A stretch of 64,000 nucleotides of DNA. Origin: Lachnospiraceae bacterium (GTDB lineage Bacteria > Bacillota > Clostridia > Lachnospirales > Lachnospiraceae). The notes under the pieces are model-generated. The model was not told the DNA's origin, ran no database searches, and saw only the letters and a list, made by a program, of their open reading frames with translations. The DNA lies in contig JAAUZV010000006.1 of the NCBI GenBank assembly GCA_014804425.1, positions 42,421 through 106,420 on the forward strand. The letters run 5' to 3'. Below, piece by piece: positions 1 to 64,000 of the stretch. A program made the translations under genes and the position numbers. How positions within the stretch are numbered: position 1 is the stretch's first letter; each line of letters opens with the position of its first letter.

Positions 1-695
1 TTTTCCAGATGTGCCGCAAGCTCCTCTTTCTTGTTAAACGCAGTTCCGTAAATACGCTGCAGGCGTGCTTTCTCCGCGTCGCCCCGCCAATATGCCATAG
101 AAGAAGAAATCAGCTTAAACGCCTTAATGCCCTTTGTGCTCATTAAGTGCGGTCCCGCGCAGAGATCGACAAAACCGCCCTGATCATAGAAGGAAATTTC
201 CGCGTCTTCGGGCAGGTCCTTGATCAGCTCCACCTTGAACGGCTCGCCCTTCTCCTCCATGAATTTGACCGCCTCATCCCTCGGCAGGGTAAAGCGTGTG
301 AGCGCATGCCCTTCCTTGATGATCTTTTTCATCTCGTCCTCCAGTTTATCCAAATCCTCTCTGGAAAACGGCTCCGCATCAAAATCATAATAAAATCCGT
401 CCTCGATCGCGGGTCCGATCGTCACCTTTGCCTCCGGGAACAGGCGCTTGACCGCCTCGGCAAGCACATGGGACGCCGTATGGCGGATGACCTTTAATCC
501 CTCCGCGTCGTTAGCCGTAACAATATTGAGCGATACGTCGCCATCGATCACGGTGCGCAGATCGACCACGTTTCCGTTTACCTCTCCCGCACATGCCACA
601 CGCGCAAGTCCTTCACTAATATCCGCCGCAATCTCATATACGCTCATCGGATGTGCATATTCTTTTACACTTCCGTCTTTTAATGTAATCTTCAT
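1..695 (-). CDS. thrS: Threonyl-tRNA synthetase, N-terminal part (partial, runs off window)
   Basis: Minus-strand translation from ATG at 695: MKITLKDGSVKEYAHPMSVYEIAADIS...HTASHVLAEAVKRLFPEAKVTIGPAIEDGFYYDFD..., typical TGS plus threonyl/alanyl second additional domain; T-box upstream. Confidence 0.93.
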   Translation of the reverse strand, partial: MKITLKDGSVKEYAHPMSVYEIAADISEGLARVACAGEVNGNVVDLRTVIDGDVSLNIVTANDAEGLKVIRHTASHVLAEAVKRLFPEAKVTIGPAIEDGFYYDFDAEPFSREDLDKLEDEMKKIIKEGHALTRFTLPRDEAVKFMEEKGEPFKVELIKDLPEDAEISFYDQGGFVDLCAGPHLMSTKGIKAFKLISSSMAYWRGDAEKARLQRIYGTAFNKKEELAAHLE

Positions 696-726
696 AAAAT
701 CCTCCATTTCCGTTCCGCGCTGCTTT

Positions 727-1017
727 TTATTTGCATTCTTCTTCCTTCTTGCACGCGCTCTTCTTACATGTTTTCTTATCCTTCGGCTCACACGCATCCT
801 CACTGCTGTCCGGATTGTAATTGCCGTTATCGTTTCCGTTGCCATTTCCGTTATTGCTCATAATGCTAAAGGACCATCCCGTCGCCATCTTCGCAAGCAG
901 CATGCCGACTACCATTCCCGCTAATGCACAGACCGCCGCCCCGAGCGCCAATTCGCGCTTCGTCACGGTGGTCTCCTCAGTCAGTTCCTCCATCCAAGCC
1001 TTCATTTTTTCTTTCAT
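727..1017 (-). CDS. Small single-TM hypothetical protein with Asn/Gly-rich and Lys/Cys-rich tail
   Basis: 96-aa ORF between T-box terminator and thrS, GGAGG-like SD upstream of ATG, one TM segment. Confidence 0.7.
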   Translation of the reverse strand: MKEKMKAWMEELTEETTVTKRELALGAAVCALAGMVVGMLLAKMATGWSFSIMSNNGNGNGNDNGNYNPDSSEDACEPKDKKTCKKSACKKEEECK

Positions 1018-1104
1018 ATTGAATCCTCCTTTATATTATTCTTCTCTGCTTATCGCGATAAGCAGACGTGAAATGCAAAACGCTTCGCGTTTTTGCTTAT
1101 AGCG

Positions 1105-1420
1105 CAAAAAATCCCCTGCATCGCATCAATATGCAATGCAAGGGACGTATGAACGCGGTTCCACCCTGCTTGCAGAAGTCTCATAATCGACTGTTGCTCC
1201 GTTCTGCCTTCCGACTACGGAAACAGCACGCTACAGAACCTTATGAAAAACCTTCTGCCACTCATTTTCCCATAACGCAGGATATGCGGACTTTGTTAAA
1301 GCCACTCCGGGGGCGGTTCCCGCACACTCCCTGTCAGGCGCTTTCAGCACGCTTGCGCGGCGCCATTCTCTTTCGACATTTCCTTGTGCTTCGTTCCCCG
1401 TCAACGAATTTTCTTATGGA
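1105..1420 (-). promoter_or_regulatory. T-box riboswitch leader (antiterminator motif plus terminator)
   Basis: Minus-strand AGGGTGGAACCGCG at 1154-1167; terminator CCCTTGCATTGCAT...ATGCGATGCAGGGGATTTTTT at 1105-1146; promoter TTTACA-17-TAGAAT with -10 at 1428-1433. Confidence 0.92.
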
Positions 1421-1476
1421 TAGTTGTATTCTATGCCAATTTTTCCGAATTGTAAAGTCCTTTTTTTGGCAGCTTT

Positions 1477-2067
1477 TCACTCCCTGTATTCAACCGGATA
1501 ATGCTCCACAATTTTCTGATACAGAAAACAGCTTTCCTCATGATCATTGATGATCCCGCATGCCTGCAGATGAGAATAAACGGTAACGGAGCCCAAAAAT
1601 TTGAACCCGCGCTTTTTTAATTCCTTTGCGATCTTGTCCGACAGTTCATTGCTTGCCACCCAGTTCGTCCGATGACTCTTGTAGATCAGGGTTTTGCCGC
1701 CGCTGTAGTCCCACAGAAAGCGATCGAAGGAGCCAAACTCCTCCCTGATCTGAATGAAGGCCTTTGCATTTCCGATCACGGCGTGTATCTTGCGGATGGA
1801 TTTGATCATATCGGGCGTTTCCATGATATTCTGTATCTTTGTTTCATCATAGCAGGCAATCTTTTCATAATCAAAATCATCAAAGCATTTCCGAAACGTC
1901 TCGCGCTTTTTCAGCATCAGCGTCCAGCTTAAACCGCACTGCATGACCTCCAGCATCAGAAATTCAAACTGCTTTCTGTCGTCATGAAGCGGAATACCCC
2001 ACTCGTTATCGTGATAGGTTTCGTTTAACCCACCGTCCCTGCACCATGCGCATTTTTCTTTTGTCAT
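1477..2067 (-). CDS. tag: DNA-3-methyladenine glycosylase I
   Basis: CAWCRDGGLNETYHDNEWGIPLHDDRKQFEFLMLEVMQCGLSWTLMLKKRETFR is the Tag family signature; start set at internal MTKEK. Confidence 0.95.
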   Translation of the reverse strand: MTKEKCAWCRDGGLNETYHDNEWGIPLHDDRKQFEFLMLEVMQCGLSWTLMLKKRETFRKCFDDFDYEKIACYDETKIQNIMETPDMIKSIRKIHAVIGNAKAFIQIREEFGSFDRFLWDYSGGKTLIYKSHRTNWVASNELSDKIAKELKKRGFKFLGSVTVYSHLQACGIINDHEESCFLYQKIVEHYPVEYRE

Positions 2068-2101
2068 TATTTTCCCTCCTTGGCGGAGTCGCGGTTGCTT
2101 T

Positions 2102-2824
2102 TTATTTTTCACACGATCCCTTTCTCACATAAATATCCGCTGAACATAACATTGCGCCGTTCTCTTTTGACCGCTCAAACGCTTCCACGGTAAATCCCGC
2201 CGCTTCCAGTTCCGTCACGTACCCTTCTTTCCCTCTTGCTCTTGCAGGTAACAAAGGGATAAGAACTTCCTTCCCGTTCATCATCCGCTTTTGCGGTGTT
2301 TCATAATCACTGCCCGTCAGTTTCTGAAAATCCGCAAAGCTTTCAACCTTGTTCTCCTCCGCTTCCTCACTGTAGTTTTCGCGAAAGAACAACATCGGCG
2401 CATGATCGTTTAAGCAGGAATATGCGTTTTCCAGATAGCGTTTTCGTTCGCTGTCAGTAACGATCATATGAAAGCCCATCACATCAAGAGCTGCGTCAAA
2501 TTTCTCCTTCGGCGCTTCCTTTACCATATCAACCACTTCGACCCGCGCGTCCGTGAATCGCTTAAGCCTCTCTTTTGCTTTTTTTACCGCGGTCGGCGCA
2601 ATGTCTACGCCGCAGTAAATCACCCCAAGCTCTGAGAGAAGGATGCCGCAAGAGCCTTCCCCGCAGGCAAATTCGATCACTCTTTTTCCCTTCAGTCCGT
2701 TGTCGTCAACCCATTTTTTTATCGCTTCCGCCAGCACAACGTCCTTTTCCGAATTGCCCCAAAGCGCTATATCCGCATCGTAAGCCGCCTGATACCGTTT
2801 TTCATATGCTTTGTAATATTCCAT
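2102..2824 (-). CDS. SAM-dependent class I methyltransferase
   Basis: VIEFACGEGSCGILLSELGVIYCGVDIAPTAVKKAKERL motif I/II pattern. Confidence 0.85.
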   Translation of the reverse strand: MEYYKAYEKRYQAAYDADIALWGNSEKDVVLAEAIKKWVDDNGLKGKRVIEFACGEGSCGILLSELGVIYCGVDIAPTAVKKAKERLKRFTDARVEVVDMVKEAPKEKFDAALDVMGFHMIVTDSERKRYLENAYSCLNDHAPMLFFRENYSEEAEENKVESFADFQKLTGSDYETPQKRMMNGKEVLIPLLPARARGKEGYVTELEAAGFTVEAFERSKENGAMLCSADIYVRKGSCEK

Positions 2825-2841
2825 CGTCCATCCCTCCTAAA

Positions 2842-3030
2842 GCATAAAAAAGAACGCAGAGCGTTCTTTCGAAGAATCGCAAAAGCGATTCTTCTGGGGT
2901 CGCGCAATTTCCTATAAGTTAAAAAAGAACGCTGCGCGTTCTTTCGAAGAATCCGCTTTGCGAATTCTTCTGGATTGAGTAATTCCTATAGCATAAAAAG
3001 ACCGAGAAATCAGGTAACGTCTCTCGGTTC
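2842..3030 (-). repeat. Two tandem copies plus a partial copy of a hairpin repeat (family A) in the methyltransferase leader
   Basis: Unit on minus strand: TATAGGAA(A)TT...CC-AGAAGAATCGC..GCGATTCTTC-GAAAGAACGC..GCGTTCTTTTTT, at 2842-2916 and 2917-2990, then a third hairpin with TCTTTTTATGC at 2991-3030. Confidence 0.85.
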
Positions 3031-3164
3031 ATTGTGTCCTTCGATTTTTAGGCGTATTTCATTGTACAGTTTATCACAAAAATAAATACAAGTCTACTCA
3101 TTTTTTATTTTTCTGCTAAAATTTTCTTATCAGCTGATCAATGCGAATGAAGGAGGGATTGATT

Positions 3165-3989
3165 TTGATACAATTTCAGGATATTTGCAAAAGCTATCGG
3201 GTAGCCAGACGCGGGTCCGGGCTCGGCAATGCGGCAAAATCACTTTTTAAGAGAGAGTACAACACCATTCATGCCATTAACCATATCAGTTTTTCCATAA
3301 ACGATGGGGAAATGATCGGTCTGCTTGGTCCGAACGGCGCAGGCAAAAGCTCTACGATCAAAATTTTAAGCGGGATATTGACACCGGATAGCGGAACATG
3401 TCTGGTAAACGGTCAGGTGCCTTGGAAAAACAGAAAAGCATATGTCAGACAGATCGGCGTTGTTTTCGGTCAGCGCTCGCAATTATGGTGGGATGTTCCC
3501 GTCATGGATTCGTTTGAACTTTTGCAGGCAATCTATTCCATACCCGCACCAAGATACCGCAGCAGACTGGACGAGCTGACGCAGCTTTTACATTTGGAGG
3601 AGCTATTAAAGACTCCGACAAGGCAGCTATCATTGGGACAGCGCATGCGCTGTGAAATCGCTGCGTCCCTGCTGCATGAACCCAAGCTGTTATTTTTAGA
3701 TGAGCCAACGATCGGATTGGACGCAGTATCTAAGGTTGCCGTGCGCAGCTTTATCAAGAAGATGAATGAAGAACATAAGACCACGGTGATCCTGACAACA
3801 CATGATATGCAGGATATTGAGGCAATTACCAAACGCGTGATCTTGATCGGCAAAGGCCAGAAGCTGTTGGACGGCACATTGGAAGATTTGCGTCTTGAGG
3901 CGGCGTCAGCGGAATCAGAAGCCGAAAGCTCTGAGACAGACATTGACCACATGATCGCCAGACTCTATGAAAAACTAAATATCATGTAG
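3165..3989 (+). CDS. ABC-2 type transporter ATP-binding protein
   Basis: Walker A GPNGAGKSS, LSLGQRMRCE signature, LLFLDEPTIGLD; TTG start at 3165 preceded by GGAGG; the listed ORF start at 3141 is less likely. Confidence 0.92.
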   Translation: MIQFQDICKSYRVARRGSGLGNAAKSLFKREYNTIHAINHISFSINDGEMIGLLGPNGAGKSSTIKILSGILTPDSGTCLVNGQVPWKNRKAYVRQIGVVFGQRSQLWWDVPVMDSFELLQAIYSIPAPRYRSRLDELTQLLHLEELLKTPTRQLSLGQRMRCEIAASLLHEPKLLFLDEPTIGLDAVSKVAVRSFIKKMNEEHKTTVILTTHDMQDIEAITKRVILIGKGQKLLDGTLEDLRLEAASAESEAESSETDIDHMIARLYEKLNIM

Positions 3990-3998
3990 GAGGCGGCA

Positions 3999-4802
3999 AT
4001 GAAAAAATATTATCGTTTTTTTCAACTTCGATTTGCCACCGGAATGCAGTATCGCATGGCATCCGTCACGGCTCTGACGACGCAGCTTATCTGGGGATTG
4101 ATGGAGTGTCTGGCATACAAAGCGATCGCAGAGGCCTCCGGCGGCAATCTGCCCATGAACTATTCTTCCATCGTGACATACATATGGCTGAAAGAAGCGC
4201 TGCTTGCTCTTTTTAACACGTGGGCGGCAGATAATGAGCTTTTTTCCATGATCACAAACGGCGATATTGCCTATGAACTGTGCCGTCCGGTGTCAATCTA
4301 TTCCATGTGGTTTTCCAGAACGATCGGAGCACGGATCGCTGAAGCGGTCATGAGATGTATTCCCGTATTATTATGTGCGTTCCTGATGCCGAAAGCCTAT
4401 CGGATGACCCCGCCGGTAGATCGTGTTTCCTTCCTGTTGTTCCTGCTCACTTTATTTTTGGCGCTCGGGATAACCGTCACATTTTGTATGATTGTCTATA
4501 TGCTGTGCTTTTTTACGATTTCACCGCAGGGATGGAGGATGGTATTGACAGGCGCGGTCGATTTTCTGTCAGGAAATATCATACCATTGCCGTTTTTTCC
4601 CAAAAGATTTTTATTTTTAGTGGAGATGTCTCCGTTTGCTTACATGCAGAATGTTCCGTTTCGGATATACTGCGGAGATCTTGTCGGAGCAGAAATCTAT
4701 CAGTGCATATTCAAACAGATTTTTTGGCTGGTGACATTGATGTTTTTGGGAATTGTCCTATGGAAACAGGCAGAAAAAAGAGTCATATTACAAGGAGGCT
4801 GA
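3999..4802 (+). CDS. ABC-2 family transporter permease
   Basis: Polytopic membrane protein directly after the ATPase gene. Confidence 0.85.
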   Translation: MKKYYRFFQLRFATGMQYRMASVTALTTQLIWGLMECLAYKAIAEASGGNLPMNYSSIVTYIWLKEALLALFNTWAADNELFSMITNGDIAYELCRPVSIYSMWFSRTIGARIAEAVMRCIPVLLCAFLMPKAYRMTPPVDRVSFLLFLLTLFLALGITVTFCMIVYMLCFFTISPQGWRMVLTGAVDFLSGNIIPLPFFPKRFLFLVEMSPFAYMQNVPFRIYCGDLVGAEIYQCIFKQIFWLVTLMFLGIVLWKQAEKRVILQGG

Positions 4803-4806
4803 TACC

Positions 4807-5601
4807 ATGAAGATCAAAGAAAATATAAAACTATACGTTCAATATGCCTCTGTCTGCACGCAAAGTGTCATGCAATATAAGGTATCCTTTTTGCTGATGA
4901 TCATCGGACGGTTCATTCTGGCATTTGGTGAATTGATCGCGATTCAATTCTTATTTTCCGGTTTTTCACAGATCAAAGGCTACACCTATGGAGATGTTTT
5001 GCTGTGTTTTTCCATCATTCAAATGTCCTTCACTTTTGCGGAGCTGTTCGGCAATGGATTCAAAGCGTTTTCAGGGATGGTGAAGAAAGGGGAATTTGAC
5101 CGGATGATGCTCAGACCATGCAGCTTGCTTCTTCAAGTAATGGGAACCAGATTTGAAATCGGAAGAACCGGTCCTTTATTGACTGCCCTTATTACGCTCG
5201 CGCTGGGAATCGGGCATAGTCAGATCACGTGGAACATCCTGACTGTTTGGACGTTGGCTGCCATGGTCATAGGGGGCACGTTCTTGTTTATCGGACTGTT
5301 CGTGCTGGAGGCAAGCTTTTGCTTTTTTTCCATTGAAGATACCTCGTTGATCAATGTACTGACATACGGAGCAAAAACACACGGCAAATATCCCCTAGAC
5401 ATTTATGGGAAAGGAATCCTGCGGTTCTGCACTTATGTAATTCCATACACATTGATTCAATATTATCCCTTACAGTTCCTTCTCGGAAAAACGCGCAATT
5501 GGTATCTGGCATTTTGTCCGCTTGGAATGATCGTGTTTCTGTCGGTCTGCTATTTCATATGGCAGTTCGGTGTGAAGCATTATCAGTCATGCGGCTCGTG
5601 A
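4807..5601 (+). CDS. ABC-2 family transporter permease (second subunit)
   Basis: Polytopic, AGGAGG SD before ATG at 4807, same operon. Confidence 0.85.
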   Translation: MKIKENIKLYVQYASVCTQSVMQYKVSFLLMIIGRFILAFGELIAIQFLFSGFSQIKGYTYGDVLLCFSIIQMSFTFAELFGNGFKAFSGMVKKGEFDRMMLRPCSLLLQVMGTRFEIGRTGPLLTALITLALGIGHSQITWNILTVWTLAAMVIGGTFLFIGLFVLEASFCFFSIEDTSLINVLTYGAKTHGKYPLDIYGKGILRFCTYVIPYTLIQYYPLQFLLGKTRNWYLAFCPLGMIVFLSVCYFIWQFGVKHYQSCGS

Positions 5602-5617
5602 AACAGTCTCTCCTCTT

Positions 5618-6271
5618 TCACTCCGACGCTTTCTTGTTTTTCCCAAGAAGCACGGGAACGGAAAAGAATCGGTTAAAAAACGCAATGACCGGCCCTAAGG
5701 CAAACGCGCAGAGCAGCATCCCGATGCCGACCACGCCGTGCGCTAAAAAGCACACGAGCGCGCAGAGCCCGTCGCAGAACATGCGGCACCAGAAATACGG
5801 GATCGGCGTGCGCTCATTGCCGATGATCGCAAGGGAGTCATACGGTGAGATTCCCGCATCCGAGGTCTGATAAACGGAACACGCAAAGCTGATGACGATC
5901 ACGCCAAGCACAGCTAAAAACAACTGCTGCCCCCACGAGGACGGAACGCCGAAAAACCACTGTCGGATGAGCGGATAGAGCCCGTCCACGATCGGTCCGA
6001 TCAAAAACCAGTTCACAAGCGTCCCGGGACCGATATATTTGCGCCCGAACAACAGCTCCAGCAAAAATACGAAACAGTTGATGATGATCAAAAATATTCC
6101 GTAGCTTAAGCCAAGCACCTGAGCCAAAGCCATATTCATTCCGGTATACGGGTCGTTTCCCGTTCCCGACCACTTCAAAATGCAGATACCGATCGCCAGT
6201 ATGACATTTCCCGCCACCATGCCGATCCATCTGCGCAGCGTAAGCTGCTTCATTCTCTCGATCAGATTCAT
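5618..6271 (-). CDS. YitT/YczE-like integral membrane protein
   Basis: MNLIERMKQLTLRRWIGMVAGNVILAIGICILKWSGTGNDPYTGMN... resembles the YczE/YitT family. Confidence 0.75.
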   Translation of the reverse strand: MNLIERMKQLTLRRWIGMVAGNVILAIGICILKWSGTGNDPYTGMNMALAQVLGLSYGIFLIIINCFVFLLELLFGRKYIGPGTLVNWFLIGPIVDGLYPLIRQWFFGVPSSWGQQLFLAVLGVIVISFACSVYQTSDAGISPYDSLAIIGNERTPIPYFWCRMFCDGLCALVCFLAHGVVGIGMLLCAFALGPVIAFFNRFFSVPVLLGKNKKASE

Positions 6272-6305
6272 GTCCGCCCTCATCCTTTTTATCCGTCCGC
6301 GCCCT

Positions 6306-7232
6306 CTACTCCGCAGAATCCTGCGCAATTTCCAATAATTCCGTCTGCACATCCTGTATCAGTGCAAACAGCATGTCTTTGTATTTTTCAACGATCTCAC
6401 TTTCCACTTCATATTCATTCAAAAATAAGACCATTTCCCCGCCGCTCGCATAAATACACAGTTCAACCCTGTAAACGCCATCGTCCGACTGGAGCCGTAA
6501 AAAAAGATTCTCATCATATCCCCTGCGTGAGGTATTGCATACTTTTTTATCCGAAATATCATCCAAAACCTCATGAGACAACGTAAGCAGTTCCTCCCGT
6601 CTGTCGTCCAAATGCAATTCCAGTCTTTTCCATGTACGGTTTAATATGGCGTCCGACATCGTTGTCCACAATGCACTGACGGCAAGCTCAGAATTGTTAT
6701 AATAATCCAGAACGGCATCATAATCCTTTTTGTCCACAAACGTTCTGGAATAATACTCGCCGCCGACAAAGGTCGTGACCTTCACATAATAAATCTCATA
6801 CCCGCTGTCATTTTCAACCTGATAAAAGGAATAATACCGATCGGATTTTTCTATGACCAAAGCGCCGAGATACACCAGCTCAAAACGGTCATCATTCATC
6901 AAAATATTGACCGGAACCAGCTCCTTCCCGTCATAGGTAAATCCTTCTTTCCATTCGTCTTCCCGCACATAAATCTTATTTTCAATCGAATCTATGTACT
7001 GCCTTCGCTCGGCATTTTCTTTTCCCGAAAAAATCAAGCCGGCTGTCAGGGTAATGCCCAGCGGAAGCAAAAAAACAAAGCCGAGGACCGCAAGTACAAT
7101 GGCAATTTTTTGTTTCTTTTTCTTTCTCAAAAATAATATGAAAGAGACAATAAAGAGTACAAATGCGATCAATGTTGATATCAAAATAATCCCTAACCAG
7201 AGATTGGCTAATAGAATACTGATTCCTGCCAT
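6306..7232 (-). CDS. Hypothetical membrane-anchored protein
   Basis: N-terminal two-TM region then a soluble domain; ATG at 7232 with AGGAG SD. Confidence 0.65.
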   Translation of the reverse strand: MAGISILLANLWLGIILISTLIAFVLFIVSFILFLRKKKKQKIAIVLAVLGFVFLLPLGITLTAGLIFSGKENAERRQYIDSIENKIYVREDEWKEGFTYDGKELVPVNILMNDDRFELVYLGALVIEKSDRYYSFYQVENDSGYEIYYVKVTTFVGGEYYSRTFVDKKDYDAVLDYYNNSELAVSALWTTMSDAILNRTWKRLELHLDDRREELLTLSHEVLDDISDKKVCNTSRRGYDENLFLRLQSDDGVYRVELCIYASGGEMVLFLNEYEVESEIVEKYKDMLFALIQDVQTELLEIAQDSAE

Positions 7233-7360
7233 ATTCCTGCTCCTATAACATTCCTGCGTGCTGCTGCCTGATATCTGCCGCAGCATTCACGCAGATACCT
7301 GTCCACTGCACACAGAACCGTTTCTAAAACCGACTCTGCACATTACACATCATGCGATAT

Positions 7361-8350
7361 TCACACCAGCGGATTTTCCCGCATATAGCCTAACAGCTCA
7401 TCCGCCGTTGTAAACGCAAGTCCTGTCACGGTATCGGCACAGCCGTAATAAATGGCGATCCGCCCGCTTGCCGCATCACAAAGCGCCGCGCATGGGAATA
7501 CAACATTCGGCACGTCGCCCACGCACTCATAATACTCGTACGGCGCCAAAATATAATCCCTGCTTCTTCCCAATACCTTCCACGGCTCCTCTAAATCAAG
7601 CAGCGCCACGCCCATGCGGTACACAAAACCGTTACAGGTCGTGATCACGCCATGGTAAATCAGAAGCCAGCCCTCGTCCGTCTCGATCGGCACAGGTCCT
7701 GGTCCGATCTTTGTGCTCTGCCATGCAGATTCGTCTCCCTTCACCGCGCTCATCACGTGCCTGTGATGTCCCCAGAACTCCAGATCGGGACTCTGGCTGA
7801 TAAAAATATCACCGAACGGCGTATGTCCGGTATCCGAAGGCCGCGACAGCATCATATATCTGCCGCCGATCTTGCGCGGAAAAAGCACCCCGTTCCGGTT
7901 ATACGGCAAAAACGCATTTTCCAACTGATAAAAGGTCTGGAAATCAAAGGTATATCCGATCCCGATCGTCGGGCCGTGATAACCGTTGCACCATGTGACA
8001 TAATAACGGTCCCCGATGAAGCAGACACGCGGATCATAGCGGTATTCCCGCTTCGTCACCTCATCATCGCCAAAAAAAACAATCGGCTCATCCGAAATAT
8101 GAAAATGAATCCCATCCTCGGAAAATCCCGCAAACAGATCCATGCTGACCGAGCGGCTGTCACAGCGGAACACGCCCGCATAGCCCTCACGAAACGGCAC
8201 GACCGCACTGTTAAAAATACTGTTGGAGCGCTTGATCTCATCTCTCCTTATGATCGGATTTTTGTCATAGCGCCACACCGGCATCCGGTATCCTTCCGGC
8301 TTTTCCTGCCACGGCATGCCGGGCAGCTCTTTCCCTATGATCTTTGCCAT
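7361..8350 (-). CDS. Glycoside hydrolase family 130-like protein (mannoside phosphorylase type)
   Basis: [36 protein letters not shown]...[38 protein letters not shown]...[20 protein letters not shown]. Confidence 0.9.
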
Positions 8351-8432
8351 TCGCTTTTTCCTTTCATCTCATACTTTGCAACAGGCCGTGAGCGTTCGAT
8401 TATCTTCTCACACAGAATCCTCCACTTCTACA

Positions 8433-8498
8433 CAGTCCGCGGGTTTGGGCGTGAGCACAAATCCCGCAGAATGAAAAATCTATGATTTTTCATTCTGA
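8433..8498. repeat. Hairpin repeat family B, copy 1
   Basis: CAGTCCGCGGGTTTGGGCGTGAGCACAAATCCCGC then perfect stem AGAATGAAAAATC..GATTTTTCATTCT; overlaps the pepT stop codon. Confidence 0.65.
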
Positions 8499-9728
8499 AA
8501 ACCGCTTTGCGATCCCGACAAGCACTTTCACGATCTGCTCCATATCCTGCACGCAGGCATATTCAAACCTGCTGTGGCAGTTTCTTCCGCCCGTACACAG
8601 ATTCGGGCAGGGCAGCCCCATAAACGATAATCTCGCTCCGTCCGTTCCTCCGCGGATCGGCACGGTCTTTGCCGGGATACCGAGTTCCTCCATCGCCGCC
8701 TTCGCATACTCGATCAGTTCCATATGCGGCTTGATCTTTTCACACATATTATAATAAGAGTCCTCGATCGTGATACGGACAAGCTCCTGCCCGAAGCGCT
8801 CATTGATCTGCTCCGCCGCTTTCCGCATGCATTCCTTTCGCTGTTCAAAGCGCTCCCTGTCATGATCCCTGATCAGATAGGACAGCACCGCCTGCTCAAT
8901 CTCTCCGCTCATGGCAGTCAAATGATAAAATCCCTCATAGCCCTCCGTATGCGCGGGCGTCTCCTCCGCGGGCAGCAGGGCGTGATAGTCCATTGCCACT
9001 AAAGAAGCATTGATCATCTTATCCTTCGCATCCCCGGGATGCACGCTTCTGCCGGAAATCTTCACCTCGGCGGAAGCCGCATTGAAATTCTCATATTCCA
9101 GCTCGCCGAGCGCGCCGCCATCCACCGTGTACGCGACGTCCGCATCAAACAGCTCTAAGTCAAAATAGTCCGTACCGCTGCCGATCTCCTCATCGGGCGT
9201 AAACGCGATCCGAAGCTCTCCGTGCGGCATCTCGGGATGCGCAGTAAAAAATGATGCCATCGCCATGATCTCCGCAACGCCCGCCTTATCATCCGCTCCG
9301 AGCAGCGTCGTCCCGTCCGTCACGATCAGGTCTTTTCCGATGTACTGCGTAAGCTCCGGAAACTCCTCCGGCGAAAACAGAATGTTCTCTTTTTCATTCA
9401 AAACAATATCCCCGCCCCCGTATGACACGATACGCGGTTTTACATTTGCTCCCGTCACTTCCATCGCCGTATCCATATGGGCGATAAAGCCGAGCTTCTT
9501 TCCTTTTCCTTCCATCCCTGCGCTTGCGGGAATGGACGCGTACACATAGCAATGCTCCTTATCATACGTCACTTTTTCGATTCCCATCGCGCAAAGCTGA
9601 TCATACAACAGCTTTGCTAAGTCATGCTGCTTTGCGGTGGACGGCTGTGTCCCCGTATGCTCATCCGACTGCGTATCCAGCCTGACATATTCTAAAAAAC
9701 GTTCTATTACATCTGACATATCTTTCAA
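8490..9728 (-). CDS. pepT: Peptidase T
   Basis: MSDVIERFLEYVRLDTQSDEHTGTQPSTAKQHDLAKLL...LGFIAHMDTA...GADDKAGVAEIM...FTPDEEIGSGTDYFD. Confidence 0.96.
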   Translation of the reverse strand: MKDMSDVIERFLEYVRLDTQSDEHTGTQPSTAKQHDLAKLLYDQLCAMGIEKVTYDKEHCYVYASIPASAGMEGKGKKLGFIAHMDTAMEVTGANVKPRIVSYGGGDIVLNEKENILFSPEEFPELTQYIGKDLIVTDGTTLLGADDKAGVAEIMAMASFFTAHPEMPHGELRIAFTPDEEIGSGTDYFDLELFDADVAYTVDGGALGELEYENFNAASAEVKISGRSVHPGDAKDKMINASLVAMDYHALLPAEETPAHTEGYEGFYHLTAMSGEIEQAVLSYLIRDHDRERFEQRKECMRKAAEQINERFGQELVRITIEDSYYNMCEKIKPHMELIEYAKAAMEELGIPAKTVPIRGGTDGARLSFMGLPCPNLCTGGRNCHSRFEYACVQDMEQIVKVLVGIAKRFSE

Positions 9729-10246
9729 TCCTCCTTTTTTTCGCTTCCAACGTTCTCCGCTTTAACCGCCGTCAAGGCATCTGCTTCTTCCCCGAACAGC
9801 TCGGGCAGCAGCACCGTCTCTATGATCCGGGACGCGCAGGCAACCGTCCTGCTGCACGGGCGCGTCCTGTAATATTCCTTTGTCCGGATCGTAGGCGCAG
9901 CGCTCTTCTCCCGCCCCCGTATCCCCAGTATTTCCCGGCACACGATCGCGCCCTGCTGCTCACGAAACGTATCCGCAAGCAGCCGCACCAATTCGTAATT
10001 TGCCGTTTTCGCCGCCTGATTCTGCGGATCGGTGTTGCCTGTTTTTAATCCGGCAAGCAGCGCCATCGCCGAAACGGTTCCGCATACCTCCCGCATCCTT
10101 CCGACACCCGCGCCCATGGAGCAGGACAGCTTTAACGCCGTTTCCCTGTCCATGCCGAACAGATCCGCGTACGTGCTGAACACGGACTGGCAGCAGTTAT
10201 AGCCCTCCTCGAACGTGGCGACCGCCCTCGACACCCGACTCTCCAT
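9725..10246 (-). CDS. C_GCAxxG_C_C family protein
   Basis: FEEGYNCCQSVFSTYADLFG...CSMGAGVGRMREVCGTVSAMALLAGL matches the C-GCAxxG-C-C pattern. Confidence 0.85.
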   Translation of the reverse strand: MESRVSRAVATFEEGYNCCQSVFSTYADLFGMDRETALKLSCSMGAGVGRMREVCGTVSAMALLAGLKTGNTDPQNQAAKTANYELVRLLADTFREQQGAIVCREILGIRGREKSAAPTIRTKEYYRTRPCSRTVACASRIIETVLLPELFGEEADALTAVKAENVGSEKKED

Positions 10247-10306
10247 CCACACCCTCCATACCAAAAGTGGGAAGCCTGCGCCTCCCACCCCTATCATCCT
10301 GCCGGA

Positions 10307-10825
10307 TCACTTGTTTTTTCCACAACACTTCTTATACTTCTTACCGCTTCCGCACGGACACGGGTCATTCGGATAAACCTTTGCCTCTTTGCGGATCGTT
10401 GTGGACTGCTTCTGCTCTTTATAGAGCTCTTTTCTCTTTTCCTCGTCGAAAATGGACTCCCACTGCTCCAAATTATAAAGCCAGTCCGCTTCCGCTCCGA
10501 CCATGTTCTTGTAAAGACGTTCTTTATCGAACGCAAGGCTGACCTCGGTATCCTCCTCCATCTCCTCGATCGGATTCGGCTCCTTTAAGCTGTCATTGAT
10601 GCCGTCCAAAAATCCCGTCATTGTCATAATGTCTATGCCATACTTCTCGGCAAGAGAAGCAACCGTTCCCTTGACCTCCTCATCGGGATTTTCCAAGAGC
10701 TGCGCGTAAATGTCCTTCTCCTTTGCAAAATAATCATTCCACAAACGCTGCAGATCGCCTTTATTTGCCTTCTCGGAATATGCCGTCTCCCGCCACTTTT
10801 CTAATAATGCCATATGCCTGTCCAT
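10307..10825 (-). CDS. SEC-C metal-binding motif protein
   Basis: C-terminal [22 protein letters not shown]. Confidence 0.85.
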
Positions 10826-11133
10826 CCTTCTTTCCTAAATATCGCTTGTTTTTCCTTTGCGCTCATTATATACCATATGCGCGGGAATTTCAAAAACTTT
10901 TTATTTTTTTGTATAAAGCCGGGACATGCGGCGATACTATGACTAATCATTGGATCCCCCTCCATTGATCATTACACCAAAGAAAAGAATAATTTTATCC
11001 TCCCCTTATCAAAGCAGCCTCTTTCGGACAGACACATCGTCACCGTGCCGGAAGGGGTTGTTTTTTGTCCGCCGGACATGCTACAATAAACAGGAAAGAC
11101 ATTTGCGGGTTGTTGGCAGCAGGGGGGCTCCTT

Positions 11134-11487
11134 ATGGAAGATAAAAAAATAAAACGTCACAAACAGATCGCGGCGATCATCGGCATCGCACTCCTCGTCG
11201 CAATGTATCTTGTCACCTTTATTCTCGCATTATGCAGATTTGACGGCGCTTCTTCCCTATTCATGGGCGCCCTTGCCTGCACGATCGTCGTTCCGGTTCT
11301 CATTTGGATTTATATTTGGCTTTACGGTCTGCTGACGCGCAAAAAAACGATCGCGACCCTGTTTCCCGACGCGCCGAGCGAGGAAGAAGTGCTGAACGCG
11401 CGGCTTGCCGCTGCGGATGCAGCAGACGGGCAGACGGATGCCATGGATGCAGCGGAAGAACATGTATCCGCAGACGAGGAAAATTAA
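11134..11487 (+). CDS. Small two-TM hypothetical protein
   Basis: MEDKKIKRHKQIAAIIGIALLVAMYLVTFILALC...; TM segments and acidic tail. Confidence 0.6.
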   Translation: MEDKKIKRHKQIAAIIGIALLVAMYLVTFILALCRFDGASSLFMGALACTIVVPVLIWIYIWLYGLLTRKKTIATLFPDAPSEEEVLNARLAAADAADGQTDAMDAAEEHVSADEEN

Positions 11488-11538
11488 ACGCAAAAAGAGA
11501 ATCCTGACTGCAAAACGCGGGAGCCGGTAGCAGCTCAG

Positions 11539-12147
11539 TTATCCCATCTTTACGCCAAGCTCCTTTAATTGTGCGCACACCTGCTCATAGGTCTGATAGC
11601 GGATCGTATGCCAGTGAAGCTTGTCCGCCGTATCCAGATTCTCCTGCAGATCGTCAATAAACACACATTCCTCAGACCGAAACGAATAACGCTCCTGAAG
11701 CAGTTCATAGATCGCGCGGTCCGGTTTGACGACCTTATCCCGATATGACAGGATGTATCCGTCCATATCGTCGAGAAACACCAGCTGATCCCGATTATCT
11801 TCATATGCTTTTTTCGGATAATTGGAAAGCGCGAGCACCTGATACCCCGCTCGTTTTAATCCCCGAACCCACGGAACGGCATGGGGGCGCAGCTTCACAA
11901 CTCCGCTCACATCCGCGAGCGCCTCCCGCATCTGCGGTTCGATCTCTCTGTCACACGCGGCAAACAGGGAGATGACCTCTTCATCGCTCAGCACGCCGCG
12001 GTCAAGCTCGCTCCAATATCCGCTGTCCACCGTTGCCGCCGCGATCCGCTCACAGATTTCCTCCGAATACCCTTTTGCCTTCAGCATCTCCCTAAAACAA
12101 AAATCCACCATCACATTGCCAATATCAAAAATCACGGTTTTTATCAT
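11539..12147 (-). CDS. HAD family hydrolase (HAD-IA like)
   Basis: MIKTVIFDIGNVMVDF...ALSNYPKKAYED...KPDRAIYELL...CVFIDDLQENLDTA. Confidence 0.9.
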   Translation of the reverse strand: MIKTVIFDIGNVMVDFCFREMLKAKGYSEEICERIAAATVDSGYWSELDRGVLSDEEVISLFAACDREIEPQMREALADVSGVVKLRPHAVPWVRGLKRAGYQVLALSNYPKKAYEDNRDQLVFLDDMDGYILSYRDKVVKPDRAIYELLQERYSFRSEECVFIDDLQENLDTADKLHWHTIRYQTYEQVCAQLKELGVKMG

Positions 12148-12260
12148 CTTTATCCCTCCGCATACCGCAGATTCCGTCCGCGGCATTGCGCCACTCAATA
12201 GTAATTTACTTATTGTAGCATATCACCCCCCAAATGTCATTCATATTCTTGTTTCCGCCT

Positions 12261-13529
12261 TCATCCCGTCTGAATCATCCCCCCGACGAAAATCCCCCGA
12301 TTCGCTTCATACATGCCGGGGAGCTGCGATAACGGCAGCGGGTTCTCACCTAAGCCCGCCTCAATCGTATACCCCGGCCTGTCATACGTCATAATAAACC
12401 AATCCTTATATCCTGCGTTCCCCGACGCCGCAGGCGTCTCCTCCACCGCATAGCCACTCACAGCTCCGAAATATTGCGCGATCTCATAGGAACGCGCCGG
12501 CTCATAGTCCTGATATTTCCAAAAAATAACCTCTCCCTGCGTGTGATAGGCAAGAATCAGTAAGAACCGATGCTCCAGCGTAAAATTGTAGACTGCCGCG
12601 CTCTCCGGCGCAACAAGCGGCGCCTGCCCGACATAATCGCGGGGCGCGGGCGTCGTATAGCCCTGCGCATATTTCACACGCCGCGCCTCCTCCCAGCCTG
12701 CCGGAAATTGCAGGTTTAAGTCCACTCCCTCAATATTGGCTTTCCACCCGCTCGGAAACGGGATTGACGGATATGCCGCCGCAATCTCGCGTGCCCTCTC
12801 ATATGCTGCCGTATCGATCGGCAGTCCGTTTACCAGATCCACGCCGTCAGGATTCACCATCGGTACCACATATAGAGAATAATTGTCAAACAGCCACTTT
12901 GCATCAACGCCGCCTATCCTTTTTCCCAAGGCATACGCCTGCGCATACTCCTCAACGAAGCGCAGAACAAGCGGTGTTGTGATCCACTCATTGGCATGGA
13001 ATGCCGCGTTGTAAAACAGCTCACGCTCCCCGTTTCCGATACGCACATACCACAGCTCATTTTTCAAGACACTCTGCCCGATGCTTCCTGTCTGCAAAAA
13101 AGAATACCGCGCAGCAAGTCCCTCGATCACATAACGCGTGAGCATCGAGGAATATGCGACATCCTGCGGCACGACCTCAAACGGCAGCGGCACGATAAGC
13201 GACATGCCCGGCATCAGGTAAAGCGGCCCGATACCCGGATTGGCGAGCATGAGCGCCTGCATCGATATGTGGTAGCGCGCAGCGATCTCGTAAAAACTGT
13301 CCCCCGCCTGCACCTCATAAGTCACATATCCGCGCAGATACGGCACAAGCGTCTCCCACACACTGTCATCCACAATGCACTCCGCTTCCTCTTTTCCCGT
13401 AAACGCCGCAAGCGCCCTGCAGGTCTCTTCCCCAAACACACCATCCACAGCAGTCGAATACCCTGCCCTTTGCAGCGCAATCTGTATGTATTGCACCAAT
13501 GTCCCCTGATCTCCACGCACAATCCGCAT
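12261..13529 (-). CDS. M14 family zinc carboxypeptidase with peptidoglycan-binding and LysM domains
   Basis: N-terminal peptidoglycan-binding repeat, LysM (YEVQAGDSFYEIAARYHISMQALMLANPG), AAFHANEWITTPLVLRFVEEYA and MVNPDGVDLVNG motifs. Confidence 0.9.
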   Translation of the reverse strand: MRIVRGDQGTLVQYIQIALQRAGYSTAVDGVFGEETCRALAAFTGKEEAECIVDDSVWETLVPYLRGYVTYEVQAGDSFYEIAARYHISMQALMLANPGIGPLYLMPGMSLIVPLPFEVVPQDVAYSSMLTRYVIEGLAARYSFLQTGSIGQSVLKNELWYVRIGNGERELFYNAAFHANEWITTPLVLRFVEEYAQAYALGKRIGGVDAKWLFDNYSLYVVPMVNPDGVDLVNGLPIDTAAYERAREIAAAYPSIPFPSGWKANIEGVDLNLQFPAGWEEARRVKYAQGYTTPAPRDYVGQAPLVAPESAAVYNFTLEHRFLLILAYHTQGEVIFWKYQDYEPARSYEIAQYFGAVSGYAVEETPAASGNAGYKDWFIMTYDRPGYTIEAGLGENPLPLSQLPGMYEANRGIFVGGMIQTG

Positions 13530-13647
13530 CGTTCTTCCTCCGCCCTTCCGAAAATGAACCCTATTTTACTTCCCTATGCAATTATCTTATGCGCGTACCG
13601 GCGTTTCGGTTCCTTTTTTCCTGTGACAGCCCGTCAAGGACTTTTAG

Positions 13648-13701
13648 GCACAAAAAAAGAGTTTGCGTTCCGCAAACTCTTTCGGAGAAATTTCCTATAA
13701 G
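13648..13701 (-). repeat. Hairpin repeat family A, single-stem variant
   Basis: Minus strand CTTATAGGAAATTTCTCCGAAAGAGTTTGCGGAACGCAAACTCTTTTTTTGTGC. Confidence 0.75.
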
Positions 13702-13738
13702 ATTTCAGGTTTCATAACTATTTCGTTTTATATGCCCA

Positions 13739-14734
13739 TTACACGCCCCACTCATTTTCCTGTGTGTATACCGCTTCTGTCTCTCCGTTTTCCTCTCCGG
13801 CTTCCGCTCCCGTCTCTGTTTCCGCTTCTGCCTCTGCTCCCGCTTGCGCCCCTGCTTCCTCTTCCGCCTCCGCTTCCAGCAGCATGGCGTTCGCATAATT
13901 GATGAGTTCGTCCTCCCACAGGGCATAAGCAGCTATTTTGAGATGGACAAAGTTATCGCTGCTTAAGCTCGCTTCAAGGTTCCCCTCCCCGTCGGATATG
14001 ACAGTACACAGATCGATGTAGCCCCAGCCGTTTTCCTCCGCCATTTCCTGCAAAAGGCCGTTGTATATGTCGATAGCAGGGTTGTATAAACATCCCTTTT
14101 CCTTACCTTTCACTGTATAAGTTACACTGACGATATGGATCTCTAAGTCCGGTGACGTCTCCAAAATTTTATCGATCAGTTCTTTGTACTTGTCGCGGTT
14201 GGATTCCGGCCCATATGAGACGAGGTCGTTGGTACCAAGCAGAATAAAAACGCGCTTTTTGCCCAAGAGGGGAAGGATATCCCACACATGGTACTTTTTC
14301 CCTTGATATTCAGGATGAGGAATATTGCCTTTTACAGGTCTCATTTCATTATGGACCGAGTAGCTGATTGCTGTCAGAAACTGAATATCATGGACAAAGT
14401 TGTCCTGCCTCACGCTGTAAATCCGAAACCCCTCCATGATCGAGTCTCCGATAAAAACCGAATCGCCGTAATACTCCGACAGCTGCTCATCGGTCAATTC
14501 CGCTATGCCGGTAATAGGGTCGTCGGTCAAAACCGAATCATCATAATACCCCGCCGACTGCTCATCGGTCAGTTCCGTTATGTTGATCATTTCCGCTTCG
14601 TCAGTCGGTTCCGGGCATACATCGACTGACGGCAGCTCGGAGGCGTACACAGAGCATGTTGTGTAATCTCCCAAAACGAGCATTCCGACAATGGCAATAC
14701 ATAAAAATTTTCCTTGTTTTCTGAATTTTCTCAT
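13739..14734 (-). CDS. Secreted SGNH/GDSL-type hydrolase
   Basis: Signal peptide, SVFIGDSIMEGF (block I), FILLGTNDLVSYG, late DNFVHL; internal repeat upstream of block I. Confidence 0.8.
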   Translation of the reverse strand: MRKFRKQGKFLCIAIVGMLVLGDYTTCSVYASELPSVDVCPEPTDEAEMINITELTDEQSAGYYDDSVLTDDPITGIAELTDEQLSEYYGDSVFIGDSIMEGFRIYSVRQDNFVHDIQFLTAISYSVHNEMRPVKGNIPHPEYQGKKYHVWDILPLLGKKRVFILLGTNDLVSYGPESNRDKYKELIDKILETSPDLEIHIVSVTYTVKGKEKGCLYNPAIDIYNGLLQEMAEENGWGYIDLCTVISDGEGNLEASLSSDNFVHLKIAAYALWEDELINYANAMLLEAEAEEEAGAQAGAEAEAETETGAEAGEENGETEAVYTQENEWGV

Positions 14735-14871
14735 CTTTCTATTCCTTCTTTCCATGGATATTTTATGCATTGTAAGCTTAGAAAGCAATAGCAAAATTAA
14801 AAAAATCGGGTGAAGAGCAATTTAATCTATCGCGAAAGCGCCACAGTCTCTTTCACCCTTGACTTTTCCAG

Positions 14872-14905
14872 TATCATCTTTTATAGTAAAACCAATGTTT
14901 TGATA
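14872..14905 (+). promoter_or_regulatory. Promoter upstream of degV-like gene
   Basis: TTGACT-17-TATAGT; position approximate. Confidence 0.6.
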
Positions 14906-14947
14906 TTCAAATTAAAATTGAACAGTGTTCAAGAAAGGATTTTTCCC

Positions 14948-15808
14948 ATGTGTGTAAGAATCATAACCGACTCTGCCGCTGATCTGACCGCAGAATATGC
15001 CGCATCCCATGCCGTCACCGTCATTCCGATGACGACCATTTTCGGAGAAACAGAATATGTGGAGGGCGTCACAATCACGCACCACGAGTTTTACGAAAAG
15101 CTGATCGAGGACGACACGCTCCCCAAAACAAGCCAGCTTGCCCCGCATCAGTTTGAAGCGTTTTATGAAAAAGTTGCCTCCGCCGGGGATACCGCTGTCG
15201 TCATTACACTGTCTTCAAAGCTCTCCGGCACTTATCAGAATGCCGTGCTTGCCGCTGCGGATTATGAGGGAAAGATCTTTCCTGTTGACAGCTTAAATGC
15301 GACGGTCGGGGAACAGGTTTTGGTCAAACGCGCCGTTATGCTCGCAGAACAGGGAAAAAGCGCTTCGGAAATCGCAGATACCCTGTGCCGGGAACGCTCC
15401 CGCGTCCGTCTGATCGCACTCTTAGACACGCTGGAATACCTTAAAAAGGGCGGTCGGATCTCTCCGGCCACCGCATTTGTCGGTAACATGCTTTCCATTA
15501 AACCGGTCGTCACCGTCCGCGACGGCGAGGTTGTCGTCATCGGTAAGGCGCGCGGCTCCAAAAAGGGAAATAATATGCTCATCGAATATATCAAGGAACA
15601 CGGCGGCGCGGATTTTGACTATCCGATCGCTTTAGGCTATACCGGCTTATCCGATGATTTATTACAAAAATACATAGAGGACAGCCGGACACTCTGGGCG
15701 GACACATTCGATTCCCTCCCGATCTGTACGGTCGGAAGCACGATCGGCACCCATGTCGGCCCCGGCGCGATTGCTGTCGCTTATTTTCATCCTTCGGCGG
15801 AGGCATGA
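14948..15808 (+). CDS. DegV family fatty-acid-binding protein
   Basis: MCVRIITDSAADLTAEYAASHAVTVIPMTTIFGETEYVEG...TLSSKLSGTYQNA. Confidence 0.95.
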   Translation: MCVRIITDSAADLTAEYAASHAVTVIPMTTIFGETEYVEGVTITHHEFYEKLIEDDTLPKTSQLAPHQFEAFYEKVASAGDTAVVITLSSKLSGTYQNAVLAAADYEGKIFPVDSLNATVGEQVLVKRAVMLAEQGKSASEIADTLCRERSRVRLIALLDTLEYLKKGGRISPATAFVGNMLSIKPVVTVRDGEVVVIGKARGSKKGNNMLIEYIKEHGGADFDYPIALGYTGLSDDLLQKYIEDSRTLWADTFDSLPICTVGSTIGTHVGPGAIAVAYFHPSAEA

Positions 15809-15846
15809 TCTGCAAAAAGCTTCTGTCGAGTCAGCAAAGAAATGCA

Positions 15847-15897
15847 AAAAACGGCATACCCGCTATCGTTTACTACTTAGCGAGTATGTCGTTTTAT
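15847..15897. terminator. Hairpin terminator between convergent degV-like gene and purA
   Basis: AAAACGGCATAC(CC)GCTA...TAGCGAGTATGTCGTTTTATATT. Confidence 0.75.
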
Positions 15898-15952
15898 ATT
15901 AGGCCGATCGATCTACTTTCTCAACAGCCCCTTCATTATTTGAATACGCTTC

Positions 15953-17233
15953 TCACAGCTTGCGGTAAATAATGTCTTCCCTTGTCGGGCCATTGGATAT
16001 CATGGTGATCGGGAATCCGATCTGTTTTTCTATAAATTCAATATAGGCACGGCAGTTCTCCGGCAGATCCTCATAATTCTTGATCCCGCGGATATCACAT
16101 TTCCAGCCCGGCAGCTTTTCGTACACCGGCTTTGCCTTTTCCAACTTATAGGTAACGGGAAACTCTGTAGTCACCTCACCGTCAATCTCGTAGCCGACGC
16201 ACACGGGAATCTCATCCAGGTAACCAAGCACATCCAATACCGTAAACGCTACATCCGTTGTCCCCTGCAAACGGCAGCCGTATTTGGAAGCAACACAGTC
16301 AAACCAGCCCATGCGGCGGGGACGTCCCGTCGTCGCACCGAACTCGCCGCCATCCCCGCCGCGCGTCCGAAGCTCATTTGCCTCATCGCCGAAAATCTCC
16401 GACACAAACGCGCCCGCTCCGACCGCGGAGGAATATGCCTTGCACACTGTCACGATCTGCCGTATCTCATAGGGCGGAATTCCTGCGCCGATCGCGCCAA
16501 ACGCCGCTAACGTAGATGAGGACGTCACCATCGGATAAATGCCGTGATCCGGGTCCTTTAACGTCCCAAGCTGCCCCTCCAGCAAGATCGTCTTGCCATC
16601 CTTGATCGCCTGATCCAAATAGGCGGACACATTGCACACATATGGTTCTACCATTTCGCGATATTCATGCAGCGTGTCAAGCAGCTCTTTCGGAGAAATG
16701 GCGGGCTTATGATACAAATGCTCAAACAATACATTTTTCTGCTCACAGATCCGTTCTGTTTTTTCTTTTAACAATTCCTCGTCAAACAGCTCGCTGACCT
16801 GAAAACCGATCTTTGCATATTTATCGGAGTAAAAGGGAGCGATTCCGGACTTTGTGGAGCCGAAGCTCTTGCCCCCCAAGCGCTCCTCCTCATATTGGTC
16901 AAGCAAAATATGATACGGCATGACCATTTGCGCCCTATCCGAAATGAGAAGCTTCGGCATCGGGACATTTCTGTCCGTGATCGACTTGATCTCCTGAAAG
17001 AGCAACGGAATGTTCAGCGCAACGCCATTGCCGATAATACTTGTCGTATGGTCATAAAAAACACCGGACGGAAGCGTATGCAGCGCGAATTTGCCATAAT
17101 TATTGATAATGGTATGCCCCGCATTGGCGCCTCCCTGAAAACGTATGACGATATCTGCCTGCTCAGCAAGCATATCCGTGATCTTTCCCTTGCCCTCGTC
17201 ACCCCAATTTGCTCCAACTACCGCTTTTACCAT
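15953..17233 (-). CDS. purA: Adenylosuccinate synthetase
   Basis: MVKAVVGANWGDEGKGKITDMLAEQADIVIRFQGGANAGHTI. Confidence 0.98.
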   Translation of the reverse strand: MVKAVVGANWGDEGKGKITDMLAEQADIVIRFQGGANAGHTIINNYGKFALHTLPSGVFYDHTTSIIGNGVALNIPLLFQEIKSITDRNVPMPKLLISDRAQMVMPYHILLDQYEEERLGGKSFGSTKSGIAPFYSDKYAKIGFQVSELFDEELLKEKTERICEQKNVLFEHLYHKPAISPKELLDTLHEYREMVEPYVCNVSAYLDQAIKDGKTILLEGQLGTLKDPDHGIYPMVTSSSTLAAFGAIGAGIPPYEIRQIVTVCKAYSSAVGAGAFVSEIFGDEANELRTRGGDGGEFGATTGRPRRMGWFDCVASKYGCRLQGTTDVAFTVLDVLGYLDEIPVCVGYEIDGEVTTEFPVTYKLEKAKPVYEKLPGWKCDIRGIKNYEDLPENCRAYIEFIEKQIGFPITMISNGPTREDIIYRKL

Positions 17234-17309
17234 ATCATAATCCCTTTCTTTTTTATGACTTATGCCTCTTTGGCCTGTCGCCTCTGACCTTGTACACTCT
17301 GGTCGTATT

Positions 17310-18743
17310 TCACACGTTGATCTCCGCTTTCACACCGAGCAGCGCTTTATTTTCCTTTAAGATGGGCTCGACCACATTCTTTAAGAACGCATCCACCTGA
17401 ATCGAGGCGCGTCCCGTATAGCGCGACGGCTCCATTGTCGTTTGCAGCTCCTCCAGCGTTAACCCGAAAGAGGGATCGTCTGCGATCAGCTCCAAAAGAT
17501 TATTGTCAAGACCTTCCTCTTTAACCGTTTTTCCCGCCTGCATGGAGAGCTGTCTGATCTTCTCGTGCAGCTCCTGCCTGTCACCGCCCGCCTTGACCGC
17601 GTCCATCATGATATTCTCTGTCGCCATAAACGGCAGCTCGCTCATGAGCCGCTTTAAGATGACCTTTTCATGAACGACCAGACCGTCCACCACATTCAGG
17701 CACAGATCGAGCACGCCGTCGATCGCCAGAAAACCTTCGGGAATCGAAAGCCGCTTATTCGCCGAATCGTCCAGCGTCCGCTCAAACCACTGTGTCGCAG
17801 AAGTGATCGCCGGATTCATGGCATCGCACATCACATAGCGCGATAAAGAAGCAATGCGCTCGCTGCGCATCGGATTGCGCTTATATGCCATCGCCGAAGA
17901 ACCGATCTGATTCTTCTCAAATGGCTCCTCCACCTCTTTTAAGTGCTGGAGCAGTCGAATATCGTTGCTCATTTTATGCGCGCTCGCCGCAATGCCCGCC
18001 ACCACATTCATGACGCGGGTATCGACCTTACGCGAATAGGTCTGCCCCGATACCGGATAGCATTCCTCAAATCCCATTTTTTTTGCGATCATCGGGTCGA
18101 TGCGGTCGATCCGCTCGTGATCTCCGTCAAACAGCTCCAAAAAGCTCGCCTGCGTTCCGGTCGTTCCCTTCGAACCGAGCAGCTTCATCGTCGAGAGCAC
18201 ATAATTCAGATCCTCTAAATCCAAACAAAATTCCTGCATCCACAGCGTTGCGCGCTTGCCCACGGTCGTCGGCTGCGCCGGCTGAAAATGCGTAAATGCA
18301 AGCGTCGGCATCGCCTGATATTTTTTAGCAAAATCGGCAAGCTTCGCAATCACATTGACCAGCTTCTTTTTGACAAGCTTTAACGCCTCCGTCATGACGA
18401 TGATGTCCGTATTGTCCCCGACATAGCAGCTCGTCGCACCCAGATGAATGATGCCCTTTGCCTTCGGACACTGTACGCCGTAAGCATACACATGACTCAT
18501 GACATCGTGGCGCACTTCCTTTTCCCGCGCCTTTGCCACATCATAATTAATATCATCCTGATGGCTTTTCAGCTCGTCGATCTGCTCCTGCGTGATGTCC
18601 AGTCCCAGCTCTTTTTCCGTCTCGGCAAGCGCGATCCACAGCTTTCTCCATGTACGGAACTTCATGTCCGGAGAAAAAATATATTGCATTTCCCTGCTTG
18701 CATACCGCTCCGAAAGCGGACTTACATATCTGTCTGTGCTCAT
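17310..18743 (-). CDS. purB: Adenylosuccinate lyase
   Basis: PLSERYASREMQYIFSPDMKF...GSSAMAYKRNPMRSERI. Confidence 0.98.
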   Translation of the reverse strand: MSTDRYVSPLSERYASREMQYIFSPDMKFRTWRKLWIALAETEKELGLDITQEQIDELKSHQDDINYDVAKAREKEVRHDVMSHVYAYGVQCPKAKGIIHLGATSCYVGDNTDIIVMTEALKLVKKKLVNVIAKLADFAKKYQAMPTLAFTHFQPAQPTTVGKRATLWMQEFCLDLEDLNYVLSTMKLLGSKGTTGTQASFLELFDGDHERIDRIDPMIAKKMGFEECYPVSGQTYSRKVDTRVMNVVAGIAASAHKMSNDIRLLQHLKEVEEPFEKNQIGSSAMAYKRNPMRSERIASLSRYVMCDAMNPAITSATQWFERTLDDSANKRLSIPEGFLAIDGVLDLCLNVVDGLVVHEKVILKRLMSELPFMATENIMMDAVKAGGDRQELHEKIRQLSMQAGKTVKEEGLDNNLLELIADDPSFGLTLEELQTTMEPSRYTGRASIQVDAFLKNVVEPILKENKALLGVKAEINV

Positions 18744-18811
18744 CCGGTTCTCCTTTTTCTTTATCATACTGGCCTATTCGCCGCAAAAAAAATACGCGCC
18801 GATCTTTTATA

Positions 18812-18900
18812 TCCTATAGAAAATTTCTCTGCCCCGGAAGAATTCGCCGCAGGCGAATTCTTCGAAAGATTGGCGCACCCGCGCCAATCTTTTTTATGCA
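18812..18900 (+). repeat. Hairpin repeat family A, two-stem copy, overlapping the purF stop codon
   Basis: CTATAGAAAATTTCTCTGCCCCGGAAGAATTCGCCGCAGGCGAATTCTTCGAAAGATTGGCGCACCCGCGCCAATCTTTTTTATGC. Confidence 0.85.
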
Positions 18901-20342
18901 TCAAACTCGCCCCGAATATCCTCATCGGGCGGCGTCATCGGATAATGCCCCGTAAAGCATCCCTTACAGATGCCGAGTCCGTCCACCATCTCGGTCAAAC
19001 GTTCTTCCTTCAGGTAGGCGAGCGTATCCGCGCCGATGACCTTACGGATGTCCTCAACCGAGCGGTTGTACGCGATCAACTGATCTCTCGCCGGAATGTC
19101 CGTTCCGAAATAGCACGGCCACAAAAACGGCGGCGCGCTGACACGCATATGTACTTCCTTTGCCCCCGCCTCGCGCAGCATGTGGACGATCCTATCCGAG
19201 GTCGTACCGCGAACGATGGAATCGTCGATCATGATCACACGTTTTCCTTCCACCGCCTCGCGCAGCGCTGTCAGCTTCACCTGCACGCTGTTCTCCCTGT
19301 TTTTCTGCTTCGGTTTGATAAAGGTTCTCCCCACATAGCTGTTCTTGACAAACGCCTGCCCGTAGGGGATGCCCGACTGCATGGAATAACCAAGCGCGGC
19401 ACAATTGCCGGATTCCGGCACGCCGACGACCACATCCGCATCCACCGGGGAATCGATCGCAAGAAATTTTCCCGCCATGATACGGGAATGGTACACGCTC
19501 ATTCCGTCAATATAACTGTCGGGTCTGGCAAAATAAATATACTCGAATACACATCTCGCCTGCTTTTCCTTCGCAATGCAGCGTGACGTATCCGACTGAA
19601 TTCCATATTCAGGACTGATGGTAACGATCTCTCCTGGAAGCACGTCGCGCACAAACTCCGCGCCGACCGTATCGAGTGCACAGGTTTCGGATGCTAAAAT
19701 ATATACATTGTCGCGCCTGCCGATGCAGAGCGGACGGAACCCGAACGGGTCACGCGCGCCGATCAGCTTGCGCGGAGACATCACGATCAGGGAATACGCC
19801 CCCTTGATCTTGTCCATCGCGCGTCCCACGCCCTCCTCGACCGTCTTACTCTTTAAGCGCTCACGGGCAATATGATACGCAATGACCTCGGAGTCAATCG
19901 TCGTCTGGAAGATCGCTCCCGTATATTCCAGTTCACGGCGCAGCTCCGGCGCATTGATAAGATTCCCGTTATGCGCCAGTCCCAAAGTACCCTTAACGTA
20001 ATTTAACACAAGCGGCTGCGCATTCTCTCTCGTGCTGCTGCCCGCCGTGGAATAGCGCACATGCCCCACGCCGATATCACCTTTCAGCTTCTCTAAAATC
20101 TCCGGCGTGAATGCCTCGTTGAGCAGCCCCATGTCCTTTGCGGACAGAACCTTCCCTTTCGGTCCCTGCGTATCGCTGACGGCAATGCCGCAGCTCTCCT
20201 GCCCTCTGTGCTGGAGTGCAAAGAGACCGTAATAAATCGTGGAGGCAACATCACCGCCGTCAAAATCATAAACACCGAATACGCCGCATTCCTCATGCAG
20301 CCCATCCTCGGGCTCCGTACAAATGTTTAACTTATCCGTCAT
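18894..20342 (-). CDS. purF: Amidophosphoribosyltransferase
   Basis: EECGVFGVYDFDGGDVASTIYYGLFALQHRGQESCGIAV...VIMIDDSIVRGTTSDRIVHMLREAGA. Confidence 0.98.
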   Translation of the reverse strand: MTDKLNICTEPEDGLHEECGVFGVYDFDGGDVASTIYYGLFALQHRGQESCGIAVSDTQGPKGKVLSAKDMGLLNEAFTPEILEKLKGDIGVGHVRYSTAGSSTRENAQPLVLNYVKGTLGLAHNGNLINAPELRRELEYTGAIFQTTIDSEVIAYHIARERLKSKTVEEGVGRAMDKIKGAYSLIVMSPRKLIGARDPFGFRPLCIGRRDNVYILASETCALDTVGAEFVRDVLPGEIVTISPEYGIQSDTSRCIAKEKQARCVFEYIYFARPDSYIDGMSVYHSRIMAGKFLAIDSPVDADVVVGVPESGNCAALGYSMQSGIPYGQAFVKNSYVGRTFIKPKQKNRENSVQVKLTALREAVEGKRVIMIDDSIVRGTTSDRIVHMLREAGAKEVHMRVSAPPFLWPCYFGTDIPARDQLIAYNRSVEDIRKVIGADTLAYLKEERLTEMVDGLGICKGCFTGHYPMTPPDEDIRGEFDA

Positions 20343-20437
20343 GTCCAACCTTTCAAGCATACCGCCGCACACAGCAAAAATCCCATCCTGCTGCCGCACA
20401 CGGCAAAACAATTTCAATATACCGCCACAGATGCCGC

Positions 20438-21142
20438 TTACAGACCGAGCCGCTTAAACACCTCGTTATATGCTTCCTCCACATTGCCGAGATCTCTGCG
20501 GAAACGATCTTTATCCAGCTTCTCGTTCGTATGTACATCCCACAGACGGCAGGTGTCCGGACTTGTCTCATCCGCAAGGATGATCTGTCCGTGATAGCGT
20601 CCGAACTCGATCTTAAAGTCGATCAGCTTGATATCCGCGCCGAGGAAGTACGCTTTTAACACATCATTGACCTTGAACGCATATTTTTTGATCGTATCAA
20701 GCTCCTCCCATGTCGCTAACCCTAATGCAACCGCAAAATAGCTGTTGATCAACGGATCGCCGAGCTCGTCATTTTTATAGGAAAATTCAATGGTCGGCTC
20801 CGTAAACGGCGTTCCCTCCGGCACACCGAGCCGTTTGGAAAAGCTTCCTGCCGCCACATTACGGATAATGACCTCAAGCGGCACGATCTCTACTTTTTTT
20901 ACGGCGGTCTCACGCTCGCTCAGCTCCTCAACAAAATGGGTGGGTACGCCCTCCTTCTCCAACAGCTTGAACACATGATTCGTCATTTTGTTGTTGATGA
21001 CGCCTTTGCCGACGATCGTTCCCTTTTTCTCGCCGTTAAATGCCGTTGCATCGTCCTTATAGTCAACGATGAGCACGTCGGGATCGTCTGTCTTAAATAC
21101 TTTTTTTGCCTTTCCCTCATAAAGCAGATCCAATTTGTTCAT
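20438..21142 (-). CDS. purC: Phosphoribosylaminoimidazolesuccinocarboxamide synthase
   Basis: [46 protein letters not shown]. Confidence 0.98.
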
Positions 21143-21205
21143 TGTCTGTCCCTTTCCCTTTCTGTTCGTAATTACCGCCGGTATCTATGCCTGCACATAT
21201 TTTTC

Positions 21206-21234
21206 TTACCGCAAAGATTATATCGCACAACAGC
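21206..21234 (-). promoter_or_regulatory. Promoter of the purCFBA cluster
   Basis: Minus strand TTGATG-17-TATAAT in the gap between the upstream operon and purC; position approximate. Confidence 0.7.
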
Positions 21235-21247
21235 CAAAACATCAAGA

Positions 21248-22417
21248 TTATTGTGGATTGTCCCGCCAAAAAGGACTCATCCACTGCTTTGCGTACTGAA
21301 ACGCCGCCTCCGACGCCGCCCCTTCCGCCTCGGAAAACTTTACCATTCCCGCCTTATAAAAATAGAGGCATCGGCTTTTGCCCTTTCCGTCCAAATACCA
21401 ACCGCCGACGTTCTGAAGATCCCTCCAATAATAAACGGCAGCAGGCTGCTGCACATCCACCAGAAAATGCCGCGTGACCACATAGCTCTCATTGGCGGAT
21501 ACCGGGTCCTGCGTAAAGTACTCGCGGCAGAATAATTCCTTTAACTGCCCTGCATCTCCCCATTCCTTGAATCTGCGCAGCCCCTTTCGGATCGGAGCCG
21601 TCGCGATCGTAATGACGACCGCCGCGCACAGATACAGAAATGCCAGCATCATCACCACATCCCCCCGCTCATCCGGCAGCGGCGGATAGATCACAAACGC
21701 AATCGTAATGAACATCAATAACCCTAATTCAAAGAAAAGCACATTTCGAAGAATCGCACTCTGATATATGTAAAAATAACGATGCAGGAACACGGCCGGA
21801 TGTTTGCCCTCCCGCCAGCGAAAACATGTGATCCTTGCCGAATAGAGCCGTACAAACAAACTGACCGCCAAAAGGACGATCTTGCAGCACAAAAAGTACA
21901 CCGCATACAAATATACCCACAACACCCATTCCGACGTCACAAAAAATAAACTCCTCCCGCTGATCGGATAATACAAAAAGCTGAAGATGACCACCGCGGC
22001 GCAGATCACATCAGGAATACAGGAGAGCACCCAGCGGATCACTTCTTTTTTCCCGCGTTTTCTCTGAAGCAGGTAACAGACTGCCCAGAGAAACATCCAT
22101 ACAAAAGCCGCCAGCACAAGCTTTGCCTGCAGTTTCTCGCTTCCCAGTGCCAAAGAAAATGAGAGAATCTGCTCCGTCCCCGGTCTCGGCACCTGAACCA
22201 TCAGCGCGGCAAGCGCCGAACCCATCATGGTTACCACACAGGGAATGCCTAAGATCGCCAAAGTCTCCGCTTTGGATTTTTGTTTGACCAATTGATAAAA
22301 GTCCACCATATACAGGGCTGCGCCCGCATATAAGATCAGCATGACGACCCCAAAATCCTGCCCTATCGCAGCGTCCGGATCCACAAACAACTGAAAGAAT
22401 GATACAAGCTCCTTCAC
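21248..22417 (-). CDS. Polytopic membrane protein of unknown function (last gene of five-gene operon)
   Basis: GTG start at 22417 after GGAGG (MKELVSFFQLFVDPDAAIGQDFGVVMLILY...), several TM segments; the ORF track over-extends 5'. Confidence 0.7.
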   Translation of the reverse strand: MKELVSFFQLFVDPDAAIGQDFGVVMLILYAGAALYMVDFYQLVKQKSKAETLAILGIPCVVTMMGSALAALMVQVPRPGTEQILSFSLALGSEKLQAKLVLAAFVWMFLWAVCYLLQRKRGKKEVIRWVLSCIPDVICAAVVIFSFLYYPISGRSLFFVTSEWVLWVYLYAVYFLCCKIVLLAVSLFVRLYSARITCFRWREGKHPAVFLHRYFYIYQSAILRNVLFFELGLLMFITIAFVIYPPLPDERGDVVMMLAFLYLCAAVVITIATAPIRKGLRRFKEWGDAGQLKELFCREYFTQDPVSANESYVVTRHFLVDVQQPAAVYYWRDLQNVGGWYLDGKGKSRCLYFYKAGMVKFSEAEGAASEAAFQYAKQWMSPFWRDNPQ

Positions 22418-22439
22418 CCTAATCCTCCATGATCTACAG

Positions 22440-23636
22440 TCATTCTCTTTCGTACTCCTCCACGATCGTAAGGATCGCACGCGCGGATTCCGGATATTCC
22501 GCCGCGATCTCCCTGATCTCCTGCTTTGCGCGCTCCACAAGCTCCCGGTTATGCTCCATCTGCTTTCGAAGCTTCTGCCGCTGCTCATTATAGCCGTGGC
22601 GAAGCTCCACGCGCTCGCGGGAATCCAACAGCGCCTCCGGGCGGCGCATCCACACGAGCGGATCAAACAATTGATAATGCTGCAAAAGCCGAAGCAGCTC
22701 TCTGCGGAAATGCGAGAGATCATCCACCGTTCTCTCATACTGTTTCCGGTACTCCTGCTCCTCATAAAACAGCGCAAGCTGCTCTTCCAGCATTCCGCTG
22801 CTCTCGGTATGATATTTCATATACAGATAATCCAACAGATTCGTGTTATTCACATATCGGATCTTGACGCGGTTCTGTAACAGGATCAGCTTGTTAATGC
22901 CCGCAGTCACGCGCGCAAGCTCTTTGGACGCCTCATGATACCGGATATAAACATACACCAGAACCCCCGCCATCACGAGTCCGGCCATCAGATACCCGAC
23001 GGACGAATCCATGTGAAACCCAAACTGAAACAATAACAGCATGGCAAAGCAGCAGCTCATCGCACAAATACAAATGAGTGACATTCCCTTCGTGTCATGC
23101 ATCGCATGCCGCAGTTCCTGCCTGCGGATCTCGTACGCCTGCCGTTCGGCATGCAGTCTGCGCAGATCGTGTTTGACAAGCTCCCGATACTCCTCATTTT
23201 CCTTGAGCTTCGCGATCGCTTCCTCCGCCTCCGGTTCAATCTGCTCGATCTGACGGTACTCCTCCTCGGGCATCCGTCCTTCCCCCTCGGGAATTTCCTG
23301 TCTTGCCTGCTCTAAGCTTAAAATCTTATTGGCACAAGAGACAAGCCGGTTATACTCTCCGTCCGGCAGCGCCTCGACCTCCTCCACATCCTTCAAATAG
23401 GACGTAACCCTGTTATATTCCCTGTTTAATTCAGAAAGGTTGGCGGCTAAGTCCGCCGACTGCTCCATCAGGGCGCGCACATATTTCTCACGCTCCTCCG
23501 GCAGCGTCATATCGACCTCCTGCCTGCGCAGCGAAAGCTGCTCCCAGTCGCCGTAGTCGAACGTCTCCTCCTCCGCCGTATCCTTTCTTTTTTTCAAAAA
23601 CCATCTTTTAAGAAAATCAAACATCCGTCTATTCAC
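22440..23636 (-). CDS. Coiled-coil protein with central TM hairpin, unknown function
   Basis: Long charged helices flanking SLICICAMSCCFAMLLLFQFGFHM...YLMAGLVMAGVLVYVYIRY; overlaps upstream gene by 8 nt. Confidence 0.75.
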   Translation of the reverse strand: MNRRMFDFLKRWFLKKRKDTAEEETFDYGDWEQLSLRRQEVDMTLPEEREKYVRALMEQSADLAANLSELNREYNRVTSYLKDVEEVEALPDGEYNRLVSCANKILSLEQARQEIPEGEGRMPEEEYRQIEQIEPEAEEAIAKLKENEEYRELVKHDLRRLHAERQAYEIRRQELRHAMHDTKGMSLICICAMSCCFAMLLLFQFGFHMDSSVGYLMAGLVMAGVLVYVYIRYHEASKELARVTAGINKLILLQNRVKIRYVNNTNLLDYLYMKYHTESSGMLEEQLALFYEEQEYRKQYERTVDDLSHFRRELLRLLQHYQLFDPLVWMRRPEALLDSRERVELRHGYNEQRQKLRKQMEHNRELVERAKQEIREIAAEYPESARAILTIVEEYERE

Positions 23637-24456
23637 ACCGCTTTCTGTAGGTTTCCTTCAATTGCGTGACCGCGCTTTCCACCTGTGCATAATAATCGGG
23701 GCTCCGCTCCTCCCAAGCCTGCTCCAGATCGGCAAGCTCCCCGCATGCCTCGCTCATGCGCCATTGATCCCGGTATTCCGCGATCTGTGCGTCCACCTGC
23801 TCAGCAAGCTGCTTTAATTCCGGCAGCGCGGCAAGCTTTTTTTCTTGTTCCTTCCTTGTTCCGTGCATTCTGACCGCGCACACATAATTGCGGAGACTGT
23901 CCCTGTGATAAGTCAGCCGATACGCTTTGTCAAAATATTCCTCCGCGAGCGCGAAGCCGAACATCTGCGCCTCAATACAGCCCATTGCGTTGTAGATCGC
24001 GGCTGTTAAGGCAATGTCCTTTCCCTCCACGTCGGCAAGCAGCCCGCGGTACTGCGCTAAGGCGCGCTCATATCTGCCCTCGCAGGCAAGCTGATCAATG
24101 CGTATTTTCTTTTTTTCATTCGGACCAAGCCCCGCGTTCTCACGCATCAGCCGCTTTAAGTCCTCCAGCCGCTCTCTCCCGCAATAATGGCATTCTTCCA
24201 TAATGCGCACGACAAAGTTCTCCAACGGCTCTTCATTCCGCACATATACGCGGAGGCTTCTTGCGAGCTCCTCCAGACCAAGCTCCTCCTCAATCCATGA
24301 GAACAGCTCCTCGTTCATCATATCCTCGTCAAGCAGCACCGCATGATGCTCTAAATAATAACAAAGTTCCTCGACTGCATACAGTCTGACGCCCGCCTGC
24401 CGCATCACATATGGTTTTCTGGCATACCTGCCGACGCATATCCTCACCCTGCCCAT
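23629..24456 (-). CDS. Helical/TPR-like protein of unknown function
   Basis: Predominantly helical sequence with repeated YDKAYRLTYH / YERALAQYRGLL-like segments; within the operon. Confidence 0.7.
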   Translation of the reverse strand: MGRVRICVGRYARKPYVMRQAGVRLYAVEELCYYLEHHAVLLDEDMMNEELFSWIEEELGLEELARSLRVYVRNEEPLENFVVRIMEECHYCGRERLEDLKRLMRENAGLGPNEKKKIRIDQLACEGRYERALAQYRGLLADVEGKDIALTAAIYNAMGCIEAQMFGFALAEEYFDKAYRLTYHRDSLRNYVCAVRMHGTRKEQEKKLAALPELKQLAEQVDAQIAEYRDQWRMSEACGELADLEQAWEERSPDYYAQVESAVTQLKETYRKRCE

Positions 24457-24532
24457 CGCAGCCTCCCTGTGTTCTATGCCCTTTTACGGCACATTTCTTC
24501 CGCCGTTCCTAATCTGCCGCCTGTTTGTGCGC

Positions 24533-25828
24533 TTACAGCACGCCCACTTCCTGCTCCCAGCTTAATCCGCTGCTCTCAAAAAAGCTGCCGAAGCCCAAAT
24601 CCTCCACACGGACTGCAAAGCGTTCTTCCGAGAGAAAACGCGCTTTCAGATGCAGTCTCGTCATGTGCCCGTCCTGCTCGGGCAGCCCGTTTAATTTCAT
24701 GACAAGCGTCCTGCGCACGCCGCCGTTCAACGGTGTCAGCACAAAGAACAGCTCGTTACCGCTCTCTAAGAGCAGATCCCATTCCCGTCTGACATCAAAC
24801 CAGTTGACACCCGCGTCAATGAGCGGATAATACTGTTCCTTTCCGTCCACAACAGCGTTCATGCCGATATTCACCTTGAGCTTGTCCCTGCTGAGAAATA
24901 AGTATTTCGTCGATGCCGCGCTCGGATGAACGCGCTCATAAGCCGCATAGCACGCGCCCTTACTGTATAGATTATTTCCCTGAAACACCCTGCGCTTGCT
25001 GCAAAGAAGCCTGAGCGATTCCTTGCACCAGTCGCCCTGATAACCGTCGCCGATGAGATAGGCACATGAGACGATCCGTTCCTTCGTCTCCTCTTCAATG
25101 ATCGCCGCAAACGCCTCGTCGCGCTGTTTTGCCTGAAGCGCCGCGGCAGCTTCGTCCCCCTCAAACGGTACAAGCCGCATCTGCGGAAAGCTCTTTTCCG
25201 TAGTATACGCAACGATCGGGCTCGTCTTTCGGTTAAATTCCAAACGATACGTTTTCAAACATTCCGACACATACTCAAAGATCATGACCTCATGCGTGCG
25301 AAGCTCCTCCGGCTGATGCATGCAGTACTGATAAAAGCTCTCGGCATGGCTCTGGAAAAATAAATGTTCCCTGTCCATCTGCAGATAGCCGCCCACGCCG
25401 GATAGCACCTCCAGCATACGGCTGTCCGCCTGCTCGACCGTGATCATCAGATAATCCGGGCGCTCCGCCCCTGAACCGAGCAGCATCACGGACAGACTGT
25501 GCTTGATAAAAAGAGCAAGCAGGGATACCGCGTCAAACTGCTCTTCCTCCAGCGTGACCTGTTCCCCCGCGCACGCGCGTTCCAAGAGATGCTCCACCAA
25601 GATCCCGTCGCCCTCTTCGCTGTGCCTCCACGCGTCCCTGCCAAAAAACCACTGATTGACGCCATAGCGCTTGCACAGCACCATCGGGATTGCAAACTGC
25701 TCTTTTCCCGCGACAAGGCTCACCGTCTCCGGCTCCGGCTTCTCGCTGCTGCAAAAGCTGATCTGCGCACTCACATGATTCAATTCCAGTCCGATGAACA
25801 GTCGGTTCTTTTTTTCCCGAAACAGCAT
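24533..25828 (-). CDS. DUF5716-like protein; degenerate Hsp70/actin-like fold suspected
   Basis: N-terminal RLFIGLELNHVSAQISF, AIPMVLCKRYGVNQWFFGRDAWR, VSCAYLIGDGYQGDW...NNLYSKGACYAAYE mirror Hsp70 landmarks; DUF number from memory. Confidence 0.7.
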   Translation of the reverse strand: MLFREKKNRLFIGLELNHVSAQISFCSSEKPEPETVSLVAGKEQFAIPMVLCKRYGVNQWFFGRDAWRHSEEGDGILVEHLLERACAGEQVTLEEEQFDAVSLLALFIKHSLSVMLLGSGAERPDYLMITVEQADSRMLEVLSGVGGYLQMDREHLFFQSHAESFYQYCMHQPEELRTHEVMIFEYVSECLKTYRLEFNRKTSPIVAYTTEKSFPQMRLVPFEGDEAAAALQAKQRDEAFAAIIEEETKERIVSCAYLIGDGYQGDWCKESLRLLCSKRRVFQGNNLYSKGACYAAYERVHPSAASTKYLFLSRDKLKVNIGMNAVVDGKEQYYPLIDAGVNWFDVRREWDLLLESGNELFFVLTPLNGGVRRTLVMKLNGLPEQDGHMTRLHLKARFLSEERFAVRVEDLGFGSFFESSGLSWEQEVGVL

Positions 25829-25837
25829 GTCCTCTCC

Positions 25838-28800
25838 TTAATCCTGCGTCTGCGCTGAAAATAATTTCGCAGTCAGAAAGTTTTTTTCCTCATATGCGGC
25901 ATACATCTTATGAAAGCCGGAATAATCCTGCAGAGTGCCTGCAATGACTAAATCATTGATATCCGCATAACGAGTCCCGCCGCTGCCCGCACTCATATCG
26001 CTCTTGCTGATGGTCGCGCTCTCCGTGAGCTGCTCGCCCTCGGCGGTGTCCTCCGTGATGTAATATTGCAGCGTCTCCCCAAAAAAGAGCACGAGCGATT
26101 TGATATGGATTCCTTCGTACATCTCCGTCATCGGTTCCGTCACATATGCGCCGTCCCCATCCTCCGCCTGCATCACATAATGCAGCAGCACCCGCCTGCC
26201 CGGTACCGTGCGGTACTCGATCATCGTCTCGTCCGCACAGCGTTCTACACAGCGTATGGTCTGCGCATATTCCGCAAAAAACGGGAAGCAGATGCCTTTC
26301 GCCATAAAATATTCCAAAAACCGTCCGGCAAGCTGTAACACTTCCTCGCCTGCGGTAGAAACAGAGTCGGCATAAAACTTGAGGTAAGCAAGGCGGCATA
26401 CGTCATGAAGCTCCTCGCCGCGATAAAATAATCTTGTAAAGTAGGAAAACAATTTTTCATCCACAACATTGCCGCGGACAAAAAAATCATAGGCACAGAC
26501 CGTCAGATACGCAAGCTCGACCTGCTTTCCCGCGCCGTTTTTTACATAGGAATAGAACAATTCGTTCTTTTCCCCGATATAATATCCGCTGAACAGGATC
26601 TGCAATAAGATCCGTTCGCACAGGTTGTTCACATCCAGTTCAAAATCCTTTGCCGCCTTCCAGATGTCGCGCAGATGCTTGGTTGTCCCCTCATAATACG
26701 CCGCAAGGTAGCGGAGAATATTTTCGTCATATTTCCCGCCCTCAAATGTGCGGAACGCGAGGGAGATCAGTTTTTCGTCCGGCTTAAACTCCGTCCTGAC
26801 GATCAGCCTGCTCAACAGCCGTACCGCGGTCGCCACATCCACCTGCTCCATTCCGAAGATGCAGAGCCATTGATATGCCCTGTCATACATCGTGCGCAGG
26901 ATCATCAGGCGTAAGAATTCGCTGCGCTCCCTTGTTCCCATATCCTCCGGATCAACGGCCAGTATCACGGCATCACATTCCTCTATCCGGTCATTGTCAT
27001 AGAGATACTGCGCCAGCCGCAGCCGGATCTCCTTCTTAAACTCGTCCTTTACCTGCCCGGATTCCCACAGCCGTTTGTAGCAATCCACATTTTTGGCGGT
27101 AACTACGACACCGCTGCGTCCGCCCTCGCACAAATAGAGATCCATCCCCAGATGATTTCTTACGTTTCCGCCTATCTCCTTGATAAAACGTCCGGGTATC
27201 ATGAGTTTCTCAATGCGGTACAATTCGCCCGATACCCTGCGGTTCCCGTTTTCATCCTGGAGCAGGATCTGATACGACGAGTCATAGATCGGAACGACCG
27301 TCTTCCTGTCCGTGACAGGATAGACATGCTCTCCCTTTACGCGGTCATAGATCAGCACGATCTGCCTGCATTTATCATCCCTGACCGTAATGAGATGGGA
27401 AAAGAGCAATGTGACAAACTGCGGCGCGTTCTCCTCGTTCAGCATAGCGGGCGTGACAAGCTCGCTGTAAAGATACGCAAGCTGCCTGTTGATATGTCCC
27501 ATTGCGATCTGTTCCAGCAAAAACCGTTCCACAAACTGGCGATAAGTGAGCGCAATCTCGGGATACTTCTCCCGATTGCGGTAAACGTTGGCATAGAGCA
27601 TGCTCTTTCCCTGATAATCCAGCTCGCTGTGGTACGCAAAATACATCATGACCATTTTGGGGAGCTCGCCCTCAAAATCCGCAGGCAGAGAAAGCATGTA
27701 GGATTCATACAGTCTCGTCACACGCAGCTCACGTTCAACGCCGAGCGCATACCACGGAAAATAGCGTTCCCCGAATTTCCCGCCCTTGATCAGAAAGCTG
27801 AGCAGAATCTGCAGCGTTTCGTCATTCTTTGTGGTCTCATAGCTTTTCTGCAGGATAAAAAACATTCTGTCGGAATACTGCTTGATCTTAGGCGCAAGAT
27901 TTTGAAGCTGCAAAATGACGTCTTTCCCCAGCACATCTTTTTTTGCCGCATAATTTAATACCTGAAGCTCAAACTCGGAAAGCTTGCTTAACATCGTCGG
28001 GTTTGCGTTCAGAAGCGCAAGCGCCTCCATGTAAAGAACGGGACTCTTGCAGCTTTCATGAAACTGGTTTTCCAAAAACAGCCACTTTTTATAGGGGCTT
28101 TTGGAGAACTCCTCCCGCAGATAAAGAAGCAGCCACGCGATCCGCCAGTTCTCGGGATACTGCGCATAAATCTGCTCCACCTCGCTTGTCACCTCATCGA
28201 CATAGACTTCGCTGCGCCGTATCAAAGAAGTCAGATATAAGTAATAGCACCAATGCTCGGGCGCGCGCTTGCCATAGGTGAGATCCTGCTCCACGCGCTC
28301 TAAGATCCACTTCGCTTCATTGATGCGCTCCTCCGTGATCAGAAGCTGCGCCTTGAACAGACGCGCCGGAATGTTCCGTTCCTCCAATTCATTCATGCGC
28401 TCCACGATCTTTTTGGATTCGCGGAGCCACACGGCTGACGAGATCTTTTTCGTGCGGAACGCGGCATAATAGTCCATCAGTGAGACTGTCAGGCGGCGCA
28501 TTTCCTTTTTTCTCGAAAAAGCAACGCCGTACCTCTTAGCTGCCGTGACCTGAATCTCAATACAGATGTCCACGGATGCGTTAAACAGCCGCACATAACC
28601 GAAATTATTGCCCGCATGCAATCCCGCGCTGTCCACCACAAATCCGGTATTGCATATATTTCCCAAAAAATCATCGTCCGTCAGTACTTTTTTCTCAACG
28701 GAGAGAAAATCGCCGTCCGTCTCGATGGCGAGCGCCGTATAGCCCCAGCCGTTGCGTGTGATCGTAATGCGCCCCTGCGCGGTGCTCTCCGGCTCCTCCA

Positions 28801-29404
28801 TACGGATATGCGTCTCCATCGGAATGTACTCGATCGGCTGTTTTTTATTGATCTCGATCAAAAACTCATCCACATTCTGCTGATTGCCCTTCATGCCCGA
28901 AAGACCGAGATAAGTATTTAAGTAACGGCAGTCCGTTCCGTGAAACAACGACAGAAAATCGGCACGATAAAACAACGCGACCGCTTCATCCCAATTTGTT
29001 TTGGCCAGATTGGCAAAATGAAAGAGATTCTTGACCGGTCCGAGCAGCGAGTTGAGTACGCTGTGAGAGACCGTCACCACGAACGGAATCGTATATTCAC
29101 CCGCGCTGGAAACAATGGAGAATTCTCCCTTCTGGATGTCACCCTCCTCCATGCCGATGCCCGAAAAACGATAGATGATCTCTGCCTGTGTCCCCTCAAA
29201 CTCCGCTTTCAGACACTGCATGCGCAAAGAAGAGGAACGCACTGTTCCCGCGACCTGATTTCCTCCCCTTGACTTCAGCTGAAAGCTTCCCTTCACGGTC
29301 TCTCCCTTACGAATGGAAAGCTCGATCTTATAATCGGAAAGCACAAGGGATCCGGCATCATATTCAATTTTTCCGTCAATCAAGCGCTGCGTTACCGATT
29401 CCAC
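25838..29404 (-). CDS. DUF5717-like very large protein (1188 aa), beta-sandwich N-terminus plus alpha-solenoid
   Basis: GTG start; first gene of operon; beta-rich start (IELSIRKGETVKGSFQLKSRGGNQVAGTV) then long helical repeats; DUF number from memory. Confidence 0.75.
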   Translation of the reverse strand: MESVTQRLIDGKIEYDAGSLVLSDYKIELSIRKGETVKGSFQLKSRGGNQVAGTVRSSSLRMQCLKAEFEGTQAEIIYRFSGIGMEEGDIQKGEFSIVSSAGEYTIPFVVTVSHSVLNSLLGPVKNLFHFANLAKTNWDEAVALFYRADFLSLFHGTDCRYLNTYLGLSGMKGNQQNVDEFLIEINKKQPIEYIPMETHIRMEEPESTAQGRITITRNGWGYTALAIETDGDFLSVEKKVLTDDDFLGNICNTGFVVDSAGLHAGNNFGYVRLFNASVDICIEIQVTAAKRYGVAFSRKKEMRRLTVSLMDYYAAFRTKKISSAVWLRESKKIVERMNELEERNIPARLFKAQLLITEERINEAKWILERVEQDLTYGKRAPEHWCYYLYLTSLIRRSEVYVDEVTSEVEQIYAQYPENWRIAWLLLYLREEFSKSPYKKWLFLENQFHESCKSPVLYMEALALLNANPTMLSKLSEFELQVLNYAAKKDVLGKDVILQLQNLAPKIKQYSDRMFFILQKSYETTKNDETLQILLSFLIKGGKFGERYFPWYALGVERELRVTRLYESYMLSLPADFEGELPKMVMMYFAYHSELDYQGKSMLYANVYRNREKYPEIALTYRQFVERFLLEQIAMGHINRQLAYLYSELVTPAMLNEENAPQFVTLLFSHLITVRDDKCRQIVLIYDRVKGEHVYPVTDRKTVVPIYDSSYQILLQDENGNRRVSGELYRIEKLMIPGRFIKEIGGNVRNHLGMDLYLCEGGRSGVVVTAKNVDCYKRLWESGQVKDEFKKEIRLRLAQYLYDNDRIEECDAVILAVDPEDMGTRERSEFLRLMILRTMYDRAYQWLCIFGMEQVDVATAVRLLSRLIVRTEFKPDEKLISLAFRTFEGGKYDENILRYLAAYYEGTTKHLRDIWKAAKDFELDVNNLCERILLQILFSGYYIGEKNELFYSYVKNGAGKQVELAYLTVCAYDFFVRGNVVDEKLFSYFTRLFYRGEELHDVCRLAYLKFYADSVSTAGEEVLQLAGRFLEYFMAKGICFPFFAEYAQTIRCVERCADETMIEYRTVPGRRVLLHYVMQAEDGDGAYVTEPMTEMYEGIHIKSLVLFFGETLQYYITEDTAEGEQLTESATISKSDMSAGSGGTRYADINDLVIAGTLQDYSGFHKMYAAYEEKNFLTAKLFSAQTQD

Positions 29405-29443
29405 AACAAAAACCGTCCTTATACGTCATAAAAATCCACTTTT

Positions 29444-29472
29444 ATTATAGGATAAAACGACTTACTTCGCAA
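29444..29472 (-). promoter_or_regulatory. Promoter of the DUF5717/DUF5716-like operon
   Basis: TTGCGA-17-TATAAT on the minus strand, about 40 nt upstream of GTG start. Confidence 0.75.
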
Positions 29473-29573
29473 CGTATTATTTTGGTGTAAAAAATGTAAA
29501 TGTACTGTCGGAAGATACGAACATCACATTCACTCATCCATATTCAAATTGATGATATCACCAGGAAAAATAA

Positions 29574-29602
29574 TTGACGCATTACTATAGAAATGCTAAA
29601 AT
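29574..29602 (+). promoter_or_regulatory. Promoter of candidate antitoxin RNA
   Basis: TTGACG-17-TAAAAT. Confidence 0.7.
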
Positions 29603-29608
29603 AAATAT

Positions 29609-29701
29609 GAAAAAGGTGCCGCCGTACAGTAGCGGTTCGCCAAGTTATTAGTTACTAATCAAAAAGCAACCATTATCCTTGGTCGGGGCGGTTGCTTTTT
29701 T
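29609..29701 (+). ncRNA. Candidate type I antitoxin RNA (~93 nt), convergent with the 52-aa toxin-like ORF
   Basis: Strong promoter, 5' hairpin GGTGCCGCCGTACAGTAGCGGTTCGCC at 29615-29641, terminator AAAAAGCAACC...GGTTGCTTTTTT at 29661-29701; no coding potential. Confidence 0.6.
29661..29701. terminator. Bidirectional terminator shared by toxin-like mRNA and antisense RNA
   Basis: AAAAAGCAACC-N-GGTTGCTTTTTT, T-tracts on both strands. Confidence 0.8.
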
Positions 29702-29831
29702 GATGTCTAGTCGTCTTAGTAGTCTGCCAGATACTGATCACAGTAACGACAATGCTAATTACCGTCACTACAATACCGACAATCCCTACTATTACTTCAA
29801 ACATCTCATGTTCCTTTCCCATATTTTCCAT
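29673..29831 (-). CDS. 52-aa single-TM peptide, candidate type I toxin (holin-like)
   Basis: ATG with SD GGAGGTGAT; MENMGKEHEMFEVIVGIVGIVVTVISIVVTVISIWQTTKTTRHQKSNRPDQG; not in the supplied ORF track. Confidence 0.7.
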   Translation of the reverse strand: MENMGKEHEMFEVIVGIVGIVVTVISIVVTVISIWQTTKTTRHQKSNRPDQG

Positions 29832-29971
29832 ATGTATCACCTCCGCTGATACTGGAAGTTCTCAAAATGTACTCATTTTGGCAAAGGCGAACCGCATACC
29901 GTACTGCTTGGCAGCACCCATGAAAATGTTATCATATCTCCACTTATTCTACAACTGAAATTTAGTATCAC

Positions 29972-30928
29972 TCATATAGTAACCGGCACCACACATACAC
30001 GGTCCTTCAGCTGTGTGACAAGTTCTAAAGACGGCGGTCTTGTCCCCTGCGTCGTCACAGCGCCTGCAGCGGCAGCCGTGGCAAATGACAGCCGCTCCTT
30101 CGGCAGGCAGCCGCGCATGGAGGACAGCGCGTATGCCGCAGCCATCGTATCGCCCGCGCCAACCGTGGAGCATACTGTCACAGGAACGGCGGGCGCATAC
30201 CACGCTTCTTTCCCCGTCAGCAGGACAGCTCCCTGCGAACCCATGGAAACGAGAATTTCCGCGATGCCGCGCTCTGCGAGCACACGTGCCGCCGACAATG
30301 CCCGCTCTTTCTCATTCTCGCCCGTCATCTCCACATGCTGTTCCTTACAGTATGTTGAAAGCTCGTCAAGATTCGGCTTGATGATGTCCGGCTTTGCGGT
30401 GAGTCCCTCGCGAAACAGCGCGCCGTCCGCATCGAGCAGCGCCCTTGCGCCGTGCCTGTGAACAAGCCCGATCAGATCTGCATAGATGGTCTTTGGCACG
30501 CTCCCCGGCGCACTGCCGGAAAGTATGACAAGATCATCCTCCCGTATCGCCGCCTCCATGCCTTTATACAGAATATCAATCTCCGCATCCGTCACCGTCG
30601 GTCCCGCCTCATTGATCTCCGTCACATTCCCATCGTCGCCGACCACCTTTACGTTCGTTCTCGTCTCGCCGCTGATCAGCGTAAAGCAGCTTGGAACTTC
30701 CGTTTTATCCAAGGTCTCCCGTATGAATGCGCCCTGTCTGCCGCCCAAAAGTCCCATTGCAAGCGTTTCTCCGCCGAGCGCACAAACAGCGCGGGAGACA
30801 TTGATACCCTTGCCCCCCGCGTCCTTAAGTGCCTCGCGGACACGATTCAATCCGCCGATATGCAGACTCTCCACCCGGACCGTCTTATCGACGGCAGGAT
30901 TTAATGTTACCGTGATGATTCTCGCCAT
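29972..30928 (-). CDS. 1-phosphofructokinase / PfkB family hexose kinase
   Basis: MARIITVTLNPAVDKTVRVESLHIGGLNRVREALKDAGGKGINVSRAVCALGGE...TVGAGDTMAAAYA. Confidence 0.93.
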   Translation of the reverse strand: MARIITVTLNPAVDKTVRVESLHIGGLNRVREALKDAGGKGINVSRAVCALGGETLAMGLLGGRQGAFIRETLDKTEVPSCFTLISGETRTNVKVVGDDGNVTEINEAGPTVTDAEIDILYKGMEAAIREDDLVILSGSAPGSVPKTIYADLIGLVHRHGARALLDADGALFREGLTAKPDIIKPNLDELSTYCKEQHVEMTGENEKERALSAARVLAERGIAEILVSMGSQGAVLLTGKEAWYAPAVPVTVCSTVGAGDTMAAAYALSSMRGCLPKERLSFATAAAAGAVTTQGTRPPSLELVTQLKDRVCVVPVTI

Positions 30929-31006
30929 ACGATGCTCCGTCGCCTGTCTGGACGCTTTCTTCCAGACTCAACACAGATTCCTTTTAGAATCCGTTTATTT
31001 GTCACA

Positions 31007-33085
31007 TTATTTTGCCAACAGCATCATGATCTTATTGCTTCTTGCCACAAACTTTGTCATCGCCTCCGGCTCAAGCGGCGCTTGCTGGATGAGTGCCAGA
31101 TCGTAAAGCTGCTCGCAGATCGTACTTACATTCTCGCCGTCCTTGTGCTCCAAAATATACTGAACCAGCTTATTATTTGCATTCAGGGTCAGCGTTAACC
31201 CTTCCTTGCCCATGCCCGGCATTCCCATTCCCGGCATCGCATACATTTTCATCATATCCTGCATGCGGCGCGTCTCCTCGGAGAGCGTTACCATGGAGGA
31301 AATGTCCTTATTTTTCAGCCGCTCAAGCTTGACTGTCACATTGTCTTTCTTGATCGCTTTCTTAAAGAGCTTATTTAACTCCTCAGACTGTGCCGCAAGC
31401 TCCTCCGCCGCCTTCTTGGATGTCTTTGCCTTCATGTCATCCGTGATGTCCGCGTCGATCCGCATGAAACGGATGCCCTCGTTTTTGGACTCGAGCTGCG
31501 TGATGAACGGCTGGTCGATATTATCCTTTAAGATCACGGCATCCATCTTCGCCTTGCGGAACATATTGATATACTGGCTCTGCTGCACTTCATCCGTGAC
31601 GTAGTAGATGACCTTTTCTTTCTTCTCATCTGCTTCCGCATCTTCTTCGTCCGCATCGCCGTCCGTATCCTCTGTCACAACCTCTGTCTCGACCGCTTCT
31701 CCGGTCTCCACATCTGTTGCCGCGCCGGCATCCTGATCCTCTTCCGCCGTATCGATCGGCTTCACTTCCAGGCACTCCGGCAGCGTACGGTACTCGCCGT
31801 CAATATTCTTAAACAGGATATAATCCGTCATTTTTTCGCAGAACTTATCGTCTTTTAAGCAGCCGAATTTGATGAACGGACTGATGTCATCCCAGTATTT
31901 CTGATATTCCTCTTTCTCCGTTTTGCAAAGTCCCGCCAGCTTGTCGGCAACCTTTTTCGTGATGTAATCGGAAATCTTCTTCACAAAGCCGTCATTCTGC
32001 AGCGCGCTTCTCGATACATTGAGGGGCAGATCCGGACAGTCGATCACACCCTTTAAGAGCATCAAAAATTCAGGAATGACTTCCTTAATATTATCCGCAA
32101 TGAACACCTGACTGTTATACAGCTTGATCGTTCCCTCGATGGACTCGTACTCCATGTTGATCTTCGGGAAATAAAGAATTCCCTTTAAGTTAAATGGATA
32201 GTCCATATTTAAGTGAATCCAGAACAGCGGCTCCTTGTAATCCTGAAATACCTTGCGGTAAAATTCAAGGTACTCCTCCTTTGTGCATTCAGACGGATTT
32301 TTCGCCCAAAGCGGCGTTGTATCATTTAACAGTTCCGGACGCTTTGCGATCTTTAATTTTTCGGGATCGCCCTCTTTCTCCGGTGCGATCGTTTCGATCA
32401 CGGTATCGGTATCAAGCTTCTCCTCCGCCTTGATCGTCTGCGTCGCCGTCGAATTCGCCACGGACAGATAGATCTCATACGGCATAAAAGAACAATATTT
32501 CTTTATGACCTCACGCGCCTTATACTCATTACAGAATTCCAGACAATCTTCATTTAAGTAGAGCGTGATCTCGGTACCGACCTCGTCCCGGCTGCCCTCG
32601 GTCATATCAAATTCTGTACCGCCGTCGCATTCCCAATGTACCGGAGCTGCACCTTCCTTAAAGGAAAGCGTGTCGATATGCACCGCATCGGCAACCATGA
32701 ATGCCGAGTAAAAACCGAGTCCGAAATGACCGATGATCTGGTCGTCGTTCGTCTTGTCCTTATATTTTTCAATGAAATCCGTTGCACCGGAAAATGCGAT
32801 CTGGTTAATATATTCCTCCACCTCGTCGGCGGTCATGCCAAGTCCGGTATCAATGAATTTCAGCGTTTTTTCCTCAGGATTACAGATGACCTGAATTTGG
32901 TTCTTGAAATCATCGGGGTAAGTATATTCTCCCATCATCTCCAGCTTTTTCAGCTTCGTGATCGCGTCACAGCCATTCGAGATCAGCTCCCGGTAAAAAA
33001 TATCATGGTCGGAATAGAGCCATTTCTTGATGATTGGAAAAATATTGTCGCTGTTAATGGATAAGTTGCCGTGTTTCTGTTCCAT
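31007..33085 (-). CDS. htpG: Molecular chaperone HtpG (Hsp90)
   Basis: LYSDHDIFYRELISNGCDAITKL...GLGFYSAFMVAD...NVSRSALQND; acidic insertion before KEKVIYYVTDEVQQSQYI. Confidence 0.97.
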   Translation of the reverse strand: MEQKHGNLSINSDNIFPIIKKWLYSDHDIFYRELISNGCDAITKLKKLEMMGEYTYPDDFKNQIQVICNPEEKTLKFIDTGLGMTADEVEEYINQIAFSGATDFIEKYKDKTNDDQIIGHFGLGFYSAFMVADAVHIDTLSFKEGAAPVHWECDGGTEFDMTEGSRDEVGTEITLYLNEDCLEFCNEYKAREVIKKYCSFMPYEIYLSVANSTATQTIKAEEKLDTDTVIETIAPEKEGDPEKLKIAKRPELLNDTTPLWAKNPSECTKEEYLEFYRKVFQDYKEPLFWIHLNMDYPFNLKGILYFPKINMEYESIEGTIKLYNSQVFIADNIKEVIPEFLMLLKGVIDCPDLPLNVSRSALQNDGFVKKISDYITKKVADKLAGLCKTEKEEYQKYWDDISPFIKFGCLKDDKFCEKMTDYILFKNIDGEYRTLPECLEVKPIDTAEEDQDAGAATDVETGEAVETEVVTEDTDGDADEEDAEADEKKEKVIYYVTDEVQQSQYINMFRKAKMDAVILKDNIDQPFITQLESKNEGIRFMRIDADITDDMKAKTSKKAAEELAAQSEELNKLFKKAIKKDNVTVKLERLKNKDISSMVTLSEETRRMQDMMKMYAMPGMGMPGMGKEGLTLTLNANNKLVQYILEHKDGENVSTICEQLYDLALIQQAPLEPEAMTKFVARSNKIMMLLAK

Positions 33086-33128
33086 AAAAAATCACATTCC
33101 TTTCTTTGTCGCATTCGATTCTTATAAC

Positions 33129-33157
33129 AGTTTAATTCGGTCGTTACAAAATGTCAA
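33129..33157 (-). promoter_or_regulatory. htpG promoter
   Basis: TTGACA-17-TAAACT on minus strand. Confidence 0.85.
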
Positions 33158-33164
33158 GAAAAAA

Positions 33165-33191
33165 TTAGCACTCGTTTTGAACGAGTGCTAG
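33165..33191. promoter_or_regulatory. CIRCE element (HrcA operator)
   Basis: TTAGCACTC-GTTTTGAAC-GAGTGCTAG; 9-nt spacer and only the final half-site base differs from TTAGCACTC-N9-GAGTGCTAA. Confidence 0.93.
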
Positions 33192-33268
33192 TAATCCTTG
33201 TGAAACCGCTCTATTATGCCTGTGCAGGGAATTATAAACTTTTTATAAAAGCCTGTGAATCTGCATCC

Positions 33269-34387
33269 TTATTCCTCAAACGCAAACGTAACGTCCGCAA
33301 AACAACGGTTATACACATCAAAAAAATCGGTGGTTGTCAGCTCCGAATCATGAAGCAGCCGGACTTCTTCCCAAAGCTCCTCATTGAGATAACGTGTCAA
33401 AGCCGACACAAACGACTCATACTGTTCGCCGAACACCTGCTCGCGCTGCGCCCTGACGATCTCCACCTTATTTTTATCGGTCTGCTCCCTGTCAAAGGTG
33501 CTGACGCATTTTAAGATCTCGTAACCCTGCGGCGTCTCGACAATTCCGCTGACCTGACCGTTCTCAAGCGAAAACGCCACATCCTCAAACGTCTCGTCCA
33601 TGTCTCCATGCCGCACAAACAGCGTATTTTCATCCGCCTCGTTATAGAGCTCCATCAGGCTTTCAAAATCCTCTCCCGCCTCTAAACGTTCGCTCAGTTC
33701 GACCGCCAGCGCATAGCGCTCACCCTTCTCCTCCTCACTCATCGCATAACCGCCGTCCGCGCCGACTGCCGTCGTTGTTTTCAATAAAATATGCTGAATG
33801 GTGATCGTGCGCGCTTCATCATCGCTGATCTCCGGGTTAATGTCTCGAATGATATAATGATAGACCTTGTCCGCCAGCGCATAATCCTGATACATGCCGT
33901 TGATCTGCTCCTGTGTGATCTCCAGAAGCTCCCTCTCCCGATCGGAAAGTGAAGAAAAATAGGTTTCTGCCGCCCGCGTACACAGCGCCTGCTCCTCCTC
34001 GGAAAGCGAAACATTCATCTCCTGTGCGAGCAGCGTCATGGATTTCACACGCGCGATACGCGCGAGCACGGTTTCTTTCACATTTTCCTCCAAAGTCACA
34101 CCGTTAAAATCCTGCTGCCATATTTCTTCCCCGAACACATTCTCATACTGATTCTGCGTGTTTGTCAAATATACCATCAGCTCGCTTTTCATGCAGGAAA
34201 CCGATCCGATGCGAAAAATCTCACCGCGCGCAAACCCCGTCGTCAGAATGAGTTTCGTATTATTCTCGCTCGTCTCCTTCTGTCCGCAGGCGCAGACCCC
34301 GGACAGAAACGTCAGCACCAACATGAGCGCCGCCATCCGCCGCATGGCGTTTCCGAACTTTCGCACAGTGTTTTTCTTTTTTTCCAT
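33269..34387 (-). CDS. PpiC-type peptidylprolyl isomerase lipoprotein
   Basis: Lipobox LSGVCACG, ARTITIQHILLKTTTA...GEDFESLMELYNEAD...VSGIVETPQGYEILK. Confidence 0.85.
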   Translation of the reverse strand: MEKKKNTVRKFGNAMRRMAALMLVLTFLSGVCACGQKETSENNTKLILTTGFARGEIFRIGSVSCMKSELMVYLTNTQNQYENVFGEEIWQQDFNGVTLEENVKETVLARIARVKSMTLLAQEMNVSLSEEEQALCTRAAETYFSSLSDRERELLEITQEQINGMYQDYALADKVYHYIIRDINPEISDDEARTITIQHILLKTTTAVGADGGYAMSEEEKGERYALAVELSERLEAGEDFESLMELYNEADENTLFVRHGDMDETFEDVAFSLENGQVSGIVETPQGYEILKCVSTFDREQTDKNKVEIVRAQREQVFGEQYESFVSALTRYLNEELWEEVRLLHDSELTTTDFFDVYNRCFADVTFAFEE

Positions 34388-34419
34388 TTCGCTATTACTA
34401 CTCCCTCAACACAACTAAA

Positions 34420-35202
34420 TCATTCCCAGACTTCATTCCCGTCCAGCAGCACATACGGGTAGTCCGCGCGGTCAACGCCCCGCATGGACTTCAGTAACCT
34501 CACATAATCATGCACATCCTGCAATTTCTGCGAACACGCAATGCCGCCAAACAGCAGATCCGTGCTATGAATGTCCGACCCTGCCGTCATCGGCAGCCCG
34601 CAGCGCTGTGCGTATTCCCGCGCCCGCACGTCAAACTCCGGATTGTTGTGACCCTTACTTTTGTGACTGGCATGCGTCGCATTGACGCCCTCCACCGCAT
34701 CCGTGAAATCCGGAAAGATGCGGACTGCCGGAATATACGGCTCATCGCGGTACGGATGACAGTGCACCACCAGACCGCCTGCGGCATTCACCATCCGATA
34801 TTGTTCCTCAATCGTTGCATCCTTGATCTCAGGATGCGCCAAGAGCCACTCTTTGTCTAATCCGTAAATCAAAAATTCCGTTCCGTTATCATTTGCCTCC
34901 CAGCCGAAGAACACCTGAAGCCCGATGCGGTCTCCCTCCGCCTTCGCATCCTCATAACCCGCACAGAAGCGTTCCACCCACTCATGCCAGGGCAGCGACC
35001 TGTCGATACAACTGTTTCCGTAAAAAAAATGATCCGTTACCATGATTCCCGTATAGCCCGCCTCAAAACAGGCGCGCGCCATCTGTGCGCCGCTTGCTTT
35101 TGCGCAGGCGGATGCCTGCGACGTATGCAGATGTGTCTCATACACATAAGGATACCTGCTGTCAATCTTTAATATTTCTCCCGTCTGTCCCATTGTTCCC
35201 AC
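34420..35202 (-). CDS. PHP domain phosphoesterase
   Basis: YETHLHTSQASACAKASG...GIMVTDHFFYGNS...VVHCHPYR...GSDIHS. Confidence 0.9.
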   Translation of the reverse strand: MGTMGQTGEILKIDSRYPYVYETHLHTSQASACAKASGAQMARACFEAGYTGIMVTDHFFYGNSCIDRSLPWHEWVERFCAGYEDAKAEGDRIGLQVFFGWEANDNGTEFLIYGLDKEWLLAHPEIKDATIEEQYRMVNAAGGLVVHCHPYRDEPYIPAVRIFPDFTDAVEGVNATHASHKSKGHNNPEFDVRAREYAQRCGLPMTAGSDIHSTDLLFGGIACSQKLQDVHDYVRLLKSMRGVDRADYPYVLLDGNEVWE

Positions 35203-35214
35203 ACTCCGCTGTTT

Positions 35215-36213
35215 TTAATATCCGATCACATACCATTTCCCATCGATTTTTGCGACTGTCAGTATCTCACCGTCACTGTACTCGCCCTCGCTGCCCTTAT
35301 AGGTTATTTCGACTTCCACCTCATAACCGCTGTTGATGGAAACGTCATATTGAAAATCTTCCATAAGATCCTGCTCAAGATCCCGGATCTGATACTCCAA
35401 AAGCGGCTCTGCCTGTACGATCGTATAAGTCATTTTCACATGGTTACCGCAATCCCACTCTAAGTTTTCATTAAAGTCTTCCCACAATTCCCGCTCAGAG
35501 CCATAATCGCGTGTCAGCTCACGCCGCACATCCCCACGGAGCCGTTCGGGAAATGCCTCCAACATTTTCCCCATATCCTGTTTTTCCAAACCATTCATTA
35601 AAACGCCGACAGCCTGCTGATATGTTTTGTGACTGTTATCCCGCGCCAAAAGAACAATAAGCAGAACGAGCGCCACCGCCACGATGAGTCCGACGATCGT
35701 GCCGATGATCACAAGCGCCTTGCGGCTGCTCTGCGGCTGTACCGCGACTCCATACGGACTATACGGATTTCCTGCAAAATATCCGTCCTCGCCCGCATAG
35801 CCCGGCATGTTCGGGTAGGATTGCTCCCCGTTTCCATATATCTGCCCGTTTGCATACGGCAGCTCCCCATTCCCATACGGCTGTCCGTTCGCATACACCG
35901 GGCCCGCATTTCCATATAGCTGCCCGTTCGCATACACCGGGCCCGCATTTCCATATGGCTGCCCATTCGCATACACAGGTGCCACATTCTCATATGGCTG
36001 ACCGCTTACATACGGCGGCTCTCCATTCCCATACGGCTGCCCGTTCGCATACACCGGGCCCGCATTCCCGTATGGTCGGTCCCCTATATACGCCGTCTCT
36101 CCGTTTCCAAGCGGCTGCATAGGTGTAAGGTCAATCTCCGTCGGTGTGCCGCATAATGCGCAAAACCGGGCGCCGCTTTGCAGCTCCGTCCCGCAATTCC
36201 TACAATAACTCAT
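35215..36213 (-). CDS. Zinc-ribbon membrane protein with 13-aa Tyr/Gly/Asn tandem repeats
   Basis: MSYCRNCGTELQSGARFCALCGT zinc ribbon; (PVYANGQPYGNAG)n; TM VIIGTIVGLIVAVALVLLIVLLA. Confidence 0.85.
   Translation of the reverse strand: MSYCRNCGTELQSGARFCALCGTPTEIDLTPMQPLGNGETAYIGDRPYGNAGPVYANGQPYGNGEPPYVSGQPYENVAPVYANGQPYGNAGPVYANGQLYGNAGPVYANGQPYGNGELPYANGQIYGNGEQSYPNMPGYAGEDGYFAGNPYSPYGVAVQPQSSRKALVIIGTIVGLIVAVALVLLIVLLARDNSHKTYQQAVGVLMNGLEKQDMGKMLEAFPERLRGDVRRELTRDYGSERELWEDFNENLEWDCGNHVKMTYTIVQAEPLLEYQIRDLEQDLMEDFQYDVSINSGYEVEVEITYKGSEGEYSDGEILTVAKIDGKWYVIGY
35821..36099 (-). repeat. 39-bp coding tandem repeat, about 7 imperfect units
   Basis: Repeated cccgttcgcatacaccgggcccgcatttccatatggctg-type units. 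Confidence 0.9.
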
Positions 36214-36730
36214 TGTCTGCTCCTCCGTCATGGATCATGCTGTTTTTTCTTTCGTACCGATAAAAAGTATACGGTATATCGAAATACGTATGTTCATCAC
36301 TGTCCGCCGTGATCTCCCAATCCTGCGATTCATCCAAATTCGGAAAATAAGCATCCGCCGCATAGGTATGATCGATCTTCGTCACATGCACCGTATCGCA
36401 GTACGGCAGCATCAGACGATACACGCTCTCTCCGCCTACAATGAACACATCCCCATCGTCATATTTTTTTAACTCATCAAGCAGTTCATCTTCACTGTGA
36501 AACACCTGCGCCCCCTTCTTTGTGAAAGAAGGATTCGCGGAAAGAATCAGATTCGTCCTGCCCGTCAGTGGCTGCTCCTGCGGAAAGGTCATTAATGTTT
36601 TTCTGCCGTACACGATCACCTTTCCCGTCGTCATTTCACGGAACATTTTGTGGTCGTTCGGGATGCTCACCAACAGCTTTCCCTTATTGCCGATCGCCCA
36701 ATTTGCGTCCACCGCCACGATCATATTCAT
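36200..36730 (-). CDS. folA: Dihydrofolate reductase
   Basis: MNMIVAVDANWAIGNKGKLLVSIPNDHKMFREMTTGKVIVYGRKTLMTFP...VFIVGGESVYRLMLPYCD. Confidence 0.96.
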   Translation of the reverse strand: MNMIVAVDANWAIGNKGKLLVSIPNDHKMFREMTTGKVIVYGRKTLMTFPQEQPLTGRTNLILSANPSFTKKGAQVFHSEDELLDELKKYDDGDVFIVGGESVYRLMLPYCDTVHVTKIDHTYAADAYFPNLDESQDWEITADSDEHTYFDIPYTFYRYERKNSMIHDGGADNELL

Positions 36731-36818
36731 CTATGTAATCTCCTCTTAGCCCATCGCTTCCGCCAGATCGGGCATTTCACACAAAATAAGTCTCCTCGGC
36801 AGTCCGTCATGCTCTGCA

Positions 36819-38420
36819 TCAACGATCCCACTTATCCGCAAGCGAGCCGATCTGATCGGCGAATTTCGCCAAATCCTTGTTTGCAACGCCCTCGTTCTTG
36901 CGGATGACTGCGAGCAGGCGCTGTCCTGCCGCCAAAAGCCGTGAGAATACATCCGACTCGCTTCTCGCGCTCTTTTTCTTGAGCCGCACCGGAGCCGCCT
37001 CATAATCCACGCAGTTTTCAAGGAGATCATAACGCGTACCGCTGTAGGGCGCATAGACGTCATAGCCGTACTCGCCGCGCAGACATGCCGCAAACGCTTC
37101 CACGACACTGTCCTCGCCATGCACTAAAAATACCTTCGCAGGCTTCTCGGTAAAGCCGCCGAGCCAGCGGATCAGTCCGTTTTTGTCCGCGTGCCCGCTC
37201 ATGCCTGCAAGTGCTTTAATCTGTGCACGCACCTCGATCGTCTCGCCGAACAGCTTTACCTCTTTCACACCCTCGACCAGCATGCGCCCGAGCGTTCCGA
37301 CCGCCTGATAGCCGACGAACAGCACCGTGCATTCCTCCCTCCAGAGGTTATGTTTCAGATGATGCCTGATACGTCCTGCCTCGCACATGCCGGACGCCGA
37401 TATGATGACCTTCGGCGTATCGTCAAAATTGATCAGCTTCGACTCATCACTCGTGATCGACAGCTTCAAGCCCGGAAATGAAATCGGATTAATTCCTTTT
37501 TTTACGAGCGCCATCGCTTCCTCATCAAAGCAGCTCTCTATGTTTTTATTGAAAATGCCGGTTGCCTCCACCGCAAGCGGGCTGTCCACATACACCGGGA
37601 AATCGGGATACCCCTCGACAAGCCCCTCCGCTTTGATCTGCCTGAAAAAATAAAGCATCTCCTGCGTACGTCCGACTGCAAAGGACGGGATGACAACGTT
37701 GCCTCCCTTGTCAAACGTCTCCTTTATGACCGCCGCAAGATCATGCACATAATCGGGATGCTCCGTGCTGTGCAGGCGGTCGCCGTAAGTCGATTCCATG
37801 ATGACATAATCGGCATCGCTCGTATAGGCAGGATCTTTTAAGAGCGGCTGCTCAATATTGCCGATGTCCCCCGAAAACACAAGCTTCTTTTCATTGCCTC
37901 TTTCATTCACCCACACTTCAATGCTCGCTGAGCCGAGCAGATGCCCGATGTCCGTAAACCGGATGGAAATGCCTTCGCACAGCTCAATGCGCTTTTCATA
38001 CCGGCACGGCACGATCAGCTTGATCACGCCGTCCGCATCCTCCATCGTGTAGAGCGGCTGTATCAGATCATTATTCGCGGAACGTTTTGCCTTGCGGTTT
38101 TTCCACTCCGCCTCCTGCATCTGGATATGCGCACAGTCTCTCAGCATAATGCTGCACAAGTCCGCCGTCGCCTCCGTCGTCAGAACCTGTCCTCTGAAGC
38201 CGCGCGCATACAAAAGCGGCAGCATTCCCGAATGATCCACATGCGCATGCGTCAAAAGCACATAATCAATGAGCGCCTCCTCCGCCGGAAGCTCGGCGTT
38301 TTCAAACACATTCACGCCCTGCTCCATACCGTAATCGACCAAGATCCGTTTTCCGCACGCCTCAAGATAATGACAGCTTCCCGTCACCTCATGAGCCGCT
38401 CCGATAAAAGTCAGCTTCAT
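36819..38420 (-). CDS. MBL-fold beta-CASP metallo-hydrolase with RNA-specificity domain
   Basis: MKLTFIGAAHEVTGSCHYLE...LTHAHVDHSGMLPLLYARGF...SASGMCEAGRIRHHLKHNL. Confidence 0.93.
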   Translation of the reverse strand: MKLTFIGAAHEVTGSCHYLEACGKRILVDYGMEQGVNVFENAELPAEEALIDYVLLTHAHVDHSGMLPLLYARGFRGQVLTTEATADLCSIMLRDCAHIQMQEAEWKNRKAKRSANNDLIQPLYTMEDADGVIKLIVPCRYEKRIELCEGISIRFTDIGHLLGSASIEVWVNERGNEKKLVFSGDIGNIEQPLLKDPAYTSDADYVIMESTYGDRLHSTEHPDYVHDLAAVIKETFDKGGNVVIPSFAVGRTQEMLYFFRQIKAEGLVEGYPDFPVYVDSPLAVEATGIFNKNIESCFDEEAMALVKKGINPISFPGLKLSITSDESKLINFDDTPKVIISASGMCEAGRIRHHLKHNLWREECTVLFVGYQAVGTLGRMLVEGVKEVKLFGETIEVRAQIKALAGMSGHADKNGLIRWLGGFTEKPAKVFLVHGEDSVVEAFAACLRGEYGYDVYAPYSGTRYDLLENCVDYEAAPVRLKKKSARSESDVFSRLLAAGQRLLAVIRKNEGVANKDLAKFADQIGSLADKWDR

Positions 38421-38470
38421 ACCCGATCCCCCCACCTTATTCGTTTTTTATTCGCTTCCCGGCGTTCTCT

Positions 38471-38833
38471 TCACGCCTGCACCCCGATGCACTCCGAAAC
38501 CGCTCCGGAAGCTAACATTTCCTTTGTCATAGACAGATACGGACAGTTTCTGAAACTGCTAAACAGCAGATCGACCGGTCCGAACTGCTCCTTTACCGCC
38601 TTACAGAAAATATCCATATCCGTCTCATCATAGATATTTCCGTGAAAAAAGAACACAGGAATGCGGTATTCCCGCTCCAGATCCTCCTTTAAGCGCATCC
38701 CCGCTTCCTTATCAATATCAATGATCGAAAGAGTGCGGCACTGCTTTGCATAATCCCGCGCATACGCGGCGCCGATCCCCTTTGCGGCTCCCAGCAGCAT
38801 GCCATTCTTTTTTCTGCATAACGACTTGTTCAT
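38471..38833 (-). pseudogene. Truncated short-chain dehydrogenase (N-terminal Rossmann half only)
   Basis: MLLGAAKGIGAAYARDYAKQCRTLSIIDIDKEAG...GPVDLLFSSF then ends, no Ser-Tyr-Lys region. Confidence 0.55.
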
Positions 38834-38893
38834 GAATATTCCTTTCACAAAAACCTCTCCTCCGGCGTTTGCGAAACGCAATGATTCGAAACC

Positions 38894-39565
38894 TCACTTT
38901 TGCCGTATACGTGTCCGATAAAGCCGATTGCTGAACGGATAGGTATAGCGCGCCGATCTTAAGTACGCATCCGCCGACAGGTAGTATCGTTCCCCCCATG
39001 AATACACCTCTAACATGGTTTCCTGCGACTCCTCATAAAGCCCCGTCACCGTGATAAAGTGGGCGGCGACATGTTCCTTTGCCGCCACCATACGGCCGTT
39101 CTGCAAACGATACAGCGTCACGCCCCGCCGCTTTTTATGGAAAAAGGGCGCAGACCCCAAGATCAGTATGACCGGACAATCCGCCAAAAGCTGTTCCCGC
39201 ACGATTGTAAGCAGCCGTTCCTTACTTTTTTTGCCTGAAAAAAGAAAACTCACACCGCGAAGGCGCTCCGGCGCCCGATGCCATAACAGCATAACATTCA
39301 GAACACCCGTATACAGATACGCTGACATGCCGAATCCGGGGATCACGCGCAAAAAACGCCGTTCCAGCTTACGCACAAGGGACAGATAGGCCTCTCTGTC
39401 TCCCGGCGTATTCAAAACATGGCGGTAAATGCAATAATCCGCCGCCGCGATCACCCCGCACCCATAGCGCCTGAGTCTGCCGTCCTGTGAAAAAAAATTC
39501 TTTTTTTCAAACCATTGCTGACTGCCTGCCATATAGCTATGCGGAAGCGCCGCCTTTTTATTCAT
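38894..39565 (-). CDS. C39/papain-like cysteine peptidase-like hypothetical protein
   Basis: RRYGCGVIAAADYCIYRH (Cys box) and HFITVTGLYEESQETMLEVYSWGERYYL (His box). Confidence 0.6.
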   Translation of the reverse strand: MNKKAALPHSYMAGSQQWFEKKNFFSQDGRLRRYGCGVIAAADYCIYRHVLNTPGDREAYLSLVRKLERRFLRVIPGFGMSAYLYTGVLNVMLLWHRAPERLRGVSFLFSGKKSKERLLTIVREQLLADCPVILILGSAPFFHKKRRGVTLYRLQNGRMVAAKEHVAAHFITVTGLYEESQETMLEVYSWGERYYLSADAYLRSARYTYPFSNRLYRTRIRQK

Positions 39566-42119
39566 AACATAACCTCAATTCGTCCGCGCACGCGATCAAT
39601 CCCTTCAACAGCTTCGGGTTGAAGCTGCCGCATTCCCCGTTGAGGATCATGTCCACCGCCTTCTCGTGGGTATACGCGGGCTTATATACGCGGGGACTCA
39701 CAAGCGCATCATATACATCCACCAGACTGACGATCTGACCCCAGATCGGAATCTCATCACCGACCAGATGATCGGGATAGCCTCTGCCGTCATAGCGTTC
39801 GTGATGATAGCGACAGATTTCCCTGCAATAAGCGGAAAATTCATTATCCTGCCCCACCTCGATCGAGTTGAGAATATCATAGCCCCTCGTTGTGTGCGTC
39901 TTCATGACCTCGAACTCATCCGCAGTCAGTCTGCCCGGCTTATTTAAGATTGCGTCCGGAATGGATATTTTACCGACGTCATGCATTGATGCCGCCATCG
40001 TGATCTTTTCTATTTTTTCCGGCGTCAGATCATACTCCGGCTCCTGCTCTGCAAGATAGGTTGCCACAATTTTTGTGAGCTGCTTTGTCCGCATGATATG
40101 TTCCCCGGAGTCGCTGTCCCTGAACTCCACGAGCGCGCCGAGCGAATCAATGATTTTTTCACTAAATCTCTGATATTTGACCTGTTCGTCATACTTTTGC
40201 TTCAAAAGCTCCTGTTTCTTGAGCTCGTCCACACATTTTGCCAGACAGATAAACTGGCCCTCGCCATGCTGTGCACGGCGGATCAGGATCGTATACCAAT
40301 GATAATCCGGTCCTAAGCCGTCCCGCACCCGAATATCAAAATAAACCTCCTTGCGCCCTTTGGAAAACGCCGACGGCGACGACAGATACATCCGTTTTGC
40401 GCGGAAGTTGTCCAAATCGTCCGGATAAATGCGGGTCCGCTCATATGCCGCGACGATACGCGTTAATTTTCTCACGATCGGCCTATTCTGCGTCCGCTCG
40501 TCTCCAAGGCGGAATACCTGACAAATATCCTTTTGCAGGTCCACGACATACAGTCTTTGGAACGAATCCTGAAACATGAAGCCCATCTGCTCAAGAAGCT
40601 GCTCGTTCGTATTTTCCAGACTTTTTTCACGCGATATATCTTCAATGATACCTACAATATAGGTATGCCCGTCCGAATCGCCCATGTCCTTACATTTTAC
40701 GCGATGCCAGGAATATTCCTGCGCTTCTCGACTTTTTATCCTGATCTCGACTGCCTCTCTGTTACCTCCCTTAAATACCGTGAGCAGCTTATCCACATCC
40801 TCAGGATGCACCTCGCCCCTTTTACCCATTTCCTCACAGCATTTCTCAATATGATACGGTACCAGCCTGCCCTGCTCATCCTTTGACAAACAATGCATGG
40901 TCAGCACGTCGCTCCTTATGTCATATTCAAAGCGGATATTGCCGGTCGCACCCATCGCAAGATCGGAGCGCACCTGCTCCTCCGTCAAATGAATCTGTGC
41001 GTTTTTCAGCTCCGTAATATCCATACGGATACCGAGATATACCGGTTTACCGTCACGCTCCTCCAGCTTCACACCGCTCATTTGTACCCAGCGGAGCCGC
41101 CTGCTCCGCCCCATGCGGATCCGGTAGATCACGTCAAACGGCTCACCCGTTTTCGCCTTTTCCAAAATAACCCTGCACACCTCCGCACGGTCCGCAGGCA
41201 GCACATGAGCGATATAGCCGCCCTGATAGTCCTCTTTCTTTTTTTCCGCCAGCTTGTAGAACTCCTCGTTCACATGCACGATCGTTAATTGCTCATCTGC
41301 AACAAACTGCACAACGCCGCCCGGAATCGCCGCATATGCAGCATCCAGTGTTGTCTGGAGCTTCTGCTGCAGGCTCATGCGAAAATCGATATTTCTCATC
41401 AGACCTACGCAGGAAACACGCGCCAGATCCGCCGTATACACCCGCACAAACCGAAGCGCCATCCAATGATAGTCACCGTCCGGCTCCTTCATCCGAAACT
41501 CGATATGCACCTCATCCCCGTCTTTTGCAAGCTGTTCCAGCAGATAGCAAAGATCCGTTTTCTTTGTAAATTCCTCGCGATAATCAGGATGAACCCCTTC
41601 GCCAAGCATCTGCATCGCCTTTATGAAATTTCCGTGATCGCCTTTCTGAAACGCGGTCTTTCCATCCGCCGCCAGTACCATATGCGCGTTACCTGTCAGA
41701 TTAACGGCAGTCACAACAGAGTACACGGACGAGAGCGTATCTCCCATGATCTTGGACAGCTCCGACTTAAACTTCTCCGCCTCGTCCAAATAAGTCAGCA
41801 TAAAATATACCACATACGCAGGCGTTCCGTCCCAGCTGAACTCGTCAAACCACACATCGGTCTCCCCACCGAAATCCGGCAGATACAGCCGGTAGCGCTC
41901 ATCCGTTTCCTTTCCGTCTGCATGCCGGCGTAACGCCCTTAATATTCGTTTTGCATTACTATCTTCTTCAAAAACGGGCTGAATGCCTGTTCCCGCTTCC
42001 GCCGCCGGATACGCTCGGCGAAACGTCTCATTTGCATATAAAACGATATGCTCGTCCCGCGACAATACAACGATGCCGACATTGGACATATGCTCCAATA
42101 TTTTCTCAAACCGCTCCAT
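39558..42119 (-). CDS. Multi-PAS/HD-GYP domain signalling protein
   Basis: PAS segments plus SGEHIMRTKQLTKIVATYL...MHDVGKISIPDAILNKPGRLTADEFEVMKTHTTRG...YHHERYDGRGYP...DVYDAL. Confidence 0.93.
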   Translation of the reverse strand: MERFEKILEHMSNVGIVVLSRDEHIVLYANETFRRAYPAAEAGTGIQPVFEEDSNAKRILRALRRHADGKETDERYRLYLPDFGGETDVWFDEFSWDGTPAYVVYFMLTYLDEAEKFKSELSKIMGDTLSSVYSVVTAVNLTGNAHMVLAADGKTAFQKGDHGNFIKAMQMLGEGVHPDYREEFTKKTDLCYLLEQLAKDGDEVHIEFRMKEPDGDYHWMALRFVRVYTADLARVSCVGLMRNIDFRMSLQQKLQTTLDAAYAAIPGGVVQFVADEQLTIVHVNEEFYKLAEKKKEDYQGGYIAHVLPADRAEVCRVILEKAKTGEPFDVIYRIRMGRSRRLRWVQMSGVKLEERDGKPVYLGIRMDITELKNAQIHLTEEQVRSDLAMGATGNIRFEYDIRSDVLTMHCLSKDEQGRLVPYHIEKCCEEMGKRGEVHPEDVDKLLTVFKGGNREAVEIRIKSREAQEYSWHRVKCKDMGDSDGHTYIVGIIEDISREKSLENTNEQLLEQMGFMFQDSFQRLYVVDLQKDICQVFRLGDERTQNRPIVRKLTRIVAAYERTRIYPDDLDNFRAKRMYLSSPSAFSKGRKEVYFDIRVRDGLGPDYHWYTILIRRAQHGEGQFICLAKCVDELKKQELLKQKYDEQVKYQRFSEKIIDSLGALVEFRDSDSGEHIMRTKQLTKIVATYLAEQEPEYDLTPEKIEKITMAASMHDVGKISIPDAILNKPGRLTADEFEVMKTHTTRGYDILNSIEVGQDNEFSAYCREICRYHHERYDGRGYPDHLVGDEIPIWGQIVSLVDVYDALVSPRVYKPAYTHEKAVDMILNGECGSFNPKLLKGLIACADELRLCYE

Positions 42120-42355
42120 GCCGCTCCTCCTTCCGTTCCATGGCATTTCCGCCTGCGCATAAGCATCCCCGACTCGTTCTCTCGGGGCTTCCCTCCCGCC
42201 TGCGCTTATGCGGATCATCTTTCCGGACCGCCCACGCGATCAATATTGAATTTATTATAGCATATTTTTCCTTGTATCAAAAGTCGTTCCTATGAAAAAA
42301 ATTGTGATGAAAGGTTATCATATTTCACGAAAATAAATATCGCGCAAAAAAGTAA

Positions 42356-42384
42356 TTGACAAGTGCGGCCGCATCATGTATATT
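42356..42384 (+). promoter_or_regulatory. tRNA-Gly promoter
   Basis: TTGACA-17-TATATT. Confidence 0.9.
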
Positions 42385-42411
42385 GTTAGTTGTCCGTATG
42401 AATTACGGTAT

Positions 42412-42484
42412 GCGCGAGTGGCTCAGTTGGTGGAGCGCGACCTTGCCAAGGTCGAGGCCGCGGGTTCGAGTCCCGTCTCGCGCT
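42412..42484 (+). tRNA. tRNA-Gly (anticodon GCC)
   Basis: GCGCGAG acceptor pairs with CTCGCGC; anticodon arm CGACC-TTGCCAA-GGTCG; GGTTCGAGTCC T-arm. Confidence 0.97.
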
Positions 42485-42490
42485 CTTATA

Positions 42491-42521
42491 AAAGACTCTC
42501 GCTGATGCGGGAGTCTTTTTT
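42491..42521 (+). terminator. Terminator after tRNA-Gly
   Basis: AAAGACTCTCGCTGATGCGGGAGTCTTTTTT. Confidence 0.9.
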
Positions 42522-42581
42522 CGTATCACAGCCAAAAGGGGAGCACGCTTTCTATGCGTCTCCCCTTTATTGATCGATTAT

Positions 42582-44279
42582 TTATTCGCCCTCCGGCAGA
42601 AGACTTCCGTTGTCTTCTCCGTTTTCTTCTCCTTCACCTCCTTCCGCACCGTCGCCCGCTCCCGGGTCCTCAGTGCCGCCCGCACTATCCGCAGGCACGC
42701 CTCCCGGCACATCGGCAAGCGTCATACCCGCACACTTCACACGATAGATACGCATCAGAGACTCCTCAATCCGCTCGATCGAGATCTCGCCGTTGTTGAC
42801 CGCGTCCAGCACGCCCTGATAAGCCTCCTTGAAATTATCCGGCTTCAGGATCATGTCACAGCCCGCATTGATCGCATCCACCGCCGCCTGTGCAGACGTA
42901 TAATAAGTCGTGATCGCGCCCATGTCCATGGCGTCCGTGATGATGATGCCCTCATAGCCAAGCTGCATGCGCAGGATTCTCGTGACAACGTCAGAGCTCA
43001 TGGACGCCGGCGTGTAATCCCATGTGATACCCGGAACCGAGATATGGCTTACCATAATAAAATCCGGGTTGGCCTGTATCGCCATTTGGAACGGAATGAT
43101 CTCCGTCGCGAGCAGATTCGCTTCCGTCATTTCATTCGTTGCCCGCCCGTTATGGGAATCGGCATCCGTGCTTCCATGCCCCGGAAAATGCTTCACGCAC
43201 GCGCTGACTCCGTTTTCCTGTAAGCCCATGACCGCCTGTGAAACAAGCATGGCGACCGTATCCGCCTCTGTGCCGAACGAACGCTCCGCAAACATACTGT
43301 TTTGCCCGTCATAAATATCGGCAACCGGAGCAAAATTCACATTAAATCCGTATTTAGCCAGATACTGTCCGATCTCGGCATAGGCGATATAGACCGATCC
43401 GCCGTCTCCTGATGCGCCAAGTTCCCGCGCGCTGCCGACATTACTAACCTCGCTTAAGGAATCCGCCACTCTTGAGACGCTTCCGCCTTCCTCGTCCACG
43501 CCGAAAAACAGCGGGTACTTACTCATTTCCCGTGTTCCGGCAAGCATTTCCGTGATCTGATCCGCACTTTGGATATTCGAACCAAAATAAATCAGTCCTC
43601 CGACCGCATATTGATCCAACGCTTCCTGCGTCTTTGCGCCCGCTCTCACCGCCTGCGTCACGTTCTCCATCATGGATTCGGGTGTCACAAAAAACAATCC
43701 CGCAACCTTTTCCTCAGTCGTCATCTGCGCGATATAATACCTCGCCACCTCATCAACGGGATTTACCACCGGTTCGGGTTCCGGTTCCGGTGTCGTCGTG
43801 GGTGAATTGACCGCGATCACCTCCGGCGGCGGCACATCTTCCTCCACGGGCTCAGCAGCCCGTCTCTCATCAATAAACCGGATCAGCTGTTTCCCTGCAA
43901 ACAGCGCACCGCAGGCAAGTCCCGCTACGATCATCAGCAGCACAATATACGCAATGATCTGATTGCGTATCCTTCGTTTTCTTCTGATCACGCGCTTTGC
44001 AGATCGCTCCTCTGAATAATCTCCGTTTTCCGCATCTTCTTCGACATAAGATTCTTCCAAGCCGTCCTCATCAGAGGCAGCTTCATCGGCATACGCCTCT
44101 GCATCATCCTCGTAGGCTTCTTCCGTGTCGTCCTCCGCCTCGTCCTCATAAATCTCTTCCGCGCCGTCTTCCATCTCGTCCTCGTAAATCTCTTCCGCGC
44201 CGTCTTCTTGCTCTATTTCATCGAACTCTTCTTCGTATTGCTCGTCCTCGTAAAGCTCCATGTTTTTCTTCTTAAACAT
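42582..44279 (-). CDS. Membrane-anchored glycoside hydrolase family 3 (beta-N-acetylhexosaminidase-like)
   Basis: GVDEEGGSVSRV...NVNFAPVADIYD...CVKHFPGHGSTDADSHNG...IIITDAMDMGAI; acidic cytosolic N-terminus plus one TM. Confidence 0.92.
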   Translation of the reverse strand: MFKKKNMELYEDEQYEEEFDEIEQEDGAEEIYEDEMEDGAEEIYEDEAEDDTEEAYEDDAEAYADEAASDEDGLEESYVEEDAENGDYSEERSAKRVIRRKRRIRNQIIAYIVLLMIVAGLACGALFAGKQLIRFIDERRAAEPVEEDVPPPEVIAVNSPTTTPEPEPEPVVNPVDEVARYYIAQMTTEEKVAGLFFVTPESMMENVTQAVRAGAKTQEALDQYAVGGLIYFGSNIQSADQITEMLAGTREMSKYPLFFGVDEEGGSVSRVADSLSEVSNVGSARELGASGDGGSVYIAYAEIGQYLAKYGFNVNFAPVADIYDGQNSMFAERSFGTEADTVAMLVSQAVMGLQENGVSACVKHFPGHGSTDADSHNGRATNEMTEANLLATEIIPFQMAIQANPDFIMVSHISVPGITWDYTPASMSSDVVTRILRMQLGYEGIIITDAMDMGAITTYYTSAQAAVDAINAGCDMILKPDNFKEAYQGVLDAVNNGEISIERIEESLMRIYRVKCAGMTLADVPGGVPADSAGGTEDPGAGDGAEGGEGEENGEDNGSLLPEGE

Positions 44280-44454
44280 ATCCGTACCTCGCATCATAAA
44301 TATTGTATCTCAATGTGATATTTACTCTTTTACTATACATGATTTTGTGCTATATTTCTACCTATTTATGAAAAAAGCGACACAAAATATTTCCAATTTC
44401 ATTCTATTTACGCCTGCACACTCTATCACCGTTTCTATTTTCAGGCAAACAGAA

Positions 44455-44703
44455 GGGAGTATAAACATCTCGTTTATACTCCCCTCTACTCTTCGTACTC
44501 CACTTGGGTGTACCTCCATTGTTTTTTTCGTATTCGTTCCACTATTCTCATTGTACCCGTCGTACCGTAACCTCTGTTGCTTCTGTTACCTCATTCAGTG
44601 TACTTGTCTACGATGTGCTACTCATTTCTTTCAATATCATAATGCTGCTTTGGTGGACTATACCTTCCTTTCATTAGGATATCTATGTAAATGTGTAACT
44701 TGT
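44455..44703 (-). ncRNA. Candidate structured RNA/leader of about 250 nt
   Basis: Promoter TTGACA-17-TATATT (44710-44738), no convincing ORF, strong hairpin GGGAGTATAAAC-GAGAT-GTTTATACTCCC at 44455-44483. Confidence 0.5.
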
Positions 44704-44892
44704 AAGTATAATATAATACATGTCAGCTATTTTGTCAATACATTTTTTGAAAATTTTTTAAGTTTTTTGTTGATTTGTTTATATTGTTATAATTTTGTAT
44801 TCAATTAATTATTTTTAATTCAATTTTCAGTTATTTTCAGACAACTTCTTCTTTTTGTTTGCTTTTTTGCTCTCTTTTCGTTCAATTTCATC

Positions 44893-45666
44893 TCAAAAAA
44901 ATGAAAACAGGAAAATAACAGCGCCCAGCACAACAAGCACAATTCCCGTCGCCCGATTTAACGTTTTCGGCGCTGCTTTATTTGCAAAACGCGCCGCAAT
45001 CTGTGCCCACAATAAGGTAAAGATTACACAGAGCACAAGCGTCAGCATATCGGGCGCGCCTCCGATCGCGAAATGGGACGCCGCTCCCGTCAGTGCCGTA
45101 AAGCTCATAATAAATACACTTGTTCCGACCGCAGTCTTTAGCTCATAGCCAAGCACGGTGGTCAACACCAGCAGCAGCATCATACCGCCTCCCGCACCGA
45201 CAAATCCACAGATAAAACCAATGAGCACACCACACACAATCGACTGTACCAGACGTTTTTTTGCAGATACTGCCTGCATGGACTCCTTTGTCGTCATGAC
45301 CGGCTTTACAATAAATTTAATACCAAGCAGGAATGTCATGCATACAGAAAAGCTTCCCATCGTTCCGGATGGCACAAGACTAGAAATATAGCTTCCCACC
45401 ATCGTAAACAACAGAACGGTGCCCATCATCACAAGTCCGTTCTTCACGTCCAGATTTTTATTCTTTCCATAGGTATACGCCGACACTGCACTGGCAAGTA
45501 CATCGGATGCAAGCGCAATTCCCACTGCCAGATACGGCTCCATGCCAAGAAACGTAATGAGCATGGGGGAGATCACCGCAGCCGCACTCATTCCAGCAAA
45601 TCCTGTGCCGAGCCCCGCCCCCATTCCGGCAAAAAACGTCACAACCGTAGTTATCAATATTTCCAT
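44893..45666 (-). CDS. TauE/SafE family sulfite exporter-like permease
   Basis: MGAGLGTGFAGMSAAAVISPMLITFLGMEPYLAVGIALASDVLAS...GFICGFVGAGGGMMLL. Confidence 0.92.
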   Translation of the reverse strand: MEILITTVVTFFAGMGAGLGTGFAGMSAAAVISPMLITFLGMEPYLAVGIALASDVLASAVSAYTYGKNKNLDVKNGLVMMGTVLLFTMVGSYISSLVPSGTMGSFSVCMTFLLGIKFIVKPVMTTKESMQAVSAKKRLVQSIVCGVLIGFICGFVGAGGGMMLLLVLTTVLGYELKTAVGTSVFIMSFTALTGAASHFAIGGAPDMLTLVLCVIFTLLWAQIAARFANKAAPKTLNRATGIVLVVLGAVIFLFSFF

Positions 45667-45685
45667 AAAATCCTCCTCTTTCAAG

Positions 45686-45770
45686 CAGACCACAGGTTTG
45701 CGCACAAGCGCAAATTCTCGCGATAGAAAATCTCCTCCGAATTAGACTATTCTAATTCCGGAGGAGATTA
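45686..45770. repeat. Hairpin repeat family B, copy 2
   Basis: CAGACCACAGGTTTGCGCACAAGCGCAAATTCTCGCG then stem AATCTCCTCCGAATTAGA..TCTAATTCCGGAGGAGATT. Confidence 0.65.
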
Positions 45771-45799
45771 AAATCAATAAAGTATTTATGAAATTTATA

Positions 45800-47161
45800 T
45801 TATTCATTTCTAATCGCGGCGAGCGGGCTTAATCTCATTGCACGAAGGGACGGGAAGAATCCCGCGATCGTACCTACCACGACTGCAAAACCGATACCGA
45901 GCAGGATCAGCCATGGCGGAATATAGGACATCTCACCCCGCATGCCCATAAATCCGCTCTCCGAATTCATGGCAAGCTTATTCAAAACTGCGGATGCGCC
46001 ATAGCTTATGCCAACGCCGAATATGCCGCCGATAAAGCCGATGAATGCCGCTTCAAGCAGGAACATGCCCTGGATATTGTGCATGTTACAGCCAAGCACC
46101 TTCATGACACCAATCTCCTTGGTACGCTCGTAAATGGACATCATCATCGTATTGGCAATACCGATCGCCGCCACAAACAGCGAGACAGCGCCGATGCCGC
46201 CGAGTACCGCCTGCACCATTTCGTACTGCTTCTGCGCATACTCCACCCATTCCATATTGCTGTTCGCCTGATAGCCCAAATTCTGAATCTGCTCCTGCAC
46301 CTCGGTCACATGATCCGTACTGTCCACGTTCACAACAACATGATTATAATAAAAGTCCTTATAGGGTTTTCCCGCTCTCGTTGTCGGCTGACCCGGAATC
46401 GCTTTATTCTTGAATACCTGCTTCAGCTTCGTGATCAATTGCTCAATGTCACAGAACGCTGCGTAATTCCAACGCTGATATTCCTCCGACTCCGCACGCT
46501 CGAAGCCGACCGCCGGTACGATATACTTTTTCGGTTTTGCAACCGAAGAATCCCACTGAGAACTATAGAAAGCGTCCGTGTCAAAAGTAATAAAGATATT
46601 CCCGTTCATAAAATCAAGATCTTCAAATTGGCTCGGATCCTCCCAATAGTAAGTATAGTTCTTGGCAATGTAAAAATTACTGATCACATTATTTCCGTAA
46701 AAGAGCGTCAGTTCCGTATCATCCGCCGACGGCAGCCGTCCCTGTTCCGGCTCCATTCCCTCTGCCTCCAGTGCTTCCAAGGACATCCCCTGAATATTAA
46801 GCCAGCCGCGGTACTTTCCCGACTGCGCAATTGCACTGATCTCCAAAATCGGAGACGCATAGGTAACATGGTCAATCCCCTCAAACAGCTCCACAGTTGA
46901 ATCACTCAAGTAACCTTCGGTCGGATCGGTGGAGCTGCTGGATGAGCTATAATAATTACCGTAGGAATACACATCGATCGCCGTCATGCTCCCGTACGAC
47001 TCCATCTGCTCCATGGTTGCTTTGTCGAGTCCAAGTCCTATGGAAATCATGACGACTATGGATGCCGTACCGATCACAACACCAAGGATTGTCAGGATTG
47101 TCCGGATTTTTCTTTTCCACAAATTGCCGGCGCTCATGCGCAGCATATCCACAAAACGCAT
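45800..47161 (-). CDS. MacB/FtsX-like ABC transporter permease
   Basis: NLWKRKIRTILTILGVVIGTASIVVMISIGLG...IGIANTMMMSIYERTKEIGVMKVLG. Confidence 0.93.
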   Translation of the reverse strand: MRFVDMLRMSAGNLWKRKIRTILTILGVVIGTASIVVMISIGLGLDKATMEQMESYGSMTAIDVYSYGNYYSSSSSSTDPTEGYLSDSTVELFEGIDHVTYASPILEISAIAQSGKYRGWLNIQGMSLEALEAEGMEPEQGRLPSADDTELTLFYGNNVISNFYIAKNYTYYWEDPSQFEDLDFMNGNIFITFDTDAFYSSQWDSSVAKPKKYIVPAVGFERAESEEYQRWNYAAFCDIEQLITKLKQVFKNKAIPGQPTTRAGKPYKDFYYNHVVVNVDSTDHVTEVQEQIQNLGYQANSNMEWVEYAQKQYEMVQAVLGGIGAVSLFVAAIGIANTMMMSIYERTKEIGVMKVLGCNMHNIQGMFLLEAAFIGFIGGIFGVGISYGASAVLNKLAMNSESGFMGMRGEMSYIPPWLILLGIGFAVVVGTIAGFFPSLRAMRLSPLAAIRNE

Positions 47162-47182
47162 ATTATCCGTCCTTCCCCAAGC

Positions 47183-49120
47183 TTAGAGTATCTCATCCGT
47201 GCTCGAATCCTCAAGCTCCTTCAGCATTTTCTTTTTCTTTTTCGTCTTTACTACAATGATCACGATCACAATGATCACAACGACTGCTGCTGCGATCCCT
47301 GCCGCAATATAGATCCATGTATTGCTCTTTTCATCGAGTTCGGCATCGCCCATCGTATCCATATCCATACCCGGGTCCCACGCGCCGAAATCTTCATAGC
47401 TCATTTCATAAATGAAAAGATCGATCTCTTTTTCTACCGTCGTTACATTGCCGCTCTCATCCTCATAGGATATGTAAGCAGTTACGGTTCCATCATTCGG
47501 GGCGATCGCTGTTACCATCGTATCAACGTTTCCTGTTCCGCCCGATTCGAGCTTACCGACAAACACATCGCCGCCGCTTACATAGTTTTGATCGAATTTT
47601 ACCTGCACGTTATACAGCGTTGTCTTACCGGTATTATAGATGCTGAACATAACGTTGGATTCTTCACCCGTTCCGCAGGAGCTCGGCCATAAGTCCACGG
47701 AGCTGATGTCGTATTTCGACTCCTGATAGATCGGAATGGACACATTTGCTGTCTGAGTATACGGATTCGCCTTATCATCCTCATAATCCATATTGACATT
47801 CAGCACATACGGCTTCTGTGAGAGATCCGCCCGAGCCGTCATCTCGATCGCCAGATCCAGACTTCCGCCCGGAGAGATCGAATTTTGGAAAATCGTGCTC
47901 GATCCCGAAGTCGGCAAAAACGGCGCAACGCCGGCAACGGAATTTCCCTGTCCGTCCGTGCTGGAAGCCGCCTCAAGATCAAAAAGGATATTAGTAACCG
48001 TCGTATCCACCGAGGTATTCTGCACATGCAGTGTAAGTGTGAATGTATCGCCCGCAAATATCTGTGCAGGATTCGTCTCGAAACCGGTTACGATAATACG
48101 CGGTGTGGAGGTTCTGCCGCCCTCATTGTCATTATCCACTTCCGGCGAGCCCTGTACATAGACATAGGTAACAAGCTCCGTCGTCTCCATCTGATTGTTC
48201 CGATCGTAACGCACGGTAAACTTCATTTCATAATAGCCGGTTGCAACGTCATCCCTTGTCTGGAATATCCAGCTGACCTCCTGCCTGTGGTCATAGAGTG
48301 TCTCCGTATTGTCATTTCCCGCAAGTGAAAGAATGATGCGGCTGTAATCGGTCTGCTCAATCTCAAACGGCCATGCCTTGGAATCCGCGGAAATCTGCGG
48401 AGTCACAACGACCTCGTTCAAATATTCCTCACAGTAATTGATGACCGGAAGCACGACCTGACAGGACTTCCCGTAAACCGCCGTCGGTATCTCCCAGTTA
48501 CTGTAGAGACCGATATATTCGCTTGTAGAAGCACGCGGGATTTCCTCCATACCGTACTTTGCAGCGAACTGTTCCATCTGACTCATGATCTGACTGACAT
48601 AGCTCATGCGCTCCGCCGAGTCCATGCCGGGGTTCGATTCCAAAAATTGTTTGGCATTATTGCATATGGTACTGAGCTTTGCCGCATTTTCCACGGTAAA
48701 AATGTAAATGGTCTTCAGATTGGAACAATAATTATCCAGCTTTGCCTTTGAATAAGAAACCGTGTATTCGAACACGTCATCTTCTTCTATTATGATCGGC
48801 GAATCTGTCGAGCCGCCACCCACATCATAGACTACCGGGGCGGATACCGGAACGTCATCTTCATCATCAGCGGGGGTCGGTGTAACTCCCGAATCCGAAT
48901 CCGTGTCGCCACCGGACGTTCCTTCCCCCTCAGTGCCATCACCGTCGGTATCTGGAGTATTCTTGTCATCGGACGTTTCTTCGCCGCCACTTTCACCTTC
49001 ATCCGCCATTACAACACCCAGGCCGTCCCCTCCTATTCCATAGGTTCCTGACAAGTCCGCGAGCAGCATCGCCGCTATCGTTCCTGTCAGCATGATCAGG
49101 TTTCTTATTTTTCTTCTCAT
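47183..49120 (-). CDS. Secreted/membrane protein with CARDB-like repeats, accessory to the ABC transporter
   Basis: Signal peptide, beta-rich repeats (FAGDTFTLTLHVQNTSVDTTVTN; ESNVMFSIYNTGKTTLYNVQV), C-terminal TM plus KTKKKKK. Confidence 0.75.
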   Translation of the reverse strand: MRRKIRNLIMLTGTIAAMLLADLSGTYGIGGDGLGVVMADEGESGGEETSDDKNTPDTDGDGTEGEGTSGGDTDSDSGVTPTPADDEDDVPVSAPVVYDVGGGSTDSPIIIEEDDVFEYTVSYSKAKLDNYCSNLKTIYIFTVENAAKLSTICNNAKQFLESNPGMDSAERMSYVSQIMSQMEQFAAKYGMEEIPRASTSEYIGLYSNWEIPTAVYGKSCQVVLPVINYCEEYLNEVVVTPQISADSKAWPFEIEQTDYSRIILSLAGNDNTETLYDHRQEVSWIFQTRDDVATGYYEMKFTVRYDRNNQMETTELVTYVYVQGSPEVDNDNEGGRTSTPRIIVTGFETNPAQIFAGDTFTLTLHVQNTSVDTTVTNILFDLEAASSTDGQGNSVAGVAPFLPTSGSSTIFQNSISPGGSLDLAIEMTARADLSQKPYVLNVNMDYEDDKANPYTQTANVSIPIYQESKYDISSVDLWPSSCGTGEESNVMFSIYNTGKTTLYNVQVKFDQNYVSGGDVFVGKLESGGTGNVDTMVTAIAPNDGTVTAYISYEDESGNVTTVEKEIDLFIYEMSYEDFGAWDPGMDMDTMGDAELDEKSNTWIYIAAGIAAAVVVIIVIVIIVVKTKKKKKMLKELEDSSTDEIL

Positions 49121-49192
49121 GACTCTCCCTCTTTCCGTTTATTGACTTTCTGTTCACTCTCTATTCATTCGCGCCGATTGACCCGTTATCCT

Positions 49193-50086
49193 TTAGCCCG
49201 TTCCGCTGTTTGCCCCGTTGTCTGCCTGAGCATCTGTCTGACCGAATTCGTTTTCTGCCTGCCCGCTGATATTCTGCGCCTGTGCATTTTCCGCCGATTC
49301 GTTCTGTGTATGCGCGTTTTGTGCAGATTCATTCTGTACCGGCGTATCCTCTTTCGACGCTTCGCCGCCGTTTGCGAGAATCCCCTGCGGATTATGGTTC
49401 TCCTCTACTTTTACGATTTTTCCGTCCATAATATGTATGATCCGGTCGGCAAAGCCTGCCAGATAATTGTCATGCGTTACCATAACCAGCGTCTGATTTC
49501 GTTTTCTTACAATCTTCTGCATCAGCTCCATCACTTCACGCGATGTTTTGGAGTCTAAGTTTCCCGTCGGCTCATCGGCAAAGATGATCTCCGGCTGCAT
49601 CACAAGCGCCCTCGCCACACCGACACGCTGCTGCTGTCCGCCGGACATCTGCGTAGGTCTGTGCTTCATATATTTTTGAAGTCCGACCAGCTTGAGCGCC
49701 TTCTCGGCTTTTTTACGCCTGAGCGTGCGATTCATTCCCTGAAAGTTGAGCGGAAGCGCCACATTCTCAATCGCGTTCATTGTGCTCATCAGATTAAAAG
49801 ACTGGAAAATAAATCCGATATGTTCCCGCCTGAACCGGACAAGCTGGTTTTCTCTTTTTTTCTCGATATGCTCTCCCGCGATGACGATCTCGCCCTTTGT
49901 CGGCTTCTCTAAACCCGCGAGCATGTTAAGCAGGGTCGATTTTCCGGAACCGGAGGCTCCCACAATGGAACAGAACTCTCCTTTTTTAATTTCAAAATCA
50001 ACTCCGTTTAACGCCCGCACCGTCTCTTCTCCGACGCGGTATAGCTTATAAAGTCCTTTCACCTTGATTGCTGCTTCTTCTGCCAT
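49193..50086 (-). CDS. ABC transporter ATP-binding protein (LolD/MacB type) with Gln/Asn/Ala-rich tail
   Basis: GASGSGKSTLLNMLAGLEKPTKGEI...MSGGQQQRVGVARALV...FADEPTGNLDSKTS. Confidence 0.95.
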   Translation of the reverse strand: MAEEAAIKVKGLYKLYRVGEETVRALNGVDFEIKKGEFCSIVGASGSGKSTLLNMLAGLEKPTKGEIVIAGEHIEKKRENQLVRFRREHIGFIFQSFNLMSTMNAIENVALPLNFQGMNRTLRRKKAEKALKLVGLQKYMKHRPTQMSGGQQQRVGVARALVMQPEIIFADEPTGNLDSKTSREVMELMQKIVRKRNQTLVMVTHDNYLAGFADRIIHIMDGKIVKVEENHNPQGILANGGEASKEDTPVQNESAQNAHTQNESAENAQAQNISGQAENEFGQTDAQADNGANSGTG

Positions 50087-50223
50087 ATCCATCCCCTTGG
50101 CTTTCATTTTCCGCTATGCCGCTTCGCAGGCGCTGACAGTTGCCGTTCTCTTTCGCACCGTTTCCGAACCTTCATAGCATATCTATGCATTAGACGCCTG
50201 AAATAAACAAAAAGTCGGCGTTA

Positions 50224-51246
50224 TCAGTTGAACTTAAAGATTTTCCTGCACACATTGTAACCCGTCTTGGAGATCGCACGCCCCATTTTCCCCGGCAGAT
50301 TCATGGAAATGCCAAGAATGCCGTTTCGCAGGTTACGGTAAATATAACGATCCTTCGCCTTCATATATTCCCACAGCTCTTTTTCCTGTGCAAGCGACTC
50401 CTCCGTATCCATCTTGATCAGCATGATGGAAGAAACTGTGGTGATGATCGCCAGATAATTAAACATATAATTTGCCAGTTTTTTATTGAGACTCTTGGGA
50501 TTTTTCTCCGCAAAAAAATCAATCATCATCTTATTGACCCGAATCTGCTGATCAATTCTGCTCATCATGACCGATTCATGCACGGACTGGTCTTCCCTGC
50601 CGATAAAATAACGATAGAAATTCACGTCGAGATAATACATGTTTTTTACCCACGGAAGCGGCTGGAACACAAAGAGATTATCCACATAGAATGTGTGCTC
50701 CGGCAGCTCTAAACCGCAGTCTCTTAACAGCTTTGTACGGAAAATGACCGAGTGCATCAAAATATACTGCCCTTTATTAAAATGGTGCACATCTTTCCAT
50801 GTAAACATTGTATCCGTCGGCAGTGCATGGCGGTACGCCATCACCTTATGGCGCTTTTCTCCGACTTTTTCATACACAAAATTGCTGACAAGCATATCCA
50901 GCACATTCTCTCCGCCGATCAGACTGCGCAGCGTATCCAGGATCATGCGGTATGCGCTTTCTTTCACCCAGTCGTCCGAATCCACGACCTTAAAGAAAAT
51001 GCCTGACGCCTGCGCAATGCCGGTATTCACCGCCGATCCGTGTCCGCCGTTTTCCTTATTGATCAGGCGTACGATCGTCGGATATTTTTTTTCATATTCT
51101 TCGCCGATCTTCTGCGTATCATCCGTGGAACCGTCATTGACGATCAGAATTTCCACATCCTCACCGCCGATCAGCAGCGAATCAATGCACTTATTCATGT
51201 ATTCCTGTGAATTATAGCATGGTACCGTAAATGTGATCAGCTTCAT
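50224..51246 (-). CDS. Glycosyltransferase family 2
   Basis: ITFTVPCYNSQEYMNKCIDSLL...EILIVNDGSTDDT...VVDSDDWV. Confidence 0.93.
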   Translation of the reverse strand: MKLITFTVPCYNSQEYMNKCIDSLLIGGEDVEILIVNDGSTDDTQKIGEEYEKKYPTIVRLINKENGGHGSAVNTGIAQASGIFFKVVDSDDWVKESAYRMILDTLRSLIGGENVLDMLVSNFVYEKVGEKRHKVMAYRHALPTDTMFTWKDVHHFNKGQYILMHSVIFRTKLLRDCGLELPEHTFYVDNLFVFQPLPWVKNMYYLDVNFYRYFIGREDQSVHESVMMSRIDQQIRVNKMMIDFFAEKNPKSLNKKLANYMFNYLAIITTVSSIMLIKMDTEESLAQEKELWEYMKAKDRYIYRNLRNGILGISMNLPGKMGRAISKTGYNVCRKIFKFN

Positions 51247-51381
51247 TCCTGTTTTCCTCTTTTTCTATTCTGATCCGTCCTGTTGAAATCGAATCGACCG
51301 ATAAACACTGTTTCCTCATAATAAAAACACATTTTTCTTAAGAAAAAATGAATTTTTATGTAAAAAATTATGAATCCTGTT

Positions 51382-52461
51382 CTATGAAAAACGCTCGTTT
51401 CCCAGACGGATATGCAAATATCTTGTATAAGCACAAAAAGCCGCAGGCATGGGATATTTTTCTTCGGTCTCCCCTGCCCTGGCAAACAATAGCTGCGTAT
51501 CGGGTGCTTTTTCCAGCTCGTCAACCCGGATCGCATAGCCCGCCATATGCCATTCCTTGTGCGTAAAAATATGCCTGCTCCGCTCAAGCTCCCGCACATA
51601 AATGGGCGCATAGCCCATTGCTTTTACAACGCGGATGACTTCCTCCTTTGTACGGATGCCTTCCACCCACGGAAATTCATACATTCCTGCAAGCAGTCCC
51701 TTTTCGGGGCGCTTACGGATCGCCGTCTGATCCTCGTCCTGAAGGATCAGGATCGTGTACTCCTCAACGGTTCTTGTTTTTTTCGGCTTTTTTATCGGAT
51801 ATGCCGTTTCCATGCCGCCCTCATGCGCCTTGCAGAGCTTCTCCCACGGGCATTCCGCACAGTGCGGCGCGCCGTTCGGCACACAGACTGTCGCGCCGAG
51901 CTCCATCAACGCCTGATTAAACGCTCCGACCCGCTGATGCGGAATCACTTCTTTAAGCTGCTGCTCCATCTCCCTCTTGGCAGATGCGGACAATACATCC
52001 GCCTCGTAACGGCATGCCCGCGCGATCACTCGCAGTACATTGCCGTCCACAGCGGGATAGGGTAATCCGAACGCGATTGATGCGATCGCTCCCGCCGTGT
52101 AGCTGCCGATTCCCGGCAGCGAAAGAATTTGGTCATAAGAAGCCGGCATTTCTCCGCCGTACTGCTCCATGAGCATGACCGCCGCCTTCTTTAGGTTGCG
52201 CGCCCGGTTATAATACCCCAGCCCCTCCCAGAGCTTCAGCAATTCATCGTCGCCGACCTCGGAAAGACTTCGAATATCGGGCAGCCTTCTCATGAAACGC
52301 TCATAATACGGCTTCACAGCCTCCACGCGCGTCTGTTGAAGCATGATCTCCGATACCCATACGCGATAGGGCGTCGGCTGCTCTCTCCATGGCAGCACCC
52401 TTGCATGCTTATCATACCATTGTAGCAGGGGTTGCACAAGACTTTTTAATGCGTTTTTCAT
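51382..52461 (-). CDS. mutY: A/G-specific adenine glycosylase
   Basis: LPWREQPTPYRVWVSEIMLQQTRVEAVKPYYERFM...LPGIGSYTAGAIASIAFG...CAECPWEKLC. Confidence 0.96.
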   Translation of the reverse strand: MKNALKSLVQPLLQWYDKHARVLPWREQPTPYRVWVSEIMLQQTRVEAVKPYYERFMRRLPDIRSLSEVGDDELLKLWEGLGYYNRARNLKKAAVMLMEQYGGEMPASYDQILSLPGIGSYTAGAIASIAFGLPYPAVDGNVLRVIARACRYEADVLSASAKREMEQQLKEVIPHQRVGAFNQALMELGATVCVPNGAPHCAECPWEKLCKAHEGGMETAYPIKKPKKTRTVEEYTILILQDEDQTAIRKRPEKGLLAGMYEFPWVEGIRTKEEVIRVVKAMGYAPIYVRELERSRHIFTHKEWHMAGYAIRVDELEKAPDTQLLFARAGETEEKYPMPAAFCAYTRYLHIRLGNERFS

Positions 52462-52586
52462 GATGATACCCCCGCATATCGCAAGCTTTTCCCGCGATAC
52501 GCATCAATTTAAGAAGCTTTTCCGATCGCTTCTTGCTCCATCGTACTTTTTTCGCTAAAGAATACACTTCACTCAACCGCCATTCT

Positions 52587-53492
52587 TTAAGCGGAATTTC
52601 TGTATGGCACACGCGCCGTCGGCACGACTGCCGCCGCCTGCAGCGTATGCGTCTGCTGATCGTCAAAGAATATCTGCGCGCCGAATGCCTTGAGCACATC
52701 CTTTTTGGCGATCCCTCCCAAAAAAAACGCCTCGTCAATCCGTACGTTCCATGCACGAAGCGTACGGATCACCCTTTCATGCGCGGGCGCGCTCCTCGAT
52801 GTGACGAGCGCCGTCCTGATGGGCGCACACTCCGGCGGAAACTCTCTTTGCAAATCCGAGAGTGCTTTCAAAAAACGGGCAAACGGACCCTCTCCCATTG
52901 GTTTAGACGCATTGGCAAGCTCATTTTGTTCAAACGCCTGCAAACCTTTTTCCTGAAAGATACGTTCCGACGCATCCGAAAAAAGCACGGCATCCCCGTC
53001 AAACGCAATCCGAATACAGTCCGGCAGCCGACTCTCCTCATAAGTATGTACACCATCCGCACATACAATTCCTGCCGCAATGCCTGAATCAATCGCCTTC
53101 TGCACATCATTTTCATCCGCAGACAGGAACAGATCGGTCTCAAACGCCTCCAAGTACGGCGCAAGGGACGCTCCGCTCGCCAGTACCGCTCTCGTGATGT
53201 TCAGTCCGTATTCATGAATCGAGTGAAACACCCGCAAAGAGGTGTCCGCGCTGTTGCGCGACATAATGATGACCTCAACGCGGTTTTCAAAACCGGGCAG
53301 ATGATTGACATTGAGCAGCGCCCGAATGAGTCCGAATCCCGGTCCCGGTTTCAGTATATCATATTCATGCTCCAGTTGATACTTACAAAATGCGGCAACA
53401 CCCTCCCGCTCAAATAACGCATCCTCAAAGCTTAAGTCAAACAGCGCCCTCGTCGAAACGCCGATGACAAGCTTTCCGTTTAGTTCATACGC
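52587..53492 (-). CDS. cN-I-like (NT5C1-type) 5'-nucleotidase
   Basis: LVIGVSTRALFDLSFEDALFEREGVAAFCKYQ...VEVIIMSRNSADTSLRVFHSI...FFDDQQTH. Confidence 0.82.
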   Translation of the reverse strand, partial: AYELNGKLVIGVSTRALFDLSFEDALFEREGVAAFCKYQLEHEYDILKPGPGFGLIRALLNVNHLPGFENRVEVIIMSRNSADTSLRVFHSIHEYGLNITRAVLASGASLAPYLEAFETDLFLSADENDVQKAIDSGIAAGIVCADGVHTYEESRLPDCIRIAFDGDAVLFSDASERIFQEKGLQAFEQNELANASKPMGEGPFARFLKALSDLQREFPPECAPIRTALVTSRSAPAHERVIRTLRAWNVRIDEAFFLGGIAKKDVLKAFGAQIFFDDQQTHTLQAAAVVPTARVPYRNSA

Positions 53493-53628
53493 CATATCCG
53501 CCCGCTCCTTTCCGTTTTCGAACACTTGTTCCGAATGTACGTTCTATTTTAGGACATTTATGACGAAAATGCAAGGCATTCTTTTGATACAGGTACGAAA
53601 AAACGATTAAGCGCTGCCGGGTTCCGCA

Positions 53629-54255
53629 TCAGCGCAGCCGGTTACACTCATATCTCTGAAAGGTCATCAGACAATTCTGAATCTGCCGGTATCGCTCCTC
53701 CAAATCTCCCGAATCGACCTCGATATCGAGCGCCGCCGCGATCGTATTGAGCATATCCTGCGTCACTTTATCACGCATCGCAGAAAAAATATTCAGCTTC
53801 TGCTCATAAGTGTCGGCATCCAGAAACGCAAGCACATTCTCATCAATCGCCCACTCCGCACCTACTTCCTCCTCGGCCTGACCCTGCGCGGTTTTCTCCG
53901 CTGTCTGTTCAAGCATGGTTTCCGCCGTTACGAACTCATCGATTTCCTCCGCCGCGCTCCCGGACGTCTCTGTTTCGGGAACCGATCCCGCCGCTTCCAT
54001 CCGCGCCTCCGGCAAAGATTCTTCATCGGATATCAGTTCAAAGCGATAGCGCTGCGTGGCTGACGGATATTTCTCACGGTCAACCTCACTCATAAACAGG
54101 GAAAGCGGCCTTACATAAATCGTAAACGGCGGATATAACGCCTGATAAACCACCTGCTCGGTCGCATCCTCGGCGTGTTTGGCGATTGCGAGTATCTGAT
54201 AACAATTCCCCTTAAAATGTCTGTATCTCTCGTAAGCTTTCGGAATATGACGCAT
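53629..54255 (-). CDS. DUF1653 domain protein
   Basis: YERYRHFKGNCYQILAIAKHAEDATEQVVYQALY...IYVRPLSLFMSEVD. Confidence 0.85.
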   Translation of the reverse strand: MRHIPKAYERYRHFKGNCYQILAIAKHAEDATEQVVYQALYPPFTIYVRPLSLFMSEVDREKYPSATQRYRFELISDEESLPEARMEAAGSVPETETSGSAAEEIDEFVTAETMLEQTAEKTAQGQAEEEVGAEWAIDENVLAFLDADTYEQKLNIFSAMRDKVTQDMLNTIAAALDIEVDSGDLEERYRQIQNCLMTFQRYECNRLR

Positions 54256-54380
54256 GACGGATTCTCCTTTTCACGATATTTATATCCTATCCCATCATAC
54301 TCCATTCATACCTGCTTGTCATGTCCTATTTCACATGTTCTGACTATCCTATTCCATTCATCATATTAATATACAACCCC

Positions 54381-54836
54381 TTAGAAGCTCAGCCGAACGA
54401 TAACCGTGCTCTTTTCATCCGGAAAGCTTAAAATTTCCAAGCCTTCCTGCAGGGATTCACGCTCCGTCCCCGTCAGTCGGGCAATTCCCGCATGATGCAC
54501 CTCAAGCCTGTATTCCCTAACGCCGTCGGGCTGCGTGATCTTGGTCAGATTCATACCGCTGTTGTGCAGTCCGTAATCCATGAGCAGCCCGTGAACCTCC
54601 GTGCAATATACCTTTTCCCATTCATCGTACGCTGCTTCGTCATAGCCGCTCCCGTGCGCCTCGTTTCCCTGCACACACATCGTCACGCAGAACAGGCCGA
54701 TCAGTAATAACAGCAGCAGGATCAAAGCGTCTGCCCCGCGTCCTTCTTTCTTCTGTTCGTCTCTGCGCCGTCCCGCCGCACGCCTGTTTCGCCTTTGTTC
54801 TTCCGACCTTGAATAAAGTTCCATTCTTCTTCCCAT
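54381..54836 (-). CDS. Hypothetical single-TM protein
   Basis: Basic N-terminus then ALILLLLLLIGLFCVTMCV. Confidence 0.6.
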   Translation of the reverse strand: MGRRMELYSRSEEQRRNRRAAGRRRDEQKKEGRGADALILLLLLLIGLFCVTMCVQGNEAHGSGYDEAAYDEWEKVYCTEVHGLLMDYGLHNSGMNLTKITQPDGVREYRLEVHHAGIARLTGTERESLQEGLEILSFPDEKSTVIVRLSF

Positions 54837-55205
54837 CGTTATCGCCCTCCCGTAATCGCTACACGGCATTGATCCGATTCCCCGGCAGCGCATCCCATGT
54901 CCCGCTGTCCTTGTTCTTCCCGGTGATCAAATAATTCCCGCCGTTCGTTTGCTCTGTGCCAATTTATAACCACAGCATACCAGCTCAAGAGAGAAATAAA
55001 ACGGACTTTATCATTGCCTCTTATCTTATTACCGGATAAAGAATGTTCTGTCGAACAGGAAGTAACGATGTTAGAAAAATGCAAATTTACTATAGTAAAG
55101 TGCGTTTACTCCTGCCAAAAATTTTCTGTCATCATTGCGATCAAATAATACCTTACACGGATGGTAAAAAGTGAAATACTCCCCCGACAAACCATTCCAA
55201 AAAGA

Positions 55206-55234
55206 TTGACATATTGAACACCGTTCAATATACT
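55206..55234 (+). promoter_or_regulatory. Promoter with embedded TetR-type operator
   Basis: TTGACA-17-TATACT; palindrome ATATTGAAC-ACC-GTTCAATAT (55211-55231) fills the spacer. Confidence 0.85.
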
Positions 55235-55260
55235 GATAGTAATAAGGGGAGGCATCCGTC

Positions 55261-55839
55261 ATGGCACAGAGCAGCGCAGTAAAAGAACATATCATTGCAG
55301 TCACTACCGACCTGATCCTGCAATACGAGGGCGACATCAACCGCATTACCGCGCGCATGATCGCAGGGCAGGCGGACATCGCCCTGGGGCTGATCAATTA
55401 TCATTTCGGAAGCAAGGAAAAGCTCATCACCGAATGCGTCCAACGCATTATCGGAAAGGTTGTTTCCTCGTTTCAGATGACGCAGACGTTTGAGACGGAC
55501 AAGGAGCGCCTGAGAGCATGGGCGACTTCCGTGTTTGATTTTCTTTATGAGCATTCCGCTATGTCTCATATTTCCATTTTGGAGGATCTTCAAAATTATA
55601 CGACGCGCTGCAATTCCGTACTCACACAGCGCGGCTTTCTCTTTGCGCTAAAAAATGACGTTGCGGACGAGGATCGGGCTATTTTAGCCTTCACCCTGCT
55701 CTCCGCCATGCAGACCGCTTTTCTCGGAAATGAGACGGTAAAGCTGCTGCTCGGCTATGACTTTAGCAGGCAGGAAGAACGCGCCGCCTATATCAAAAAG
55801 CTGGTGGACATTCTTTTTGACGGGGCAGAGCCCTTGTAA
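55261..55839 (+). CDS. TetR family transcriptional regulator
   Basis: ITARMIAGQADIALGLINYHFGSKEKLITECVQ HTH. Confidence 0.92.
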   Translation: MAQSSAVKEHIIAVTTDLILQYEGDINRITARMIAGQADIALGLINYHFGSKEKLITECVQRIIGKVVSSFQMTQTFETDKERLRAWATSVFDFLYEHSAMSHISILEDLQNYTTRCNSVLTQRGFLFALKNDVADEDRAILAFTLLSAMQTAFLGNETVKLLLGYDFSRQEERAAYIKKLVDILFDGAEPL

Positions 55840-55863
55840 ATTCGTTTTCTATGGAGGATTTCC

Positions 55864-56538
55864 ATGAATCAAATCGTTGAAGATGCAGTCAGAAAAATAC
55901 AGGAGTTAAACCAACAGGTGCCGGAAGGAAAGCATATCATTACCGGAGATATCAGGAGGCTGTCGGCTAAATTATTTCGGCAGATCCCCGATCGGGATAT
56001 TGCAGCTGTTTTTTCTTTGTGCGAAGATCTATTGGAACAACATGATTGGGCTTTGGGCGTCATCGCTTTTGATTGGGCATACCGGATGAAAAGCCAATAT
56101 TCCGAAAGCACCTATGACATCTTCTATCGCTGGCTCAAAAAGTACGTCCGGGGCTGGGGCGACTGTGATGATTTTTGTACACACGCATTCGGCGAATTGC
56201 TGAGACAATACCCATCGCTTTTTCCCAAAATAACGGAGTGGACAAAGGACGGAGATTTTTGGGTCCGCCGCGCATCAGCGGTTATCCTGATTCCCTCCAT
56301 TCTGCGTGATGATTACAAAGAACTCTCTCCTTTCATCATCTCCGACGCTCTGATGTCGGACGAGCATGATCTGGTGCAAAAAGGGTATGGCTGGATGTTA
56401 AAAAGTCTCTCGCAGATTGACATGCCTTCCGTAAAAAAATATTTGATCGCAAATCATGGTAACATGCCGCGAACGGCATATCGCTATGCATTGGAAAAAT
56501 TTGATAAAAAGACGCGAGACGAATTAATGAGTCTGTAA
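55864..56538 (+). CDS. AlkD-like DNA alkylation repair protein
   Basis: HEAT-like; WALGVIAFDWAYRMKSQY...WGDCDDFCTHAFGELL...WVRRASAVILI. Confidence 0.85.
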   Translation: MNQIVEDAVRKIQELNQQVPEGKHIITGDIRRLSAKLFRQIPDRDIAAVFSLCEDLLEQHDWALGVIAFDWAYRMKSQYSESTYDIFYRWLKKYVRGWGDCDDFCTHAFGELLRQYPSLFPKITEWTKDGDFWVRRASAVILIPSILRDDYKELSPFIISDALMSDEHDLVQKGYGWMLKSLSQIDMPSVKKYLIANHGNMPRTAYRYALEKFDKKTRDELMSL

Positions 56539-56597
56539 CGTCAACGGGTTGATTCCTTGGATTACTATTTTTGATATCTGTCTATGTGCCGCTCAAA

Positions 56598-56639
56598 AAA
56601 GAGAGGTATCATATCACTTTCCGATATGCCCCTCTCTTT
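56598..56639. terminator. Bidirectional terminator
   Basis: AAAGAGAGG...CCTCTCTTT between convergent genes. Confidence 0.8.
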
Positions 56640-56712
56640 CTATTGGCACCGCCATGACTGCTTCAACGCCTGATGATGATATTACGAAGGTGTCAATTTG
56701 ATCCGCATTTCC

Positions 56713-58035
56713 TTAGAGAATATAATCCGTGATGCAATCATACCAATGCACATAGGTAATACCGTTGATCATGAGTTGTTCGTTTTCCGGAAGCTGCTCG
56801 CTCCATCTTTTCTTATAATAGTCGATTGCCCAATCATCCCGGTTGAACCGCCGCCATAGGATCGTCTTGCCGTTTTGATCTAAGAATTGCTCTGATACCA
56901 CCCCGCAATTGTAGGTTTCCATGTCCATCACACAGACAGTGTCATAGCTCTTTCCATCGATCGTAACGGTATATCTGCCAACAATATCCAGCATAAATTC
57001 TTTGTCTGCGCTCGTAATGACCGTTCCGTTTCTTACGATATCACCCTTTGGAGAGAGGTTCGTTTCATTTCCGCAGTTGTCTTCTCCAAACCCCCAGTTC
57101 AGCATAAATTCATCGCCATCGAGGAATGTAATATAGTTTCTGATATCTCCGTCATTTGTAAGCGCTGCCAGATAGCGGCAGTGCGTGTCCGTAAGCTGTG
57201 CCACAAATGTGCGATCTATCACTTCGATCTTATCAGAATATGAACTTTCCCTCGCCGTCAATTCCACTCCCTCAATGCCGTGTACCTTCGCTTTTCCGAT
57301 AACCTCCATATCATACACATGACTACACTTACGCGAAGGCATATCATATATCCCCCAGGAAAGTTTTTCCCCAAGTTTTGGAACAAGCAGCCATCCCATC
57401 AATTCTTCCCATTTCACTGCAAACGGACTTTCAGAGCTTTCCTCTATTTTGTATTCCGGAAGCCATTCAGGTAATTTTTTCATACTAATCCCTCCATTCT
57501 TATAAAACCCGCTTGTGAAGGAACTTTGTTCCCTCGCATTTTCTCCCTTCGATCTGCCGGTGCGATACGGATATTTGCTTTTGAATTCCTGCTTTGCCGT
57601 ATGAAGTCTGCTTTTCACGGTCCCTACAGGAATGTCCAGCCGTTTTGCAATTTCTGCCTGAGACATTTCCTTCCAAAAGTACAGATAAAGAATCTGCTTG
57701 TCTTTGTCACCCAGCAGTTCCCATGTATCTCTTACGGTATACACCTCCGAAACACCGTGCCTGCCATCCGAAAATCCTTGCTCTGCCAGTCCATCAATCG
57801 GAATCTCAAACTGAATTGCCCTCTTACGAAAATAATCGTTACATTTATTTCTGGCGATACTCAGTATCCAGGCTTTAAATGAATCTTTCTTTTTTAACTG
57901 ATTAAATCTTTGATAAGCCGTAAGATATACCTCCTGCAGTACATCATCCGCATCTGCTTTTGCATTCAACCGAAATCGCACAAAACGTTCTACAGATACT
58001 CGCACGGCAGCGAGCATTATTTCAAAATCATCCAC
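56713..58035 (-). CDS. ECF sigma factor with about 260-aa C-terminal extension (internal start possible at 57483)
   Basis: Sigma region 2 (DADDVLQEVYLTAYQRFNQL) and region 4 (MSQAEIAKRLDIPVGTVKSRLHTAKQEF), then MKKLPEWLPEYKIEES... preceded by GGAGGGATTAGTATG. Confidence 0.85.
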   Translation of the reverse strand: MDDFEIMLAAVRVSVERFVRFRLNAKADADDVLQEVYLTAYQRFNQLKKKDSFKAWILSIARNKCNDYFRKRAIQFEIPIDGLAEQGFSDGRHGVSEVYTVRDTWELLGDKDKQILYLYFWKEMSQAEIAKRLDIPVGTVKSRLHTAKQEFKSKYPYRTGRSKGENAREQSSFTSGFYKNGGISMKKLPEWLPEYKIEESSESPFAVKWEELMGWLLVPKLGEKLSWGIYDMPSRKCSHVYDMEVIGKAKVHGIEGVELTARESSYSDKIEVIDRTFVAQLTDTHCRYLAALTNDGDIRNYITFLDGDEFMLNWGFGEDNCGNETNLSPKGDIVRNGTVITSADKEFMLDIVGRYTVTIDGKSYDTVCVMDMETYNCGVVSEQFLDQNGKTILWRRFNRDDWAIDYYKKRWSEQLPENEQLMINGITYVHWYDCITDYIL

Positions 58036-58205
58036 ACCGTCACCTCCTTACTTTTTTTGATCAAAACCGGTTTCAATTATATAGACGAATCCCGATACCC
58101 GGAGGTTCATTTTTCAGCATAATTCGTGTTAATAGAGACTGGAAAAAAAGTCAATCATGAAGTATGATATCTCATATAAAACAAGAAAAGTGGAGGAATA
58201 TCTGT

Positions 58206-59015
58206 ATGAAAAGATTTAGAATCTATGCCTCTATACTGACCTGCCTATTGATTTTCAGCGGGTGCGGTAAGACTCAGCAATCACCTGCTTTGTTTTCTGA
58301 CACTTCGCTTTCTTCCGATGATGTGCTTTCTTCCGATGATACAGCTTCCTCCGACGATACCCTTTCTCCTGACGATGCAGCTCCCTCCGACGATACCCTT
58401 TCTCCTGACGATGCAGCTCCCTCCGACGAGCTGCTTCCCTCAGAGGAACCCCTTTCTCCTTCGGAGCTTGCAATGGCGGCCTATTCCTCCTTTCTGTCAG
58501 GTGACATCTCCCTGTTTGACAGTGAGCAGTTATACACATGGCATCTGGAAGGTTGGGCGGATTTTATTCAATCCGATCTGACATATGAATATACTTATTT
58601 GGATTTGGACGGGGACGGCATTGAGGAACTGCTTATTCAGATGGAAGACGCTCCGCTCTGCTACAACGCCGTATTCCATTATGCCGACGGCGCACTGTTC
58701 TGTTGGAATCAGGATATGGTGGAAATGACATCCGGGGATTATCCTCTGCAGGATGGCACCATGGTGTCGCAGTATGATTATAATGACACCAGTTCTTATA
58801 CGGTATTCCGCTATCTGCCTGACGGAGAACGGGAGACGCTTTCCCAACTGTATGCCAGAGAGTCGATAGACGAAGACAGCGATCTTCCCTGTCCCTATTA
58901 TGAGGTAGGCGGCGTCGAGGTCGATCATAGCGTATTCGTGGAACAACTGGAGGAATTGATCACAAAGCAGCTGCTGCCGCGCTCGGCCTGGACTTCTATC
59001 GACAGGATGGATTAG
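58206..59015 (+). CDS. Lipoprotein with Ser/Asp-rich repeat linker
   Basis: Lipobox LLIFSGCG; SPDDAAPSDDTL repeats; DLDGDGIEELLIQ. Confidence 0.85.
   Translation: MKRFRIYASILTCLLIFSGCGKTQQSPALFSDTSLSSDDVLSSDDTASSDDTLSPDDAAPSDDTLSPDDAAPSDELLPSEEPLSPSELAMAAYSSFLSGDISLFDSEQLYTWHLEGWADFIQSDLTYEYTYLDLDGDGIEELLIQMEDAPLCYNAVFHYADGALFCWNQDMVEMTSGDYPLQDGTMVSQYDYNDTSSYTVFRYLPDGERETLSQLYARESIDEDSDLPCPYYEVGGVEVDHSVFVEQLEELITKQLLPRSAWTSIDRMD
58365..58436 (+). repeat. 36-bp coding tandem repeat (two near-identical units plus degenerate units)
   Basis: tctcctgacgatgcagctccctccgacgatacccttt repeated. Confidence 0.85.
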
Positions 59016-60333
59016 GTTCGCTTTGTTTGGTAAAAATTCTATAATCCCAAACTACTAATAAAGAGCTGAGTATCCATATGATCGGTTCACAGATACAGAT
59101 TCCGAAATATCCAAGCGCCGGTGCAAGTACAGCAGCGGCAACAATTTTTAACACGAGTTCCACGACACTTCCGCAAATGGGCACGATTTTTCTCCCCACT
59201 CCCTGCAGTCCGTTGCGGAGTACAAGGAGAATACTAAGTACAAAAAAGAACGGAACATTCCAGCACATATATTTTAAAGCAGTATGAATTACCTCGGGAT
59301 CGATCGTACCCGTCAGTACTTGAATCATCCAGCGGCCGAACAGCAAAACAACGATCAGCGCAAACGCACTCCATGCAAATGAGATAAGGATACCATAACG
59401 TATTCCTTTTTTTACTCTATCGCTTTTTCCTGCACCGTAATTCTGGCTTGCAAAAGTCGAGGTTGCCATCGCGATCGTACCAAGCGGCAGCGTGAATACA
59501 TCGTTTATCTTTCTTGCCGAGGTATGCGCGGCAATCGTAGCAGTTCCGAAGGAATTTACTGCGCCCTGCATGATGATGGAGCCTACATAAACGATGGCCT
59601 CCATAAGTCCCAGCGCAAAACCCGTGTTGATCAGCTCCAGCAGCAGCGGCTTGTCAAACGCAAGCTCTTTTATGCCGAAAATCAGCTCAGGACATTTTTT
59701 GATACAGTATATAAAGCATAATATGACTGAGATTCCCTGTGAGATGACCGTGGCGTATGCCGCACCTGCAACTCCCATTGAGAAGCCTTTCACAAAAAGA
59801 ATATCCAGTCCGATATTTACGAATGACGAAACCATCAAAAAATACAAGGGCACCCTGCTATTACCTATCGCTCTCATCATACCTGCCAGCATATTGTAAG
59901 TAACGGTAACGACTATGGCCAGAAGAATGATCATCATATAGCGCCTTGTGTCGCCGATGATCTTTTCAGGCGTTTTCAGCAGATGAAGAAGCGGATTGAG
60001 TGCGATCACGCTGATCAGTGTCAGTACTACTGCGATCATCGCGGAAAGAATATAGGTCAGCGAGACCGATCTTCTCATGGTCTGTTTGTCTCCGGCGCCG
60101 AAAAAACGGGCTATAATAACTGCAAATCCGTTCGTGATACCTTCGGTTAAATTTATCATAAGTGCATATACCGGGGCTGCCGCGCCTATGGAAGCCAATG
60201 CGTCATCACCCAAAACATTGCCTATAATCGCCGTATCCACTATGTTATACATCTGCTGAAAGATATTGCCAATCAGAACGGGCACCGCAAACCCTGCCAG
60301 ATTTTTGATGATACTTCCCTGCGTCATGTTCAT
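58996..60333 (-). CDS. MATE family efflux transporter
   Basis: FAVPVLIGNIFQQMYNIVDTAIIGNVLGDDALASIG...FGTATIAAHTSARKI. Confidence 0.95.
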   Translation of the reverse strand: MNMTQGSIIKNLAGFAVPVLIGNIFQQMYNIVDTAIIGNVLGDDALASIGAAAPVYALMINLTEGITNGFAVIIARFFGAGDKQTMRRSVSLTYILSAMIAVVLTLISVIALNPLLHLLKTPEKIIGDTRRYMMIILLAIVVTVTYNMLAGMMRAIGNSRVPLYFLMVSSFVNIGLDILFVKGFSMGVAGAAYATVISQGISVILCFIYCIKKCPELIFGIKELAFDKPLLLELINTGFALGLMEAIVYVGSIIMQGAVNSFGTATIAAHTSARKINDVFTLPLGTIAMATSTFASQNYGAGKSDRVKKGIRYGILISFAWSAFALIVVLLFGRWMIQVLTGTIDPEVIHTALKYMCWNVPFFFVLSILLVLRNGLQGVGRKIVPICGSVVELVLKIVAAAVLAPALGYFGICICEPIIWILSSLLVVWDYRIFTKQSEPNPSCR

Positions 60334-60484
60334 GGATGAATTTTTTCATGATATGATCTCCTCTCATGTGCGTTTCGACCTGTTGTTGGTAATATATCAC
60401 TCACCGAAAGAAGAATAAAACATTTATATTGTTTTTTCGTCATTTTTATTATTGTTTTTTAAGTTGGGGAAATGAGGAAGCAGC

Positions 60485-61231
60485 ATGAAAGAGAATATCA
60501 CAAAAAAACTCGCCTATCTTGAATTTCTGAATCGAGAGAATGGTTTTCGCCACCATAAATACGATGAAAAAATGCAGCAGTATGAATACCTGAAAAACGG
60601 CGATATGAGATCGATTGACGAGAGCGTAAAGCGGATACGTGCATCCGATGTCGGGCATTTATCTGACAATCCGGTAAAAAATCTGCTATACCTATGCATT
60701 TGTAACATCACGTTAGTAACACGTTTTTCAATAGAAGGCAGTATGGATTCCGAAAAAGCCTATACCGCAAGTGATCTGTATATCCAGAAATATGACAGGG
60801 CCAAAACGGTCGAAGAATTGTACGAGCTTCAGCGGGAGATGATAACCTATTTTACAAAGGCTGTTGCAGATGCAAAAAAAGAATCTGTCTTTTCAAAGCC
60901 GGTCATTCTCTGTATGGACTATGTTCATTATCATCTTCACGAGGATATCAAATGTTCTGTCCTTGCAGAAAAAGTGAAACTGAATCAGTCCTATTTATCG
61001 GTTCTTTTCAAACGTGAAACGGGCGTAAGCATCACCGAGTATGTGATACTCAAACGGATGGAAGCCGCAGAAAATATGCTGAAATATTCCGACTATTCTC
61101 TCACCGAGATCGCCGACCTGCTTAACTTTTCCAGTTACAGCCATTTTGCAAAAACATTCAGAAAGTATTATCATTCAAGTCCAAAAGAGTTTCGAAACAA
61201 AGAGTTTCGACATATCGAGTGGGGCAAATAA
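60485..61231 (+). CDS. AraC family transcriptional regulator
   Basis: LNQSYLSVLFKRETGVSITEYVILKRMEAAENMLKYSDYSLTEIADLLNFSSYSHFAKTFRKYYHSSPKEFR. Confidence 0.95.
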   Translation: MKENITKKLAYLEFLNRENGFRHHKYDEKMQQYEYLKNGDMRSIDESVKRIRASDVGHLSDNPVKNLLYLCICNITLVTRFSIEGSMDSEKAYTASDLYIQKYDRAKTVEELYELQREMITYFTKAVADAKKESVFSKPVILCMDYVHYHLHEDIKCSVLAEKVKLNQSYLSVLFKRETGVSITEYVILKRMEAAENMLKYSDYSLTEIADLLNFSSYSHFAKTFRKYYHSSPKEFRNKEFRHIEWGK

Positions 61232-61243
61232 TCTGCAAAACAA

Positions 61244-61286
61244 ATTCGCACAAATACATACTTCACGGTCATGTATTTGTGCGAAT
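61244..61286. terminator. Perfect 16-bp hairpin between convergent AraC and TIR genes
   Basis: ATTCGCACAAATACAT...ATGTATTTGTGCGAAT. Confidence 0.8.
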
Positions 61287-61314
61287 ATTCTGTCAAATGC
61301 GGGAACTCTCACGT

Positions 61315-62769
61315 TTATTCCCCGCTCTCCTCACCGCGGAAGGTGACAAGACGCAGGTCCACGGTCAGCGCCGGACGCACACCGAAGCCTTCCAGACCCG
61401 CATTTTCCTGCCTGATCACCCTTTCGGTATAACCGTTGTCCACCAGATAGCACAGACTTGCCGCTTCCGTCTCCGGTTCACGGAGCCACCAGCTCAGGCA
61501 CTCGGCTCCGTACGTATTATAATCCAGAATATACCAGAGGCTTTGATCCTGTTCGATCGCCGCGTCCGTGGGCGACGCGAACTTTCTCATGCCCGCATCG
61601 TCAAACCATGAAAGCTCCTCCAAAGATAACAGCCACACTCTGTCATAAGTCGTCACGTTCTCTGTCTCCGAAAGCGCATTCCCCTTCGTCACAAGCTCCG
61701 TTTCCACGATCGCATCGCGTTCTTCCTGTGTAAATCCGTAAAGAAAACCCGCTTCATTCTGATAGCCGTTTTTCTTTTCCGCCATTGCTGCCGCCACCGG
61801 CGGCTGATCGGTATAATTGACAACTTCAGTATCGGCGTTCAGCCATGTCCTCAGATTTGAAGCGCTCCAATCGCTGTTGCCGCGCACCCTTATCTGAAGC
61901 GCCATATCGGTATCCGCCTCGGACTCCCTTGTCCAGTAATCCTTGTCCCCGTCATAATTATAGCGTCCGCTCTCCGCCGTGTCATACGCCTTCATCGTCA
62001 GAATGTGGGAAGCGATCAGAACCGCCTGCGTTCCATCCTCGGAAATGCGCAGCACACGCCACTCAATATCCTCGTCTAAATAGCTCCCGAACAGCACCGT
62101 CTCGCCCACCTGAACCGAGACCGGTTCCGGCTCGTTCTTCTCTGCTGCGGTCTGCCCCGCTTCAGGCTTTCGCATGGCAAAAAAAGCAATCGCCGCAATC
62201 GCAAGCACGGCGACCGCCGCCACCGCAAAAATTCCGGCTTTCCGCTTTGCGGCATCTTTGGGTTTCTGATCCGCCGCATTTCCGACCGCTTTGGTTTTCT
62301 GACCCGCCGCATTTCCGGCTGCTTTTGGTTCCTGATCCGCTGCATTTCCGACCGCTTCTGTTCTGTCCGGCTCCGCATTCTCTTTTTCTGCAAGATCCTG
62401 CGCAAACGCCACAATATCGGCATAATCCTCCTGCGGCTTCGAGCTGACCCACTGATGCGTCATCAGGAAATATTCCATGGATTTGGAAAGCGCCACGTCC
62501 TCAATCTTATATACCAGAATCGGCGTGCCGCCGCTGACCGCATGCTCCACCTCCCGCAAAACATGAGGAGAGCTGTTTGCATTCTCAGACATCAGCAAAA
62601 CCACTGCCGCCGACTCGTCAATGCCGTTGATGATCTCCTCCGCATATTCTTTTCCCGGTCGGATGTTCCTCGGCGCGATAAAGCATTGGATGCCGTTTTT
62701 CTCAAGCTGCTCACAAATCTGCTCCGCGATCGCGGCATCCTTGGAGGAATGTGATAAAAAAATCTGCAT
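61315..62769 (-). CDS. TIR domain protein with TM helix and C-terminal DUF6273-like domain
   Basis: MQIFLSHSSKDAAIAEQICEQLEKNGIQCFIAPRNIRPGKEYAEEIINGID...VVLLMSENANSSPHVLREVEHAV; TM FAVAAVAVLAIAAIAFFAM; extracytoplasmic WRVLRISEDGTQAVLIA...LSWWLREP. Confidence 0.9.
   Translation of the reverse strand: MQIFLSHSSKDAAIAEQICEQLEKNGIQCFIAPRNIRPGKEYAEEIINGIDESAAVVLLMSENANSSPHVLREVEHAVSGGTPILVYKIEDVALSKSMEYFLMTHQWVSSKPQEDYADIVAFAQDLAEKENAEPDRTEAVGNAADQEPKAAGNAAGQKTKAVGNAADQKPKDAAKRKAGIFAVAAVAVLAIAAIAFFAMRKPEAGQTAAEKNEPEPVSVQVGETVLFGSYLDEDIEWRVLRISEDGTQAVLIASHILTMKAYDTAESGRYNYDGDKDYWTRESEADTDMALQIRVRGNSDWSASNLRTWLNADTEVVNYTDQPPVAAAMAEKKNGYQNEAGFLYGFTQEERDAIVETELVTKGNALSETENVTTYDRVWLLSLEELSWFDDAGMRKFASPTDAAIEQDQSLWYILDYNTYGAECLSWWLREPETEAASLCYLVDNGYTERVIRQENAGLEGFGVRPALTVDLRLVTFRGEESGE
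62258..62360 (-). repeat. 33-bp coding tandem repeat, three units, in the linker of the TIR protein
   Basis: AVGNAADQEPKA/AGNAAGQKTKA/VGNAADQKPKD. Confidence 0.85.
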
Positions 62770-62942
62770 GATATGTTTCTCCTTAACGTAATCTTTTCGT
62801 CAGTGCCGCTCAATATATAACGTTTTCCTGCGACATTTCCACCATTCTTTTCAGCGCGTCCTGCTATGCCCTATGGCAAGAAAAAACCATGATCATATAA
62901 CAGCGACTCAATGCCCGCGCTTGGTTCAAACCTGATTCCACG

Positions 62943-63374
62943 CTATTCTTCATATCCGCCGGTCACTTCTATCGGATTTCCGTCGGGGTCCATGAAGGTA
63001 AAATACCAATAAGGCGAAAAAACCTGAATAAACCGGATAGGAGTCAGCTCCGCCGCGATCCCCAAGCCCTTGATCCTTTCATATTCCGCCTTGAGATCTT
63101 CCGCTCCCAGGTTAATGAATACTTTACGCGTATTCGGATGATCCGCGATTTTGCTCTGATCGTCATAGATCTCCCAATACTCCCCTTTTGTGATCACCTG
63201 GTCTGCGTTTTCCTTATCAAAATAACCATTCATCAGACAGAGATTGAGCCCGTCAATCTGAAACATTGCAAACCGCTTCCCATTTACCGCGCTCACTTTT
63301 TTATCCAATACTTTTTCATAAAAAGAAATCGACCGTTCAAAATCTTTCACGATCAAATATACGGAACCGTACCG
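62943..63374 (-). CDS. VOC (glyoxalase-like) family protein
   Basis: MRYGSVYLIVKDFERSISFYEKVLDKKV...FMDPDGNPIEVTGGY. Confidence 0.9.
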   Translation of the reverse strand, partial: RYGSVYLIVKDFERSISFYEKVLDKKVSAVNGKRFAMFQIDGLNLCLMNGYFDKENADQVITKGEYWEIYDDQSKIADHPNTRKVFINLGAEDLKAEYERIKGLGIAAELTPIRFIQVFSPYWYFTFMDPDGNPIEVTGGYEE

Positions 63375-63422
63375 CATCGTTATTCCTCCCTCAAACCGTC
63401 CGATATTGCAGGCATGCATATG

Positions 63423-64000
63423 TCAGGCGTCCGGCAAATAACGCCCCTTGAGATGCTCCTCCATATACGCTATGTACGGTCTTCTTTCCACCTCATCTGC
63501 GTGCTGTTCATACCAGATAAACGCTTCCCGCAGACCATCCTGCAGATTCCTCGTATCTTTCATCCATTCGCATTGTCCGGAGACATCCAGCACATATTCA
63601 TAATCAGAAAAACAAAAATATTTCCGCTGTTCGATCTCCTTTGGCACATGGACAAACCGCGCCTGCTTACCGACGACCCGATAGCAGAGCGCAGCCCACT
63701 CGCGAACAGAAACCTCATTGGGATTTCCGACATTAAAAATATGCTGCTCCGGCTTTTTCTGTAAGATCACATCAATGAACCTGCATAGATCGTGCACATG
63801 GAAAAACTGCAATTTCATCTCTCCGTCTCCGGGCAGATAGAACGGCCTGTCCTGCAACGCGCAGTCAAAAACAAGCGCCTCCCGATACACATCGTTCATC
63901 GGTCCGTATAAGTACGGCGGCCTAAGAATGTAGGCGCCCGGCTTTCTTTTTTGCAGGGTCTCCTCCGCTTCGATCTTATCCGTGCCGTATTTTCCCCAAA
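63423..64000 (-). CDS. NAD-dependent epimerase/dehydratase (partial, runs off window)
   Basis: Reading frame continues past listed ATG to window end: ...WGKYGTDKIEAEETLQKRKPGAYILRPPYLYGPMNDVYREALVFD. Confidence 0.85.
   Translation of the reverse strand, partial: WGKYGTDKIEAEETLQKRKPGAYILRPPYLYGPMNDVYREALVFDCALQDRPFYLPGDGEMKLQFFHVHDLCRFIDVILQKKPEQHIFNVGNPNEVSVREWAALCYRVVGKQARFVHVPKEIEQRKYFCFSDYEYVLDVSGQCEWMKDTRNLQDGLREAFIWYEQHADEVERRPYIAYMEEHLKGRYLPDA

Follow-up and report, generated by a model that had tools for sequence, protein, structure and literature searches.

A degenerate Hsp70 relative in a conserved operon of Lachnospiraceae and its possible descent from a multi-Hsp70 chaperone operon

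Lachnospiraceae are one of the dominant families of the human gut. In a 64,000-nucleotide stretch of DNA from one of its members (contig JAAUZV010000006.1; hereafter the window), an initial annotation had described an operon of five genes and likened the products of the first two to DUF5717 and DUF5716, families to which Pfam (PF18980, PF18983/4) gives no function. What kind of proteins are these, and from what kind of system do they derive? Both assignments proved right, with scores above the curated Pfam cut-offs: gene A matched DUF5717_N and DUF5717 (E=9e-298 and 2e-100; 990.4 and 336.6 bits vs. a cut-off of 25) and gene B matched DUF5716_C (E=1e-103; 346.6 bits vs. 34.7). Our searches of the literature on DUF5716 and DUF5717 found nothing relevant, the Hsp70 link and the eight-gene ancestry described below being in no paper found, and other searches on the operon returned analogies only. 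The results give an identity to two Pfam families without an assigned function that are nearly universal in Lachnospiraceae.

Layout and conservation of the operon

The five collinear ORFs were confirmed on the minus strand, between 21248 and 29404 and at the sizes first given (Table 1). The junctions A/B, B/C, C/D and D/E measure +9, +76, -8 and +22 nt; the overlap had been reported correctly, but the three gaps (10, 77 and 23 nt) were each one nucleotide too high. The single promoter proposed for the operon is present, and three genomes of the same genus (L092-L094), in which the DNA farther upstream has diverged, carry it with few or no changes.

Table 1. Features of the operon, with positions in the window
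Feature	Position	Strand	Description	Evidence
Promoter	29444..29472	-	sigma-70-type, TTGCGA-17-TATAAT, upstream of gene A	
Gene A	25838..29404	-	1188 aa, GTG start; DUF5717	Pfam, AlphaFold, Foldseek
Gene B	24533..25828	-	431 aa; DUF5716 pseudo-Hsp70	Pfam, profiles, AlphaFold, Foldseek
Gene C	23629..24456	-	275 aa; conserved N-terminal domain of ~90 residues, then degenerate TPRs	
Gene D	22440..23636	-	398 aa, GTG start; two-TM hairpin	hydropathy, orthologues
Gene E	21248..22417	-	389 aa, GTG start; polytopic membrane protein	hydropathy

Compared with same-genus orthologues, genes A-D showed dN/dS values of 0.04-0.13 and are under purifying selection, the value for gene E being 0.15-0.27. Loci in 80 other genomes show the same order, A-B-C-D, save at contig ends and for a few split genes, and this recurrence, together with the low dN/dS, indicates that the A-D locus is not a product of chance. 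Gene E, with its 7-8 hydropathy peaks, was found only in the genus of the window, apart from a single copy in another genus, where it lies on a different contig, so that the conserved unit consists of four genes. The five-gene operon first described therefore stands for A-D, which are conserved together in other genomes; as a conserved fifth member gene E was rejected, and it is a genus-level accessory outside the conserved core. Upstream of the operon and on the same strand, htpG was present in 39 of 60 loci. This vicinity may be plain synteny, as htpG was not seen adjoining the eight-gene operons examined.

The AlphaFold model of gene A (pLDDT 86.6) and its Foldseek matches back the earlier description of a giant solenoid, with two N-terminal Ig/ASH-like beta-sandwiches, a TPR/HAT-like alpha solenoid interrupted by a beta insertion, and a C-terminal beta domain; a sequence search for solved homologues found none. 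The degenerate repeats of gene C correspond to clear TPRs in its sister-family orthologues. In gene D, hydropathy placed the two TM segments of the hairpin at about 185-203 and 213-231, between long charged, coiled-coil-like helical stretches on both sides, and two TM segments were likewise found in 67 of 78 orthologues.

Gene B belongs to the Hsp70 superfamily

The initial annotation had aligned gene B by eye with Hsp70, landmark by landmark, and this alignment holds, as does the reported loss of the phosphate-2 loop. No single Lachnospiraceae DUF5716 protein reaches a match to the Pfam HSP70 model (PF00012). The DUF5716 profile matches DnaK with E=1e-17 across profile positions 9-407, a Lachnospiraceae-dominated DUF5716 profile does so with E=9e-8, and the gene B family aligns with the Hsp70s of sister families in Hhalign (100%, 6.7e-43). 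Moreover, a full-length sister DUF5716 is intermediate, matching both DUF5716_C (2e-33) and HSP70 (2e-14).

The AlphaFold model of gene B (pLDDT 89, pTM 0.85) has the actin/Hsp70 fold of a nucleotide-binding domain (NBD) followed by SBD-beta, with no lid. Its best Foldseek matches are all Hsp70s and cover both NBD and SBD-beta, the top one being DnaK (E=2.8e-19), and they include Ssz1 and the Hsp110 protein Sse1; MreB, ParM and FtsA are not the closest relatives, since the best listed matches in both sequence and fold are Hsp70s. Profiles, predicted structure and intermediate sequences thus bear out the kinship first proposed, and gene B belongs to the Hsp70 superfamily by evolution. A second DUF5716-like gene of the same genome (G000:C15, E=5e-4) was discarded as a chance match to a LacI-sensor/GGDEF protein.

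Gene B shares with DnaK and canonical bacterial Hsp70s the NBD fold and the order of NBD and SBD-beta, but it lacks the helical lid and nearly all of the ATP machinery. The phosphate-1 (GIDLGTTNS), phosphate-2 (DLGGGT) and adenosine (GGSS) motifs are absent, and the phosphate-1 Thr, the catalytic Lys and the connect-1 Glu are gone. In gene B of the window and in nearly all of 101 Lachnospiraceae sequences, other residues occupy the TTN, K70, E171, GGGT and D positions, and only single structural Gly/Asp positions of the ATP motifs persist in the family. A block of ~78 residues equivalent to subdomain IIB is also absent, residues 219-296 of the sister Hsp70 having no counterpart. These losses strengthen the earlier suggestion of a non-hydrolysing protein, and gene B is probably an ATP-independent, degenerate Hsp70 relative. 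Its SBD-beta could have lost peptide binding as well.

The eight-gene operon of related families

About 13 other families of the order carry an eight-gene operon encoding, in this order, a DUF5717 solenoid, an Hsp70, a GrpE-domain protein, a full-length DUF5716 pseudo-Hsp70, a second Hsp70, an Hsp70-VWA fusion, a TPR protein and a two-TM coiled coil. Its three Hsp70s look functional, and the operon seems to encode a dedicated chaperone system that has not been described before. The profiles of A, B, C and D each match the corresponding gene of the eight (gene D with E=5e-31), and the window's family retains A-B-C-D in the order of the larger operon. Of the Lachnospiraceae gut bacteria examined, nearly all have this four-gene operon. 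In at least one operon of the eight-gene type, that of the complete genome L178, no adjacent gene D was found, and the gene may for this reason not be indispensable.

In the order sample, DUF5716 was present in all 22 genomes of the window's family and the GrpE-domain protein in none of them, as against its presence in about 13 other families; Hsp70-VWA was absent from all nine genomes of the window's family checked, including the single-contig genome G502. Outside the order, no Hsp70-VWA was found at E<1e-120 in 388 genomes of the class and 249 of the phylum, a survey that scored the first 3-4 candidates per genome with a strict cut-off that may hide distant forms. Neither the four-gene nor the eight-gene operon contains a gene for a J-domain protein. 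The operon of the window seems to be a remnant of a multi-Hsp70 chaperone operon, an ATP-driven machine stripped to its scaffold.

The operon is also reduced in G051, a genome of another family (f16), whose relative G361 retains all the Hsp70s; the loss of the GrpE-domain and Hsp70-VWA genes in G051 is independent of that in the window's family, bringing the reductions counted so far to two. It is quite possible, if on balance slightly improbable, that an order-specific eight-gene Hsp70 machine was turned, on two or more occasions, into an apparatus that works without ATP and consists of scaffold and pseudo-Hsp70 alone. The essential activity of the machine would in that case lie in the pseudo-Hsp70/DUF5717 core and not in ATP-driven folding. 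The active Hsp70s, the full-length pseudo-Hsp70 and the pseudo-Hsp70 devoid of the IIB block form a natural series, suited to asking which tasks remain open to an Hsp70 without ATP and what would lead a catalytic machine to be cut down to a scaffold.

Possible roles of the four-gene operon

We tentatively favour a reading that falls barely short of an even chance, namely that gene B is a pseudo-Hsp70 that survives from the eight-gene operon as an ATP-free client-binding or adaptor subunit of a membrane-tethered A-B-C-D scaffold. The window's family has lost the catalytic Hsp70s and the exchange factor of the operon and retained A-B-C-D. Gene B would most likely need no ATPase cycle and serve constitutively, through the retained SBD-beta, as an adaptor or client-binding subunit; the solenoid of gene A and the TPR protein of gene C would hold it, the coiled coils of gene D would anchor the complex on the cytoplasmic side of the membrane, and clients may be handed over to the general DnaK/HtpG system. 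Gene order is in itself no proof of a complex of A-B-C-D.

Somewhat unlikely, in our judgment, is that gene B serves the cell's own DnaK as an Ssz1- or Hsp110-like co-chaperone, binding DnaK or clients and modulating the cycle of DnaK, while A and C would provide platforms for docking. The yeast protein Ssz1, of the fungal ribosome-associated complex, is likewise a non-canonical Hsp70 that acts as part of a complex and does not hydrolyze ATP (PMC7083937), and both Ssz1 and Sse1 are among the structural matches; a DnaK-level match was present in every genome of the set checked for Hsp70-VWA, and htpG often adjoins the operon. Nevertheless, Ssz1 retains ATP binding, has the J protein Zuo1 as its partner and is located at the ribosome, whereas gene B is devoid of the IIB-equivalent block and its operon of a J-domain partner. 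Moreover, gene B of the sister families is accompanied by its own dedicated Hsp70s, so that service to DnaK need not be what it evolved for. A structural role, in which gene B would be an actin-fold scaffold that oligomerizes with A in an envelope or cytoskeleton-like assembly anchored via D, is unlikely. It would agree with the ASKHA fold, the solenoid scaffold, the membrane coiled-coil partner and the large structural assemblies with which Foldseek pairs gene A, but the nearest kin of gene B are Hsp70s with SBD-beta instead of MreB, ParM or FtsA, and in actins the block that is missing here contributes to the filament interface. The ancestor, with a GrpE domain and three Hsp70s, was clearly chaperone-like, and with descent from such an operon a cytoskeletal role is less likely than one in proteostasis or as an adaptor.

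Distinctly improbable is a stress, conflict or regulatory system akin to the GAP1-N2/HSP70/GrpE neighbourhoods, whose modules would form a complex on sensing damage or an invader. The parts are partly similar, as the HSP70/GrpE theme of these GTPase-centric systems includes HSP70, GrpE, a second, truncated HSP70 without SBD, a beta-sandwich-TPR fusion and VWA (Kaur et al. 2020, PMC7159879), but the truncated Hsp70 described here retains SBD-beta and has lost part of the NBD instead. No GTPase, GAP1 component or effector belongs to the operon, and a GAP1-N2 protein or GTPase was found neither among the operon proteins scanned nor, by eye, among the neighbouring ORFs. Rather than being patchy, the operon occurs once in nearly every genome of the family, with its synteny conserved, and no PADLOC match was credible: those of gene D to LmuB (6e-5) and of the sister Hsp70s to PDC-M61B were rejected as coiled-coil or generic Hsp70 similarity. 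That the operon is a decaying relic whose function has been lost is hardly credible; the catalytic parts of gene B are indeed gone, but this reading is already contradicted by the selection data, with conserved gene order, presence in 22 of 22 of the family's genomes in the order sample and fully open frames alongside dN/dS of 0.04-0.13.

The conserved four-gene unit

In the window, five ORFs named A to E lie end to end, with junctions of +9, +76, -8 and +22 nt, behind a promoter that is the same or nearly so in same-genus genomes, with the DNA farther upstream diverged there. Pfam assigned both halves of A to DUF5717 and B to DUF5716_C, gave only weak TPR matches for C and returned no significant family for D and E. 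Compared with same-genus orthologues, dN/dS was 0.04-0.13 for A-D and 0.15-0.27 for E.

Features of the operon and its flanks in the window
Feature	Position	Strand	Remark
Five ORFs, end to end	21248-29404	minus
A	25838-29404	minus	DUF5717 protein, 1188 aa
B	24533-25828	minus	DUF5716 protein, 431 aa
C	23629-24456	minus	275 aa
D	22440-23636	minus	398 aa
E	21248-22417	minus	389 aa
Promoter TTGCGA-17-TATAAT	29472-29444		sigma-70-type
htpG (Hsp90), with pfkB	31007-33085		upstream of operon
purC-purF-purB	17310-21142		downstream of operon

All 22 genomes from the window's family (Lachnospiraceae) in the order-wide sample carried DUF5716, as did nearly all closer relatives sampled, the sole window-family exception there being a draft genome (G033). 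A scan of named genomes gave 459 relatives, of which 80 loci were kept, either titled Lachnospiraceae or belonging to unclassified MAGs and isolates near this family in sequence; Kineothrix alysoides and Butyrivibrio sp. are among them. Except at contig ends and in a few split genes, all keep the order A-B-C-D, usually with pur genes next. E, a lineage-specific polytopic membrane gene between the operon and purC, is confined to the window's genus, save for one relative (44% identity) that lies on a separate contig in a single further genus, so that only four genes make up the conserved unit.

The AlphaFold model of A (pLDDT 86.6) begins with a pair of beta-sandwiches at the N terminus, continues as a long TPR/HAT-like solenoid that carries a beta insertion, and ends in a beta domain at the C terminus. 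In Foldseek the sandwiches resembled Ig/ASH-like domains and the solenoid Ctr9, Ski3 and Naa15, with TM-scores so low that these are analogies of fold class only. The N-terminal domain of C is conserved, and its TPRs are degenerate in Lachnospiraceae. Most D orthologues carry a two-TM hairpin between charged helical stretches.

B as a pseudo-Hsp70

Searched singly, 77 Lachnospiraceae B proteins (window included) gave no Pfam HSP70 among the matches listed. A profile from 36 DUF5716 proteins matched DnaK over nearly its full length (1e-17), and a profile with only one member from outside the family still matched it at 9e-8. Full-length DUF5716 proteins of sister families (other families of the same order) are intermediates, one of them matching both DUF5716_C (2e-33) and HSP70 (2e-14), and profile-profile comparison of DUF5716 with the neighbouring sister-family Hsp70s reached 6.7e-43. 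The best Foldseek matches in the PDB to the AlphaFold model of B (pLDDT 89, pTM 0.85) were Hsp70s, aligned across the nucleotide-binding domain (NBD) and the substrate-binding beta domain (SBD-beta). TM-scores were moderate (0.46-0.59), which fits an NBD that is truncated and domains that can move. B is thus a pseudo-Hsp70.

B was aligned to sister Hsp70s, and positions invariant in the latter were scored. B lacks the TTN of phosphate-1, the catalytic Lys and, in phosphate-2, both the GGGT and the Asp; the connect-1 Glu is gone, with His instead in 87/101 sequences, and the adenosine GGSS became GDG[FY] in most B-type sequences. Also absent is a stretch of 78 residues that corresponds to NBD subdomain IIB (219-296 in the reference sister Hsp70). 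B retains the fold together with SBD-beta and the Gly-Ala of connect-2. Given the lost ATP motifs and the missing IIB-equivalent block, ATP cycling by B seems very unlikely.

The eight-gene operon and its reduction

The operon of sister families consists of A, a 559-aa Hsp70, a GrpE-domain protein (560-630 aa, domain C-terminal), a full-length pseudo-Hsp70, a 546-aa Hsp70, an Hsp70-VWA fusion (about 690 aa), C with clear TPRs, and D, in this order. The single-contig genome G432 (locus L179) has all eight co-directional; G361, also single-contig (L178), matches this except that A is two ORFs and D is not adjacent. Profiles built from Lachnospiraceae alone find the matching sister genes (A 5e-24, B 2e-29, C 3e-21, D 5e-31), and that of B also matches the 546-aa Hsp70 (1e-17).

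All pseudo-Hsp70s form one clade in the tree (100*), that of G039 (family f4) being nearest to B. The 546-aa Hsp70 adjoins this clade, and DnaK, HscC, the 559-aa Hsp70 and the Hsp70-VWA group are placed farther out. Such a position points to an origin of the pseudo-Hsp70 by duplication of the 546-aa gene, in a tree with an unfixed root and long branches on some rows.

The GrpE-domain protein occurs in about 13 families of the order besides that of the window, and in 0/22 genomes of the latter. Hsp70-VWA scored E=0 to 1e-211 in positive genomes; nine window-family genomes checked gave only ordinary DnaK/HscC-level matches. Absence calls come from draft genomes, the exceptions being the window-family genome G502 and those sister genomes that are single contigs. 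In family f16, G051 keeps A and the pseudo-Hsp70 but has neither the GrpE-domain gene nor the Hsp70-VWA gene, and G361 has everything; the operon was therefore reduced at least twice, A and B being retained each time.

Hsp70-VWA (L043:6787-8862, L179:4046-6223) has an intact-looking MIDAS-type DTTGSM motif and is unusually conserved, copies from different families of the order sharing 69-76% identity with the reference; the fusion is apparently new to the literature. At L043:12127-14019, a largely helical-looking protein of ~630 aa ending in a GrpE domain represents an exchange-factor fusion inside an Hsp70 operon. In several sister families DUF5717 is divided between two ORFs, an N-terminal beta-sandwich part and a solenoid part (L178:15614-16816, 12934-15624), which are fused in Lachnospiraceae and G432; some sister-family genomes are MAGs with split ORFs. 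In G039, which stands nearest to the reduced type, A, Hsp70-VWA and C are among the genes split into adjacent ORFs (L042), as a result either of misassembly or of gene decay. A Lachnospiraceae-type DUF5716 (E=4e-94; G476:C40:2962-3861) in family f8, whose other sampled members have none, is either transfer or contamination (genome 86% complete, 5% contaminated).

Possible function

Searches of open-licence papers returned nothing describing DUF5716, DUF5717 or the multi-Hsp70 operon, and neither the eight-gene system nor its repeated reduction seems to have been described so far. Our preferred, still tentative reading is that A-D would form a membrane-tethered complex, with a dedicated Hsp70 machine as its ancestor, that may bind clients or serve as an adaptor independently of ATP. 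The main rival, in which B is an Ssz1-like co-chaperone of DnaK, appears rather unlikely. A cytoskeletal or envelope scaffold is less likely still, because the kin of B are SBD-bearing Hsp70s, and a GAP1-N2-type conflict system (PMC7159879) is improbable: components are common to both, but the defining GTPase and GAP1 are absent from the Hsp70 operon. As for the client-binding or adaptor complex, htpG precedes the operon in the same orientation at 39 of the 60 Lachnospiraceae loci with enough flank, which is consistent with a role in proteostasis but may be plain synteny.

Follow-up and report, generated by a model that had tools for sequence, protein, structure and literature searches.

A Predicted One-Pass TIR-DUF6273 Receptor of Gut Clostridia and Its Genetic Link to a DHH-DHHA1 Phosphoesterase

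The protein described here joins an N-terminal TIR domain, through a variable linker and one transmembrane (TM) segment, to a C-terminal DUF6273 domain, and genes of its family are linked to a gene encoding a DHH-DHHA1 phosphoesterase. It was found in a 64,000-nucleotide stretch of DNA from a Lachnospiraceae bacterium, hereafter called the window. The best reading of this arrangement, which we hold tentatively and at slightly less than even confidence, is that a transmembrane receptor would signal through its TIR domain by a nucleotide product, which the DHH enzyme would remove.

Results

Architecture and Predicted Topology

A preliminary description of the window, made from its letters only, had proposed an N-terminal TIR domain and a C-terminal DUF6273-like domain joined by a 33-bp repeat linker and one TM. 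Both domains exceeded their Pfam cut-offs and gave Foldseek matches, the tandem repeat proved to be real (3.1 copies, 84% match), and one strong helix was detected (Table 1). The window protein scored 72.5 bits against TIR_2 (cut-off 28) and 71.4 bits against DUF6273 (PF19789, residues 290–471, E = 1.1e-19, cut-off 23.5); its TIR also scored 24.8 bits against PF08937, which is just over the cut-off of 21.2 and far below the TIR_2 score. The AlphaFold2 model constructed from a 45-sequence alignment exhibited a mean pLDDT of 86, with values of 97–98 over most of the ectodomain and very low values in the linker. Foldseek paired the ectodomain of this model with 9qa6 at its DUF6273 domain (E = 3e-14) and the N-terminus with the TIRs of SARM1, RPP1, SPARTA, and SpbK, and the best 50 matches comprised 9qa6 and TIRs only. 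Alignment with the solved DUF6273 of the Thomasclavelia ramosa IgA protease showed that the ectodomain homology starts near residue 218 and spans about 218–473. DUF6273 was assigned as C-type-lectin-like by DALI on other proteins (PMC10743442), by analogy with which the present ectodomain may be C-type-lectin-like as well. A profile comparison with known TIRs further matched the TIR profile of the family to the TIRs of TLR1/2/6.

Table 1. Coordinates of the features discussed in the text; positions are those of the window unless a contig or locus is named.
Feature	Position	Strand	Basis
CDS: TIR, linker, TM, DUF6273; 484 aa, ATG start	61315..62769	(-)	ORF, Pfam, relatives at 57 loci
Shine-Dalgarno AAGGAGA, 5' of the ATG of the TIR-DUF6273 gene	62778..62784	(-)	sequence
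TIR_2 domain, residues 3–111, predicted cytosolic	62437..62763	(-)	Pfam E 5.6e-20; Foldseek
Glu73, candidate catalytic Glu	62551..62553	(-)	alignment of family and known TIRs
His69, E minus 4 position	62563..62565	(-)	alignment; invariant in family
33-bp tandem repeat coding Ala/Lys-rich linker, not conserved	62256..62357	(-)	repeat scan
Single transmembrane helix, residues 180–198	62176..62232	(-)	hydropathy and charge bias, 55 members
DUF6273 ectodomain, residues 219–475	61345..62115	(-)	Pfam, alignment, model, Foldseek
TIR-TM-beta-propeller and DHH-CTD pair	G000:C11 about 43.8–48.4 kb (L144:6792-11429)	minus	adjacency
Operon-like clusters: ~300-aa TIR, ~500-aa protein, CTD-only protein	L138:6786-12108, L137:6432-11597, L150:3453-6768

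Scanning of the GTDB genomes yielded 57 loci, 56 of which match the TIR and DUF6273 regions together; they come from gut-type MAGs of Lachnospiraceae, Oscillospiraceae, and other Clostridia. The family alignment consists of 55 sequences, namely the window protein and 54 relatives. Hydropathy analysis detected one strong TM in every aligned protein, and the flank on its N-side carries a net positive charge in nearly all of them, usually a more positive one than the C-side flank. Because the TM is single in all 55 proteins and its N-side is mostly positive, the TIR domain is predicted to lie inside the cell and DUF6273 outside, which is the topology that had been proposed for the window protein. 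Both the folds and the orientation of this receptor are supported by prediction.

The mean pairwise identity within the family is 66% for the TIR domain, 51% for the ectodomain, and 17% for the linker. Synonymous changes outnumber nonsynonymous ones between close relatives in both TIR and ectodomain, and a hypervariable stretch is absent; the two domains are under purifying selection. A chance origin of this architecture is excluded by the scores against curated models, by the occurrence of 57 loci of the same family, and by the conservation of both folded domains alongside a drifting linker. The full-length architecture was detected in 4 of 200 Lachnospiraceae genera, indicating a patchy distribution. 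The window genome holds a second DUF6273 match (G000:C1:151713-152288) in an ORF without a TIR domain.

Candidate Catalytic Site of the TIR Domain

The candidate glutamate pointed out previously within 'SSPHVLREVEHAV' corresponds to E73, which is invariant in the 55 aligned sequences, as is E75, and which aligns with the glutamate of Cat1, 4c7m/4lzp, and 7uxr, that is, with the glutamate of known TIR NADases. A candidate for the conserved catalytic glutamate in the third helical region that marks TIR NADases and ADP-ribosyl cyclases is hence present throughout the family. An equivalent of E73 is likewise invariant in 16 TIRs of three types linked to the DHH enzyme or its C-terminal domain (see below). 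In the 55-sequence family alignment, H69, S67, N65, and most of KSMEYFLMTHQW likewise vary little or not at all.

Tryptophan is typical of TIR NADases and ADP-ribosyl cyclases at the position four residues before the glutamate (E minus 4), but all 55 family members carry His69 there, in the column where 4c7m/4lzp and 7uxr have tryptophan. The corresponding tryptophan of AbTir lies four residues before its catalytic glutamate. Efficient cyclisation by AbTir depends on this tryptophan, without which the NADase activity is also reduced (PMC10937652). Since this residue is typical but is not known to be a universal requirement, the window TIR is treated here as a possible member of the NADase/ADP-ribosyl cyclase class. 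Given the histidine at the usual tryptophan position, NADase activity of the window TIR is uncertain, and the replacement implies that the domain may be weak, make a different product, or be non-enzymatic.

A DHH-DHHA1 Phosphoesterase as Genetic Partner

Survey of the gene neighbourhoods, which had been suggested in the preliminary description, revealed a partner that it had missed. Clustering of the flanking ORFs gave one recurrent neighbour, a DHH-DHHA1 phosphoesterase of about 500 aa found at 22 of the 57 loci. It is encoded directly downstream on the same strand at 18 of the 22, with TIR-to-DHH gaps of −59 to 140 bp, and is divergently adjacent at 2; at L034 and L047 its gene is fragmentary and lies a few genes from the TIR gene. 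The catalytic motifs HxNPDAD, D91, DHH, and GGGH are invariant in 19 sequences. The model of this enzyme (pLDDT 87) matched the folds of GdpP, T. maritima PDE, DhhP, and NrnA, with a best E of about 1e-17. It shares fold and motifs with GdpP, DhhP, and NrnA but differs from them in an extra C-terminal domain (CTD) of about 180 aa and in its linkage to TIR genes; we refer to it as DHH-CTD. The sequence search found no solved (PDB) relative of the CTD and gave weak similarity to PGDYG only. The conserved immediate neighbours in the clade of the window protein (AraC and MATE genes) show a synteny limited to near relatives. The genetic link between TIR-DUF6273 and DHH-CTD is well supported by these observations.

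The window genome encodes two DHH-CTD proteins on contigs other than that of the TIR-TM-DUF6273 gene, so that the receptor and the enzyme are present together without being adjacent. One of them, located on C8, has no TIR neighbour, and the other (C11:46923-48425) lies immediately upstream of a gene for a second TIR receptor, a 1042-aa protein composed of a TIR domain, a TM-like stretch near residue 206, and beta-propeller repeats. The generality of this pairing was evaluated using 200 Lachnospiraceae genomes, one per genus, with a DHH-CTD threshold of E = 1e-60. DHH-CTD was detected in 34 genera (17%), and a TIR gene is immediately adjacent to 15 of the 31 DHH-CTD genes examined, nearly all from different genera; about half of the 31 have no TIR neighbour. 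Twelve of the adjacent genes encode TIR-TM-beta-propeller proteins, two encode TIR-TM-DUF6273, and one encodes a TIR with several TMs. Any match to TIR_2 was obtained for only 88 of the 200 genomes, and chance adjacency to DHH-CTD would therefore be rare (0.4% per gene as a rough estimate).

Co-occurrence extends to genomes in which the two genes are apart. Among the 25 genomes with an unlinked TIR-DUF6273 gene, 22 encode DHH-CTD elsewhere, and the comparison with 34 of 200 gave a Fisher p of 2e-12, a statistic that is inflated by ignoring relatedness; the remaining 3 genomes have no DHH-CTD. Re-examination of 20 DHH-CTD loci from the unlinked genomes showed that eleven of them adjoin a propeller-type TIR. 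On the TIR tree, DHH linkage needs six changes versus 17 under shuffling, and the window clade consists of 23 members that all lack an adjacent DHH gene, which is explicable by one loss, or by one gain elsewhere. The DHH tree, prepared by a quick method, contains a clade of 27 that is composed of 19 DUF6273-linked and 8 unlinked rows with no propeller-linked row, and six of these eight unlinked rows come from a genome holding a TIR-DUF6273 gene elsewhere. On this tree, DHH-CTD follows the TIR type even in unlinked genomes. The divergent genes at L026 and L032 carry a DHH from the propeller-linked side of the tree, which shows partner exchange. A TIR receptor with an adjacent or co-occurring DHH-CTD, the module proposed below, was thus found in the family.

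The CTD also occurs apart from the DHH enzyme. In G177, G188, and G125, a TIR protein of about 300 aa and a CTD-only protein are encoded in one operon-like cluster, and a Pfam scan of the G188 cluster detected two further proteins, one with GAF-GGDEF and the other a class III nucleotide cyclase (PycC-like). In the L138 cluster, the ~500-aa protein is a class III nucleotide cyclase, with GAF-GGDEF and a xylose-isomerase-like TIM barrel as further members. The TIRs of these clusters lie among second-messenger enzymes.

Discussion

Proposed Mechanism

In the mechanism that we propose, the window protein would act as a one-pass membrane receptor, whose C-type-lectin-like DUF6273 domain senses something outside and whose TIR domain signals inside. 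Binding of a ligand, or clustering, would bring the TIR domains together for cleavage of NAD+ or a related nucleotide, which would yield a small nucleotide signal, and the DHH-DHHA1-CTD phosphoesterase would hydrolyse this signal for reset or tuning. The TIR-TM-beta-propeller proteins may use the same DHH partner, and the module would then consist of an exchangeable outside sensor, a TIR, and a DHH eraser. Such hydrolysis of a TIR product is chemically plausible, since the cyclic linkages attacked by DHH phosphodiesterases are diverse. The messenger of type III CRISPR, for example, is broken down by an enzyme of the DHH-DHHA1 kind (cited in PMC7824862). The substrate is presumed to be NAD+ or a relative of it, and the direction of control is likewise a supposition: the DHH enzyme could be a responder instead of an eraser. 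The window protein had previously been suggested to be an envelope-sensing receptor coupled to NAD+ depletion or signalling. An envelope-facing sensor is still the natural reading of its architecture, but the DHH-DHHA1 partner beside the TIR genes favours nucleotide signalling over the depletion of NAD+.

Alternative Explanations

The replacement of tryptophan by an invariant histidine at E minus 4 is also what might be expected of a non-enzymatic TIR, which would form oligomers or recruit partners in the manner of metazoan TLR/IL-1R and regulate the DHH-CTD enzyme through direct contact with its CTD. The almost invariant KSMEYFLMTHQW, which suggests a constrained surface, and the CTDs located near TIR genes without DHH, according to which the CTD could be the TIR-linked part, are consistent with this scaffold; however, none of the 55 proteins departs from E73 or E75, and the tryptophan is retained by the TIRs of propeller type that are linked to this DHH family, so that we consider it rather doubtful. 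An envelope-triggered abortive infection would have the ectodomain respond to phage adsorption or envelope damage, the TIR consume NAD+ and so halt the infected cell, and DHH serve as antidote or fine-tuner; in our estimation this is unlikely. TIR domains are common in bacterial immunity, the glutamate is conserved, the distribution is patchy, and the TIR fold resembles those of SPARTA and SpbK. Against this, PADLOC gave weak TIR-domain hits only and nothing for DHH-CTD, the ectodomain is under purifying selection and not fast-evolving, no plasmid was found to carry the gene, and the window gene is flanked by an AraC regulator, MATE, glyoxalase, and epimerase, in agreement with the earlier remark that its neighbours are not recognisable defence genes. 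A function of the window protein in phage defence is possible but unsupported here.

An incidental DHH linkage, with the TIR protein acting on its own, might be argued from the window clade, whose 23 members have no adjacent DHH, and from the 3 of 25 unlinked genomes that lack DHH-CTD. This seems quite improbable when the abutment of a TIR gene to 15 of 31 DHH-CTD genes, nearly all of different genera, is considered together with a partner common to two TIR architectures and a DHH tree that tracks the TIR type even in unlinked genomes. A lectin receptor made hypervariable by a diversity-generating retroelement (DGR) comes to mind since Faecalibacterium and related phages have DUF6273 as a DGR target fold (PMC10743442, PMC11792537), but it is scarcely credible for this protein. 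The C-terminal DNA has no second copy in the window genome, conservation of the C-terminal part equals that of the remaining ectodomain, and synonymous changes exceed nonsynonymous ones between close relatives; the purifying selection on the ectodomain and the lack of a DGR template copy argue against a hypervariable immune receptor. Assignment as a DGR target protein was rejected, as neither a template repeat copy in the window genome nor a hypervariable stretch was detected.

Assignment to a known defence system by HMM was also rejected, with weak and TIR-only matches in PADLOC and NCBIfam. For Thoeris, no ThsA match was obtained among the neighbouring genes scanned, and for CBASS and Pycsar, a CD-NTase or Pyc cyclase is absent from the four window neighbours named above. 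A mobile element was rejected as well: there was no plasmid hit, and the sole full-length 'phage' match, MT836910.1, looks like a bacterial contig. This entry (L246), filed as 'Bacteriophage sp.' from human stool, encodes TIR-TM-DUF6273 and DHH-CTD at 1560-4414, followed by genes that look ilv-like by eye.

Comparison with Known Systems

Metazoan Toll-like and IL-1 receptors cross the membrane once, with the TIR in the cytosol and the ectodomain facing the ligand (PMC7075850). The present receptors share this layout but have the opposite polarity with the TIR at the N-terminus, use DUF6273 or a beta-propeller instead of LRR or Ig, have a DHH phosphoesterase as a partner, and conserve the glutamate of enzymatic TIRs; the resemblance is one of layout, not membership. 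AbTir, Cat1, SpbK, SPARTA, and Thoeris ThsB have the same TIR fold with a glutamate at the same alignment position. To our knowledge, these proteins are soluble or filament-forming. The window protein differs from them as a predicted membrane receptor with an outside sensor and with histidine replacing tryptophan at E minus 4, and no ThsA, Argonaute, or CD-NTase lies beside its gene. The same DUF6273 domain occurs in the T. ramosa IgA protease and in the Hoc-like and tentaclin proteins of gut phages, where it is secreted or on the virion, whereas here it would be a membrane-anchored ectodomain fused to a TIR. In the CLec/FGE-TIR, STAND, and VMAP conflict systems (PMC7159879, PMC10907252), a TIR or another effector likewise carries a C-type-lectin-fold domain as a putative sensor. 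Most of these systems are cytosolic and built around an NTPase, and many are diversified by DGRs, whereas the present system has a one-pass TM and a DHH partner and no NTPase or DGR. Since combinations of a TIR with a transmembrane segment or a lectin fold have precedents elsewhere (PMC7159879, PMC10907252, PMC7517822), the window protein is not regarded as a new category. In the open-access literature, to which the search was mostly confined, no title on DUF6273 concerned TIR proteins, and nothing linked DHH phosphoesterases with TIR receptors.

Bacterial TIR domains have been studied mostly as suicide NADases in phage defence. It is possible, though the balance of our judgement lies against it, that the gut Clostridia hold a family for physiological TIR signalling, in which one-pass receptors resembling Toll receptors bear exchangeable outside sensors of the lectin-like DUF6273 or the beta-propeller type and produce a nucleotide second messenger, to be erased by a dedicated DHH-CTD, as opposed to suicidal NAD+ depletion. 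If true, the pair of TIR receptor and phosphodiesterase would constitute a synthesis-and-erasure signalling like that of GGDEF/EAL, and a membrane TIR receptor with an outside sensor would be an independent prokaryotic parallel to Toll-like receptors. Reversible second-messenger signalling by bacterial TIRs thereby becomes testable, with DHH-CTD as a concrete handle for the signal search. The protein is one of gut bacteria, and one of the contigs that encode it is from human stool.

Additional Observations

Related large proteins are encoded near the TIR-DUF6273 gene at L020 (9391-12159, minus strand), L030, L041, and L059; the L020 protein reads as zinc-ribbon, TPR, TIR, and leucine-rich repeats and is perhaps a further type of TIR protein. 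Within the window, a 16-bp perfect inverted repeat (ATTCGCACAAATACAT / ATGTATTTGTGCGAAT, 11-base loop) is located at 61244-61286 between the convergent AraC-type and TIR genes and is likely their shared terminator; the length of its loop kept it from being picked up by the scan. The gene at 58164-59015, which L006, L007, and L009 also have close to the TIR gene, encodes a predicted lipoprotein (LIFSGC) whose linker is a Ser/Asp-rich repeat (36-bp tandem repeat). In the single ORF at 56713-58035, an ECF sigma factor is followed by a long uncharacterised C-terminal part. Inspection by eye of the protein encoded at 35215-36231 showed a zinc-ribbon-like motif at the N-terminus, a TM-like stretch, and a repeat region rich in Gly/Asn/Tyr (39-bp tandem repeat, 35823-36118).
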